From: Thuidium tamariscinum
Lineage: Eukaryota > Streptophyta > Bryopsida > Hypnales > Thuidiaceae
Direction: 5' to 3'
Assembly: GCA_947034885.2 (NCBI GenBank)
Contig: OX344756.2
Span: 15,868,098-15,932,097, forward strand
Length of the DNA stretch: 64,000 nt
Below the pieces are notes generated by a model. The model had not been told where the DNA came from. It did not search any database and was given only the letters and a program-made list of their open reading frames with translations. Within the stretch, counting starts at the first letter, position 1. Each line of letters starts with the position of its first letter. Made by a program: the position numbers and the translations under genes. Shown piece by piece: positions 1 to 64,000 of this stretch.

Positions 1-257
1 ACTCTCATAGAATTAAATTCTGCAGTGGTTCATTCTAAGCGGACCATAAACTGTAAGTTGCTGTTTCATTTTGGATACACTTGTGAGGGAGAATTTGCAC
101 CTACCTTACTACCGTAGTCCCTACCAAAATAAATGCTAATGAGATTTCTGTTCATACTTTAGAATGCGGGCTTGCTATCTTATCAAGTCATTTACTAAAG
201 CGGGTGTAAGAATGAATATTGTTGAATTTGTATTGAACAATTATTTTTTCGTTTCAG

Positions 258-3200
258 ATGAGCGACAAAGAATTTGAAACCTGGGCAGGACGATTCCTCA
301 TTTCAAGTGCTTCAGCCGATGATCGGCAAGCTCAACTAGCAATTGCTGCCGAGACAATTGAACGGGACATGGTAATATGGTTTGGCTATCATTTGCACAA
401 ATTTAAATACGGATAGGACAGTGCATTCTCAAATTTAAATTAATGATTTTCTCAGTTGTATTCCTTTTCTTGAATGATTGACTTGAAATTGCAGTTAGAA
501 ATTGAAACACAACCCTATATTATTGTTTTGTAAACTGACTCAATTAAGAACACGTGATCTTGTGCATTGATAACTTTGACTTCTTAATTGGCACCCTTAT
601 TACGCTTTAGGTACTGTTAGGAGCTACAGCTGTAGAAGATAAGCTGCAAGATGGAGTTGCTGAAACAGTTACCCAGTTAGCACAGGCCGGAATAAGAATC
701 TGGGTGAGCTGCTCTTGAGCCATTAATCTTCTTAGGTTTAACTCCTTCAGTTGAGTCACAAAAGAGAAGTTTAAATTTGTGCACCAGGCAATTGAAGCGA
801 GCCTTGAAAAAATTCATGTGTTTGCAGTAGAACATGCAAGTGATATTTTGGAAAATCTAGCTGCAATAAACCCTGCCAATTATAATCTTATTAAAGCATT
901 TTGTAAATCTTGCCAATAGCAGAGCAGGAATTTGCTCTCTAGTTTTTGTCATACCTCTAGGGTTGGACTTTACTAGCCAAGTATGGGTGTTGATGCACTG
1001 CAAGTTCGTACATTGATGCACTCAGAAGTTTGTGTTTACTTCAAGCTTTCATGTGAGCTGAAAAGTTTCTTATGAATCACACTGATAATCAAGGGACAGG
1101 TTCTCACAGGGGACAAGATGGAGACTGCCGTGACCATCTCGTTGTCTTGCAACCTGCTCACGGACTCCATGCATCTCTTTTTGCTACCAGATGTATTGAG
1201 CAAGTCTGTTGGCCAATTGCTTAGAAATATGCTCGATGAAGCTCGCCGTCATTTCGATGACAAGTTGGCTGCAGGTCATTATCGATGAATCTCACCCAAT
1301 TTTACAAAGTATATATAAATGCGATGAGGCTCAGTTAAACTAGATTGCATCAAAAATAATCTTCTCCATGATTCATGGGGTGGTCTCCATATGGTCACAC
1401 ATGGAGGGTAGCCTTTGTGTGAATCATGGAGAAGATTCTCTATTTGATGTTGTCTAAAGTCCTTGAAACGGTTATTTTACTAAATCCTTGTGCTGCATTA
1501 AACGAGTCTTAGATTTTCTAGTACCACAAGTTATTGAAATTGAGATGTATGCTTGAACTTCTAGGGAGTTCTCCGCATTCGGACATGGCTGTTTTGATTG
1601 AGGGTCATGCCCTGCGCGTTGCCTTAGAGGTCACCAACCGAAAAAACTTTATGAGGTTGTGTCAACTTTGTCGGACAGTGATATTTTGTCGAGTAACTCC
1701 TCTACAGAAAGTTCAGGTGCACATCTTACTAAATCCTTCTCTAGTTGATTTTGTTAAGTAGAAATCACCAGAAATCGCTACTGTTGTTTGTCATGAAAGT
1801 CAACAAGTAGGGTTTTCAATGATCTTAGTTGTTTCAGAAACTTTTAGTCAACATCACCCTTATCAGTAATAAAATTCTAGAGAATAGCTTACTTATAGGG
1901 AGATCTCCCTAAGAACAAGGAGAATATTCTCTCTATGATCCTGTCTAAAAGTTCTTGAAAAAGTAGAATTGTGCTGATAACAACCAATTGTGCTCTAGTT
2001 TTGTCCACATGCTAAAAGTTAACTTTGAAAAGCTGGATTTTCCTTTGAAAGCAACAAATTTATGCTTTCCCATGTTGAGGTCCCCATTTCAAGGAGGTTA
2101 GACCCACATCTTGCTTTCGCTTGTTGAATGCACATAGTCTTGGACTCACCGTGGTTTTGAATTGTCTGTTGAAGTAGGTGACACGACTGGTAAGATCTTA
2201 TGGTTTTATGGTAGCAGCTCTCGGCGACGGAGCCAACGATGTGGGCATGATCAAAGCAGCGCAAATCGGGGTAGGAATTCATGGCCGAGAGGGCAATGCA
2301 GCGGTAGCAGCAAGCGATTACTCCATCGCTCAGTTTCGATTCATTGCACGACTCCTCCTTGTCCATGGGAGATGGTACGTTTTGAATGCCACTGATACTG
2401 TTCTTTCTCTCCCTTTCTGCTTTCAAAAGTCTTTTCAGTTAGAAATCGTTTGGCACTTGACTCCATCTCGTGCACTAACCCCTGTTAGCGTCAACAACTC
2501 ATTTATTCATTCACTTAGTTGGGCTTCAGTTATCAAGTTTGGTGTAAGCATGACGTGGTGAAATGCCTATGATCAATGATCTCTCAATGGAGATAGGATT
2601 GTCTACTATGATCCCTTCAATTGTGGTCTACAACCGCCCACTTTGAAATGATTTCTTAAGAAGTTAACCCACAGTGATGAAATTTTGATCTCAAACAGAT
2701 TTGGCTCTTGTATTCAAAGCAACCTCTCAATGAATGAAAGCCCATTCCTACATTTTGGTTGGTAAAGTCGTTACGGAAGTTATCCCGTTTCCTCCATATT
2801 GGTTAGAACATTGCTGAATTGGATATACGGAGCCATTTTAACACATTGTATTTTCTTCCTTACTCATAGATCAAGAAATTGAACACTTTGTTTACTCTTG
2901 CAGGTCATTCATAAGGAACAAAGACTTGGCTTTGTATTCTATCTACAAAAGTATAGTTTACATGATGTCCAACTTTTTCTTCTCGTTCTTCTCTGCCTAT
3001 TCAGCTCAAGCCATTTTTCCAGGGTTATTGCTTTCAACTTTTGATGTACTGTGGACCTTACTCCCTGTTATAGCAGTCGCGACACTGGAGCGAGATGTTT
3101 GCCATTACACTGCCGAGAACAATCCCCAGATTTACTTGGCAACTCAAATCCGTGGAACGTACAAACTTGCCGTTGACGTGGGCCTCTGGGCCTTGTCAGC

Positions 3201-5799
3201 CATCTGGCATGCAATCGTCGCATTCTTCTTTCCCTACTTTGCCATGCACCAAGCAGAGTAAGCGTTACTCACTTAAGCTTATGTGTTTTCTAAACAAGAA
3301 TTTAGATAATGTAGGATGTGAGGGGACTATGTAAGGTAGACAAGCCTATTACCACCCTAATTTGCAATCTAAATATTTTGAGGCCAATTCTAAGAGGGGT
3401 ACATATTTTTCAGAGGTAAGTGCTAAGGGTTTTTTTTCATTTTTTATGAAGTGCCAAAGTAGTGACGTGAAATGTTAGAGTGGTGCTCCAAATTTCAACA
3501 TTCATCCATGTATTGGATAGAAAATATCATATTAGCACATATCACACATTTATAATTTCATTTCCATTCATTATTTGACAATTTCATCTAATTTTATTTT
3601 CTTAATTTGAAATTTATTTGGTGATTTCATCCAAAATTTAAATGTTTATTTTCTATAGGCTTGGTGCAAGGCCCATTTTTTGGGTGCAATTTGATGACAA
3701 GTCACCAAATAAAAGAACACAAGTGTGTACTTATTTCACACGTCAAACCTAAGTGGAATTTTAATTTTCCAATCAAAATTGTAATTTTTGTAAATTTTTG
3801 AAGTGGTCCGCCTTGAAATTACAAAATTAAGCATAGAATGGAGGCATAAACATCATGTAATCAATCCATAACTACTCTCCTATATTTGTATTGGCACTCA
3901 AGACTTCACCAATGAAAGATTGACATATTACCTTTTTGACATTAATGCACTAAAATTGTAAAAAAAATGAGCAAATTTGCGAGATGGATTGGACAAAATT
4001 AGGGCCAAAAATAGGGTGATGGAATTAGAAAGCAAACTAGTCTACCTTATATGATGTAGATGCTCTTTGTGTAGCTTTCATGTAAAGTGAGTTTAGTCAT
4101 ATTAATGATATTTTACTCTCTACTTTCATCTCATCAAACTTCTTAAATTACATCACATTTCTTGTATTTCATTCCTATTTGTAGAATAAATCCGAAGTAA
4201 TTCAAAGTAGGCATGTATTATAACAAAATGCATGCATTTTATTCCTTTATATATGTCTATTTTTTAAACTTCTTGGCAATTTTTTTGATTGAATATCATA
4301 TTGTTTGCTTATTTTACCTTCTTTAATATTTTATTTTTACTTTCAAATCTTCTTTTTAATTTTTGTCAAGTTTAGAATACTAATCACTAGGTTAAAGGGA
4401 TTTAATTGGTACTTTAATCATGATTGTTCTTTTTCATACAGAACGAATGGAGAAAGTATTGGATTATGGTCTTTTGGAACTACAATATATATCATGGCAG
4501 TTGTCATTGTTAATGTGAAGTTAGCTACCCATGTATCATCATGGGTTGTGATTCAAATATTGGTATTTGTTATGACAATTTGCTCTCTATTCATCTTCTT
4601 GTTATTTCTATCAATATTTTTTAGTGCAAAAGATATGATTGAAGACCTTGACTCTTTGGGTTATAACTTATTTTACAAGCCATCATTTTGGTTTCTATTG
4701 ATATTGAGCCCTATTACAGCATGTCTTCCAGACATTGCTTATTCAATTTTTCATGAATATTCTCATCCAACAGATGCTATAATATTACAAGAATTAGAAT
4801 ATGGATGGCAAGATGGAAAGTTTCTAAAAGGTTCATCAAATTGGAAAGAAGAGATACATGCCCCTAGTTTCTTTGAATCAAAAAATGAAGTTGAATGCAT
4901 AGTTGAAGAAGATATTCAAGAAAGTTCATTTGAGTTTCCTCTAGTAGCAGGAACTATAGCTAGAAGAAAGACTTGGAGAGAAATTGTGAGTGATGAAAGA
5001 TTTGAGGCCACTGATCATACAAACTTTACCACTTGGGATGGAAAGAGAAAGAGTAGTGGATTCCACATGGTCACTCGTCTTTCTGCCCCTCACCAAATCC
5101 CTCAACCACTTCAAGCAGGCCCAATTCCTCTACATCGTAAATGCTTTGTAATCTTTATTGTCTATATAGGTTTTAAATCACTTGTAGTAATTTGAAATTT
5201 ACTTGAGCAATATAAAATTACAACAGATCATTGTTAAATTTTTTTGTTAATAATAATAATAATATTATGTATTTAGTTGGTTTTAAAAAAATTATCACTT
5301 CTCTACTATATTTTCATAAATTTATAATTCCTTGAATCAGAAATTGGATTCAACATTGAACATTGTAGATAAAGTTGTTACTATGTGAGCCTAAGAATGT
5401 TAACCCATGAGCCTAAAAGACTATACACCTATAGTATAAGTGTTGATAGTATAGAAACCTTCTACAATTATAGTGCATTTGTATTGTAAATACTAATATT
5501 ATAAGTATTTATGTTATAAACATGTTCTATGGTTGTAAGATATCTACTTATATACGCTCAAGGCTCACATGCTCACATTTTCATGCTTACATATTAGAAT
5601 ACTAGCACCATTGATAATGTAGATATGACATGTATAAAATCATCCGCCAAAAATTTATATTAAGACATACCATGTACTTTTAATTTTATGGTTTGTAGGT
5701 TCATCAATAAAAAAATCAGTTTTCATTATTGACAAAATGAAAAATAATGAAGAACCCAAAAAATCTTCTCTATGTTCACCTACGGCAACAAAATCATAG
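258..5799 (+). CDS. P4-type ATPase (phospholipid flippase), 3' part of gene
   Basis: P4-ATPases move phospholipids to the cytosolic leaflet of membranes; plant members are the ALA proteins. Exons in frame: 258-371, 611-703, 1100-1274, 1565-1710, 2178-2374, 2904-3257, 4442-5136, 5699-5799 (about 624 residues). Seen: [15 protein letters not shown] (611-703), [13 protein letters not shown] with the KMET motif (1100-1274), CRVTPLQK (end of exon 4), the hinge motif [10 protein letters not shown] (2178-2374) and HGRWSFIRN leading into the membrane domain. Exons 2904-5136 code for hydrophobic helices matching M3-M10, then a cytosolic tail. The phosphorylation site (DKTG) and earlier exons lie upstream of the window. 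The last long exon is far more AT-rich than the earlier ones, and the intron before it (3258-4441) holds an interspersed repeat. The stop at 5797-5799 depends on the acceptor at 5697-5698. An acceptor at 5814-5815 would instead continue in frame into the repeat region downstream. Confidence 0.93.
1358..1437. repeat. Small inverted-repeat hairpin in flippase intron
   Basis: Arms 1358-1375 and 1420-1437 are perfect 18-bp reverse complements (AATCTTCTCCATGATTCA) around a 44-bp loop. It lies wholly inside the intron 1275-1564. It resembles a short MITE, but no target duplication could be settled. Confidence 0.7.
3335..4080. repeat. Interspersed repeat D, copy 1, in last large flippase intron
   Basis: Several blocks match the reverse complement of sequence around 37920-38086 (for example ACAAGCCTATTACCACCCTA near 3344, and the block near 3757-3785) and of 34980-35110. 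It accounts for most of the 1.2-kb intron 3258-4441. Ends are not defined, and no terminal inverted repeat or coding capacity was seen. Confidence 0.6.
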
Positions 5800-5815
5800 C
5801 TACATGTTATGATAG

Positions 5816-6766
5816 GTGCCAATGGAAAAGAAGAAGCACCAAAAAAAGATAAATATTGTAAAAAATATACTTATAAAAATCCTTATTACCATCCAAGAAA
5901 ATCACATATGCATGTTTTAATTAAAGATGAAGATGATGAACCTCAAAATTCTCAAGAAGACATTCATAAGACTTCTTTGCAAATCATGATAAATCCCAAT
6001 GTCAAAGATGAACCTCATCAATTTCAACAAAGTACTCAAATTTTTCCAAAAATGAGTACACACTATAATCCTTATGATTATTGATTATGTAAGCAAAAAC
6101 AAGCCACATACACATGTCTTAATGGCCTTTGATGATCAAGACAAAGGACCAAATCATTACCTAGGAAATACAAGCATGACACCTTTACAAATTATGATTA
6201 ATCCTAATGTCAAAGATGATCATGAATCTCACCATCTTGAGGAAAGTAAAAGCGAGTTACTTACCCAAAAAAGTATGTATGAAAACCCTTATTATCAATC
6301 AAAAATGCCACATACACATGTACTTATATCTTTAAATGATTTAAACAAACAACAAATCCACCGTCAAGAAAATGAAAACATGAGCTCTTTACAAATCATG
6401 ATAAACTCAAATGTCAAAGATGAGGAATCTGACAATTCTAATGAATATATTAAGCTTTTGTATTTGGAAGGAAAACCAGACATAAATTCTACAAATGGTA
6501 TAAATATAAGAATAATAGTAAATCCGGATGAATTTATTATACTTTCTCATTTTAGTAACCAAAATAAAGTTGTAGAAGAAATTAAAGAACGTATTACAAA
6601 TGTAAATTTGCAAATTCATGACCCTCAAAATGATAAATTGGAGGGATATAAATTGAAGATTAGTGATACTACTGCAAATAGTATCGTTGTAGTTGATGCA
6701 ATAAACAAACCTATAATTGATGATTGTCTACCAATTAAATTTGATGAGAATTCAATTAATGGTTAA
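5816..6766 (+). pseudogene. Tandem-repeat coding tail downstream of the flippase, broken by a frameshift
   Basis: This stretch continues the flippase reading frame after its stop. It codes for about three copies of a roughly 68-residue unit. Each has an NPYY element (degenerate in copy 2), then H-M/T-HVL, an acidic/Gln-rich linker and LQIMINPNVKD. The HxHVL cores begin near 5905, 6107 and 6311. The second interval is 204 nt (68 codons) but the first is only 202 nt, so the frame breaks near 6075: the first frame stops at 6082-6084 and the second runs to 6766. A weaker fourth copy of the IMINP part (RIIVNPDE) lies near 6510-6530. The end of the flippase exon at 5136 can splice in frame to 5816, so this could be an alternative C-terminus or a decayed one. 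I do not recognise the repeat family. Confidence 0.5.
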
Positions 6767-7743
6767 AATATTGAACATCGAATGGAAAAAATAGTGACAG
6801 AGATGTCAAAAAATACCTCAAAAAACAATCTACAAAATGTTGAAGAAGTGAACAATGCAAAAAATATACAATCTTGTATAGAAATACCAAAGTATAAAAT
6901 TAATAATTTAGAACAACCTTCACATCCTACTTAAGTGATTGAAAGTCAACAAATGAATGGAGCACCTTGCAACATCTTTAGACTCAATAAGTAAATAAAT
7001 GACATTTCTCAATCAAATATCTTTAAGATAATTAAAAAAAAATTAGGATAAATATCATTTATTAAAGAATATTAATCAAGTATCAAAAGCATCTACAAAA
7101 TCATACTCCAAAAAATTATAGCAATTTCATATAGTTTATTTCTATAAAAGAAATTGTTTATAGACTAAAATGATATTGTATTAATTACCCGTTTAAACTA
7201 AATAACAAATTTGCTTTGAAACCAACAAAAATTTATGTCAAAAGTATGTCAAACCATAAATAGTATCATGATTCCATAACAATTTCAAAGAGTTGCATCA
7301 ACATCCTTAGACTTCTTAATTAAAATTTAATGAACCTATTAAATTTCCACATTTCAAATTTGGAAAGATAGATAATTTCTTTAATTTAATTATATATTAT
7401 TATATTTGATGTGAAAAACATTGCTTTCTAAACATTACTTAGATGAAGAATATATAACTTTTGAAACCTATAAATTTTGAATATCTTTAATAATAAATAT
7501 ATGTAGAAATTGAACGCTTTCAATTTGTTTTTTATATAAAATAATATAACTATTTGTTATCAAATAAAACATGCAAAAAAGAATTACATTATTTATACCT
7601 TTGGCCAACTTTGACATGTCAAGGTCCACATTACAATCATCACATTTCTTGAGAAATGAGAGGCAATTCTAATACAGACAATGACAATGAAATGTCAATG
7701 TTTTTCAATTAAATTAATACTTTAAATACCTAGCTAGAGAGCA
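6767..7743. other. AT-rich spacer without a recognisable gene
   Basis: No open frame with family resemblance, RNA gene or element terminus was recognised. It ends where a truncated family C2 element begins. Confidence 0.6.
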
Positions 7744-9157
7744 AAAAACAAATTCAAAGCCACAAATTGGACAAGTTGGAGGTTTAGTACCATTATAAGG
7801 ATTGACAATGAGTTTTTATGAAAATAGCAACATGCTTACTGTGCACATGGGGTCAAAGTGACCTTTCTTTGCATAGAGGCTACAAAGAAGGAAATTTTTT
7901 TATTGCAATGTGAGCACAATCTTGTCTAAAAGAAATTTTTTTTTTAAAATAATTTTTTGAATTTTTTTTGAACTACCAAAAATAAAAAGATTCATAGATC
8001 CCTTTTTTGATATTTTCTACTATCAGTGGCCTCTATAGTACTTTGTAGCAATCTATAGTACTATATAGTACTAACTAACGGTCCAGATCTACAAGCACCT
8101 TGATCAAACGGTTAACCCTAAAGGACCAACATGCCTTTTTTGGCAACATAACAATTTTGGGGGGGTACATGTGACTAGAGAATTTCAAGTTTCAGAACCA
8201 AACTTTAGTAGAAGGTATGGATGAGGAGTATCTTCAAAGCCCAATAATTTTTGTGACTTTTGACTACATGGTTGAAAAGTTATCGCATAATATGTTGTTT
8301 GTTTTTCAACTCGGGCAATTCGAGCAAATCAGAAAAAATCACTTTTTTTGGAAATCAAAATTTGAAATTGGTTTTATAGATTTATATATATGTGGAAAGC
8401 TTTGAATAATTCCATTTGGATTGATGAGTCAAAAGTTATGAAGAATTTTAGTTTGCGGGTAGTTATGGATTCTCTACTCTAAAATAAACTTTGAAGTCTT
8501 TTATTTTACTCACTTGTCAATATTTTTGAAAAAAATAAATAAATTTGGGTGAAGATTGTTTATTACAACATTTGAACCATTGGAATTGGCATTTTTCAAT
8601 TCAATAAATAAATTGTTAACAATTTAGTGTTTTGAATCATTCTCTACTTCTTTCAACTTACTATTTTTTTTGTACATGTTGTACAATTCCAAATGATTTG
8701 AAAATTTTCAATAACATAGCCAACTTCAATTGAAGAATGAATCTAAAGAGTATCAACCATTTTGAACATTTTCTCATACAAATATGGCCTTTTGAAGTGC
8801 AATTGCCTGGATTTTTGTAGAGGTAAGAAAAGGACTTTTGTGACTTCAAACACTATTATCTTGCAATCTACATAGTGAAACCTTCTAAAATTTTTTTTAC
8901 ATATTCTCAAACTAATTCACTAAAAGATCCTATGATTACATTATCCAAAAATGTTTTTTTCAAAATTTTGGTAGTTGTCCTAAAAATGACAATTTTAGAG
9001 CAATTTTGGTGAAAACATAATCAAAAACCTTTAGGGGTTAAGACTAGCAAGTGCACTGCTGACAGGTTGTATTGCTAGTATAACACAATACTACCAATAC
9101 TATGGCCAAAAACTGTGTTTTTGAGACAAAAATGTGAAGTATTTATTGCAATCACCC
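7744..9157 (-). mobile_element. Truncated family C2 element carrying a nested family A element
   Basis: 7744-8111 and 9042-9157 together match, in reverse orientation, the left two thirds of the C2 copies at 12057 and 40500. The shared parts include the block around GCCACAAATTG, the AGTACT-rich block and the terminal repeat ending TTGCAATCACCC at 9157. The match stops near 7744, so the other end is missing. The two halves are separated exactly by the family A element at 8112-9041. Confidence 0.8.
8112..9041. mobile_element. Family A piggyBac-like MITE (copy A1), nested
   Basis: The element is bounded by TTAA at both ends, with termini TTAACCCTAAAGGACC and CCTTTAGGGGTTAA (inverted), 930 bp. 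No transposase is encoded. Inserted TTAA plus CCC-T ends are typical of the piggyBac superfamily. It interrupts the C2 element around it, so it inserted later. Confidence 0.85.
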
Positions 9158-9375
9158 AAATATGTATATTGTATATTGTACCCAAAAGTGACCTTTTTTT
9201 TTAAAGATATAAACCCTAAGTCACCACATTCCAAGTGTTTCAGTAGATAGGGAAAGTGATCTTTGAATGGCACTTACTTTGGTACTTTGATAGAGGAGAA
9301 GACAAGCTGTTTATACAAGTGGGGTGGAAGGAGGTCGAACAAACCATATGGGATGTGATTTTAGGATGAGTAGGA

Positions 9376-10098
9376 GGGTGATTGCAAAAAACACTTGTCC
9401 TATTTTGTGTCACACGTTGCATGCTGATCTGTTTTTTGGCCATAATTTTTGTGTTTTAGCTCCGATTGACTCAAGATTTCTAGAAAAGGTACTCATAACT
9501 ATTATAAATCTTCCATGATTTTTTTCATGATTTAAAAAAATAGTTTACCATCCAAAAATGGCCCCCAATTGGATGTCACACTTGGTAGTTTAGGGATTTT
9601 TAGTACTGGGGAATACCTTTTTTTAATGATTTTAACATGAAATTTGGATGAGATGATCTTCTAGTAGATTTCTAGCTCTTCAAGGAAGGATTTTAAAAAA
9701 TAGTTAATATTATCTGGTGTGGAGGTCTACAAAGTGAGCTCCTTTCTGCTTGTATTTTGAAATACATAAAATATTATTTTGGTGGGTTTTTTGGTGAATG
9801 ACCATCTCCATAAAGTTGTTGCAAATGGAATTTTTTTATTTTTTGAAAATATCTATTTTTATTATTTTTCCCTAATTAAAACATGAAGATATGTATTTTT
9901 CAGAGGTTTGGCACTTTTCAAGTTCTCCTACTTAGAGAATTTTTCTATCCATTTCCTTCGGTGAAAACCTTCATCTTAGAGGTATATACATTATTCATAT
10001 TTTTCAAAAAAATTTAAAATTGATTTTCTAATTTTAAAGTATTCCCAAAAAAATCAGCCAAACACAACAAATAGGACAGGTGTTTCTTGCAATCACCC
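9376..10098. mobile_element. Family C1 non-autonomous DNA transposon
   Basis: Terminal inverted repeats GGGTGATTGCAAAAAACACTT and its near reverse complement ending GCAATCACCC bound 723 bp. The flanks show a 4-bp duplication AGGA (9372-9375 and 10099-10102). No coding capacity. The right part shares sequence with the fold-back copy at 42959-44048. Confidence 0.85.
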
Positions 10099-10265
10099 AG
10101 GAGCTCAACCGCTTACAGTTAAGTCAAAAACTAGAAAACATACTTTAAGTAAAATTTCATACCTCATTTAGGTATAGTAGAATGATTTTTTTCAAGAAAA
10201 TTTGTACTAGGAAAATGTGGTGAATCAATTCAATTTTCATCTCTAAAAATCCATTTCAAATTTTG

Positions 10266-10378
10266 AGCCTCCAATCAAAAGTTATGGATAAATTTTAGAG
10301 AGGATTTTTGGAATTGTCAAAGAAAATTTTTGTTCCAATTCCTCTTTGAAATTTGTTCATAACTTTTGATAGGAGGTT
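10266..10378. repeat. Imperfect inverted repeat
   Basis: Arms 10266-10295 and 10349-10378 are near reverse complements centred on CAATCAAAAGTTATG / CATAACTTTTGATAG. The same AAAAGTTATG phrase recurs in families A and C, so this is probably a fragment of a related element. The rest of 10099-12056 shows no gene. Confidence 0.55.
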
Positions 10379-11439
10379 CAATAGATATTGAAGTTTAGTT
10401 TAAATGGTAAAATTTTCAATTTTTTGTAATATGTTCGGAAAATTTGACAACCATTTTTCTAGAGCTTGTTTGGTTGAAGTTAGTATAATTCATTCATTTC
10501 CATTATATTTTTACAGTCACCCAACTTTGCAAGCCATTTTCTCCTCTGTCGTAAGTTTGATTTCTATTAAACTTGTTGAATTTAATAGATATTGAGATCT
10601 AGTTTTAGTGGTAAAATTTTCAATTTTTCATGACATGTTTGGAGAATTTGATAACAAATTTTCTAGAAGTAGTTTGGCCCAAACATGGAATTAAATAGTT
10701 TCATTTTTGAATAATTTTAATTAAAATTTTTGAATAAATGAAATATTTTATTTTGATTATTTGAAATTCAAAATTTTGAATGTCTGAAAATCGACATTTT
10801 GAATAGTTCAAAGTTTAGATTTTTATTTTATTTACTAGTGTCCCTTCAAAAGACAAAATGGATTTCAAGCAAGTTTGTATGACTTCAATTTAAAGTGAAA
10901 CTTTGACATTTAACAAAAATCTTATTATATTTCTATAATTATACTTTTTATTTCAATTAGTGCATAGGAGCAAAAGCTATGCTACAATAAGCTCAAAACT
11001 AAACTTGGTAGGCAATACAAATGACCCGACAAATTGTCAAAATAAAATTGGTTATTATTCACTCAAACATTGTATTTTATGTATATGTGAAGCTTTGATT
11101 CACTCTAATTGTACTTGTGTTCAAAAAATTATAAAGATTCTTAATTTATATGCATTTAGCTGTTTTATTGATAAAATAATCTATAGGATTCATTTATTGA
11201 TGCAATTTTTTCTTAAATCAAAATTTTATTTTAAGGCTAAATTTATTTGCTAGAAAAAACTAGAATATTTTTGCATATAATCTAGGACAAGTGAAGTGCC
11301 CAATCCTATAAATTGACTCAAAAAAAATTGTTTTTGTCTTTTTGGATGAGTGCACCAAAAATTGTAATATTGAATGTTTTAGTAGAAAAATGTTGTTGAC
11401 AATCTAAGACTTAAAGCAAATAATTGAAAGTTTGAAATT

Positions 11440-12050
11440 GAATTGTAAATGGCTCAAAAATTTAACTTTTTTGATTCAAAACTTAGAATTAAAATCAAAT
11501 TAGAATTAGAAAAAAAATATTTCAAAATATAAGTTAGAAATTCAATGAACTTGTAAGTTTGAACTCTAATCAAATTGTCTATTGCATTGAATAAAAATTG
11601 CACTAGAATTAGAATTAAGATTTTCATCAAATTTGAATTAATTTGACTAAGTTGAAATGTTGAATCAAAGTTTAAATTAAAGCTAAATTTGATAAAAAAA
11701 ATTTGATCAAATTTTAAGTTTGAATCATAATTATTGAATTTCATCGAAATTCAAATCAGAATTAAATTCAAATTATATTTGACAAAAATTTAATTAAAAT
11801 TCAAGATTGGAGTTCATACTTTTCAAAAGATTTCAAATGATTTCTAAAGATTTTAGAAAATTAAATTTTTTTTAAAGATTCAAATAGATTCAAATAAATT
11901 TGGAAAGATTCCGATATACTTAACAATTTTTAATAGATTTTAAGAAAGATTCTACTAATAAAATTTAAATAGATGATTTGAGGATTCCTAAAAGATTTTG
12001 AAAGATTTCTAAAGTATTCTAAGAGGTTTTTAAGGGATTCAAAAGATTCT
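11440..12050. repeat. Low-complexity AT-rich degenerate repeat tract
   Basis: Dense irregular repetition of short words such as AATTCAAATT and AAAGATTCTAA, with no conserved period. Long frames on either strand here are by-products of this composition. Confidence 0.55.
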
Positions 12051-12056
12051 AATAGA

Positions 12057-12807
12057 GGGTCGTTGCAAGAAATACTTCACGTTTTTGTTTCAAAAATGCA
12101 ATTTTTTGGTGTAGGATTGGCACACGATCCTACTAGTATTGTGTCTGCATTGTGCCTGTCAATGTTAGCCATTGATTTCGAGTGCCTGCAAATCTGGGCC
12201 ATCAATTTAGTACTATGTACTACTATGCAGTAGTATAGAGTGCTACAAAGTACTACTCAGGCCACTGGGATTAGAAAATAGCAGAAAAGGGGTCTGTGGA
12301 CCTTTTCATTTTTAGTAATTCAAAAATAATTTTAAAAATAATTTTTAAAAATTTATTTTTTTAAACAAAATTGTATTCACATTGCAACAAAAAAATTCTT
12401 TAGAAAAATGTTTCCCTTTTCACAGCCATTGTACCTAAGAAGGCCACTTTGACCCCATATGTGCTATAGACATGTTTTCATTTTCATAAAACCTCATCAC
12501 CATCCCTTGTAATGTTAGTAGACCTCCAACTTGTTCAATTTGTGGCTTCAAATTTGGAATTTTGGGTCAAAAATAGGACTAAAAACCTCCAAAATGGCCA
12601 GAGTACACACCCAATCAAGGGAAGGTTAAAAATATTAAAATAATTTTAATAATTATGAAAAAATTAATCGACATCCAAAACTTTTGTGTGCACTTTATTT
12701 CCAAATTTTAAGCCAAGTGAAAAAAAGATGAAAAAGTTATAAGCAAGAAACTACTTGTTGGAGGTCAAGGGGACAAAAAATAGGACAATTGTTTCTTGCA
12801 ATCATTC
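12057..12807. mobile_element. Family C2 non-autonomous DNA transposon
   Basis: Left end GGGTCGTTGCAAGAAATACT and right end ATTGTTTCTTGCAATCATTC are inverted repeats of the C type. It is about 751 bp and non-coding, with an AGTACT-rich block at 12214-12265. The flanks resemble each other (TAGA/TAAA) but are not an exact duplication, which fits an older copy. Confidence 0.8.
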
Positions 12808-15800
12808 TAAATTCCAAAAAGATTTTTGAAAGATTTTAAAATTTCCTAAAAATTTACTTTAAATTTGGTTGGAGTCTTTATTATTGATGATTGTAGATTT
12901 CAAATTAGTAGTCAATAATTTTAGGCAATCTATGTTGATTAAACCCAAAATTTTAGTTGAGTGATGTTTGTACATTTCAAATCAACAAAAATCTATGTTA
13001 TTTAGGCAATCTATATTGATTGTCCAAGAAAAATGGACAAATTAGCCATTTCAGCATAAGTAATTGGTTAAATCAACAATAATCAACTCAATCTATGCAA
13101 AAACGGGCCCCTCTTTCTAGTAGTTGAAGCTTCCATACTTATAGAAGCTTGCAGAAGAAGCTTAGAATCCTTGGGTACAAATAGGAGTCTAGACTAAGAA
13201 GCTCTTCAATCTCAATAACTCCTTATGATGTCTCATTTGTAGCTCTGAACATCATTTTTCATTTAAAGTTCCACCTTTGTACTTCTATCTTTTGAAATAC
13301 ATCTCATTTTGAGTTCCATCTAGGAATTTCTTATTTTGAGCACATCTAGTCTTGTCCTTAGTTTGTCCTTAGTCCATCTCTAAGAGTTTGTTGAGACTCC
13401 CTTTAACATCATCAAAACTTTACTATTTTCAAATAGAGAAAAGTTTATCAGTCTATCTAAAGATTATAAGATGCTTTAGAAGTTGTAGATTACCTCCTTA
13501 CAAACATGTATAGTTGCTAAATTGATTTTCTTAGCCCTGCATATAGTGTCATTTTGTAGATCAAAGTTTTTAATGGATGTAAAATATCATTCTCACATCT
13601 ACACATGTTGGTGGATTTCCAATATCTTTTTGTCAGGTAGTCTTTTGAATTTGAAATTTAGCACATATAATATTAATATAGAGATAATCCTATAAAAAAT
13701 TTCCATGGTTATTTTTCAACCTCAAGAAGATGTGGCAAAGTTGGTAGCACTGAAATCTTTTTTCTACAGATTCAAAAATGCCATTTTGATTGGTACCCTA
13801 TTATAGAGAAATGATATAAAATATTATAAAAATATTTAAAATAGATTGTTTAACTCTTCAATTGACTATAATTTGATAGCTAGAGCATGAAAGTTTAGGG
13901 ACAATACGAAAAAATCACCCTTCAAGTAATTAATTCGTCAAAGACAAAAGAGACATGATGTATCATCTTCAAATTTTGTATGGAAAATATTGGGTAGGAT
14001 GAAATAAATCTCAATATTTTGTAATTTAGGATCTTCTAGGGTGACAACCTTACATACTTGTTTCATTTTTTAATTTTCAAAATTTGAATGTGAGAAGTAT
14101 TTAAAATTTTATTTAGAAAGTGTAGTCTAATAAAAAAAAGGGAGAAAATATTATATTTTTCCACTGAAAGGAGTGGTAGAGATGGAAAAAAAATCTACAC
14201 ATTTCTAATCTTTATTTTAAACAAATAAACAAGATTTGGACAAATGTTTTTCAAATTTTTATTTTTAGCAATTTTGAAAGTAAAGGTTCAATCTACTATG
14301 ATTAAGAACACAAAATAATTAGAATGTTTCCAAATTTTTTGAAGATGTTCTAAAAAATATGATAATAAAATCAATTTTTAAATTTACAAAATTTACATCT
14401 ACCTAAACTTTTCAAAATTTTGTAGGATCCAATTTGGTCAATTTTGGCTTTCTACTTTTTTGGTTTAAAAATGTGTACAAATTTGAGATTATTTTTTATT
14501 TTTTAATATTTTAAATTTAAAAATACCACATTTATCCTATATTATAAGAAGATTCCTTTTAGGGGTGGAATGGGGTATAAAAAAGCATTACTCATCTTTT
14601 ATAAGAATTTTCTTTCAAAATCTGCACTTTTAGCATATAAAGTTGATCATCCAAAATTATTATAATCTCAAAATCCAATGGTTAAAATTTTCTAGAATTA
14701 ATTCTATATATATTAGATAAAATAGTCTTTACTTTTGCATAATCAGAATTAAGAATTTCAAACACATCTATGTGCAATAAAATATCAAAGTGACACAATT
14801 CATCAAAAAACTTCATAGTCAAAAATTTGTTGGGCCTTGTGAGGGGTAAATAACATTATTACAATGAGTTCATAATCAAGAATGGAAATAATGATTAGAT
14901 TCTTCATAGTTCACTTTTTTGTTTACAAAAATTGAAAGTAATAGTTTGCCTTGAAAATGAATAATGATGTGGCACACTTTCATTAATGTCAATCCTTTTG
15001 ATAATGAGAAATCAATATATTTTCATAATCTATATTTATTTCAATATTAATATTGATTAATATAATGATATTAATTATGTTAAATCCTTTCTAATATTGG
15101 ATTTGCAAAAGAAAAATTGAATTTTTTAAAATTGAATTTCATTAATAATAATATTTTACACATTGACTTTAAAGTCAAATTTTACAATATTTTGTCTTAG
15201 ATAAAGTGGAAGTATACCCTATGCTTGGGCAAGATTCGTCAAATATTAATTCAAAAATAAATAAATAAATATGGCATGTAATGAAATTTTCAGAAATTAT
15301 AGTTTGACATATTTGAATAGTGTAAAAAGGATTAACAAGAATAAATAGAAATCTTAAAAAAGATTTTGATGAAAAATGAAAGATAATATTACCGATGTGT
15401 TTCAAATAATCAAAAAATAATATAAAATAATATTCCATATACTATATTATAAAGTCTTAATTTTAGATTGAAAATTGATTGTATGGCCTTCGTTACTCAA
15501 ACCTAATAGCAAAGCCTTAATTAAGCTTGAGTAGAGTAAAATTCTAGAAAGCCTGCCTTATTTTAGCCTTGTCAAACAAGATTTTGTAAAGCTTCGATCA
15601 TGTTGAGCTTGCAATGTAGTAAAGCAGGAAGGCTATAGCTACAATTAACAAAATCTTCCCAATCACAATAAACCAAATCCTCAAAATTCTAAATGGGGTG
15701 AATGAAAGGGAAATTCAAGCAAAAAGAAAAGATTTTGTCCAGGGTGTGACAAATCTGCCCTCAACGTACAATAGTCTTAGATACTTGAGGTAGTTGAAAA

Positions 15801-17128
15801 TGATACATGTGACTGACTTTCTTCTTCTCGTGAATGCTCCATTGGCTTGACTTAGTTTGTTTTTCTTTGCCTTGATCCAAATGTATACTTCACACATTGA
15901 CACACAAGTCTATTAGTAGGGCCTAGAAATCCAAAGTCATCACGAAATAAAGAAGAAAATAAAACATCTTAAGAATAATCAAAGTCTTTTAAGAATCATT
16001 GCAATCTTTTCTCATTATTGTATATACCAAAAGGGATCTACACTTGATTTTGTTAAATTTCTAAATGTCTTTTTTTGGACTTTCAAATTAATTAGAATAA
16101 AATTGCATGTTATTTCATCGGAAGAAGAGAAGTTGTAGAGAAGAGCAAAAATTATATTGCTGTACTACTAGGTGAGTATTTTAATATTAATAAATAGCTA
16201 ATTTGAAAATAAATTTGTATTTACATGTTTGAAATATCAAAATGACTGTTTTTTCAAAAATTTAAGAAAATTATCATCATAATAATGAATTAGTTTCTAA
16301 TACATTCTATATTAGTCATTTAAAATCAAGTTCAAACAATAATGGTTAAAATGTTTTTTACTTGAATTTTTGTTGGATTTAGGGTTTATGTCAATATATA
16401 AATGCTCAAGTGTCTAATTGAAATTGAACAATTTTTCTTTATTCAAAGTTGCAATTAGAGTCTCTTATATATTTGATGCAAAAAAAATAAGGTTAATGAA
16501 TTTCAATTCACCAAAATTCAAATGAATTTGTAAAGTTTATAATGTACAACAATTTTACAATCCTTAAAGAGACTTTATCACCTTAAATCCTCCTAAAATC
16601 TTAAGCATTTGACAACTATAATTACTATGTATAGTTGTATACAAGGTTTTAAGAAAATTCAATCTTTGTAGTTGAAGTCAAGTTCAATTGTAACACAACT
16701 AATGAGGGAGTAGTTTTGTATCATTTTCTATATTGATTACATATTTCAAAGTATTGTTTTTGTTGTACAAAATCATGTAGCAAATTTTTAACAAAATCTT
16801 GAAGAAGGAAATTGAAGCATTAACTAAAATTTAATTTGTTAAATACAACATAATAATTTTGGTGATACTAAAATTAATAGTAAAGTTGACAATGTTGATG
16901 TCTTGATGATGTTCATTGAATTGAAAGTATCTAATATGATTTTGGTAGGAATTTACAATACAATTCAATTAATTGTTGAAATGATTTAATGTAAGATTTA
17001 CTTGTAGTAAAGATATTTATTTTTGCTACAAAAATCATCCATTTCAATATTAGGTTTTAAAAATTTGTTCAAAATATATTTTTTAATTGAGCTATTTTAA
17101 ATTTAAGTTTTATTTGTATTGATTGCAG
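12808..17128. other. Long AT-rich spacer, no gene recognised
   Basis: About 4.3 kb without an open frame that looks like a protein family, an RNA gene or a defined transposon end. A sub-stretch near 13100-13450 is slightly less AT-rich and may be old repeat sequence. Confidence 0.5.
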
Positions 17129-17296
17129 GAAAATAAATTGGATTATAGGTTCATGGAATCTCTCTATCATCTCAAGTTTCATTTGAACTTTTCAATTCAT
17201 AATTTCAATGATGATTTAGTTTTGTAATTTAGATTGGAATGAACTCAAAAAAATTATTGTGGCATTTTTTCAATAGTACTAGTAAATAATATTAGT

Positions 17297-20200
17297 ATGA
17301 CAATGTTGCTGACTCCACAACATATTTTATTTAATCAATCCATAAATCCAACATCTTCTTATATTGTTCCATCTACTTATGACTCAAACCATAAATTTCA
17401 ATCGACTATTATACCAGTATCTTCTTCACTTGCACTTTCTACTTCACTTTTAGAAGCCATAGGGCCACTCAAAGCTTTGTCTTATATCCAAAGAGTAAAA
17501 AGAAGAGAAAAGGATATTACAAGCCTTGCCAATTTTGATATTTGTAATGACATGTACAATGACCAAATCTCTAAACAACAGTCATTTGTAACTACAACTC
17601 AAAATTACAAAGTAGAGGAAAATCCTGAAAAAGAAATGCCAATGATAGCTTTAGAATCTAAAATGCCTAATTCCCCTTGTGAACAAAAAGATGATTCTAA
17701 AGATACTACATTAAATCTTGAGAAAATTGAAAGACGTGCAAAAGCATCCATTGAAAAGTTAAGACATATCCTTCTCCGAGTGAAGACAAGATCACCAGAA
17801 AGTTCCAACACTCCATCGGAGAGCTCACATAAAATATGTGATGATGGTAATTTGATTTTTATTACACTTTTTTTTTTAGTATTTATTAGTGTCTTCATTT
17901 TTGTCTTCATTTTTGTCTTCATTTCCCTTATAGTTTGATTTTCATCTAGCTATAAAAAAAATTTGAAGTGCTTATATTTTCTTTTAGATATATGCTTTGC
18001 ATTAAAGCAATTAGTTTACCTTTATACTAAAAAAATGTTTGTAGGTCAAGATAGAATGATGGAGACAATGAATGGACATTGCACTCAAAACAATATGTAC
18101 CATGGAACACCAACTCACTTAATTGGTGGAAAAGACACTAATGACAAAAATTTGAATGAACGATTGCAAAATGAGCATGAGTTTGGAACAATTGATTCAC
18201 AAAATACATATGCACAACATGATGTAGTTACATGTACAAGATCAAGTGTAAAATTCAATAAAGACACAAACATTGGAGTGGTAACACTAGTTGCAACTGT
18301 AAAGGGAGATTTGTCAAACCAAGGTGAGAACATGAAAGAGAAAGCCATAATCCTTGCTGCACGAGCTCTCTCTTCCGTTTGCTCATCTTTGGAAGCCAAA
18401 GCAAGTACTTTACTTTCAACAAGTTCCAAAGCCATTTCTAGAGTTGCCACTTTAAAATCCGTTGCTCAAACTGAAGATGAATTTCAACATAATTGTATCA
18501 TAGAGCAACTACAAAATGGTGAAATTGTAGAGGCTTTTGAAGTAAAGAAAGGCTATGGTGCTACTCCATTCCGACCTGTGTATGTTGTTAGGCTAGTTAA
18601 TCAAGACAATTCTATTTCACATGCAATTTTTAAGCCTTACATTTCAAATGACAACCATCGTTATTCTTATGCTTCATCTGAATGGGTTGCATATCAGGTT
18701 GAAACATCAACTTTGTAATTTTATAATCTATTATGTTTCAATAACCTTTACACATTCTATTAGGTAAAATTTTTTATCAAATTCTTATTGGGTAAATTAG
18801 AAAGAGTTGTTTTTATATTAAATAAGGATTCAATTTTCAAATGTAACAAATTTACATAAAAATTTGAACAATATCAAGATGAATGTAATAAAAATATTTT
18901 TTTATTGGTCGGTAACTTGTTATATATCAAAAGAATATTTCTCAATACAATATGATGCAGTTAGGATTATTATTAGAAACAGACATGGTTCCTCCGGCAG
19001 TAATGAGGCGTGATGTTCAAGTAGGTGGCAAATGTTTTGCCTTGGGAACTATTGTTCATTTTGTACCAGACGTGAGGACATTGACTCGTTTAGGCCCTCA
19101 GGTTGCAGTCTTTTATTTTAAAATTGTTTTGGTTGAAATAAATAAGGTTTTCTAAAATAATAATAGTAATAATAATAGATTTATATCTTTATTTATTATA
19201 AATATTTAGCATACAAAACATTTCATAAATTATCATTATAAATATCAAAAAATAATATTTTGATTTTAATTCATTAAAAATAGGTGGTAATCAAAATCAA
19301 TTTTTAACTATTATTAATAATTTCTAACGCCTGTTGTGTTTTTTGGGATTTTGTTATTAAATATTGGTTGTTGATGAAGAAATCGTTTAATAAACTTAAG
19401 AATTAAATTTATAAATTCAAAAAAACTATTTAAGAATACTAATATCTAAAATTGACTATCTATTGTTAATTTAATTATTAAATTAAAAAAATTTAGAATA
19501 TAAAGATCAATTTTATAAATACTCTGAATTGAAGAACATATAATTTAATAAATCTATTGTCATTAAATATATTTTTTGAATATTAAAATATATTTTAAAA
19601 TACTTGTTAATATGACTAATTACTCACTATTATTCTTTCATCACAATAGGAATGGGGTGCAGAATCATCTGTATATTTTGTAAGTAATGTTCATATTTTA
19701 GATGCACTTGTAGGATCAGCTCCTCGAGAAAGACAATATTTTATGGAAGGACTACATTGGGTACGACATGGTAAGCGACGTCCTATGTTATTAGATCACC
19801 CTTATGGAATAACAAATGGAAAATTACATCCAATGTGGAATCCCAAAAACAACTCAAGGGGTGTTCAAGTAATTACTGTTTATTAATTTTTCCTCCTAAT
19901 ATGATAAAATCACATTTCATCTAGTGAGAATGTATATTTAAATGTAATTTTTGGTGTGAAACTTGCTCTCAATGAAATTGAATTTTTTCAAAAAACTTAA
20001 ACATTAATAAAAATCCTTTATTTTTCATAAAGAAGTCTTTCCATTATCAAAAGAGGCCATATTAAGACTTCAAAGTCCAAGCAAGGATCATTTTAAAATT
20101 GTCATAGAAATTGAGAGGTATTTTATTGAATAAAAGAATCATCATATTTTTTATGTTTCATAAAATATTTTAATGTACATTATTTTAAATCTTGTTAAAT

Positions 20201-22871
20201 TTTTTGAAAAATGTACATTGTTAATACAATATTAGTTTAATCCTTTATTGTCTAAGGTCCAAACAATCCTAAAAAGCATTATTGCTTTTCAAGTCTTATA
20301 AGTCTAAATGCACTAGGTTATGAAAATCTCAATTGTACAATCTTATAGTGAGTATATTGTAGATGATATAGATAAAATTTGGAGTCATTTGGTTGTATAG
20401 ATTGCAAGATCATAATGTTTTAGTGTTGAAAAAAGATGCTAAAATTTTCCTAAAAACCCATTTGGAGGAGAAATTTGATTTCTAAACCTATTCAAATGAA
20501 AAAAATTTAAACTAGAAAGTAATTCAAAATGAACATAAAAACACATTAGTGTAGAAAATTTTCATTCAAATGTTTTAAATTGTTGCAAAATGACTTTGAA
20601 ATGTAAAAAAAAGAAGCAAAAAAGAGTGCAAAAAACACTAAAATGGCTAAACCTCTTTCTACTAAAATGCTTCTCAATCACTTCTTACTTCTTGGATTGA
20701 TATGAAATTTAAGACACACTAACTAGACTAGAATGCACAACTTTTCCAAAAAACATTATTAGTAATGGACATTGTGTGAGGAAGAAATAAGCCATCTAAG
20801 TTCATTGTAATCTAAAAATGTCTAGTTTTTGAACTTGGAATTGTTTCCCAAATGTTCAAAACAACTTCGATTGCCATGAAAATTTGACTACAATAACTAG
20901 ACTTCTAAAGGAACATAATTCAATAAACTTTATTGAAAACAAACATTAAATGAAGGAGATGCAAGCCCCCAAAGTTGCAACCATCAATTGTAGTTTGTAG
21001 GTTCAATTTGAATTGAATTGTAAGGACACTTTTCATCCCCTTAGGTGATTAAGAATTAAACTAAATTTTTGACTTTAAATCAATTAATATTTCAATCATT
21101 AATTTCATAACATTTAGTAGCCTTCACACCCATTGCCTTTCTTTTATACATTGTGCATTGTGCTCATAATATTAGGCCTCTACATATCCTCTTAGCTACT
21201 AATGGATGTGGATATTTCATATCATCTACTAAACAATTTTTTGTTCACAAATAAATTAAATAATTTTCCAAAAATGATTACTAGAATTCAAAAGTTAGGA
21301 ATTTAATGAATTCAAATCAAGACTTCTACCTATCAAATATCATAGTTGCGTTTTATTTAATAATTGATAAGTTGAATAGATTTTACATGAGCATCAATTG
21401 ATCTTTCAATGAAACAAAACAATTATAAAACTAAATGATTTATGGTATCTTAAGAAATCAAATAATTTCATATAATTAAAAAATAATAGATGTGGTTATA
21501 ATTCACTAATTTATATAATATTATTTTAAATTTATTTTTTAATATTTTGCTAAATTATCATTAAAATAATTGTAGCAGAAAATTTCGCATCAAACCCTAG
21601 CTGCACTTAGAAGTATAGATTTATCATTGTTGCAAGAAAAACTTAGATTGCACCTATCTAGTGAAGAGATGGAAAGGATATTGCAAAGAAGAGACCAAGT
21701 GGTAAATTATTTTCAAACAATAATAAAAGTTGGACCTGCTCTTATTGTTTGATGTTAATAACATTGAATTTTTTGTATCATATTTCTTGTTGTATATTGG
21801 TATTGAAGGTCTTTGAACAAAATTATGATTAATGAATTATCAATCATTGTCAATAAAATAAATTAGTTTAATAATATATCTAATCTTTAGATTTAATGTC
21901 ATTACTAAAAATTCATTTTAGATGGAATTGATTGGCTAATATGTAAATGAAGCATTGTGTAAATGAAAATTCTTTACAATAATGAAACATATAATTTGTT
22001 CTCTTTGTAAATTCAATTCTATTTGAATATTTAGAATCTAGGTTAATAAATGTTATACTTAAAAAAATGATAATAGCTTCTTCAATTTATTTTAAGAAAT
22101 CATACATTACATGCCTTCACTTGTATGAATTTAAATAAACTTGATACTTGATATAAGAACAAACATTAAAAAAAGTAATTCTACAATTTGTTTGTACAAT
22201 TCACTAATAATTTTCAAGATTTGCAAATAGATTCTTTGAATACCATCAAATTTTACTAAGTATGCACTTGTACCATTTAATTATAAATTATATTGCATAT
22301 AAATTCAAAAATTGCATAAAATTACTATATATTGTCATTTTTTCATGTCATATGAATCAATACGCTTATATATTGACAATCAATATATAATAATTTAATA
22401 TAATCTTTGAACAATGATGAGATTTATCATAGATATAAGAAATTATGAAATGTTGAGTGTCAATATATAATGATTTACAACTATTGCAAAGTACAAATGT
22501 TATGATCAATTTTTTTAATATAAGATGGTGTCTTTTCGTAACTTTGGTGTCTTTTCGATGAATAAATGTCATTGGTCATATTAAAATGTGTCCTATGAGT
22601 CTCTTCTTCATCAACTTTTAAACATGAGCCCTAAAATACTTCACATACTATCATAATCAAATCTTTTTGTCTTCAAAGTTCAAAAACCAATGTAAATTTA
22701 GAATATTTAACATTCAAACTGGCTTTACTAAAGCAATCAGAACAATTTCTGCTCGCTGAGCTACTAACTAAAGCCATTACAAAGCGAGGTCAACAATATG
22801 TTCTTCATGACTTATCAAAGGGAAGATTATTTCTTCATTTATTAACATGGTTGTTTCAATTTTTTTGTTAA
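17297..22871 (+). CDS. FAM20/PI-kinase-like fold protein, probably a pseudokinase
   Basis: Six exons join in frame: 17297-17846, 18045-18697, 18961-19101, 19650-19868, 21579-21701, 22734-22871 (607 residues). The first 380 or so residues are low in recognisable domains. The C-terminal 230 resemble the FAM20/atypical kinase fold in order: FKP with the candidate ATP lysine, ASSEWVAYQLGLLLETDMVPP (helix and VPP motif, split across two exons), GTIVHFVPD, ILDALVGSAPRE, and LLDHPYG. In FAM20 kinases the fourth block reads GN-x-DRH; here N and the catalytic D are replaced (GSAPRE). The metal-binding D of the fifth block is kept. Loss of catalysis is therefore likely if the alignment holds. No signal peptide is evident. 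A possible 5' untranslated exon follows an acceptor at 17128. The BTB gene starts 320 bp downstream on the same strand. The last exon start (22734) was chosen for frame; a better-looking acceptor at 22740 would give an early stop. Confidence 0.6.
20237..21059 (-). mobile_element. Family B piggyBac-like MITE (copy B2), in an intron
   Basis: It matches the copy at 41728-42698 in reverse orientation along most of its length. Its ends lie at TTAA (20237-20240, TTAATCCTTTATTGTCTAAGG, and 21056-21059). It is diverged and about 823 bp. It lies in the 19869-21578 intron of the kinase-like gene. Confidence 0.65.
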
Positions 22872-23191
22872 ACTAATGGATAACTTTCACTTTCCATATG
22901 CATTATCAGCCTTTGTGGTAGTGGCAATAATAATGTATACAAGATCTAAATGTTGAAAAGAATACAAGTTTTAGCAGATAAATACACTTTAAACTTGGTC
23001 CCAAATGCATACTTAAAAATGGTTAAAATTTAAATATGATAACTTTTTTGAAGCAATATGACTGGAAAAAAACTCTAAATTTTATTATTGCACAAGTATA
23101 CATGATATTGATATTAGATTGAAAATATGCTTGATTGAAAATATTCTACAAAAAAACTTAGAAAATAAATAAGAGGTGGAATTTCCAACCG

Positions 23192-25125
23192 ATGCATGCT
23201 TGTGGCTATGGTCGAGTTCAAGCTTCACGCATTCCAATTCCCATTCCAATTTTACCACCAGAGCCATCTCCACCTGGAATCATGCACCACCACCATGGTC
23301 ATGGACTATGGCCATCAACATCCTCAACATATATGCAAGGTCCACATGGAAATGGTCTTGTAGGATTACGTACCCATAGTATATCATCTCGACCACCTCG
23401 TAAAAAACCTCGACTTGCTCGATGGAGTGCAGCACCATATTTGCCACGTCGATCTTTAGAAGCCATGGCAACAGGACAAGGAACTTTGCCACGCTATGGT
23501 GATGAAGGGACTGCAGATGTTATATTAATATTGAAACCAATAGAAGGTCTTCCTTTACCACCTCTTTTATTACATTCTCGAGCATTGAGACGGAGTGAGT
23601 TTTTTGAAACTCGCTTAAGTGAGAGATGGGCAACTTCAAGTGATCATAATGGACCCTTAGAAATTACATTAGATAAATGTGTGAATCCAAGTACTTATGT
23701 AAGATGTATACAATTGTTATATGTACCTGATCGAATCAAACATACAGCATTCAATGATGTACAAGATGCACTTGGAATCTTGGAGGTGGCTGCCGAATTG
23801 CTCTTTCATGATTGTGTTGATGCATGCATGAGATATTTAGAAGCAGTGCCATGGACACTTGAAAATGAAGCAACAATTCGTAGTTGTGTTGCAAGTTTAC
23901 ATTTACAATCATCACCTGATTTGGCAGCAAGGTTGTGTATATCTCAAAATGGAATTATGGAAAAGCCAGTTGATGTAATGAAAGATGTATTGGGTGAACT
24001 TTTAGCTCTAGTGACAAATGGTGCACCTTCAAAAGCACGTGACATTACTGAGCGTGTGCTTCTTGCAAATGTTCACCCTTCAGCATCTCCTACTTTTGCA
24101 ATAGTTAATGAAGTTGCATTATTGAAAGAATTTCAAGGAAATTTGAGTCAATTGAAAATTCAATTGAGGAAGTTTTCAAATTTTTTCTCATGGAATGCTC
24201 ATCAAGTAATTAATTACTAACTTAATATCTTAAACATTCTTGTGTATTAGAATATTATAGATGATTTTTGTTCTATGATAAATTGAAATTTTTTAACTAA
24301 TATATTATTTAATTTGTATCTATAAAATATTTTTTGTTTTATTCTATATATTTATCAATAAAATGCTATATTTTTGAATTTGATCATCTATTGTCAAATG
24401 TCAAGTGCATTACAACTTTATTTTATAATTCACTAATATTTATTCAACTTTAAAAACATTATAAGAATGGAAAAATGATATCTAATTGCAAGCTCTAAAT
24501 TCTCAATTTCTATATATGATTAAAATCTATAATTTAGTCTTCTTTTTGTAAAAATAAGCTCTTTCATAAATGTTTTGAATTGCATTTTTAGGTAACATTG
24601 GCTTGCTCTGCATTGAGATGGCTACTAGACGAATTGTTTGCTCTTCAAATTGCAGACATGTCAATCAAAATATTTTCAGAAGAACAAGAACTTGCACAGT
24701 TGATGGTATCAAGAATGTATCAAAATCCTTTTACAGAGACATTGTTTCAAATATTAGTGCGTATGTTGCAAGCACTTCAAAAAGGTGAGGTTGTAGCTCC
24801 TCGAGCAGTGAGGTTAGGTCTTGTATCAACATGGTTGCATGTTGTTGCCAAGTTAGGCAATGATGGTGATGATAATTTTGGAAAAGACAATGAATTGCAA
24901 CAAAACCTAGAAGTAGGTCTTAGTGCAATTGTTGAAACTCTACCCATGCTAGATCAAGAGGCAATATTTAAAATATGGATTGGGGCGTGTTTAAAATGCC
25001 GCAAAGCATGGCCAGATTTGAGTGAGGCTTTTGATTCTTGGTGTAGTAAACTTCGAGCTTCTCAACGAGAAACAGATTTAGAATTAGATAGGGTACCACC
25101 TACATCTGAGGTGTGCTCGTCATGA
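23192..25125 (+). CDS. Plant BTB/POZ domain-containing protein
   Basis: Two exons, 23192-24205 and 24592-25125, join in frame to give 515 residues. The first 90 residues are rich in Pro, His and Arg, with a basic patch RPPRKKPRLARW that could be a nuclear signal. A BTB-like fold follows: ADVILILKP, LLLHSRALRRSEFFETRL, then TYVRCIQLLY, and a helical region ending AVPWTLENEATI. The long C-terminal helical part matches the plant BTB family typified by Arabidopsis At3g50780/At3g05675 as I recall it. Such proteins are thought to act as CUL3 adaptors, which is not shown here. The start is the first ATG of the open frame; an upstream exon cannot be excluded. Codons are strongly A/T-ending, unlike PEX16 3.5 kb downstream. 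Confidence 0.8.
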
Positions 25126-25918
25126 GAGTAGTTGTTATAGTATTAGGTTTAGATTTTATCATTTTGGTTGTATAAAATATTTCTTGGAAGTACATTTGTT
25201 TTACAAGAGTTTTCTAAGCATTTTACAAAGTTAACTAGGCTTTAAAAAGATACATTAAAAGTAGTAGGATCACAAAGCTTTTTTTAAAAGATGAAATTGA
25301 AAGATGCTATTGTAACATGTAATTTTTAGTGATTGAAAAGGTTGTTAAGTGATGATCAAATTGAATTTCATAATTTATATAGTCATTTATACTTCTGGAT
25401 TGCAATTTGATGGTAAAAAAGAACTTCCAATCAATTTCATGCACATATAAATATATCTAAAAAAAATAGAATTTTCAAATAGAAAATCCTAATCATCACC
25501 TACTACATTGAACATTTATATTTGTGTTATTATGATTTTAAATTTCAATGGCAATATCAAATGAAATAATTAATCAAGCCTAAAAATAGATCATTTTGAT
25601 AGTAGACATTGACCATTTTTAGAATGCATTGTCTTAAAGTATATACAACTATGCAAATTTCAAATTGTTAAATTTTTTGAGTCAATTTCATAAATGATAA
25701 TGATCATTAATATGTTTATTATATGAGCAAATAATTTCTTGAAAGAAGATTAAGTCATTTATATCTTTAAAACTAACTTTGTAGAATATGTTTTTTATTG
25801 TGATCTATTTTCAAGTTATACTAAACAAATAGATTTACAAAAGCTCAAAGCTTATGATTCTAAAATTCTAATAATAAAACTTCATTGTTCTTATAAGTTA
25901 CAATAGGAAATACTGCAT
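25126..25918. other. 3' flank of the BTB gene and spacer
   Basis: AT-rich sequence that presumably starts with the 3' untranslated region. No further gene is seen before the family A element. Confidence 0.5.
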
Positions 25919-26856
25919 TTAATCCCTAAAGCCTTGAACAACGTTTTTTGAGATTATAAATTTTTTGGGTAGCTCACTATGGATGGCATTTTTTTTTCTT
26001 TGAGATTTTGATAAAATGTATGCCCAAGAAGTAGCTTTAAGGCCCAACAATTTTCATAACTTTTGACTTTGTGGATAAAAGGTTATGGCATGATATGTCA
26101 CTTTGTTTGCTCGGCAAGCAGCCCGGGCAGCTAAAAAAAACTTTTAAAAAAAAAGTGAAATTTCAAATTGATTCTTTAGGTTTACACAGACATGGGAAGC
26201 TTTGAATCAATCCATTTTGATCAATGAGTCAAAAGTTATGAAGATTTTGAGTTTGGGGTAGTTTGCGGCCAGTTATAGAATCTCTACAATACAAAAAAAG
26301 TTTGAAATTCTTCATTTAATTCAATTTTTCATATTTTTGGAAAAAAATAAAGACAAAAGGTGTAGATTGTTTATTACAACATTTTAACAATTGGGATTGA
26401 AAATTTTCAATTCTATGAATAAAATGTTCACAATTTAGTATTTTGGCTCATTTTTTACTTCTTTCTACTTACTTATTTTTTCCTATATGTTGTACAATTC
26501 CAAATGGTTTGAATTTTTTTGAGAATGTAGCCAACTTGCATTGAAGTATGAATTCAAAGAGTAACCACCATTTTGAATTTTTTTTTCACACAAATGTGAC
26601 CTTGTGAAGTGCAGCTGCCCGGATTTTTGCAAGGATAAAAAAACAATTTTTGTCAATTCAAATGCTTATATCCTGCAATCTACACGGTGGAAATCTCTGA
26701 AATTTTTTCCACATGTTTACAAACCACCTTACTACAAGATCCTATAGTTATATGAGTCAAAAATGTTTTTAAAAAACAATTGTGCTCTTGTATTAGAAAT
26801 GGCAATTTTGGAGCATTTCTTTTAGTAAAAACGTTATTGAGGGCTATAGGGGTTAA
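25919..26856. mobile_element. Family A piggyBac-like MITE (copy A2)
   Basis: TTAA at both ends; left TTAATCCCTAAAGCC, right CTATAGGGGTTAA; 938 bp. It is collinear with A1 and A5 throughout, including the CAGCCCGGGCAGC core near 26119-26131. Non-coding. Confidence 0.85.
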
Positions 26857-27180
26857 GGTAGAGGTACCCATAGTTGATCACTTAAGCAATTTCAAGGTAG
26901 ATCATGATCAATATGAGGCAAGTGAAAATTTTTTAATATAAAAAGATAGGAAATATAAGGTCTTTTGATTTTTCAAATTTTCATTCCTGAAATTGAAATT
27001 ATTGTGATTTTTGAGAGCTGAAAAGTTGTCTAGACTAATAGCGAGTATCTAGACTTTTCTAATTTTGATCATAGACTAAGTACTTTCTTGCTCTATACTT
27101 CCTACTATTTTGTTCACTATTTTGGGACATTTGTCATGATTTTATTGGGATCAACCTTCAAAAAGAGGAAAAAACACAAT

Positions 27181-27560
27181 TTAATTCTAAATGCAAAAAT
27201 TGCATTTTTTGGCAACACAACAATTTTGGGTAGCTCACTACAAGTGGAGTTTTTGTTTTCTTTATTTGAAATTTTCACACAACATGAGCTCAAGGAGTAG
27301 CTTTAAGGCCCAATAAATTTCCTAGCTTTTGACTACATGGTTAAAAAGTTATTGCACAATATGTGATTTTTGTTGATTGGTGGGCAACCTAGGTAGCCCA
27401 AAAAACTTCTTCAAAAACCTTTTTGTTTTTAATTGAAAATTTGAAACTAGTTTTTTAGATCTATACAAGCATGGGAAGCTTTGAATCATTCCATTTGGAA
27501 TAATGAGATGAAAGTTATGAAGAGTTTTAGTTTGCAATACTTGGGTAGGTATGGAACCTT
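27181..27560. mobile_element. Truncated family A MITE (copy A3)
   Basis: It begins at TTAA with a degraded terminus and follows the left third of family A (TTTTTTGGCAAC, CAATTTTGGGTAGCTCACTA, TGGGAAGCTTTGAATCA). The similarity stops near 27560, so the right end is missing. Confidence 0.7.
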
Positions 27561-28019
27561 TGAAAACCACATGCGACCTTTACAATTAAGGTAGTATGCT
27601 CTAAAAGTGACTATTTAATGCTACCCAACTCATCATTGACAGCAATACATATTTCAAACAACATGTCAGTCATTCTTGGATAAGGTCACATTTAGAACAC
27701 GATTGCTTTTAAGGTGGGTACACTTTTTGGTACTATGCCTAGTAACTATTACTGGTCTGATCAAATTTTCATATAGTCTTCTTGGCAAGTGAAAGCACGT
27801 TCCAATGCTCCAAAAAACGCAGCATTTGGATATAGTATGCAAAGTTATTAAGGTTCAAAGTCTGTTTCTAAAAGCGCTCCAGCCAAATAGGTACATAATG
27901 GAATTCAGAAATATACAGCAACTATAGATGACACTTTTAGGTGAGGTGCAAACCCACCTTAAAGCAGACTAACTTACCTTAACTCTAATATGACCCAAAA
28001 TTTTGCAAGCACCTAAAAC

Positions 28020-28604
28020 AGCAAAATAGGCCTTGAAAATCCATGACCAATCACAATTCTTGCAGCTCAACGAATTAAACCCAAACCCCATTTCCACCTC
28101 CACCCTTCCCTCTCTCCCACCCGCCACCCAGTCCATAGACCCAGTCCCGCCGCTCTTCTCGCAGCCGTTGCCGCACCCACACATCCTTTGCCCCACCGTC
28201 CGGCGACGGAAGCCTCCCATCCATCGCTAACTGCACTCTTCCAATCCCGCAATAAATCTTTGCCGATCCAACAAGCGATCAAGCAAGCAAGCGATTCCGC
28301 AACTCACCCTTCTCCTCAAATCTCTTTTCCTCTTCTCAGATTTTTTTCACCGCTCTCACAATCTCATCTGAATCTCGCCTGAATCCCGCCCGATCGTCGT
28401 GACAATGTTCACTGCGAGTGTTCGCTTAAACCCTGATTTGGGGTTTGCAAGTCAAATGGAGTCACGTGGTTTTAGGGTTTAGTATGAGGGGACAAGAATG
28501 TGGCGGTGGGAGGCTTGATTGATTGTTGCAAAGGGATGTTGGCGAGCAGGAAGTGACGGTTTGGGAAGGAGACGGGGTTGGGAGTTGGAAGGGAGTGGTG
28601 GGAG
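28020..28604 (+). promoter_or_regulatory. GC- and pyrimidine-rich 5' region of PEX16
   Basis: GC content rises sharply here against an AT-rich background, with a C/T-rich tract around 28085-28200 and CpGs. It directly precedes the PEX16 start codon, so it probably includes the core promoter and 5' leader. No TATA box or start site could be fixed. Open frames here on both strands have no family resemblance. Confidence 0.45.
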
Positions 28605-31600
28605 ATGGAGGCGTATAAGGAATGGGTGCGGCGGAATCGTCTCTGGCTCTCGTCCATGGAAAGCCTCGCGAATGTAAAGAACGTCTCTCTGGTTTTTCTT
28701 AGTTTGGTTTTGGTTTTGGCTTAAATTTTAATTTAGAAGGAATTCTTTTTTGTGTGTTTAGGTTTGAATTGTTGGAGATTATGATGTTTGTGTTGAGTAG
28801 AATAGGGTCGGTGTAAGGTTGGAGAATTTTAGATCGATGTTTAGTTTCGGGAATGATCGGAGTAGACTGATCAAATGGTTATTTGAAGGTGTACGAGGCT
28901 CTCTTCTTGTTTTTTATTTTGGAGATTCTCTGTATCCTGCGCCCTAGATTCTTGCAAAAAGCTGCCAGGGTGTTGTTGGAGGGTTGACTCTTTTGAGGGA
29001 GCGTTCACAGCTTGATTGATTCTTCTTTGTGATCGGAAGAGGACTCTGAATGCACCTAAGTATTTGGATTCTGAATGCTCAAGTTCTTGAGTTTTCGATT
29101 TTTTTTCTGGTAAAGGACGTAAAAGACAGCCCAAGATGATGTAGAAGTGTGCACACTCTCATAATCAGTATCTAAGAATTGTAGGGCGTTGGAATTGGGA
29201 CCCTGTTAGAATTGGATTCACCGACCTTACGTTGAACCCTGTCCATTAGTGTTTTCATCTTGACCTGCGTGATTTTGACCTGCGCATCAGTAGCGAATTT
29301 GGTTCTTGCTGATCAAGGTCTTACTAAGGTTGTCAGAGCTCTTGACTCCTGGTGGAAGGTTTCACTATTGCTTTTATGGTGAACCCTGTGCACTTCCAAG
29401 CCCAATAATCTTGTCCCAGAAATCCTACTTTGCATAGAGTTTTCAAATTGTTTTTAGAATCGCCTCTTGCGGAACAGAATGCTCACACTTTGACAGTCCC
29501 CACCGTGCATTAGCTTGGAAATGGTGAGCTTACTTGTGTGTGATGGGGTCTTGATTTGCAGACCCTGACATGGTTCTTGCCGGAGCGATTTGCTGCTTCA
29601 GATCTTGGCCCAGAAGCTGGTAATTGACTGACCACTTGACTGGACTCATGTATAATGGGATAATTTTCCTTGTCTTGACGATATTTTCCCTTTCTGTTGG
29701 TTGAAGTACTTGCGCAAGCACATTTGTAGAAGTGTGCTTTCATTGGGAGATTACGCAACAGAGCTCACCGGAGAGATCTCTTTGTGTAGATCAAGAGTCA
29801 AACTCTCTTGAGGTCAATTTTCTCACACAATGTATGGATGATTTCTTATGTATCTATTCGAAGTGGGGGGTCGTAAACCTCTATTAAGGGACAGTGACAG
29901 CCCCATTTCCATTCAAAGATCAGCGGTCATCAACCAATTTAGCCAACTCGTGATTTCTTCCACTTAACTTGCTAGTTGAAGCCCAATTGATTGTACGGGA
30001 AAGCATAAGAGTTGCTGTTGGTAACAGAGGTCAGTCAATAGAGAACAGGATCAGGTCGCTAACGATGTTAGCTTTTCTACATTTATGAATGCAGTGTCGA
30101 CGATGGTGGGTTTGGTGACGGTCATGAACGAACACATTGTTGCAACGGCACCAGAAACCACACCCTCAGGGGTACAAGTCCCACGGCGCGAGGATCCAAG
30201 CTTCCCGTGGCCACTCCTGTTATCAGTCGTGAAAGAGGTGGAAGTTTTGGTAGAGATGAGTGCTGAGCATTACCTGGGCAAAGATCAGAAATGGACGCCT
30301 GTGGCGACGGTCGAGGGGCTCAAGTAATTATGCCTGAACTCTTCTCTAAATTTATTTTGCTAGAGTTTAATACGGATGACCACTGCAGAGGATAATACTA
30401 TATGCGTGACGTTAAGCACTTAAACCAAATATTTCTGAGTGTGCTGTCATTGAGAGATCGCTTTGGGTACAAGAGCTTTGAAGATCGACTTTTCATCATT
30501 ACGTATGAAATTCGTATACAATTATTCAAAGTCAGGTTGTAGACCGCTACTGAAGGGGCAGTGAAGAACTCCGTTTCCATTTCAAAGATCTGTGGCCATA
30601 CACATCAGCTTTGTCATGCTTACTCCACTTGCTAATTTGAGTCCAACCACGTTTATGAATAGATGAGTTGTTATCAGAGGATCAGGTCCTTCAATAGATT
30701 TAGCGTCCTCTGCCTCACAGTCTATATATTGACAGTAGAGGACATGATGTGGTATGCGGTGGTATCCCTTTTTGTCAAGATTCATGAGTTGAATTGAATT
30801 TTTTGCAAATATTTCTGCAGGGCATTGATGCGATTACTGGTGCTGTATAAAAGTGGTTGCAAAATGCTGATTGACGGAGGCGAAACTGTCAACAATGAAG
30901 TCAAGCCTGAGTCTTCGCACTGCGATGTAGTTGGTAGACCTCGGGGAACCACAGCAAGTTCCAGCCATCAGCCCCGAGCCATACAAGCGATGAATAAGTA
31001 CCGGGACAACGTCGGCGTTAGGCCTTCATGGCTGGCCGCTAAACCTATTGCACCCCCACCGTCGTCCCAGTATTGTAAGTTCCAGCATTTTTTTGAGAAT
31101 GTGGTTGGTATGAGAGATTGTGGTGTGTATTTTGTTGGTGTAAGATCCCATGTTATCGGGTTTTGTTTCCCGGGTAATTCCTATTTTTGATTGTATTTTG
31201 TGGTACCTAAATGGATGGTCTCCCATTCAAGGGCTTCACAAAAGTTTGAAGATTGCTAGTGTCTTATGTCTTACGCAAGACAGTAGACACTAGCAATCTC
31301 TAAGCTATTGTGGGCTCTTAATGTGGTGAAGTTGTGAGGCGCTTTGCTAGGTGGCTACTTGGAGAATAAATGGCTGGGATAATAGCAAGATCCCTCCCGA
31401 TTAGTTGCCAATTTTTGCGTAGTACAATACGGTCTGTAGCCAAAATTTACTCCAGAATCATCGAAGTATAATCTGAATATCACCCGAGTATCATTCGTAT
31501 TGCGCATGTGTCCAAGAGAAAGAAATCATAAAATTAGCCTTCCTAGCCTTCGTAGGAGAGTCTGGTTTAGTGTTTTGTGCTATTTTTTAAAGTGTATAAT

Positions 31601-33140
31601 ATATTACTCCCTTGTCATTTACAAAAACGAGAGAGTTAGCTACAAAGTTAGCTTAATATAATAGAATAATTGGAGAGGAACGGAGTCTTTTATTAACCGA
31701 ATTAGATACCCTTTTACAACCATAGCTGATATCTCCAATTAGTATAATATGTCAAATATTAAAAAAAAATAGACTCTCAATTGATGTGGTCTGTTTGCAT
31801 TGCAGTCGAAGCCAAGCCGTCCTCACCGGTAGATAAAGTTGCGGTGCTTGGAGAGATTCTCCTGATTTTGAGGCCTTTCCTTTACGTTATGATGATCCGA
31901 CGCCATGGACTGCGTTCATGGAGGCCGTGGTTATCAGCTTTAGTTCTAGATGCGAGTGGCATGGGCATCTTGTATGCCACTACTCTATTTTCTGACCAAG
32001 TATATGGCAGCAAGTCGACAGCAAGAAGTATCCCCTCAAAACAAGAGAAAAATGAGGTTAGTAAGAAAATTCAGGGTTGTTTACTCTGATCATGAAGCTC
32101 TCCTGTAGTGGACCTGAGTATGCTTTTTCATTACATTTCGTTTTGACAAGTTGAGTAGGCAGGATTCGTGAGCAATTCTTTTATCTGTTGAACACTTCAG
32201 TGTTATGATTTTTTTTGTCATTTGTACTTGTGAGTATTTTCTTTAATTTTCTTTAACTTCATTTTTAAAATTTTGACGTTTGTACTTTATTACTGCTGAT
32301 TTTTGAATTTTGCAGCTCATGAGGAGACAAGTGCTGTGGGCTCTATACCTCATGCGAAGTCCTTTCTTTGATCGATACACACTGTACGTGTCCCATTTCA
32401 TATGTCGCCATTGGAAAAATGAAAAACGCGTAAATCTTGTAGTCTAGTCATGAAGACAAACAAGACTCACCAAATTTCACAACCATTACGTTTTTCAATA
32501 CTTCTATTATTCAAAACTTTTGTTGTTGATTTCTTCGTCCTATTGGTTCATTCTGCCACCTTGAAGTTTATTGAATGATTTTTTTCAACTTCAATACATA
32601 TGCCAGCTGACACTTCTAGTCATTTCTGCACTCCGAGATCGAGACTTCCTCAAGTTTGTGTGCATGCCTACCCCTCAGTGCCCAAGCTTTTAATAAAAAA
32701 GTCCACTTTCGACGCCAAGAGTCGATTATAGGAACTTTCAATTCATAATTCTATGTTACTGAACGTAGAATTTGATTTCTTTCTATTGATTGATTTTTTC
32801 CTTGGAGATTCCTAATGATTTATTTCAACTCTTATGCATATGGACTCGACTGCTTTGGTCCTTTTGGATTAAATTACTTTCTTAATTGTTTGGCTGTGCA
32901 GGCAGCGCTTGCAACGTGTTGAGAAAACCCTTAAGCCGGTCCCTCTTTTCGGATCTCTCGCTGGTAAAAACCCTGAATTGCTTGAATTCGCTGCTACGTG
33001 TGAAGTCTTTTGTTTTCTGAAAAGTGTTGATGCATCACTGACCCTCTGGTGGTGCTGTTTTCTTCCTGACGTTCTCAGGGAAAGCGGTGGAGCTGATACA
33101 AGGCGTTCAAGCGTTTTACACATACACAGCTGGTTCTTGA
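28605..33140 (+). CDS. PEX16: Peroxin 16 (peroxisome biogenesis)
   Basis: PEX16 is a peroxisomal/ER membrane protein needed to form peroxisomal membranes and recruit PEX3; the Arabidopsis form is SSE1. Eight exons join in frame: 28605-28673, 29562-29619, 30095-30323, 30821-31074, 31806-32056, 32316-32383, 32902-32963, 33079-33140, giving 350 residues (the plant protein is about 367). Diagnostic blocks: N-terminal MEAYKEWVRRNR, TWFLPERFAASDLGPEA, ALMRLLVLYKSGCKMLIDGG, LRPFLYVMMIRRHGLRSW, WALYLMRSPFFDRYT, and the C-terminal VELIQGVQAFYTYTAGS. The start is the first ATG of the conserved N-terminus. All sites are GT-AG and the frame is intact, so the gene looks functional. Codon use is balanced, in contrast to the AT-rich neighbours. 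Confidence 0.97.
31250..31299. repeat. Perfect 15-bp inverted repeat in PEX16 intron
   Basis: AGATTGCTAGTGTCT at 31250-31264 is mirrored by AGACACTAGCAATCT at 31285-31299 with a 20-bp loop. It lies in the 31075-31805 intron. It is probably a tiny MITE or fold-back remnant. Confidence 0.7.
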
Positions 33141-34396
33141 AGGAATGCAAGCTGGCAGGAATACATATATTCTACACCAGGCTGACCGGCCTATCAATGT
33201 GCGGTCCTGAAACTACAGATTTGAAGAGACCTGGGTCTAGTCTTTCAATAGTGAATGCTACCTCACTGATTATTTGGAAAATAATTTCCAAGAGGTCTGC
33301 TGATGTTTTAGAGAAGCTAAATTTACTACCGGCTTTACGATGGGGTGGAACCATGGGGCCGTTTGAAGGTATATCATCAATCACCGTAGGTGGTTTCTGG
33401 ATCTGCATTGCCATTGTCTCATACTTTTATTTTATGATCACAATGAACCATAAGTGCTCAAACTAAAAAAAAAGATTCCAATTTGGAAGCTAATAGTTGA
33501 TTATAGCGGTTCAAATCATATTTCTACTGTTATTTGCCGAGTTATAATTTCTCAAATGGCTCAAGGTGGTCGCTTCCTTATCTGAATTAGCTGTAATAAA
33601 TTGTTTAGGAGGTTAAATGAAGGTAACGAAATTTAACAAATTAGGATGAGGAATCTAACCTCTACATTTTTTAACCTCTACATTTTTTAATGATAAAAAT
33701 ATATTTTGAAAGTTTATTATAATGAACTATTAGATTATAGAGTGAACTGTCTACTTTTAACGAAGGCTCTTACGGGTTCAGAATTTAGCGTGTGGTTTTT
33801 TATTCTGTTAGTACTTTTGTAGACTTTCTTGAATCCCCCTAAATGATTTATGGAACACTCTCTTTCTCATTTGGGCACTTTTTTGTCAAAATCTTGTGAA
33901 TTTCTTTATGTTACACATGATATTTAATGGTCACAAAACCTTTTTTGAACTTGCTTGCAAACTGGTTTTCTGATACTGTGAAAAATAGTGAAGATTCCTG
34001 TTGTGGGTATTTGTACTTTGGATCAGGCGCTCATGACTCATAACCAATGTTTTCTTTCAGGGAACAGGACTTGGAGGAGCTTGTCTTTTGGGATTCCAAG
34101 GAAGTAGTAGGACAACATTTATAGATTGTATCATATTGCCCGCATGTTCGAATTTAGCAATTTTTAGCAGATTCTTGATAGGATTTGAAGTTACAGATGT
34201 CAGGGGTTCAAGCATGTGCAACCCACTTGAAGTACAGTAGAATCTCCTTAATGTCATGCCATTGATAATCAAAACAAGAACATTAAAACAAGAACATTAA
34301 TTTCATTTTGAAAATCCTTGTGTCCTTGTTTTGAGATTGTCTTTCAATTGTAACATGCATAGGTAAATGTTTCTTCTATGGAGATTGAAGAGATCT
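33141..34396. other. PEX16 3' flank
   Basis: The first few hundred bases keep PEX16-like composition and are probably 3' untranslated sequence. The frame open through 33466 is out of phase with the conserved PEX16 end and is not taken as coding. No other gene was recognised. Confidence 0.5.
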
Positions 34397-34626
34397 TTAA
34401 CCCTTGAATGACGTTGCGAGCGTTTGGCATCTATTGAATGACAAAGAATCTTTCTTTCCAAGATAGAAATGCAACTTTTCATCCTTAGTATTGGGGGTGG
34501 AAAGGAAAGATCTTCTATAGTACTTTGACTTCCAATACATATATTTTGCTTTTTCAAAGTAGGTTATGTCACACGGTGTCAAAATACATGGTTTCTGTGG
34601 CCACCGGTCTGTCCTTCAAGGGTTAA
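34397..34626. mobile_element. Family P piggyBac MITE (230 bp)
   Basis: TTAA at both ends, with termini TTAACCCTTGAATGAC and TTAACCCTTGAAGGAC (inverted), 15 of 16 matching. These closely resemble the ends of the 6.5-kb piggyBac element at 44762. Internal sequence is less AT-rich than its surroundings, like that element. Confidence 0.85.
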
Positions 34627-34639
34627 TGTATTCAAACAC

Positions 34640-35473
34640 TTAACCCTAAACATACTCACATGTTTTGAATTGTAAATTTTTGTAAATTATTGTACTTGCC
34701 CAAGACTTTGAATCAAAACATTGAATGCAAAAATGTAGAGATTGAAGTTTGAAATATTGTATTTTGAAAATTATAAGCTTGTAGTACTTATCATAGTTCT
34801 TAGAAATCAATCAATGTTTAGACCCTAATTAATTCACCAAATTCTACCAGGGCTGTTTTTTTACTTTTTGGTGTTGGATTGCACTAAAAAAATAATTTGG
34901 CTAAAAAGCCACCCCAAAAAATGCCAAAAAATTTGGATGAAATTGCTAGACAACTTTTAAACTTTTTAAATATTAGATAAAATTGCCTACTTGTTGATGA
35001 AAATGACATCCAATAAGTGGATGAATGTTGCAATTTGGAGCACCACTACTATAACATTTTATATCGCTACTATGGTACTTCTTCAAAAATGAAAAAAAAG
35101 CCTTAAATTCTACAAGTTTGATAAGTTATTTCATTGATAAAAAATTATATTATTCAAACAAAAATTAAAGAAATGTGAGAACAATGAATCTCTTTCAAAT
35201 GGCATAATTAACATTTAGTCAGAATCTTTGGCAAACTTTTGGAAAAAAACATCCTTACTACCCCATGTACCTTTGCCCATTGAAGGAATGGATTCTATCA
35301 TAAATGAAATTTATTTGCAAAATTTTTAAGTCCACCGTGAAGTAGACTCCCTTATCCTGGTTTTGCATACATGCAATAAAAAAAAATAGAAAACTACCGC
35401 CTCTCTCTTTCAAGTGATGCTTTAAAGTTTTCTCAACACCAAAACTTGATGCTTTTAGGTACTTAGGGGTTAA
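34640..35473. mobile_element. Candidate piggyBac-like MITE
   Basis: TTAACCCTAAACATAC at the left and, inverted, TTAACCCCTAAGTACC at the right bound 834 bp. The terminal match is only partial and there is no second copy in the window to confirm it. Part of it (34980-35110) matches repeat D in reverse. Confidence 0.35.
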
Positions 35474-35603
35474 GAGATTCAAGTGTCACTGAATGAAAAT
35501 TTATTTGGAATAAGCATAGTCATGAAGCTCTCTAATCATCATCAAAAATTAGACATTGGATCAAATAGGAATGAGAACCAACTACCAAAGGTTGTTTTGA
35601 ACT

Positions 35604-35769
35604 ACAATATAGTTTGTAATTCTTACTAAGCACTTATTAAGGGTTGTTTGTACATCAACCTTTCATTTTTATTCTATGCTTACAAACTATACAATATAGT
35701 TTGTAATTCTTACTAAGCACTTATTAAAGGTTGTTTGTGCATCAACCTTTCATTTTTATTCTATGCTTA
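35604..35769. repeat. Tandem duplication, 87-bp unit, two copies
   Basis: The unit starting ACAATATAGTTTGTAATTC at 35604 repeats at 35691 with only a few substitutions. The near identity suggests a recent duplication. No coding potential. Confidence 0.9.
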
Positions 35770-36740
35770 TTGCTAGTAGTAAGTTGAATTCTTCTTTTGT
35801 GTCTATACGTACAATTGATACTTTCAAGAAGACTAAGGTGGTGGCACTTCAAACCATGAGTTAAAATAAACTCATGTGTTTTGCCTTTAAATACCAAACA
35901 AAATTTGAATGAGAAGCCATCAATTTACTATTCAAAAGTTGAATTGGTAATCATATAGATATTTTTGGGTGCTACTATTCAAGTGTCATTTTATGTTGCT
36001 TCAAGGATTTCAAATGTGTTGTACAACATGTCCAATCTGTAGTGAACAATATATTTAAATTGAATCCTACAATGTGTTGATTTTGAAATTTTATAGGATA
36101 TTTTCTTTTACGCAACAAAAAATTTAGATTCAACTTGCAACAACGTTCACTAGAATTTGTTTATGTAGTTGAACAATAACAAGTAGTTTAGTAAAATATT
36201 AAAAAATTGTAGTGAAAAAGATTTATTTCCAACTAACCTAATGACTAGAATTTGGGATTTGGGACTAAAGTAAGATGTAGTATATTGATTATATCTCTTA
36301 CAACCTTATAGGGATTTTCATCAAAAGATAATATATTTGCACTATGAACAAATAATTATCATCTTTGTATATATATAGACTTAATATATTAAAAATAAAT
36401 TTCAAAGCAATTTTGGTTTGACAATTCACAAAAGATATAATTCTTTTAATAGTTGCCTTAAGTTTCTTTTTATAAAAAGTGGTCAAATATTTATTCAAGA
36501 AAACATTGTGACTTTTTTTTAACAAAATTGTCCTTGACACTTCAAAAATATTATACACTTTAGGATTCTTTCTTCATTGAAAAATTAGCCAATGTCAATT
36601 TCATTTGATAATACATCTACTTAAAGATTTTCTTAGTAAATTAAAATAAATAAAATACGAAAATGTGATTTTTTTGCAAAAAAATATATCCAAAGTCAAA
36701 GAATGACTATAAAAATAGTTAAATTCTAACAATTTGTGAA
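35770..36740. other. AT-rich spacer, nothing recognised
   Basis: No gene, RNA or transposon end was supported. Confidence 0.5.
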
Positions 36741-36990
36741 TTAACTCCTGAGCGCTTAGAGCTAATTCATTGAAATCCAAACCTTTACAAACTCATTCCA
36801 CTCAAACTTTCTTCTAAGAAGAAATCCACATAAATCTACCGTACCAATTGGTAGTCAAGAGAGACCTAGAGGTTTGGGGAAAAGGACATGTCTTTTGACT
36901 ATACCATGCAAAAGATTATAATAGTCAAACAAGAAAGTTTTTCAAATTGGAGAGACCATATTGTTGATCTCTTGGGCACTCAAGGGTTAA
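36741..36990. mobile_element. Diverged family P piggyBac MITE (250 bp)
   Basis: TTAA boundaries with TTAACTCCTGAGCGCTTAGAG at the left and, inverted, TTAACCCTTGAGTGCCCAAG at the right. The ends are related to each other and to the P family. Confidence 0.6.
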
Positions 36991-37439
36991 GAGAATTTCA
37001 AGTTTGAATATTAGAATTTTGGAAATCGTAAATTATAAGGCTTTAAAAATTCAAAAAAATTAATCCTAAATAAAAAAATTTCAAAAAGATTCACTTCATC
37101 CACACCATCATGCACACCTTAGATGTAAATATGTTAAAAAAAAGTCTTAAAGTATGCAATTAACTTGCTACAATGACAAATTTCTATAATTGTTTGAAAC
37201 TTCATCTTCATCAAAATGCAATTCAAAATACTTCAAAACATCATTTGATTATTTCTTGTTCCATTGACATGTATACTGGACATTCAAAGTACATGTATAG
37301 AATTTGAAGGTCCTATGAAAACTTTGAATTTTTTAAGAAAAATGAATAAAAATAAAAATTGATTTTACCAATTAGATTTCTTATTGCATATGTTTTTTTC
37401 TTGACTACCACATAGAAATTTTAGAAATAATAATGAACT

Positions 37440-38235
37440 ACATCACATTTGATTGGGGATTTGTATTGACCAAATCAAAGTAGGATCACAAACTAAGTTA
37501 GACCAATCCATTACTGTTCATAGCCCAAATCCACATCTACTTTTGGCTCCAATTTCATCAACACATACACATTACATCCATTTCATGACAAAATAAGAGA
37601 ATCTTATGACAAAGTCAAGAATTTTATGACAAGAAGGAATAATGTGTCAATCCATTATTGTAATAGTTGATATCTAGTACTTGATTTGGTGGTTCCACAC
37701 TAATATAGTGTGTTTGTGACTCTTGCTTAGAAGTGATTATGTAATTTTAGGGTAGCCCACTTAAAAAATTACTACTAGTAAATAGTATTTAAATTGACTA
37801 ACTATATTCAAATTGGAAAAAAAAATTCTGAATTGACAAAAAATTTGATAGAAAATGTCTAAATCAGCACGTCTAAATTGACAGAAAATGTCCAAACCAA
37901 CAATGTTCACTTGTAGTGAATGTACAAAAATTACAATTTTGATTGGAAAATTATAAGTCCATTAGGGTTTGATTTGTGAAACAAGGATGTACATGTACAT
38001 GTGAAATGTGTACCTTTTTTCGAATGACAATTGGAATAACATAGTGAGATTGCAAACTAGGGTGGTAATAGGCTTGTCTATCATAATTGATTTGTAATTG
38101 AAGGCAACAACTTCACTTTTACAATGGCAAGATAAGTTCTAATTGACCAACTCTATCAGAATTGAAAGAAAATGTTCAAATTGACATGTCCTAATTTACA
38201 GAAAATGTTTGAAGTGACAATGTTCTCTTGAAGTG
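37440..38235. repeat. Repeat D copy 2 with an internal direct repeat
   Basis: 37920-38086 matches the flippase-intron copy of repeat D in reverse orientation. In addition, 37780-37915 and 38130-38235 are direct repeats of each other, sharing AATTGACAGAAAATGT-like blocks and a CAATGTTC motif. No coding capacity. Confidence 0.55.
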
Positions 38236-40499
38236 TGTGTATGGGATTGCAAAAAGAATGTCATTGGTTATCAAGATGCTCACCATTACCTTAAAAGTTT
38301 CTTGAAATCAAATTATATATACAATTCTTTGTTTAATTGTATTGGTTTGTTTTTTAAGAAGTAAAAGATAGGCAACCTTAGTCAATAAAAACCAAAGTGT
38401 CTAATATAATTTGTATTGTGTTCAAATTTGGCATTGCCTACTTTGTTTTGTAGTGTAGAGTCATAAAACTACATCCTTTCTACTTTTGCAATTAGACAAA
38501 TTTTACTAAAGGTGGACATTGGAGATAGAAATAATAAATTGTTTATTTTAACATGTAGTAGTTCAAAATATTTGATTTTAGTAATTAAAAAAAATTAGGC
38601 ATCCTTGAATTCTTTTGATTTGTAAATACTAGTGATGGCAAAAAAAACATTATCTGTTAACCTTCAATGCTTCTCACTTCATTGTCCTATATTGTGCTTT
38701 AATAGTTATATTGGGTGCTAATATATAATATTTTGAAAATATTTAAACCTTTTAAGTATTTAAATTTTTTTATTTATTCATATTGTATATGTATAGTAAA
38801 TATTTTGGCGTCAAAAGTTTTTCTTGACAACAATGTAGAATTTTTGGAGTATATATATTACAAATTTCAATTTTTGATACCTATAGTTCAATTTAATAAA
38901 AAAATTCAATGATTCATAATGTTTCTAAGATATTTTTTATAATGGTCCCAATGAAGTTCCTATGAATGATGTTCTTGATGATCTTTCTATAATTTCCTAG
39001 TGATAATTTCAAGGTTGTTTTCCGTATTAGAGTTCTCAATAAAAGTATTAGATAAAACTTTAAAACCAAAAATGCTAGCATGTGAGCATAGAAATGCGAG
39101 TTTATCTGAGTCTTGTGTATATGTGCAAGTAGATATTTTACAACCACTAAAGATGTTGATAACATAAATACACATTTTATATGTATCTATAACATAAGTA
39201 GCCTATGATCATGGAAGATTACAATAATATAGAATCCTATAATATATGTAGATAAATTCCTTTGCCTACATGCTCATGATCTCAAGCTTGTATAATAGCA
39301 ACTGTGTTTTAAAACATAATTGGCTAGTAGTTTTAAGTAAGGCACATCATGCAAAAGACAAAATTAAGTGCTTACAATTCATATGGAAGAAGAGAATGTA
39401 AATGATTCTATATTCAATCATTCTAAATTCAATATTGGATCAGAAGACAAGTTTAGAAGTCCTTCATCTAAATACATGATCTTCAATAGAAAAATTATGA
39501 TTGATTATTGGTCATTTGGACTTTTGGAGTGATTGAGTGCAATTTTAGATGCTAAGAAAATAGGAATGAGGCTATCTATGCAAATATGTATGAGGTGCAC
39601 TTTTCACTGGTATGAAAATTGGATTGTGTTGATAGAGCTTTGACAAAAGATTTTGGTTATCTCAACAAGTATTGCCATTTGTGTAAAATGACTTCTCAAA
39701 TCAAAAGCTCATTAAAAATTAATTTGCTTGTATGCTCCAATTGGAAACTTCAAATGCACTTATGTAAGTACCATTGTCCAAGATTATTATCAATGACATT
39801 ATACAATTCGTGAATTTTTGACAAGTTTTGTAGTATCAATTTAAATTTCTATATGTCATTTGAAAGGTGATTTAAAAAACAATGTCACTATAATGTCAAA
39901 ATGACATATCAACTTGACAAATTTGACAATTTTTGTAAAGACCTTGAGTATTTGACTATTTGTGTCATTCTTTTAAGATGGTTTAGACCTTCTTGATTGT
40001 TTGTGTCATTCTTTAGAGATTGATACCTTTAGATTGAATTTTCATTTGACTAAGATGTTTTGTTGATGTGTAGAAATATTAAAAAAGAATCTAATTTATG
40101 AAGACCATCCTAAAGATAGAAATATAAAATTCCTATATTAGACAAATGATTACATAGATATATTCATATAGTCTTTATTTGACTTTAGGCTGATGATTTG
40201 AACTTTTGGACTCAAGCACATTTGCATTGCATCTTTTAATTTGTAAACTCACCTTGCAAGGTGTTCCTATGTTGTCTTGATATAAGTTTGTGACTTCTTT
40301 TTGAAACAATGTTGCAATATTTAAAGTTTATTTTTTTGAAATTTTTAGTGCATGTTGGCATAGCTTCCATTGATTTAGATGTTTTGGGGACCCTTTAGAA
40401 GACTAAAAGTTATCAAATTGTGGAAATACTTTGAGAATGTTGGGAACTCCGCCCCGTAAACAATCTGACGATGGTCAAAAGACAACCACATCAAATAAT
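38236..40499. other. AT-rich spacer, no gene recognised
   Basis: Short open frames on both strands are isolated, with no exon-like chaining and no family resemblance. Confidence 0.5.
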
Positions 40500-41243
40500 G
40501 GGCGATTGCAAGAAATACTTCACGTTTTTGGCTCAAAATGTTGTTTTTGAACATAGTACATGTAGTACTATGCAATCCTGAATGTGCACCTACAAATCTC
40601 AACCGTCGATTTCGCGTGCCAGTAGATTTAGGCCATCAATATAGTACTATGCGGTACTATGCAGTACTATAGAGTACTACAAGTACTTCATAGGCCACAA
40701 GGAATAAAAAATAGCAAAAAAAGGGCCTATGGACCTTTTTATTTTTAATAATTCAAAAAAATAAAAAAATAATTTAAAAAAGAAGCCATTTTTCTAAAAA
40801 CAATTGCTCTCATATTGCAACAAAAAATTCTTCTAAATTTTTTTCTCTCTTTGTAGCATTTGTACAAACGAAGGTCACTTTCACCCCATGTAGACAATAG
40901 ACATTTTACTATTTTTATAAAAAAAACACTCATTGCCAATCCTTGAAATGTTAGTAGACCTCCAACTTGTCCAATTTGTGGCTTCAAATTTGGATTTTTG
41001 AGTAAAAAATAGGACTAAAAACCTCCAAAATGGCTAAGGTAGATAACCAATCGGGGGTAATTTAAAAATAGTAAAATAATTTTTGAAAAATTGAAAAAAT
41101 TATAGAACATATAAAACTTTTGTTTGCACCTTCATTCCAAATTTCAAGTTGATACGTCAAAATATGCAAAAGTTATGAGCAAAAAACTACCCGTTGGAGG
41201 TCAAGGGAACAAGAAATAGGACAAGTGTTTCTTGCAATCACCC
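40500..41243. mobile_element. Family C2 non-autonomous DNA transposon
   Basis: Left end GGGCGATTGCAAGAAATACT and right end GTGTTTCTTGCAATCACCC bound 744 bp. An exact 4-bp duplication TAAT flanks it (40496-40499, 41244-41247). It is collinear with the 12057 copy, including the AGTACT cluster at 40625-40690. Confidence 0.88.
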
Positions 41244-41727
41244 TAATATTAAATAATTATTTTAAAATTTTGATTATTATTATTTTAAATTGAATTTTTA
41301 AAATAAATTTCTAATTTTTAATCTTTCTAAATTTATTTTTATTTTTATTTTTAAATTCAAAATTTTAGACCAACAATGTCTTGATCATTGTATAGGGAAT
41401 ACTTTTGAGGAACAATCCCGTAACAATCTTCTAGAGGGCTAAAGAACCATCTATTGTACAATCGTACATATGTTTGGCTTTTTAGTGCAATTTTTCCCAC
41501 TTAATCTATATAGATTTTCCTTATAACTGCAAAATCATAGTATTTGAATATTACATATATTAGAGGTATTGCAAATAAGGTAGTCTTGTAAAATTTGAAT
41601 AATTTGAAAGACATGGACCAATTTTTCTACCAATGAAAGCCATGTTCTTTTTGCTATAGTAAAAGGTTATTAGATGTCATTGTGAACTTTAATTTTGGTA
41701 CAAATAGTCATGATTGTTGATGTTCTT

Positions 41728-42698
41728 CCCCTCACCACCTAAGGGGACCAAAAGTGTCCTCACACAGTTTAGTAGCCAACTTCAAAGTGCTGTAATATTT
41801 GCAGTTAATGTCCAAATTCAATAAAACTTATTAGAAAAATTGCACATAGGAGTCTAGTTTCTAAAGTAAAATTTTCAGATCAATAAAAGTCTTATTGAAT
41901 TTTTGGCAGCCAATCAAAGCTTGTAGGTTCAATTTGAGTTTACCAAATTGCATTTTAGGGATGCAACTTCAGGGGCTTGTATCTTTTCATTTGATGCTTG
42001 ATTTCAATCAAATTTATTGGGTGTTGTTTGCCTTGAAGTCTAGTTATTGTGGTAAGATTTTCATGTCAATCCAAGTTGTTTTGAACGTTTGGGAGCAATT
42101 TGAAGTTCAAAATCCTGCAATTTTTGGAGTGTAGTGAACTTTGGCGACTTATAACTTCTTTTTACATGGTCCGTTTATAACAATTTTTGTTGGAAAAGTT
42201 GAGCATACTAGTCTAGTTTTTGTGGTTCAAATTTCATATGAGCCCAAGAACTGATGAGTGACTAATAAGTATTTTAGTAAAGAGAGGTTCAGCCATAGAT
42301 TTGATTTTTTGCTACTTTATTCATTGTTTTTTGACATTTCAAAACAATTTTGCAAACACAATGAGTCAACTTAATGATATTTTTTTCACCAAAGTGTTTT
42401 CTTTTTATTTTTGAATCATTTTTTAGTTTAAAGTTTTTTCATTTGAGTAGGTTTAGAAATCAAATTTTATTTCTAAATGTGTTTTTAAGAAAATTTCATC
42501 ATCTTTTTTCAATACTAAAACATTATTATCTTTCAATCTATATAGTCAATTGATTCCAAATTTGATCTACAACATCTTTAACATGCACACTACAAGATTG
42601 TATGGTTCAAATTTTCATATGTCATTCACATTTAGACTTATAACACTTGAAAAGTGGGGTTGTTTTCTTGACATTGTTGGAGCTTGGGCGATGAGGGG
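41728..42698 (+). mobile_element. Family B piggyBac-like MITE (copy B1)
   Basis: Left end CCCCTCACCACCTAAGG and, inverted, right end CCCCTCATCGCCCAAGC. TTAA is present at the right (42699-42702) but mutated at the left. 971 bp, no transposase. It matches the reverse of 20237-21059. Confidence 0.75.
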
Positions 42699-42958
42699 TT
42701 AATTACTTAATTATGATTCTTTGAGCTCATGTATTAAAGTAAGTATCTAGTTCTTACATCTTCTTCTAACACTCACAAATTTTTATATTTTATTCTTTAG
42801 TATACTAATATCAAATATTAGAAGGTGGAGCTCTACTACTCTAGAGGTGCTTTTAGAACTTTATGCCAAAATTATTCAAACTAATTAAAATCTATAGGTG
42901 TTCATAAATAGTAAGTAATCAAATAAAATAGATTATATGTGACTTACATTTGACTTTA

Positions 42959-44048
42959 GGGTGAATGCAAGAAACACTTAAAAGTCTTTTGTCACAACCT
43001 AGTTTTTTACTTTTTTTTTGCCATAACTTTTGTGTTTTAGCTCCAAATGACTCAAAATTTATAGGGGAGCTACTCATAGCTATTATGTATCTATAATGAA
43101 TTTAGGAGATTTTTCAAAAATAATTTATTATTTTTAAATAGCCCCAAAAATTTCTCACAGTACTCAATTTAGGGGATTATAGCACCATTTATCTCCAAAA
43201 AAACAAATTTTGACCTAAAATTTGGAGAGGATGGTATCTTAATAGACTTATACCTAATATACACAAGAATTCTAAAAATACTTATTTTTAAGTGTTGTAG
43301 AAGTCTACAAAGAGAGCTTCATTTTGCATTTTTTTCCAAAGGTATAAAACATTATTTTGGTGAGTTTTTTGGTTAAATATAACCACCAAAAAGTTTTTTC
43401 AAGTATTGTATTTTTATGTATTTTAAGAAAAAATAATCCTATTTCTTACAAATTAAAATGTCACAAGTTGTATTTTCTTCACTGTAATTCTATGAGAATT
43501 CTATGTCCAAAGTTCTCGGTGAAGAAAATACAACTTGTGACATTTTAATTTGTAAAAAATACGATTTTTTTTTTAAATACATAAAAAATTAAAACTTGAA
43601 AAAAAAAAATTGGTAATGATATTTGACTAAAAAACTCACCAAAATAATGTTTTATACCTTGGAAAAAAATGCAGAATGAAGCTCTCTTTGTAAACTTCTA
43701 CAACACTTAAAAATAAGTATTTTTAGAGTTCCTTTGGAAAATAGGTACAAATCTACTAAGAAAATATCCTCTCTAAATTTCAGGTCAAAATTTGTTTTTT
43801 TTGAGATAAATGGTGCTAAATCCCCCTAAATTGAGTATTGTGAGAAATTTTTGGGGCTATTTAAGAATAATAAATTATTTTTGAAAAATCTCCAAAATTC
43901 ATTATAGATACATAATAGCTATTAGTAGCTCCCCTATAAATTTTGAGTCATTAGTAACTAAAACACAAAAGTTATGGCTAAAAGAAAAATCAGAAGCTCG
44001 GGTGTGACGAAATGCAACAAATAGTACAAGTGTTTCTTGCATTCACCT
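42959..44048. mobile_element. Fold-back derivative of family C1
   Basis: The ends are C-type inverted repeats (GGGTGAATGCAAGAAACACTT and its counterpart) with a 4-bp duplication TTTA on both sides. The whole 1.09 kb is one long inverted repeat of about 540-bp arms meeting near 43500. Transcribed through, it would form a near-perfect hairpin. Confidence 0.85.
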
Positions 44049-44239
44049 TTTAAGAAAAAATTTGAACATATACTATCAATAACATGACATGCAATAGTAC
44101 ATAGAGATTTACATAAGATGCTACATCGACATACTTCTACATTCACAAGAAAGTGACAAGATGCATTGCATGTAGACAACTCTCTGGCTAAATTTACAAA
44201 ACCAAAAAATGACACAAGCATATGTAATAGTCAAAGCTT

Positions 44240-44456
44240 ATGTTATTTTGTGGAATGCAATATATTTTTCTTCTAGTGCAATACACTAGAAGAAAAATAT
44301 GTTGCATTCCACAAAATAACATCAAGTAGATTTTGTTAAGTTCCACGTTGAAAATGCAAAATCTATTTTTTCAAATGCAAATTTGCATTTTCAATGGGGA
44401 ACTCAACAAAATCTACTTGATGTTATTTTGAGGAATGCAATATACTTTTCTTCTCG
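44240..44456. repeat. Three-arm palindrome
   Basis: Arm 44284-44345 is the reverse complement of both 44240-44278 on its left and 44398-44456 on its right. The conserved core is ATGTTATTTTGTGGAATGCA with TTTTTCTTCTAGTG. An extra short palindrome (AAATGCAAATTTGCATTT) lies in the second loop. Confidence 0.85.
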
Positions 44457-44929
44457 TTAAGTTGCAATCATTACACTACATACAATGGCTTGCAAAAGCT
44501 TGTCCCTTAAATTGAACCTGCCTATGAGAGTCCAACCATCCATGACAAACTCCTAGTTAAATAATCATTATAATTTGTTTTTAATCCACAACAGACTTTT
44601 TCTAAAAATTGGAATTAGGACTACAATAGGTTGATTTGTGGCCATATTTATCGCCTTGGGAGATGGTCATGGAGTTATTAGTAGCTATCATAGGATATTT
44701 ACATTTTTCTAGTATAAACTTCAGAAATCATGTAGCCATATTAGAAAATGTTGTAATTGCTTTAACCCTTTAGTGACCGCGGTCGATCTTGGGGGGTACT
44801 GCAGTTTTGGACTATACGGTTTGCAAAGGGTAACCTCGAGAGAAATTTGTAGCCCAGGAGGATGATCAGACCTGGTATATCAAGGTTACAGGCCATTAGC
44901 AATGTGTTGCAAAAAAAAATAGTAATCTG

Positions 44930-45187
44930 ATGGTGCGATTACACATGAGGAGTACGAGAAGATTCATGTCTGAAATGACTCTGCTACTCAAAAACGACAA
45001 GTACGCCAATGAAGTTGTGCACATCTTCGGTTTCACAGGTCGGAAAGCATCAAGATTAGTTGTCGACGTTCTCAGCTTGGAGGTGACTCTCAGTGTTGAA
45101 AAATGGAACAAATCTGAGCTACCATGTGCATTTCGCAGCATGCTTTCTGAGGTCCTCCTCAGGAACAATATACAAACGCCTAGGTGA
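44930..45187 (+). CDS. Unrecognised open frame in the piggyBac left arm
   Basis: 85 codons with protein-like composition (VVHIFGFTGRKASRLVVDVL). It is not a piggyBac protein and I do not recognise it. A CAG acceptor-like site at its middle (before GTCGGAAAG) suggests it could be a captured exon with flanking intron. A frame on the opposite strand looks less protein-like. Confidence 0.3.
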   Translation: MVRLHMRSTRRFMSEMTLLLKNDKYANEVVHIFGFTGRKASRLVVDVLSLEVTLSVEKWNKSELPCAFRSMLSEVLLRNNIQTPR

Positions 45188-45628
45188 ATATAGGCAAGTT
45201 CTATAGACTAAGAAAGCTATATTGGAAAATCCAATCGGTTGAATTTGTTACAAGCAATTGTTACAACTATACTACGCTTTCACTTTCCCAATCAAGAAAC
45301 TCATTACCTACAAATTTCATCACGTACGCCACCATTCACCTCAAATACGCACTGAAACTGAAGTACAAATACCACACACATCTTTTACATAGCTCGAACA
45401 CCTAGCGCTTGATATTTCAAGCTAAAGCAGCAAGTCGCATTGCCATCTCAGACGTTAAGACTCTCCACTCTGGCGTTCTCTTACGCTCCCAACTCCTCTG
45501 GTCTCGTTCTCGAAAAGTCTTGTGAAAAAAAACCCGCCCAAGGTACAGGTGCAAACATTTAGATCTGTCATTTTGAAGTGAAATACAGTACTTCGCATTG
45601 ACAACTAAGATCTTCATTGTGAAAAGCT

Positions 45629-45763
45629 ATGTCTGCAGGTTTCAGACAAAGGGCTGCCTGCCTCGCCCTTTTGCAAAATGTCGAGCGTCTCTGTCTCACA
45701 TCTTGCAACAATGTGACAGACGAGGGCATCAAAAATCTTAAGAGCAGATGCATGACATTATAG
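45629..45763 (+). pseudogene. Captured leucine-rich-repeat gene fragment
   Basis: 44 codons (ATG 45629 to TAG 45763) containing NVERLCLTSCNNVTDEGIKN. This fits the cysteine-containing LRR of F-box/AMN1-type proteins (L-x-L-x-x-C-x-x-V/I-T-D-x-G-I). It is preceded by a CTGCAG acceptor-like site and followed at once by GTGCAG, so it looks like one exon lifted from a host gene. It lies opposite in strand to the transposase. Confidence 0.6.
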
Positions 45764-45768
45764 GTGCA

Positions 45769-45895
45769 GCTCTCGTTTTTTGCCCATAATCGTTGAGTTT
45801 CCAATATTGCCGCACTTCTTAGATACAAATTACAGTTTATATCGCTCTCGTTTTTTGTTCGTAATCGCTGAGTATCCAATATTGCAAATTACAGT
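45769..45895. repeat. Tandem duplication, 75-bp spacing, inside the piggyBac element
   Basis: GCTCTCGTTTTTTG at 45769 recurs at 45844, followed each time by TAATCG-TGAGT-TCCAATATTGC. The phrase AAATTACAGTTTATATC also occurs twice. It is a local duplication in non-coding cargo. Confidence 0.8.
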
Positions 45896-46197
45896 TTATA
45901 TCAATCATCGGAGAGTTTGAATAGTGCGATTAACTGCACGCTAACAACAAAAGCTAACACTCAAGCTTGAGCAGTGTACAAGGGTTCTATCAAAATGTAG
46001 CCAGAGATGAACCATAATATAATCTGTTCTATAAATTCGATGCGACAAACTTGGAACTACTTAGGCCTGTTGAACCACAGGGCTCACTTAGATTTTCATC
46101 ATCAGCTTTCAAAAGAAAATACTAGTATCGAAGGCTGGGCCTACTGAACCCCGTGCATGATCAGACCGGAATAGACTTGTGTAATTAGGCCCGTCCC

Positions 46198-46632
46198 ATG
46201 CCAAAAGCAAAGCTGTACGAGCAAGTAAAAGTTGATTTTTGCGTTTGCTACAGGAGCTCCCTGTTCTTTCGGTTCGGAGTAGCTTCAGAAATCAGAGAAA
46301 CGTACCATTTCTCAATGAGTTTCAGTACACCTTTTGAGGTCACATCGATAGTTCATAATACAGACTACCGCGCGCATCGGCGCATCTCAGTCAAGCAAAC
46401 ACTTCGGCACTCTTCAATGGCCGATACAAGTGACAGGATTGAATTTACAACACTCCATGATGTAATAAACCAGGGCCTCGATACAATAACAACAGCATTT
46501 CAAAATTGTTTTTTAGTTTTTATTTCTTTTTCAACAATCATATCCAAGTTGAATCTTGCTATGACGCCATTCATTCACATACTATATGAGTGGGCTGCAA
46601 AAACTCATGCACTACTAATCCACTCGTTCTAG
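46198..46632 (+). CDS. Unrecognised open frame in the piggyBac cargo region
   Basis: 144 codons from an ATG, with one hydrophobic stretch near the C-terminus (FLVFISFSTIISKLNLAM). No family recognised and no repeat structure. It may be a chance frame in the less AT-rich element. Confidence 0.25.
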   Translation: MPKAKLYEQVKVDFCVCYRSSLFFRFGVASEIRETYHFSMSFSTPFEVTSIVHNTDYRAHRRISVKQTLRHSSMADTSDRIEFTTLHDVINQGLDTITTAFQNCFLVFISFSTIISKLNLAMTPFIHILYEWAAKTHALLIHSF

Positions 46633-46953
46633 CTACGTCGACAGCCACATCGATGAAAACTGGAAGCCATGCATACGTACTCCATTGTACTTTCTGGGGT
46701 CTTTGAAGTTATAAGGCCCCGTCCGATTGTTTTAGTCCGATTGATCGCGTTCAAACACCCTGAATCCCATCACAAAACACCCCACTGTTCAATCCTCATG
46801 TACCTTACAATTTGACAAATTCCTGCAATACGACAACATCGCATTGAAATAGTAGCATCTTGTTATTCATAATCATGTAGTACAAAGCACCTGACTTTCA
46901 AATCTTCAAGAACAACAAGTTATCTTACTTCATCAATTAGAAATTCAACGATT

Positions 46954-48797
46954 TCATTGACGCCTGATTGTAGCCGGCGCTTGATGGAAAGATCCGAAAC
47001 AATTAGCGAGGCACAAGCGAGTGTCACGACACTGGCGACAAACGTATGTTGTGCGCTTTTGGCAGACAAAACAAACCCGACACAACGATGTTGCATGGGG
47101 CATGTGAGCACGACCTACAGTATCGGATCCATGAGTTTCACATTTAGGTCTCGGTGGCAACGGTGCCGCTGAACCGTCTTAGGCGGTTGGAAACAAAAGG
47201 CCCATCAATGAATAAGCCACTTCAAGCTGAAAATCCCTATGTGTCTTTGGTTTGTTACCGTGCGCATTGGCCGCTTCTCTAAAGATTACGTACACATTGG
47301 TCAGTGCTATGTCCATTGCAAAAAAGTACACACGATGCCACCACTTCTTCGTTGCTATCTGTATAGAGTAAGATCCCCGAAGTTGGTCACTTACATCTAC
47401 GCCACGCATGTTCTGAGAATACGCTACTTGAATCGGGGAGGTAGATATTGCGAGCCGTTGTGAGCCTTTATTCCTCAATACTGAAACACCGCCAGGCTGC
47501 ATAGGATCCTCAGCAGTTGACAAGAAGTGCACTCCTTTGGTATCCGACCAATGAATGGCAGCCATTTGGGGGTCACGATGTACTCTTATCTGGAGTGTCC
47601 TTTGATTCTCCCGTTTCATCACGTTCAATGAAGTCGGGAAGCCTTTGCGATGTTGTCTGGACGTCCCGATTGCGTAAAACCCACGTTGCAACAAGCTGTC
47701 GAAGAGCTTGACAGACGAAAAGAAATTATCCATTGCCACTCAATAGTACTTCCCTTCCATGCCTGCAGTTAAATGTGTGACCACCGCAACTCCCATGCCC
47801 ATATCAGGAGGCCCCACTAAGTTCACTCGACCTTCATTTTCTGCTCCGACGTACACTTCAATGTTCCAAACGAACTTGGACGAACTATCTGCAAGGATCC
47901 AAAGCTTGATGCCGTGACTAATGGGTTTCATAGGCATGTATTGCTTGAAAGAGCAGAACCTGCCGTTATATCCAACCATACACTCATCAACGGTAATATA
48001 TGGACCCGGATTCCATAATGCCTTTGAATTAGCCGTGACTGCATCTAAGATCCATCAACACTTTCCAATAGGATCAAATGCAGGGTCTGATTTGTCAATA
48101 ATGTAGGAATCTTTCCATACCATATAAAGGCATTGAAGAATATATAGAAATCTGAATTGACTCATTGTTCGTACAATATCGGAACAGTGAAGTGTACTTC
48201 CAATTCGGCGCCAATAGTCTCTCACAGCTGGTTGTTTCCTGATTCCCATGAGGATGATTATGCCACAAAATTGTCGATACTCCAACAAGGTAATAGGCGT
48301 TTCTCACTGCACACCTCCTTTGCACTTCCCAGGTTGTGGATCAACATAGTTTGCATAAGCATTGCTTGCATGCACGATCCTCCGTTGTATCTTTTCATCC
48401 CAAAAGCGCAGAAAGCTCTCTGCAGGGGTCATGGGTTCAAACCCGAGCTTTTCTGTTGGTCCCGGAGTTGGGCCACTGAAAAGGTGACGTGGTAAAGCGA
48501 CCATGTTTTTGCATGCCAATTAGTGTCGTCGTATTTTGACATGAAGTCTTCATCCTCTGGCATAGGTCCATGTGCATAAATTCCAAGCTCCCCTAATAGT
48601 ATTGTTGGTTGGTCTTCTGGTCGCAATAATTCATCGGATGATCCAGATGAGTAACCATCTCCTGAAGAGTAGAAGTCCCACAAGTTTGGATTCCATTCCG
48701 ACTCTGACGAATATTGTTCATGGCCAATCTTATGGTTTCCTTTAGCCTGTATAACGATGAACATAGACTTTAGAACAAACGTCAATATGCTTACCAT
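46954..48797 (-). pseudogene. PiggyBac transposase (DDE_Tnp_1_7), decayed
   Basis: Read right to left, the core starts with a Ser/Asp/Glu-rich segment and the FSGPTPGP motif. AYWRRIG-like helical blocks follow, then VDECMVGYNGR (first catalytic Asp, near 47987), AMDNFF (second, near 47729) and RGVDVSDQLRGSY (third, near 47396). Last comes a cysteine-rich C-terminal domain with CRVCFVCQKRTTYVCRQC and CFGSFH. All three catalytic aspartates are kept. The frame is broken by in-frame TGA codons near 48304, 48038 and 47740, a TAA at 47179-47181, and a frameshift near 48500. A TACAG acceptor near 48748 marks the likely start of this exon. It cannot make full-length transposase as read. Confidence 0.93.
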
Positions 48798-48980
48798 AGG
48801 AGGATGTTGGACGTTCGCAAGTCAAGAACATCGACAATCATGTAAACATGAGTTTCTAGAAGCCTCACTATAATTCTAGATTTGTAATAAACTACAGCAA
48901 TGACGATGTAGCAGTCACAGTCACAGGACAACATGATTGACCTATACCCTAAAAAGAGATTCACTCTCAATAAAGGCATA

Positions 48981-49589
48981 TCACAATACATTGCATGAAA
49001 AGCTCACAAAATCATCGATCCTATAGGTAGCTAGTGAAAATAGGCTGACCAGATGATGTGTTCCAGTTTCGGAAATTGTGGAGGAGTCGATGTCATGACC
49101 GTCGAAAACAGCATCGACAAACGTGCAATTTTTTTCGAAAACATCTTGAATACTGAAGTCTGTACCAAAATCACATCGAAGCCGCGCATATTTACTATCA
49201 TTACTTTCAAATCTTTCCAACACTTTCTCAGTGGCGAAACCGCATGGGATCTCTAGCAACTCTCCACCCAACTACATGTCGATGAACGATACTCTCACAA
49301 AATCTGAATGAGTTGGTGTGATGGTATGCATGCATTGGAGTACTTGAGTGGCAATTGCGTGGGTGCTTGTACTTGGGCCATCGACAACAAGCTCCTTCCC
49401 AGGTCTTTGTCGACAATCACGATCCTTTGATCCACCAGCATCACCGAAGAGAACTCGTGGGGTATTGCCGAAAGTGAATGGAGTACACATGAGTCGCCTA
49501 CCTTGTGACCTTGTCTCTGGAGGAGTAAATAAAATTGCAGGTCTTAGTACCACCTTCTCGGGCGATGGCAACGGCAGGTGTGGCGGCAA
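48981..49589 (-). pseudogene. Likely N-terminal exon of the piggyBac transposase
   Basis: Two abutting open segments in the same frame (49589-49272 and 49271 downward), separated by one TAG. Composition is acidic and protein-like (DFGTDFSIQDVFEKNCTFVD). A GTCAGC donor near 49045 could join to the acceptor near 48748. The piggyBac N-terminus is poorly conserved, so assignment rests on position and strand. Confidence 0.45.
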
Positions 49590-50099
49590 TTGATCCTAGT
49601 TTGTATTCACCACGCGACGAGCTCTTCCCTTGCGCCCTGAACTACATCCTGCACCGTCGACGTCGACTCGAACTGATGGACCTGAGTTCGAACTCTTCCT
49701 CTTTCAATAGGGGCGCTTGGAAATAGGTCAGCTGGAACTCTGAGGAACAATTACTTCTTTCTTGCAGACTTCGGAAGTCACACCCATTAGAAGCTCATGT
49801 AAACATTCTGCTTAAAGCTGTACTGTGGAAACGGATTGTGAAGCTTTTCGAGAAGAACGTCTTCTACCTTGCACATGATTTGGAAGTACTGTGATGCACT
49901 CACCAGTCCTAGCCACTGGATTTGCTTCGATTGAAGCCTTCCTCTCTCTCTCCGCGTCCATGGAGAGCGGCGACCACATCCTACTAGGGAGGGGAGGCTT
50001 ACAACAATTGGCAAACTACTGTATACGTCATCCAGCTCATCGTCAAAGGTGTTGAAGATGACATGTGGGTCCTCATGGAACTAGGAAGGTGAGGTCGGC

Positions 50100-50561
50100 T
50101 CAAGCTCTAGGATACACTCTTGATCGAAGAATGGCATTGAGGGCATTAGGAATCCCATCAGGATCTCCTTCTTCCCGTCGATACGTCCACCCAAGCACAG
50201 TCGCCAAGTGTTTTCGAAACACCCACCGAAGCTGTCGATTGGTAACAGCAACCGAATCTTCAAAACCAAAAGCTCTTTGTGGAATAGATAGCGATAACAA
50301 GTACTGACGATCCAACAAACCCAAAAGAATGTGTAAATTCCTGCCAACCACTCCCTTCTTATTTGCGAAATCCAAGAGTATTCGGTTGGCTTCCTCATCA
50401 ATAGTTGCTGTCATAGGGGGATTCGGCCAGCTCTTTGTAGAGACTTGCCTCCTCCCATTTCCAGAAATTGTGTTCCCACCCCTATCGCCATACTTGCTAC
50501 TTCTTCCACTACGCATTTTACCTGAGTACCTGCACACTATAATTTTGACAACAACTAACAT
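50100..50561 (-). CDS. Unrecognised 153-codon open frame in the piggyBac right arm
   Basis: It is protein-like (ATIDEEANRILLDFANKKGV, LLGLLDRQYLLSLSIPQ, QLRWVFRKHLATVLGW) and on the same strand as the transposase. It could be an upstream transposase exon or an accessory gene. No family recognised. Confidence 0.4.
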   Translation of the reverse strand: MLVVVKIIVCRYSGKMRSGRSSKYGDRGGNTISGNGRRQVSTKSWPNPPMTATIDEEANRILLDFANKKGVVGRNLHILLGLLDRQYLLSLSIPQRAFGFEDSVAVTNRQLRWVFRKHLATVLGWTYRREEGDPDGIPNALNAILRSRVYPRA

Positions 50562-50890
50562 ATATCGCCACTAACCTCCACTCGCTCTCTTCCACTACTT
50601 GTGTTAATGAGCATTAGAAGTAATTTGCACTTGTCTACACATTGCAATGAACCCTTGCAAACTTGCAATCCCACTCTCTGCATGATCTATTCACTTACAT
50701 CACTGACACTGCAAAAAATTTGACAACAATGTACGCATTTTGAAACCGCCCAAAGTATGTAATCAACCAGGAGCAATGTCAAACCTACACACACTTGAAA
50801 ATCTGAACGTCCCTTATCGTCACCATTGAAGCAAACTGAATGTCCTTGCAGAGAAAGGAGTTTGCCTCTGATTCCTCAGGAGGACGGACC

Positions 50891-51121
50891 TCAACGGTCT
50901 ATAACATTCATATGGTAGTTGGTCTTCACCCCGCCAAAAAGCAACGTCTTCTGGAAGCTCAACCACCTAGCGTTCTTTATGCGGACAGGTTGGCACGTTC
51001 CCCATGCACACTTGACCTCGTTCACACTAGGGTGCTCTCCCAATCTTTTGTATTTTTTTTCATCCTTTACAGTGAAGATGTATTTCTTTCTATGATTTCC
51101 ATCTAAAGAGCCCGGTGTCAT
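50891..51121 (-). CDS. Unrecognised open frame next to the right piggyBac terminus
   Basis: It opens with ATG at 51121, about 190 bp inside the right end, where a transposase 5' exon would be expected. 76 codons, Lys-rich start (GNHRKKYIFTVKDEKKYKRL). Assignment is by position only. Confidence 0.3.
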   Translation of the reverse strand: MTPGSLDGNHRKKYIFTVKDEKKYKRLGEHPSVNEVKCAWGTCQPVRIKNARWLSFQKTLLFGGVKTNYHMNVIDR

Positions 51122-51311
51122 TTGCTGGAATAAACATAGCTACCACAGTATTGCACAGATCGCCATGAAATTTGTTCCAAATGGAGCACATGAAGATGCA
51201 TGATGTCTGTTACGTTTTGTGTTTTTTGAAATTAGATGAAATCAAAGGCCAAAAAGCATTGGAAGTCCCTAAATCAACCAAAAGTTGGTTGACCGGTCAC
51301 TAAAGGGTTAA

Positions 51312-54185
51312 ATGATAAGAAGACCACTATTAAAACACTTTATGCTAATTTGAAGTACTCAATAATAATCCATTCAACACTTTTCAACTATCTATTATTC
51401 AAAAAATCAAACCATTTTTGATAAGGTGTCTTGATAATAAATCTTGCTCTTTCAAGGCTAAGTGTAGTAAATTTGATTGCTAAGTAAGCAATTTGACTTA
51501 AATACCTTTGAAATAATTTCATGTTCTTGATTCAAATTAAGAGTTTATTGTTGGGCAAGGATGCATGTGATTTTAAGCTATAGTATAGAGATTTTGTTGT
51601 CATAAAGTTGTGATTTTGAATTTTTCAGCTTCAATGATTTTTTGACTTTTGTACCAATTCACATCACTATACTTTTTTAAAGAATTTATACTTACCAAAT
51701 ATAAATTTTTATGAGGAAAAAAACTTCGACTTCTTTCAAGTTTTCATTTTATCATTAACTGAATACATTTTTGGCATATCATACCATCATTGAAACAACA
51801 AATGATTGTACTAAATTCATAATGATTTGAGTACAAATTTTGAATCCATGTTTCTAGTGTATAGACATCTTCAAGAATGGAATGCAACCGTTTTACTATT
51901 AGTTCCTAAAAATTTTGAATACTACTTAGTCAATTTATATTTCTAAAAACTATTTGTATTAGTGCAATTTGGAAAATAATAAAAATTTAGAAGTAATAAT
52001 TACTTCATTTCTATTAACTTAATGTTTGATGAATTTTTTTAATATTATTATTTTTAATTTGGATCATTTAAAATTTAGAAATTTAACTGTACAACCTTGA
52101 AATATCAACTTTTGGAAATTTGAAATTGTTTGATCAAAATTTTACAAATTCACAAACCTATAGATTTTGAAACTTCAAATTTTCTAAGCTACGAAATCTT
52201 TTGACATTCAAAAAATTTGTAAATAGAAATTGATTATATTGATTAAGAAAAAGAAAATTAGAACAACAATCTAGTGACCAATGCATTTGCAAATTACAAA
52301 TACTCAGACAACTATTAAAAAGTTGTATATAATTTCAAACAATTGTTTGTCATTGATAGTAGTATATAGAATATTGATTCAAATAATACAATTACTTCCG
52401 TCCATACTAAACTTCTATAAATAGATGTTATTGTAGCCTTTGAGGTTCAATATAACCTTCCATCCTTGACCACTTATTTTTATGAGGTCTTTAAGATAGA
52501 TTGATAATAACCTTTTTTTATGTAGTCAAGAATTCAATGTAGACAATTCAAAGTAAGGTCAATGTATCAGTAAATTTGTTTTGCCAATGCTTTGGCCAAT
52601 GTTTATTTTGGACCATATTAATTCTCATAGCTATGTAATCTACATTTGGGCTTTTTTTTTATTAGGCATTAAATAACACTTTTTATGAAAATGAAATCAA
52701 CTCAAAATTTCTTCAAAGGTTTTGTATTGTAGCTCAATTATTTAGTCAAAATTTTAATCCTCCTTCAAAACCAAATGATGGAGCAATGGAATGCTTTTAT
52801 TTATGGACATGCTACTTCATTTGTCTCAAAAAGTGATAAACAATGTACAATGTTGGTATTAGAAAGTTTATTTATTGATTCCATTGAATCTTTTTGTCAA
52901 AAGAATTTAATCTTAGAAGACTTGTATAGCATTGAAATGATTGTACTTATTGTATATGATAAGTTGAAGATTTGTCTAATTTTTGTTGTTGGCTCTAGAA
53001 CAATAGGACTTTTGCATTACCAAAATTACATTTGTAGTATTAGAGCAAGTGTAAAGAAGTTGATTCAAATTTTGGTTTTTCAACTACTTATTGAATACAT
53101 GTAAAGAAGATGATTGTATACAATGTATGAATTGATTTCTAATATATGATTTTCAAATGATTTCATTAGATGAATGCACTCAAATGTTTGGTTTAAATAA
53201 AATTGCATATACATTGTGCAATAAATTATCCCAATTGCAAACATATTTAATTGCACATGTATTGCATTGACTCTACAACATCATCATTTTGAGAATTTAA
53301 TGTTTGAATTTTTATATAATTTAATTTATTTAAGATTTGATCTTGCTAATTATTGTTGAATGAATCTGCATGAAATTACAAATTAATAGTGACTTGAGTT
53401 CTTGATTATATAGATAGTGTAATGTTGAAAACTATTGGATTCATACCAAATGCTTTTAAGAAGTTGGAGCAAATGTAATATTAGAGGAATTAGGATTTTT
53501 AATATTTCAAAATTCATTTGATGTTTTCTACCTTAGCATATTATTTTCAAGATTCTTAATGCCTTAATTTACAATAAATGAAAATAACTTTTGAAAATAA
53601 TTCTAATCTTGCAATTGAAAAAATCTACTCATAACATTATTACATATCTACTATTTATGCTAGCTTAACAATTCTCACGACAATTCTACAACCATGACAA
53701 ATTCTACACTTTGATTGTTCAATTATTGGGCTTTGAAAGACCCTAAAACCCAAGTCTCTTGCATCACAAGTTGTCTTCAATTCATACATGTATACAATAA
53801 GTAGTTGAAAAGCCAAAATTTTAAGTTTAAATTTTAATATAACTATTTTCAAGGGAGATTTTTAGAGCCCTCAAATCTTCTACTTTATTTATTAAGTGAA
53901 TTCAATTGTCTATGTAATCTTAAAATGTATTACAATGTCATGAATACAAGACAAAACCAAATTTTCTAATGTTGGATATTTAGTATTAATTTTTTTTTAA
54001 TATTTAAATATTTTTAAGCTTATAAATCAAATTTTGTATAATACATTAAATTTGGAAGGCCACTAGATCATAATTAAAAGGGTTCATTTATTATTCTACA
54101 GTTTGAAGCAATGACTTGGGATTACTAGTTGCAACCATATAAGAAGTTCAAAGAACGACAATAGAATTTAAATTGATGAGTATAG
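51312..54185. other. AT-rich stretch upstream of the recognised IFT144 exons
   Basis: I could not identify any of the WD40 exons expected for the IFT144 N-terminus. An open frame at 52775-53104 does not resemble WDR19. A near-identical inverted pair (53069-53103 and 53785-53819, core CAACTACTTATTG) is present. Confidence 0.5.
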
Positions 54186-57100
54186 TTCTCCAAAGAACAA
54201 CAATAGGAAGGAGGCAAATATGGTTTCATGTGTTCATTATACATCAATGTTTTTGATATTTGGAACACAAATTGGAAGTCTATTCTACTATTATGTTAAT
54301 GATAATTCTCCTACTTTTATAAGTGAATTGCATCATATTGAAGGTGGCATCACAAGGTTTCTTCAATAAATCTTTTAAAAAATGTTGTAAATAAATTTTT
54401 TTTATTGATATTCAAGAAATAATTTGTCATGATTTTTTAAATAAATAAATAAATTTATATTTTTATCTACAATGGAATCAAATAAATTGTAAAACATTAA
54501 ATAACAATCATATAAAAATTGTTAGGATATGGCCAAATCAATTAGGGACTCAAATGATATTTGAAGATGAGAGGCAAGTGATATACTTCTATAACCCACT
54601 TAACTACCAAGTAAGTTCTACAATGATAAATATTGATAAGTAGTTGTAGGTAGTTATATACATATATTATTGTATGACTAACTGTCAAATTTGTGGTTCA
54701 TATATCTACAAATCTAATCTAATATATTAAAATTTTAAAAAAAATGTAATTTCAAAGAAATTATAACATCCTCAAGTTTGTAAAAACATGTATCATTAAC
54801 TATGTATAATAAATAAAATCAATTATATATCATATAGGTGCAACGGATTTCAACTTCTTCAAACCTTATTAAAGATGTAATTTGGAATGAATGGGATCCC
54901 CATATTTTTAGCCTTTCAACCAAAAAAACATCAAGTCATACATACATTTATACTTCAGTTAGTGACGGTGCTAAGAAACTACCTCATTCAATCAATCAAT
55001 TCAACCAATCAACTAATGTACCTAGGGTATCAACTAAATAAATTTATAAATTTATTGAAAATTTTAAAAAAATAATTTAAAATTAAAATTAAAATTTAGA
55101 ATTGATTTTTTATTATTATAGTATTAAAACTAAAATATAGCATTTGTGATATGTATTCAAATGTAGTATGCATTATGAATTCTACTCTTGTATAGTTAAA
55201 CAAATCTTAATGTTTTAATTAATATTTTTTAATTTTTAATTTTTTACTTATTAATTTTGTATATTATAGTATGTAAAAATTATACATGGTTTTCAAGATT
55301 ATACAATTAATTTTTAGGATGACAATGTTGATTACACAACAACAAAAGCCAAATTTGAAGATGACTTGAATATGGTGTATCTTGACAAAGCTTGGCTTTC
55401 TGCTACAATATTGAACAATAACATGGTATTTAAGTATTCAAAATTTTATTTAAAAAAAATACTATAGGCTCATTTTTTAACACAGTTCTAGATCAGAAGT
55501 GTAAAATAAATAAGCTTTGCTTTTTAACATGTTTGTTTCATTTGCTAAGCAATTGGTACATATAATTAGATTTGGGAAGCTTTAGGAAATGTTGCTTTAA
55601 AACATTTGGAGATTCAAGTAGCTATCAAAGCATGTGAAGAATCCAACAATGTTATAAATTTAACTAGACTATATGAGATTGAAGAGGTTGAAGAACATCA
55701 ATTATTACTTGGTGAAGCTTCAAAATTCTTGCAAGAATACAGTAAAGCGCTTGTAATTCACTTGTATCCTGTATAATTGTATCATACATATTTTTTGTAA
55801 ATTTTTAATTTGTTCTATTTATTTATATATTTAAAGTCTATTTGATGCATTATGTAGATATTATAATAGAAAAACAAATATAAATTTTACAAAACATCTA
55901 AAAATTAAAAATAAAACATTTAATGAATAAAATGAAGCCAAAGTCATAATGTGAAGCTAATAATGTCAAAAATATCTAAACTTAAATTTGTAGAAATGCT
56001 ATAGGAAACTCTTAAGAAACAAAAATGCATGTATATTATTATGTCATCTTCAAGATTGGAATCAAGTAAGTACCTATTTTTTAAATTTGGATTTGAGCTT
56101 ATTTAACCCCTAAAGCCCTGAGGTGCATTTTTTGCCATTATAAATTTTTTCAGCAGCTCACTACGAATGGAGTTTTTATTTTTTTTTGCTGAAAATTTTA
56201 CACAAGATGTGCCCCCCAAGGAGTAGCTTTAAGGCCCAACAATTTTCTTAACTTTTGACTTTGTGGTTAAATAGTTATGGCATGATATGTTGTTTTCTTT
56301 ACTCGGAAGGCAGCCCGGGCAGCTGAAAAAACTTCTTTAAAAAATCTTTTTTTTTCAAAAGTGAAATTTCAAATTGATTTTTTAGGTTTTAACAGACATG
56401 AAAAGCTTTGTTTCATCCCATTTGGATTAAGGAGTCAAAAGTTATGAGCAATTTTAGTTTGTGGGTAGGTATGGAATTTCTTAAAACCATACCTACCCAC
56501 AAACTAAAACTGCTCATAATTTTTGACTTCTTAATCCAAATGGGATGAAACAAAGCTTCCTATGCCTATAAAAACCTAAAGGATCAATTTGAAATTTCAC
56601 TTTTGAAAAAAAAGTTTTTTTAAAGAAGTTTTTTCAGCTGCCCGGGCTGCCTTCCGAGTAAAGAAAACGATATATCATGCCATAACTTTTTAACCACAAA
56701 GTCAAAAGTTATGAAAATTGTTGGGCCTTAAAGATACTCCTCAGGCACATCTTGTGTAAGAAGTTTAGCAAAAAAAAATAAAAACTCCATTTATAGTGAG
56801 CTGCCCAAAAAATTTATAATGCCAAAAAATACACCTCAGGGCTTCAGGAATTAAAATACATTTCACCAAATTATGTAGATTCTTATCTCATACATTATAT
56901 TTGCATTAAAATTTGCATCGTCACTATAGTAATAAAATTTGCAATTTTTTGGGTAAAAACTATTATAGATAGCAAACATCAATCAAGTGGATTCAAAATT
57001 TTCATCATTTCTACCACCAAATTATGGGCATTTCTTAGAACTTCATGATATACAACAACTAGCATATTCAAGTTATGAAGGAAAATTGAAATGTTGCAAT

Positions 57101-60100
57101 ACAAATCCAAGTCAACAAATAATTGCTCAAGTACAAAAATTGTACTATTGTTTTTGTAAAATAAATCTTATTTAAGAAAATAATATTTGGCAATGTTATA
57201 AGAACCTAAGTCATTCAAATAAAAATACTAATCAAAGCTCAAATAATCAGGTTTTGCAAATAAAACCAACTCATAATATATTATAGTATCCTAAAAAGAA
57301 TGATTTCACAACAATTGAATTGAATTAAATTTAGAACCTAAATCTTTACTATTTTTATGCTTCAATTTTTTCAAAAACATTGTTATAACAAATAACATCA
57401 TTCATAGTAAATTGATTGGAAATGTTTCATAAAACAAATGATATATTTCAAGAATTTAATTTTTTGAAAATTTTAAAATGATTATAGACAGGTATGACAC
57501 GCATTTGTATCAAATGTGGAGATTTGTGGAAAGGTCGTCAAATGGCAACATCATACAACCATTCCATCCTATTTTGTGAATGTGCTATGCTCATTAAAAA
57601 ATTTAACCTACTCCAAGTAAATATTAAAGTTTTGATTCAATATTACAAATATGAGTTCAAAACACTTCAATTATTTAAAGTCTTAATTTAAAATTAAATC
57701 TTGAGACTAATATTTTTTTGGATTAATTTTTATTTAATCAAAAACCAATAAAAATTTGTCATAATATGTATTTTATAGGATGTTGTTGAATTCTATGAAC
57801 TTGGGTTTCATATTCATGTAGCAGCTATATTATATATTGGACTGAAAAACTACATCAAGATTGATAGTATTGTAAAATATTTATCAACACCAAAATTGTA
57901 TATTTGTGTAAGCTTATCTTTGGTTTCATGTTAAAAAAATGATAAATATCTTGATATCAAAATAGAATTTAACCCCTAAAGGACCAAAGTGCGTTTTTTG
58001 ACAACATAGCAATTTTGGGTAGGTACCTACAAATGGTTTTTTACTTTTTATCTTTGAAATTTTCACACAACATTTTTCCGGGGTGTAGCTTTAAAGCCTA
58101 GCAATTTTCATAATTTTTGACTACATGGTTCAAAAGTTATTGTATGATATGTAGTTTTCGTTGCTTGGTAGGCAGCCCGGGTGGCTAAAACAACTTCTTC
58201 AAAAATCACTTTTTCTAAAAATAAAAATTTGAAATTAATTCTTTAGATTTAAACATACATGGAAAGCTTCGAATCATTTCATTTCGATTAAGGAGATGAA
58301 AGTTATGGGAGTTTTAGTTCGTGGGTAGTTTGTAGGAAGTTATGGAATGTCTAATCTAAAATAAACTTTAAAGTCATTTATTTAATTCAATTTTTAATAT
58401 TTTTGAAAAAAAATAAAAAATATTCGATGTAGATTATTTATTACAACATTACAACCATTGGGCTTGGCATTTTTTAATTCAATGAATAAATTGTTGATAA
58501 TTTAGTATTTTGGATTGTTCTCTACTTCTTTCTACTTAATATTTTTGTACATGTTGTACAATTCCAAATAATTTGAAAATTTTCAATCATGTAGCCAACT
58601 TAAATTTAAGAATGAATTCAAAGAGTTACAACCATTTTGGACATTTTCTTATACAAATGTGGCCTTTTGAAGTGTAGTTGCCCACATTTTTACAGTGGTA
58701 AAAAAGAATTTTTATAACTTCAAACACTAATATCTTGCAATCTACTGTTCTACACTGAAATTTTTGAAATTTTTCCTACATCTTTTCAAAATAGTGCACT
58801 AAAAGATCCTATAGTTACATTATTTTTAAAATGCTTTTTTTCTCAAAATTTGATAATTGTCTTAGAAGTAACAGTATTGGAGTAGTTTTGGTGAAAATAT
58901 AGTAAAAGAACTTTAGGGGTTAAGTCAATCAAGATAAAAATTAAGCATTTACATTTTATTTTTATATTTGTTAAAATTCAAATATTCAATTTTTAAATCA
59001 TGTTCAAAATTCACTCTCTTTGAACAAAATTTTAATATGCATGACAATTTGCCCAAGTCATTAATACTACAAACTATATGTTCCAATTTGAAATGTTCTT
59101 TTTGAAGAAAAAAAAAGCTTGTAAATTCATGAGAAAAATAATTAGGATGATTATTTTTGCATAAATAATTTTAAAAATGCAAGATTATGTTTTTTTATTG
59201 GAATAGATATTTACTAGAAAACCAATATACAAAAGAATGATTCTGGCTTGAATTTGAATATTGCCCTTTTTTATTTTTGGTTTTTGCTTACCATTGTATT
59301 TAAAAGTATAAACATGATATTAATTATAAAATTGAAACTTTTCATAGTATGCAAAACTTTTGGAAAGTGATGAAAGATATGAAGAAGCATCAACATTTTA
59401 TGAATCAGCTGAGGTTTGTTGAATCAATAAAAAATATGATAAAAATTTATGTGATTTCCATTTTTATTTAAACAATATAAATCAAAGAAGATAAAAATAT
59501 AAATGTATAACAAACAACATTTTTTTTATCACTTGCAAAAACATATAGACCGATGAATATATAATAAGTTATTATGAAAATCTTTATTGCAGGATTATAT
59601 AAATGTAATACGGCTACAATTATGTCATTTGAAAAATCCATCAAAAGCATATTCGATTGTACACAAGGTATTACTATAATATTTGTATCTAAACTATAAC
59701 TTTTAGAATCTAATATTGAAATGGAAATTGAATTATTATAAGACTAAAATCTACCGTAGGTAATAAACATCATAACTATTGCATATTATATATTTTGTGA
59801 CATATCTTTACATATATTTTACAAGATCAAATCTAATGAAGGAGCTGCTATGGTTACATTATTTTCTAAAAGTATTGGAAATTATAAAGGTGCAATAGAA
59901 TTTTTAATCATGCAAAAGAAGTAAAGTCTACAAACCTATCTCTTAAAATCTTATAGTAAATTCAATATTCCAAATATTCATAGATAAGAACAAATTTCAA
60001 AAAACTCATATTTTAAATTTTTAGCTTTAAATGAATTCACCCAATTAAATACTTGAATGATAAATTCTTTTTTATCATTTATACAGTACAAACATACCTA

Positions 60101-63100
60101 ATATAACATAATAACCACAATTATTTGTATAATTAAATAATCAACTTTCTCAATAAATTTATGTAAAAAGTATCATAAATCAAGTTCAATTAAAAACTAC
60201 TATAAATGTAATATTAGAGACTAAAAATTAATATTAGCATCAATGAATATTTGAATAAAATAACATGAGAATTGATTGAAGGATTGATGAAGCAAATATT
60301 CTAGCCAAGCAACATGGATTAGTAGATGTATATTTTGTTTTGGTAAAGGATATTGCAAGTAAAAATGAATGTTGTTCTTTGGCAAAGTAAGTTTAATCTA
60401 CAAATAATACTTTTGAAATATGTATATAATCTGAAATCAACATATGCATTGAATACCATTGTTTATAAATAAATAAACTATTAATAATTCAAATTTCAAA
60501 ATGGAGATTCATTGATGGCTATAATAGATATTATGAATCAATAGGAGAGTATGAAAAAGCTTCAACAATGTTTCGCAAATGTGGAGAATATGAGCAAGCT
60601 CTTCATATGATATTACAATTGGGAACTCATGAAGCTATGGAACATGTACATTTTCTCATCCTATGTGTAATTGACTATTATTCATAATGTATCAATATAA
60701 TTAAATAGTAAAATATGATATAATATAATTTTATGTTTCATGGTAGGCAATTGATATGGTTGGAGAACTAAAACAAGATAATTTGACTAACCAACTTCTT
60801 GATTATTTTATGGGTGAAATGGATCAAACTAGTTTAAAAGGCCCACAATATGTATTTTCTCTTCACATTGTTTTGGGCAATTATGATCAAGCTACAAAAG
60901 CGGCTTCTCAAATTGCCACCCAAGAACAAGTTGGAAAATGATAATACTAAAAAAATTGCACTATACTTATATTTTATTATTATCAATTAGTTATTAAAGT
61001 GTTGTATAATTATATTAATACAGCTATGGCCTCATAAATACTTTGCTATTCATGGTTTACTATAGTTAAAATCTAATACTAAATAGTTTTTTATTCATTG
61101 TAAACGTAGGAGATGGGAAACTACAAAGTGGCTCATCAACAATTACTAAAATTTTATAAGATTCTAACTTCATTAGGAAGATGTGTACCTCTTGAATTGC
61201 ATAAACAACTCATGTTGTTGCATTCATATATTTTGGTAAAGACTTTAATCTGTATAGGTGATCATAAGTAGGTGTTTTTATTTTTGACATAAATCTCATT
61301 TCAAAAATACTATGTTTACAATTTATTTTTTCATGAAAGCTTAAAGTTTGTAATCAAAAGTTTAAAACATTATATGCATTGCTCTACTATCTTGCCACAT
61401 TTCACAAATCTAACATTTAGTTTTGTGTAATAAATAATAGATCAAGTGCACGAATGCTTATGAGGATTGCTCAGAATATTAGCAAATTTCCTGCACATAC
61501 AAACCCAATATTGATTTCTACTGCTATTGAATGTCAAAGAGTGGGGTTGAAGAAAACAGCTTATTCTTATGCATCTATATTACTACGTCAAGATCTTAGG
61601 TAAGATAACTACACCTAAAATTGCACAAATAAGCAATTTAGCATGGTTCCCATTATTATATTTAATTTTATGTAGGATCTTGTTGGTGGTCAAAAGAAGA
61701 TTTTAGACACCATACAATTAAACTACACATTTTTTAAGAGCTAAAAATAGGTGTAAACAATTGACCATAAATTCTCATGAATAGTAGGAGCACATCTTTG
61801 GCAAGAATTTGTAGTGTTTGGTTTTAGAAGCAGTCAAAGTTTTTAGCTACCTTATATAAGTGTATGGTCACTACATCTAAATTCTAAAAGTACATAATTT
61901 TCAATGTTAAAAAATTAATTAATTTTTTTGTTTTATATATAGAATAATTATACATGAATGTATATGACCTTTATTTTGGTCACTCATGAATTAGATAGTA
62001 GCAGAGATTGCATTTCCAATGATCATAAAAAAATGTTGGCAAACATTGTTCGAAAATATGAAGCTATAGAAGAAGATGAACCATTATCACCTTGCCCATT
62101 TTGTCAATACGAAATTCCAGAAACACAACTTGAATGCATTGCGTGTAATTCCAATATTCCGGTTAGTGTTCATTACCTTATCCATAACTTTAAGAAAAAC
62201 TGAAATGAATTATTATTTGATGAAATATTAAGGTCATTGATAAGCATTCATTATAGAATTTTTATTTGAAATTAATTATAGAATGAAACTCATGACTCTA
62301 TAGAATACAATTTAAGTGATAAAAAATAAATCTCATGATAAATATATAGCACATATTTCTATTATGTGATGGGAACTATAATGCAACTTTTGTTTTTAAT
62401 AAATAGTCTTCATGAATATAGAATATTTTTAAGAACATTTGTGAGAACATTACATAAAGATCATTTGTATTTTTGAATTATAGTATTGTATAGCAAGTGG
62501 ACAACATATGGTACGTGGAAATTGGAGTCAATGCCCAAGTTGCAAATTCCCTGCCTTGAAAAATCATTTTCAACAAGTATTATATTACTTTATTACTATT
62601 TATTTATCTATCAATACAATAATTCAAAAAACTTGTGGTATTATAACAAAATATAGTACATTTCTACAAATATCAAATAAAACCTTTCCAATGCAATTTA
62701 TTTACTCATCTACAGCAAGTATAGAATATTGTCTACAATTCTACATTTAAAAAACAAATATTATTGATAAAAATTTACAATAATTATTTACACATAAGGT
62801 ATTATATACTCACTAGGTTTTATCAAATATCTAATAAAGTTGTGCAATGGTATTCATTGACAAGATTTCCACTTTAATAATTTTTCAGTAAAAATATTAA
62901 ATAAAACTTAGAAAAAAATTTAAAATCTTCTTCTTAAAATTCAATTCAATTAAAAAATACATATCTAATATAAATTTATAAAATTTATCTAAAAGAATTA
63001 AACCTACTTAAAATTTTTATATATTATATTATTCACTTGTTAAGGATAGAGTAATCAATACTTTACCTGTGTATTTAAATAAAATACTTGAAGGTCTTGA

Positions 63101-63785
63101 CTAGCACTTATATCTTAGAAGGCCATTAGAAGTAATTGGTTTTTTTCACATCTTTTGTATGGATACTATGGTCCAACATTTTTTTCCTACATGATTATTG
63201 CATTGAAATGGTAAAGAATTTGTTGTATAATACAAATAGCATAAGTCAAATATTCCCTTTCTTTCAAAAGAAAATTGAAATGAAAATTTTTTTATCATGG
63301 AAATAAACTCAAAAAATGTCTTTCAACTTTCATTTGAAAAAAAATGAAAACTTGGCTTTTTCTTGCCTCATATATAAAGTTAACTATATAAAAAAACATT
63401 CAATTTTGATGGCATTCCCAATTAGATACAATATAATTCAAGGTTTATACCTATGAACAACTTTATTAAGTAAGTCAAAATGTCCTTAAAAATAAATGGC
63501 TAGAAGAAAAATATGGTATAATTGCCAACCCTTAAGATTAAGTAAAAAAACCAACAAGAAACACCTTATTCAACTTATCACTAATTGATGACATTCACAT
63601 GCCCTTAGTTAATAATGTTATGTCTTCCATACCAATGAAATACTAAATTAGATACTATAATTGCTTTGTAGATTATTGAAATTGAAAGAACATGCCCTAT
63701 GTGTCTCAATAATATAAACATAACAGACATAGAAGAAATTACAAATTCAATTTTGGATCAAACAATATTGAAATCTAGTTCATAA
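54186..63785 (+). CDS. IFT144: IFT144/WDR19, intraflagellar transport complex A subunit (C-terminal part)
   Basis: IFT144 is a core IFT-A subunit for retrograde transport in cilia. Twenty exons join in frame: 54186-54356, 54526-54610, 54838-55026, 55318-55425, 55570-55752, 55994-56065, 56969-57130, 57488-57616, 57779-57907, 59348-59413, 59593-59667, 59826-59920, 60282-60386, 60528-60645, 60747-60929, 61110-61267, 61441-61599, 62005-62161, 62484-62576, 63672-63785 (about 850 residues). Order and content match human WDR19 from the end of the second propeller, through the TPR-like helices (TNQLLDYFMGE, LMLLHSYIL, RMLMRIAQNISKFPAHTNPI), to the C-terminal zinc ribbons (CPFC, CIAC, CPSC, CPMC). The first 490 or so residues (WD40 propellers) were not found in the window. 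Sequence is strongly diverged and A/T-biased, yet every exon keeps GT-AG sites and phase, so it appears functional. Introns hold two family A elements. The start of the first listed exon is the least certain boundary. Confidence 0.9.
56103..56854. mobile_element. Fold-back derivative of family A MITE (A4), in IFT144 intron
   Basis: TTAA at both ends (TTAACCCCTAAAGCCC and, inverted, TTAATTCCTGAAGCCC). The element is two oppositely oriented copies of the left third of family A meeting near 56480, with arms of about 370 bp. Both arms carry the CAGCCCGGGC core (56311 and 56640). It sits in the 56066-56968 intron. Confidence 0.88.
57969..58923. mobile_element. Family A piggyBac-like MITE (copy A5), in IFT144 intron
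   Basis: TTAA boundaries with TTAACCCCTAAAGGACC and, inverted, TTAACCCCTAAAGTTC; 955 bp. The termini are the best preserved of the family. It sits in the 57908-59347 intron and does not disturb the flanking splice sites. Confidence 0.9.
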
Positions 63786-64000
63786 TATGATTTTTTTAAT
63801 GAAAAGTAAAAAAAATGCACCTTCAAAGAATTTGTTTAGTTTGTAAAGGAACTTCAAGGTAAATAAGCAATTACATACCTAAATATTGTTTAATTTTGTT
63901 CCTAATACTAAATTGCCTTATTTTTTCTTGGATTGTATTGAAAGTCGAAATATTGTTCCAAATCATTTTCTTATGCATTTTTTAAACACTATACAGATAA

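Follow-up and report, generated by a model that had tools for sequence, protein, structure and literature searches.

The locus, the ends of the element and its insertion site

The window, i.e. the whole stretch of 64,000 nucleotides that was analyzed, contains host genes coding for the C-terminal part of a phospholipid-translocating ATPase (P4-ATPase; 4293-5195) and for a BTB/POZ ankyrin-like protein (24592-25125). It also holds a complete piggyBac element, the features of which are given in Table 1. Large fold-back repeats flank this element (42960-44047 and 56102-56855); their arms measure up to 329 nt (91% complementary) and 112-148 nt (87-94%). A 230-bp inverted-repeat element extends from TTAA to TTAA at 34397-34626; its ends are CCCTTGAATGAC and CCCTTGAAGGAC, another end of this kind is found at 36973-36990, and the element likely represents a second, non-autonomous family of the piggyBac type.

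Table 1. Positions in the window of the piggyBac element and its parts
Feature	Position	Strand	Remark
Complete piggyBac element, both TTAA included	44762..51311	.	6550 bp
Left end: TTAA and 14-bp terminal inverted repeat	44762..44779	+	18-mer recurring genome-wide
Right end: terminal inverted repeat and TTAA	51294..51311	-	Inverted match to left end
Upstream coding segment, conserved 138-aa domain, no Pfam match	50103..50516	-	Third-position bias in comparison with sibling
Second coding segment under weaker constraint, with stops in the window copy	49050..49677 (limits approximate)	-	Phase bias, frame, donor site
Predicted phase-0 GT-AG intron	48747..49049	-	Donor and acceptor at matching places in the window copy and the sibling L031
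DDE transposase segment, broken	47182..48746	-	PF13843 matches, catalytic Asp codons
In-frame TAA (47179-47181), then cysteine-rich C-terminal segment	46957..47181	-	zf-Tnp_2 below cut-off

An earlier note on this DNA had described a complete element with perfect 18-bp termini including TTAA, and the two ends are indeed identical in inverted orientation. Perfect 19-nt inverted repeats lie at 44761-44779 and 51294-51312, the element's own share of which is 18 bp with the TTAA. Terminal inverted repeats of the piggyBac superfamily begin with CCC/CCY, and both repeats of the window element, which read CCCTTTAGTGACCG, start in this way. Of the 64567 pairs of TTAA sites in the window with a spacing of at most 12 kb, only four have a perfect 14-nt inverted repeat adjoining the TTAA on the inner side; the three besides the window element lie within longer fold-back repeats.

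The boundary of the insertion was assessed with a query in which both flanks of the element were fused at one TTAA. This query gave 61 matches among the 40 best-scored of 224 candidates, two of them being the window flanks themselves. The junction is crossed by six matches with an identity of 68-73%, while further copies match as two adjacent pieces. Five of the six crossing copies and one split copy (L084-L089) were aligned at the junction. L084 reads through it with a single TTAA and lacks an insert. The insert is likewise missing from L085, L087, L088 and L089, which span the junction at an altered site, and L086 has three additional bases there. Since paralogues of the repeat cross the junction without an insert, the insertion evidently took place within one copy of a host repeat that is dispersed in the genome. 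The empty sites, together with the single TTAA in L084, display a feature of the piggyBac superfamily, namely insertion at TTAA with its duplication. They are paralogous and not allelic, and being only 68-73% alike they document the site rather than the allele; with this qualification, the doubt voiced earlier that the ends might not mark the boundary of the insertion is answered by related sites that lack the element. The window element is longer than complete bee piggyBacs, for which 2.23-3.52 kb is stated in an excerpt of PMC10140906.

Identity and decay of the transposase

PF13843 matches the window element in several pieces in one minus-strand frame (E = 2.2e-23, 4.2e-17 and 3.2e-7; a fourth piece, at 0.032, is below threshold), and the piece at 47179-47739 matches the solved structures of piggyBat (2.2e-10) and piggyBac (4.2e-5). 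Aspartates occupy all three catalytic positions, as claimed in the earlier note (codons 47986-47988, 47728-47730 and 47395-47397); their columns were matched to those of the Trichoplusia enzyme via a sibling protein aligned to PDB 6x67. The cysteine-rich tail named in the earlier note is in place, and the Cys/His-rich tail of the sibling could be aligned to piggyBat, but zf-Tnp_2 stays under the Pfam cut-off both in the window copy (E = 0.013) and in the sibling (E = 2.4e-4, 22 bits against a cut-off of 24).

The decay of the gene, also noticed earlier, is evident from three in-frame TGA codons in the DDE segment (48304-48306, 48055-48057 and 47740-47742), followed by the TAA that precedes the tail, and from a frameshift between about 48519 and 48432, which is deduced because the preceding residues are encoded in a different frame. 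With four in-frame stops and a frameshift, the window copy has no intact transposase gene and, to judge from its reading frame, its transposase is dead although the catalytic aspartates are kept. No match was obtained on viral contigs when they were scanned with the C-terminal half of the enzyme, a search that detects close relatives only, and an NCBIfam search with nine segments returned a single match at chance level (0.066).

A sibling with an open reading frame

When the genome was searched for siblings with an intact transposase, as the earlier note had proposed, an element of 6339 bp with the same perfect ends and an open DDE frame was found (L031, C2:40201456-40207794), so that the concern that no other copies might exist is dispelled by siblings and open transposase frames in this genome. 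The DDE frame of L031 is uninterrupted over 594 codons, tail included, and over 515 residues the encoded protein shares 82.5% identity with that of the window copy. The L031 protein matches PF13843 with 5.3e-69 and, among structures in the PDB, piggyBac 6x67 with 1.5e-29 and piggyBat 9c0f with 9.8e-25. In the DDE segment, mismatches between the window copy and L031 are mostly at third codon positions, with a dN/dS of 0.07-0.11 and a dS of 0.98-1.08 (four stop codons skipped). Such a low dN/dS at this dS indicates that the two lines diverged for a long time while selection acted on the protein; the window copy was probably broken only towards the end of this period.

Coding segments upstream of the transposase

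The upstream segment at 50103-50516 is also conserved in L031, with a dN of 0.115-0.123 and a dS of 0.51-0.58. No Pfam match was obtained up to an E of 1, and a resemblance of the L031 domain to tyrosine phosphatase in the PDB (E = 0.023-1.3) was taken as chance. The fold predicted from the window copy alone consists of helices only, at low confidence (mean pLDDT of 56). In the whole genome, the segment has at least 124 matches (150 best of 214 candidates scored).

Of the 116 scored DDE loci, 29 are preceded in the same orientation, at a distance of no more than 6 kb, by a match to the upstream domain, and none has one downstream or on the opposite strand. Among the scored matches, 87 DDE loci are without a paired upstream domain, and 95 of the 124 upstream matches are without a paired DDE locus. 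These unpaired loci do not show absence, because only the best matches were scored and because the search missed family A (see below), which carries a related upstream segment (blastp E = 1e-8 in a two-sequence comparison). A profile of the domain gave no match in L043-L072, of which only 1.5 kb beside the DDE match were covered.

Short copies with shared ends

Genome-wide, the 18-bp end occurs 324 times in each direction with up to two mismatches, compared with 13 and 6 occurrences of the reversed control, and is present exactly in at least 64 places. For 16 of the first 30 exact places, some of which are the two ends of one copy, a matching end lies within 1.5 kb, at a spacing of 884-892 bp in 14 cases, 497 bp in one and 580 bp in one. 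Nine copies of 887-899 bp each possess one left-type and one right-type end, as in L031. One of them, L033, served as the reference, to which the other eight show an identity of 89-93%. When L033 was used as a DNA query, 40 full-length matches including itself were obtained, the others being 90-93% identical (best 40 of 4608 candidates). A candidate full-length element proposed by end spacing (C9:7809186-7815764) was rejected; it begins with a 581-bp copy, and its interior does not match the element.

As the 890- and 580-bp copies are too short to encode a transposase, they must have moved in trans. We infer that an enzyme of the family of the window copy and L031 moved them. However, the sequence shared with L031 comprises only about 31-50 bp at the ends of the 890-bp copies and up to about 100 bp in the 580-bp type, and another enzyme recognizing like ends could therefore have done so.

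piggyBac loci across the genome

A search of the genome with PF13843 revealed at least 116 loci, all at 1.4e-70 or better (116 of 659 candidates scored), while the same profile had no match in 14 control genomes. The catalytic match is free of stops in 74 of the 116 scored loci and contains a stop in 42, and the scored transposases are distributed over contigs C1-C10. The window copy, which the earlier note had called notable, is no isolated oddity; it is an old copy, one of 116 or more loci with a piggyBac transposase. When the best 30 PF13843 loci were grouped with the window copy and L031 by protein identity, 15 groups resulted at 80%, nine at 60% and five at 45%, and the families are 33-73% identical to one another.

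One of these, family A, comprises 11 copies that are 99.9-100% identical over at least 3984 bp, and all 11 begin exactly at TTAA with differing flanks. Its 22-base end has 11 exact occurrences and five with one mismatch, compared with none in the control. A copy obtained whole measures 5096 bp and contains an open frame of 1023 codons. As assembled, the near-identical copies at different TTAA sites point to very recent transposition of this family.

Pairs of oppositely oriented transposase copies that lie about 7-15 kb apart and score equally or almost equally were observed at C8:23933884-23942167, C9:19502615-19519018 and C8:19067897-19081635, and are perhaps inverted duplications.

Host and base composition

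The plant-type host proposed in the earlier note is borne out by GRAS genes, for which 65 exon matches (best 7.1e-145) were found on ten contigs (C1-C7, C9-C11) and none in the 14 control genomes; judged by these genes, the host is a streptophyte. A search for YABBY found no match in the genome and likewise none in the control genomes, so that it had no positive control. Taken together, the GRAS and YABBY searches lean toward a non-seed streptophyte. The earlier remark that piggyBac is not typical of flowering plants is thus beside the point, all the more as piggyBac is already listed for plants.

The piggyBac copies (window, L031 and L043-L073) are high in GC and CpG compared with the AT-rich, CpG-poor host. 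The window element has a GC content of 43.7% and an observed/expected CpG ratio of 0.78, in contrast to 25-28% and 0.17-0.24 in its flanks and 32-39% and 0.13-0.47 in three host coding stretches. GC content and CpG ratio are 0.45 and 0.76 in L031 and 0.51 and 0.82 in family A. The 30 transposase loci have a GC content of 0.41-0.51 with 1.5-kb flanks included, and the nine copies of about 890 bp are CpG-poor (0.22-0.34). These high GC and CpG values of the transposase-bearing copies may be due in part to their youth.

Alternative explanations

The upstream segment could be a separate accessory gene instead of the N-terminal part of the transposase. In the window copy and L031 alike, this first segment is terminated by a TGA at the same position, and comparison of these two copies allowed no splice site joining it to the second segment to be placed. 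The second segment, on the other hand, joins the DDE exon through a phase-0 GT-AG intron whose position agrees between the two copies. In L031, the open DDE frame has its first ATG only well inside the N-terminal part, and in each of the 29 adjacent pairs the domain precedes the DDE match in the same orientation. We therefore consider an accessory gene rather unlikely and read the segments, from the matching intron and the same-strand pairing, as one long transposase gene, in which the upstream domain and a linker exon would be spliced to the DDE exon. Even less probable, in our judgment, is that the broken window copy was itself mobilized in trans after its decay, as the earlier note had suggested. 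Perfect ends beside a dead gene and the existence of transposase-less copies with the same ends agree with this idea, and movement in trans as such is compatible with the transposase-less copies of about 890 bp and 580 bp. For the window copy itself, however, a search with its upstream domain gave no close copy, the next best match being 78% identical (best 150 of 214 candidates), and perfect ends are equally expected if an element moved intact and was broken later.

With respect to the origin of the elements, contamination of the assembly by an animal or fungal genome would account for a transposon best known from animals and for a composition unlike that of the flanks. Yet the element sits within a repeat dispersed in the host genome, with paralogous sites elsewhere, the window also holds P4-ATPase and BTB/POZ-type genes, and GRAS genes are present on nine of the ten contigs with scored transposases (C1-C7, C9 and C10), which speaks against contamination so strongly that we regard its probability as negligible. 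Repeated horizontal transfer from a GC-richer donor, in place of long residence, is a possibility to be taken more seriously, albeit still a doubtful one. It is favored by the contrast in GC and CpG between the window element and its flanks and the host coding stretches, by the GC content of the 30 loci and by the practical identity of the family A copies; families that are only 33-73% identical to one another and short copies poor in CpG fit long residence instead, and young copies need not match the composition of their host.

Comparison with known systems and significance

piggyBac is best known from animals, in which it is a widely used genome tool. The protein of L031 aligns over both DDE domain and tail with piggyBat (PDB 9c0f), which is a compact bat element. 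Like the piggyBac of Trichoplusia ni (PDB 6x67/6x68), the window element has a TTAA target, ends starting with CCC, the DDE aspartates and a cysteine-rich tail, although this tail scores below the Pfam cut-off. Unlike the T. ni element, given as 2472 bp with 14-bp ends in an excerpt of PMC10140906, it measures 6550 bp and has upstream coding segments with an undescribed domain. Teratorn, a piggyBac-herpesvirus fusion in the cited excerpt (PMC10175614), is likewise a piggyBac-like element that acquired additional coding sequence, but it is a composite of about 180 kb, whereas the elements described here are a few kb long and one extra conserved domain was found.

In plants, the excerpts consulted list piggyBac in a repeat table of Ceratopteris (PMC6890710) and in a list of angiosperm MITEs (PMC10004981), name it in a review of plant transposable elements (PMC10794571), and state that piggyBac-like elements occur in plants (PMC8086355, PMC10140906). 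The element accordingly falls within an established superfamily whose occurrence in plants has been stated before. The first three sources share with our data the superfamily name and a plant host; in the excerpts their entries are list items, whereas here open transposase frames, exact ends, insert-free sites and near-identical copies are at hand. Judged by the titles found, no paper dealt with bryophyte piggyBac elements, and none described open, near-identical plant piggyBac copies or the upstream domain; a moss-genome paper employs the word 'piggybacking' with a different meaning.

We hold with high confidence the core of these results, i.e. the ends, the TTAA boundary, the identity of the transposase, its decay, the siblings, the selection on the protein and the many piggyBac loci, some of them near-identical. 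The most plausible explanation is a cut-and-paste DNA transposon of the piggyBac superfamily that integrated into a dispersed repeat of the host at a TTAA site. Binding of the intact enzyme to the paired ends would have allowed the element to move from one TTAA to another, and the transposase was later lost by mutation. The family of the window element is small and old and includes at least one sibling with an open DDE frame. Activity of any copy is something that we infer from sequence, in which insertion footprints are the only trace seen of excision and integration. Evenly balanced, in our view, is the broader proposal that a non-seed streptophyte harbors a diverse and recently, perhaps still, active piggyBac radiation, possibly seeded horizontally, with a lineage-specific N-terminal domain (a putative undescribed DNA-binding or targeting module) fused upstream of the transposase.

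A type of transposon best known from animals thus looks recently active in a plant lineage. In the plant sources cited, as far as their excerpts go, piggyBac is named only in lists; a streptophyte genome with 116 or more transposase loci, of which 74 have no stop in the catalytic match, and with 11 near-identical copies at different TTAA sites would make natural piggyBac activity in plants directly testable, and the role of the transposase-linked upstream domain, be it in end binding or in target choice, could be measured.
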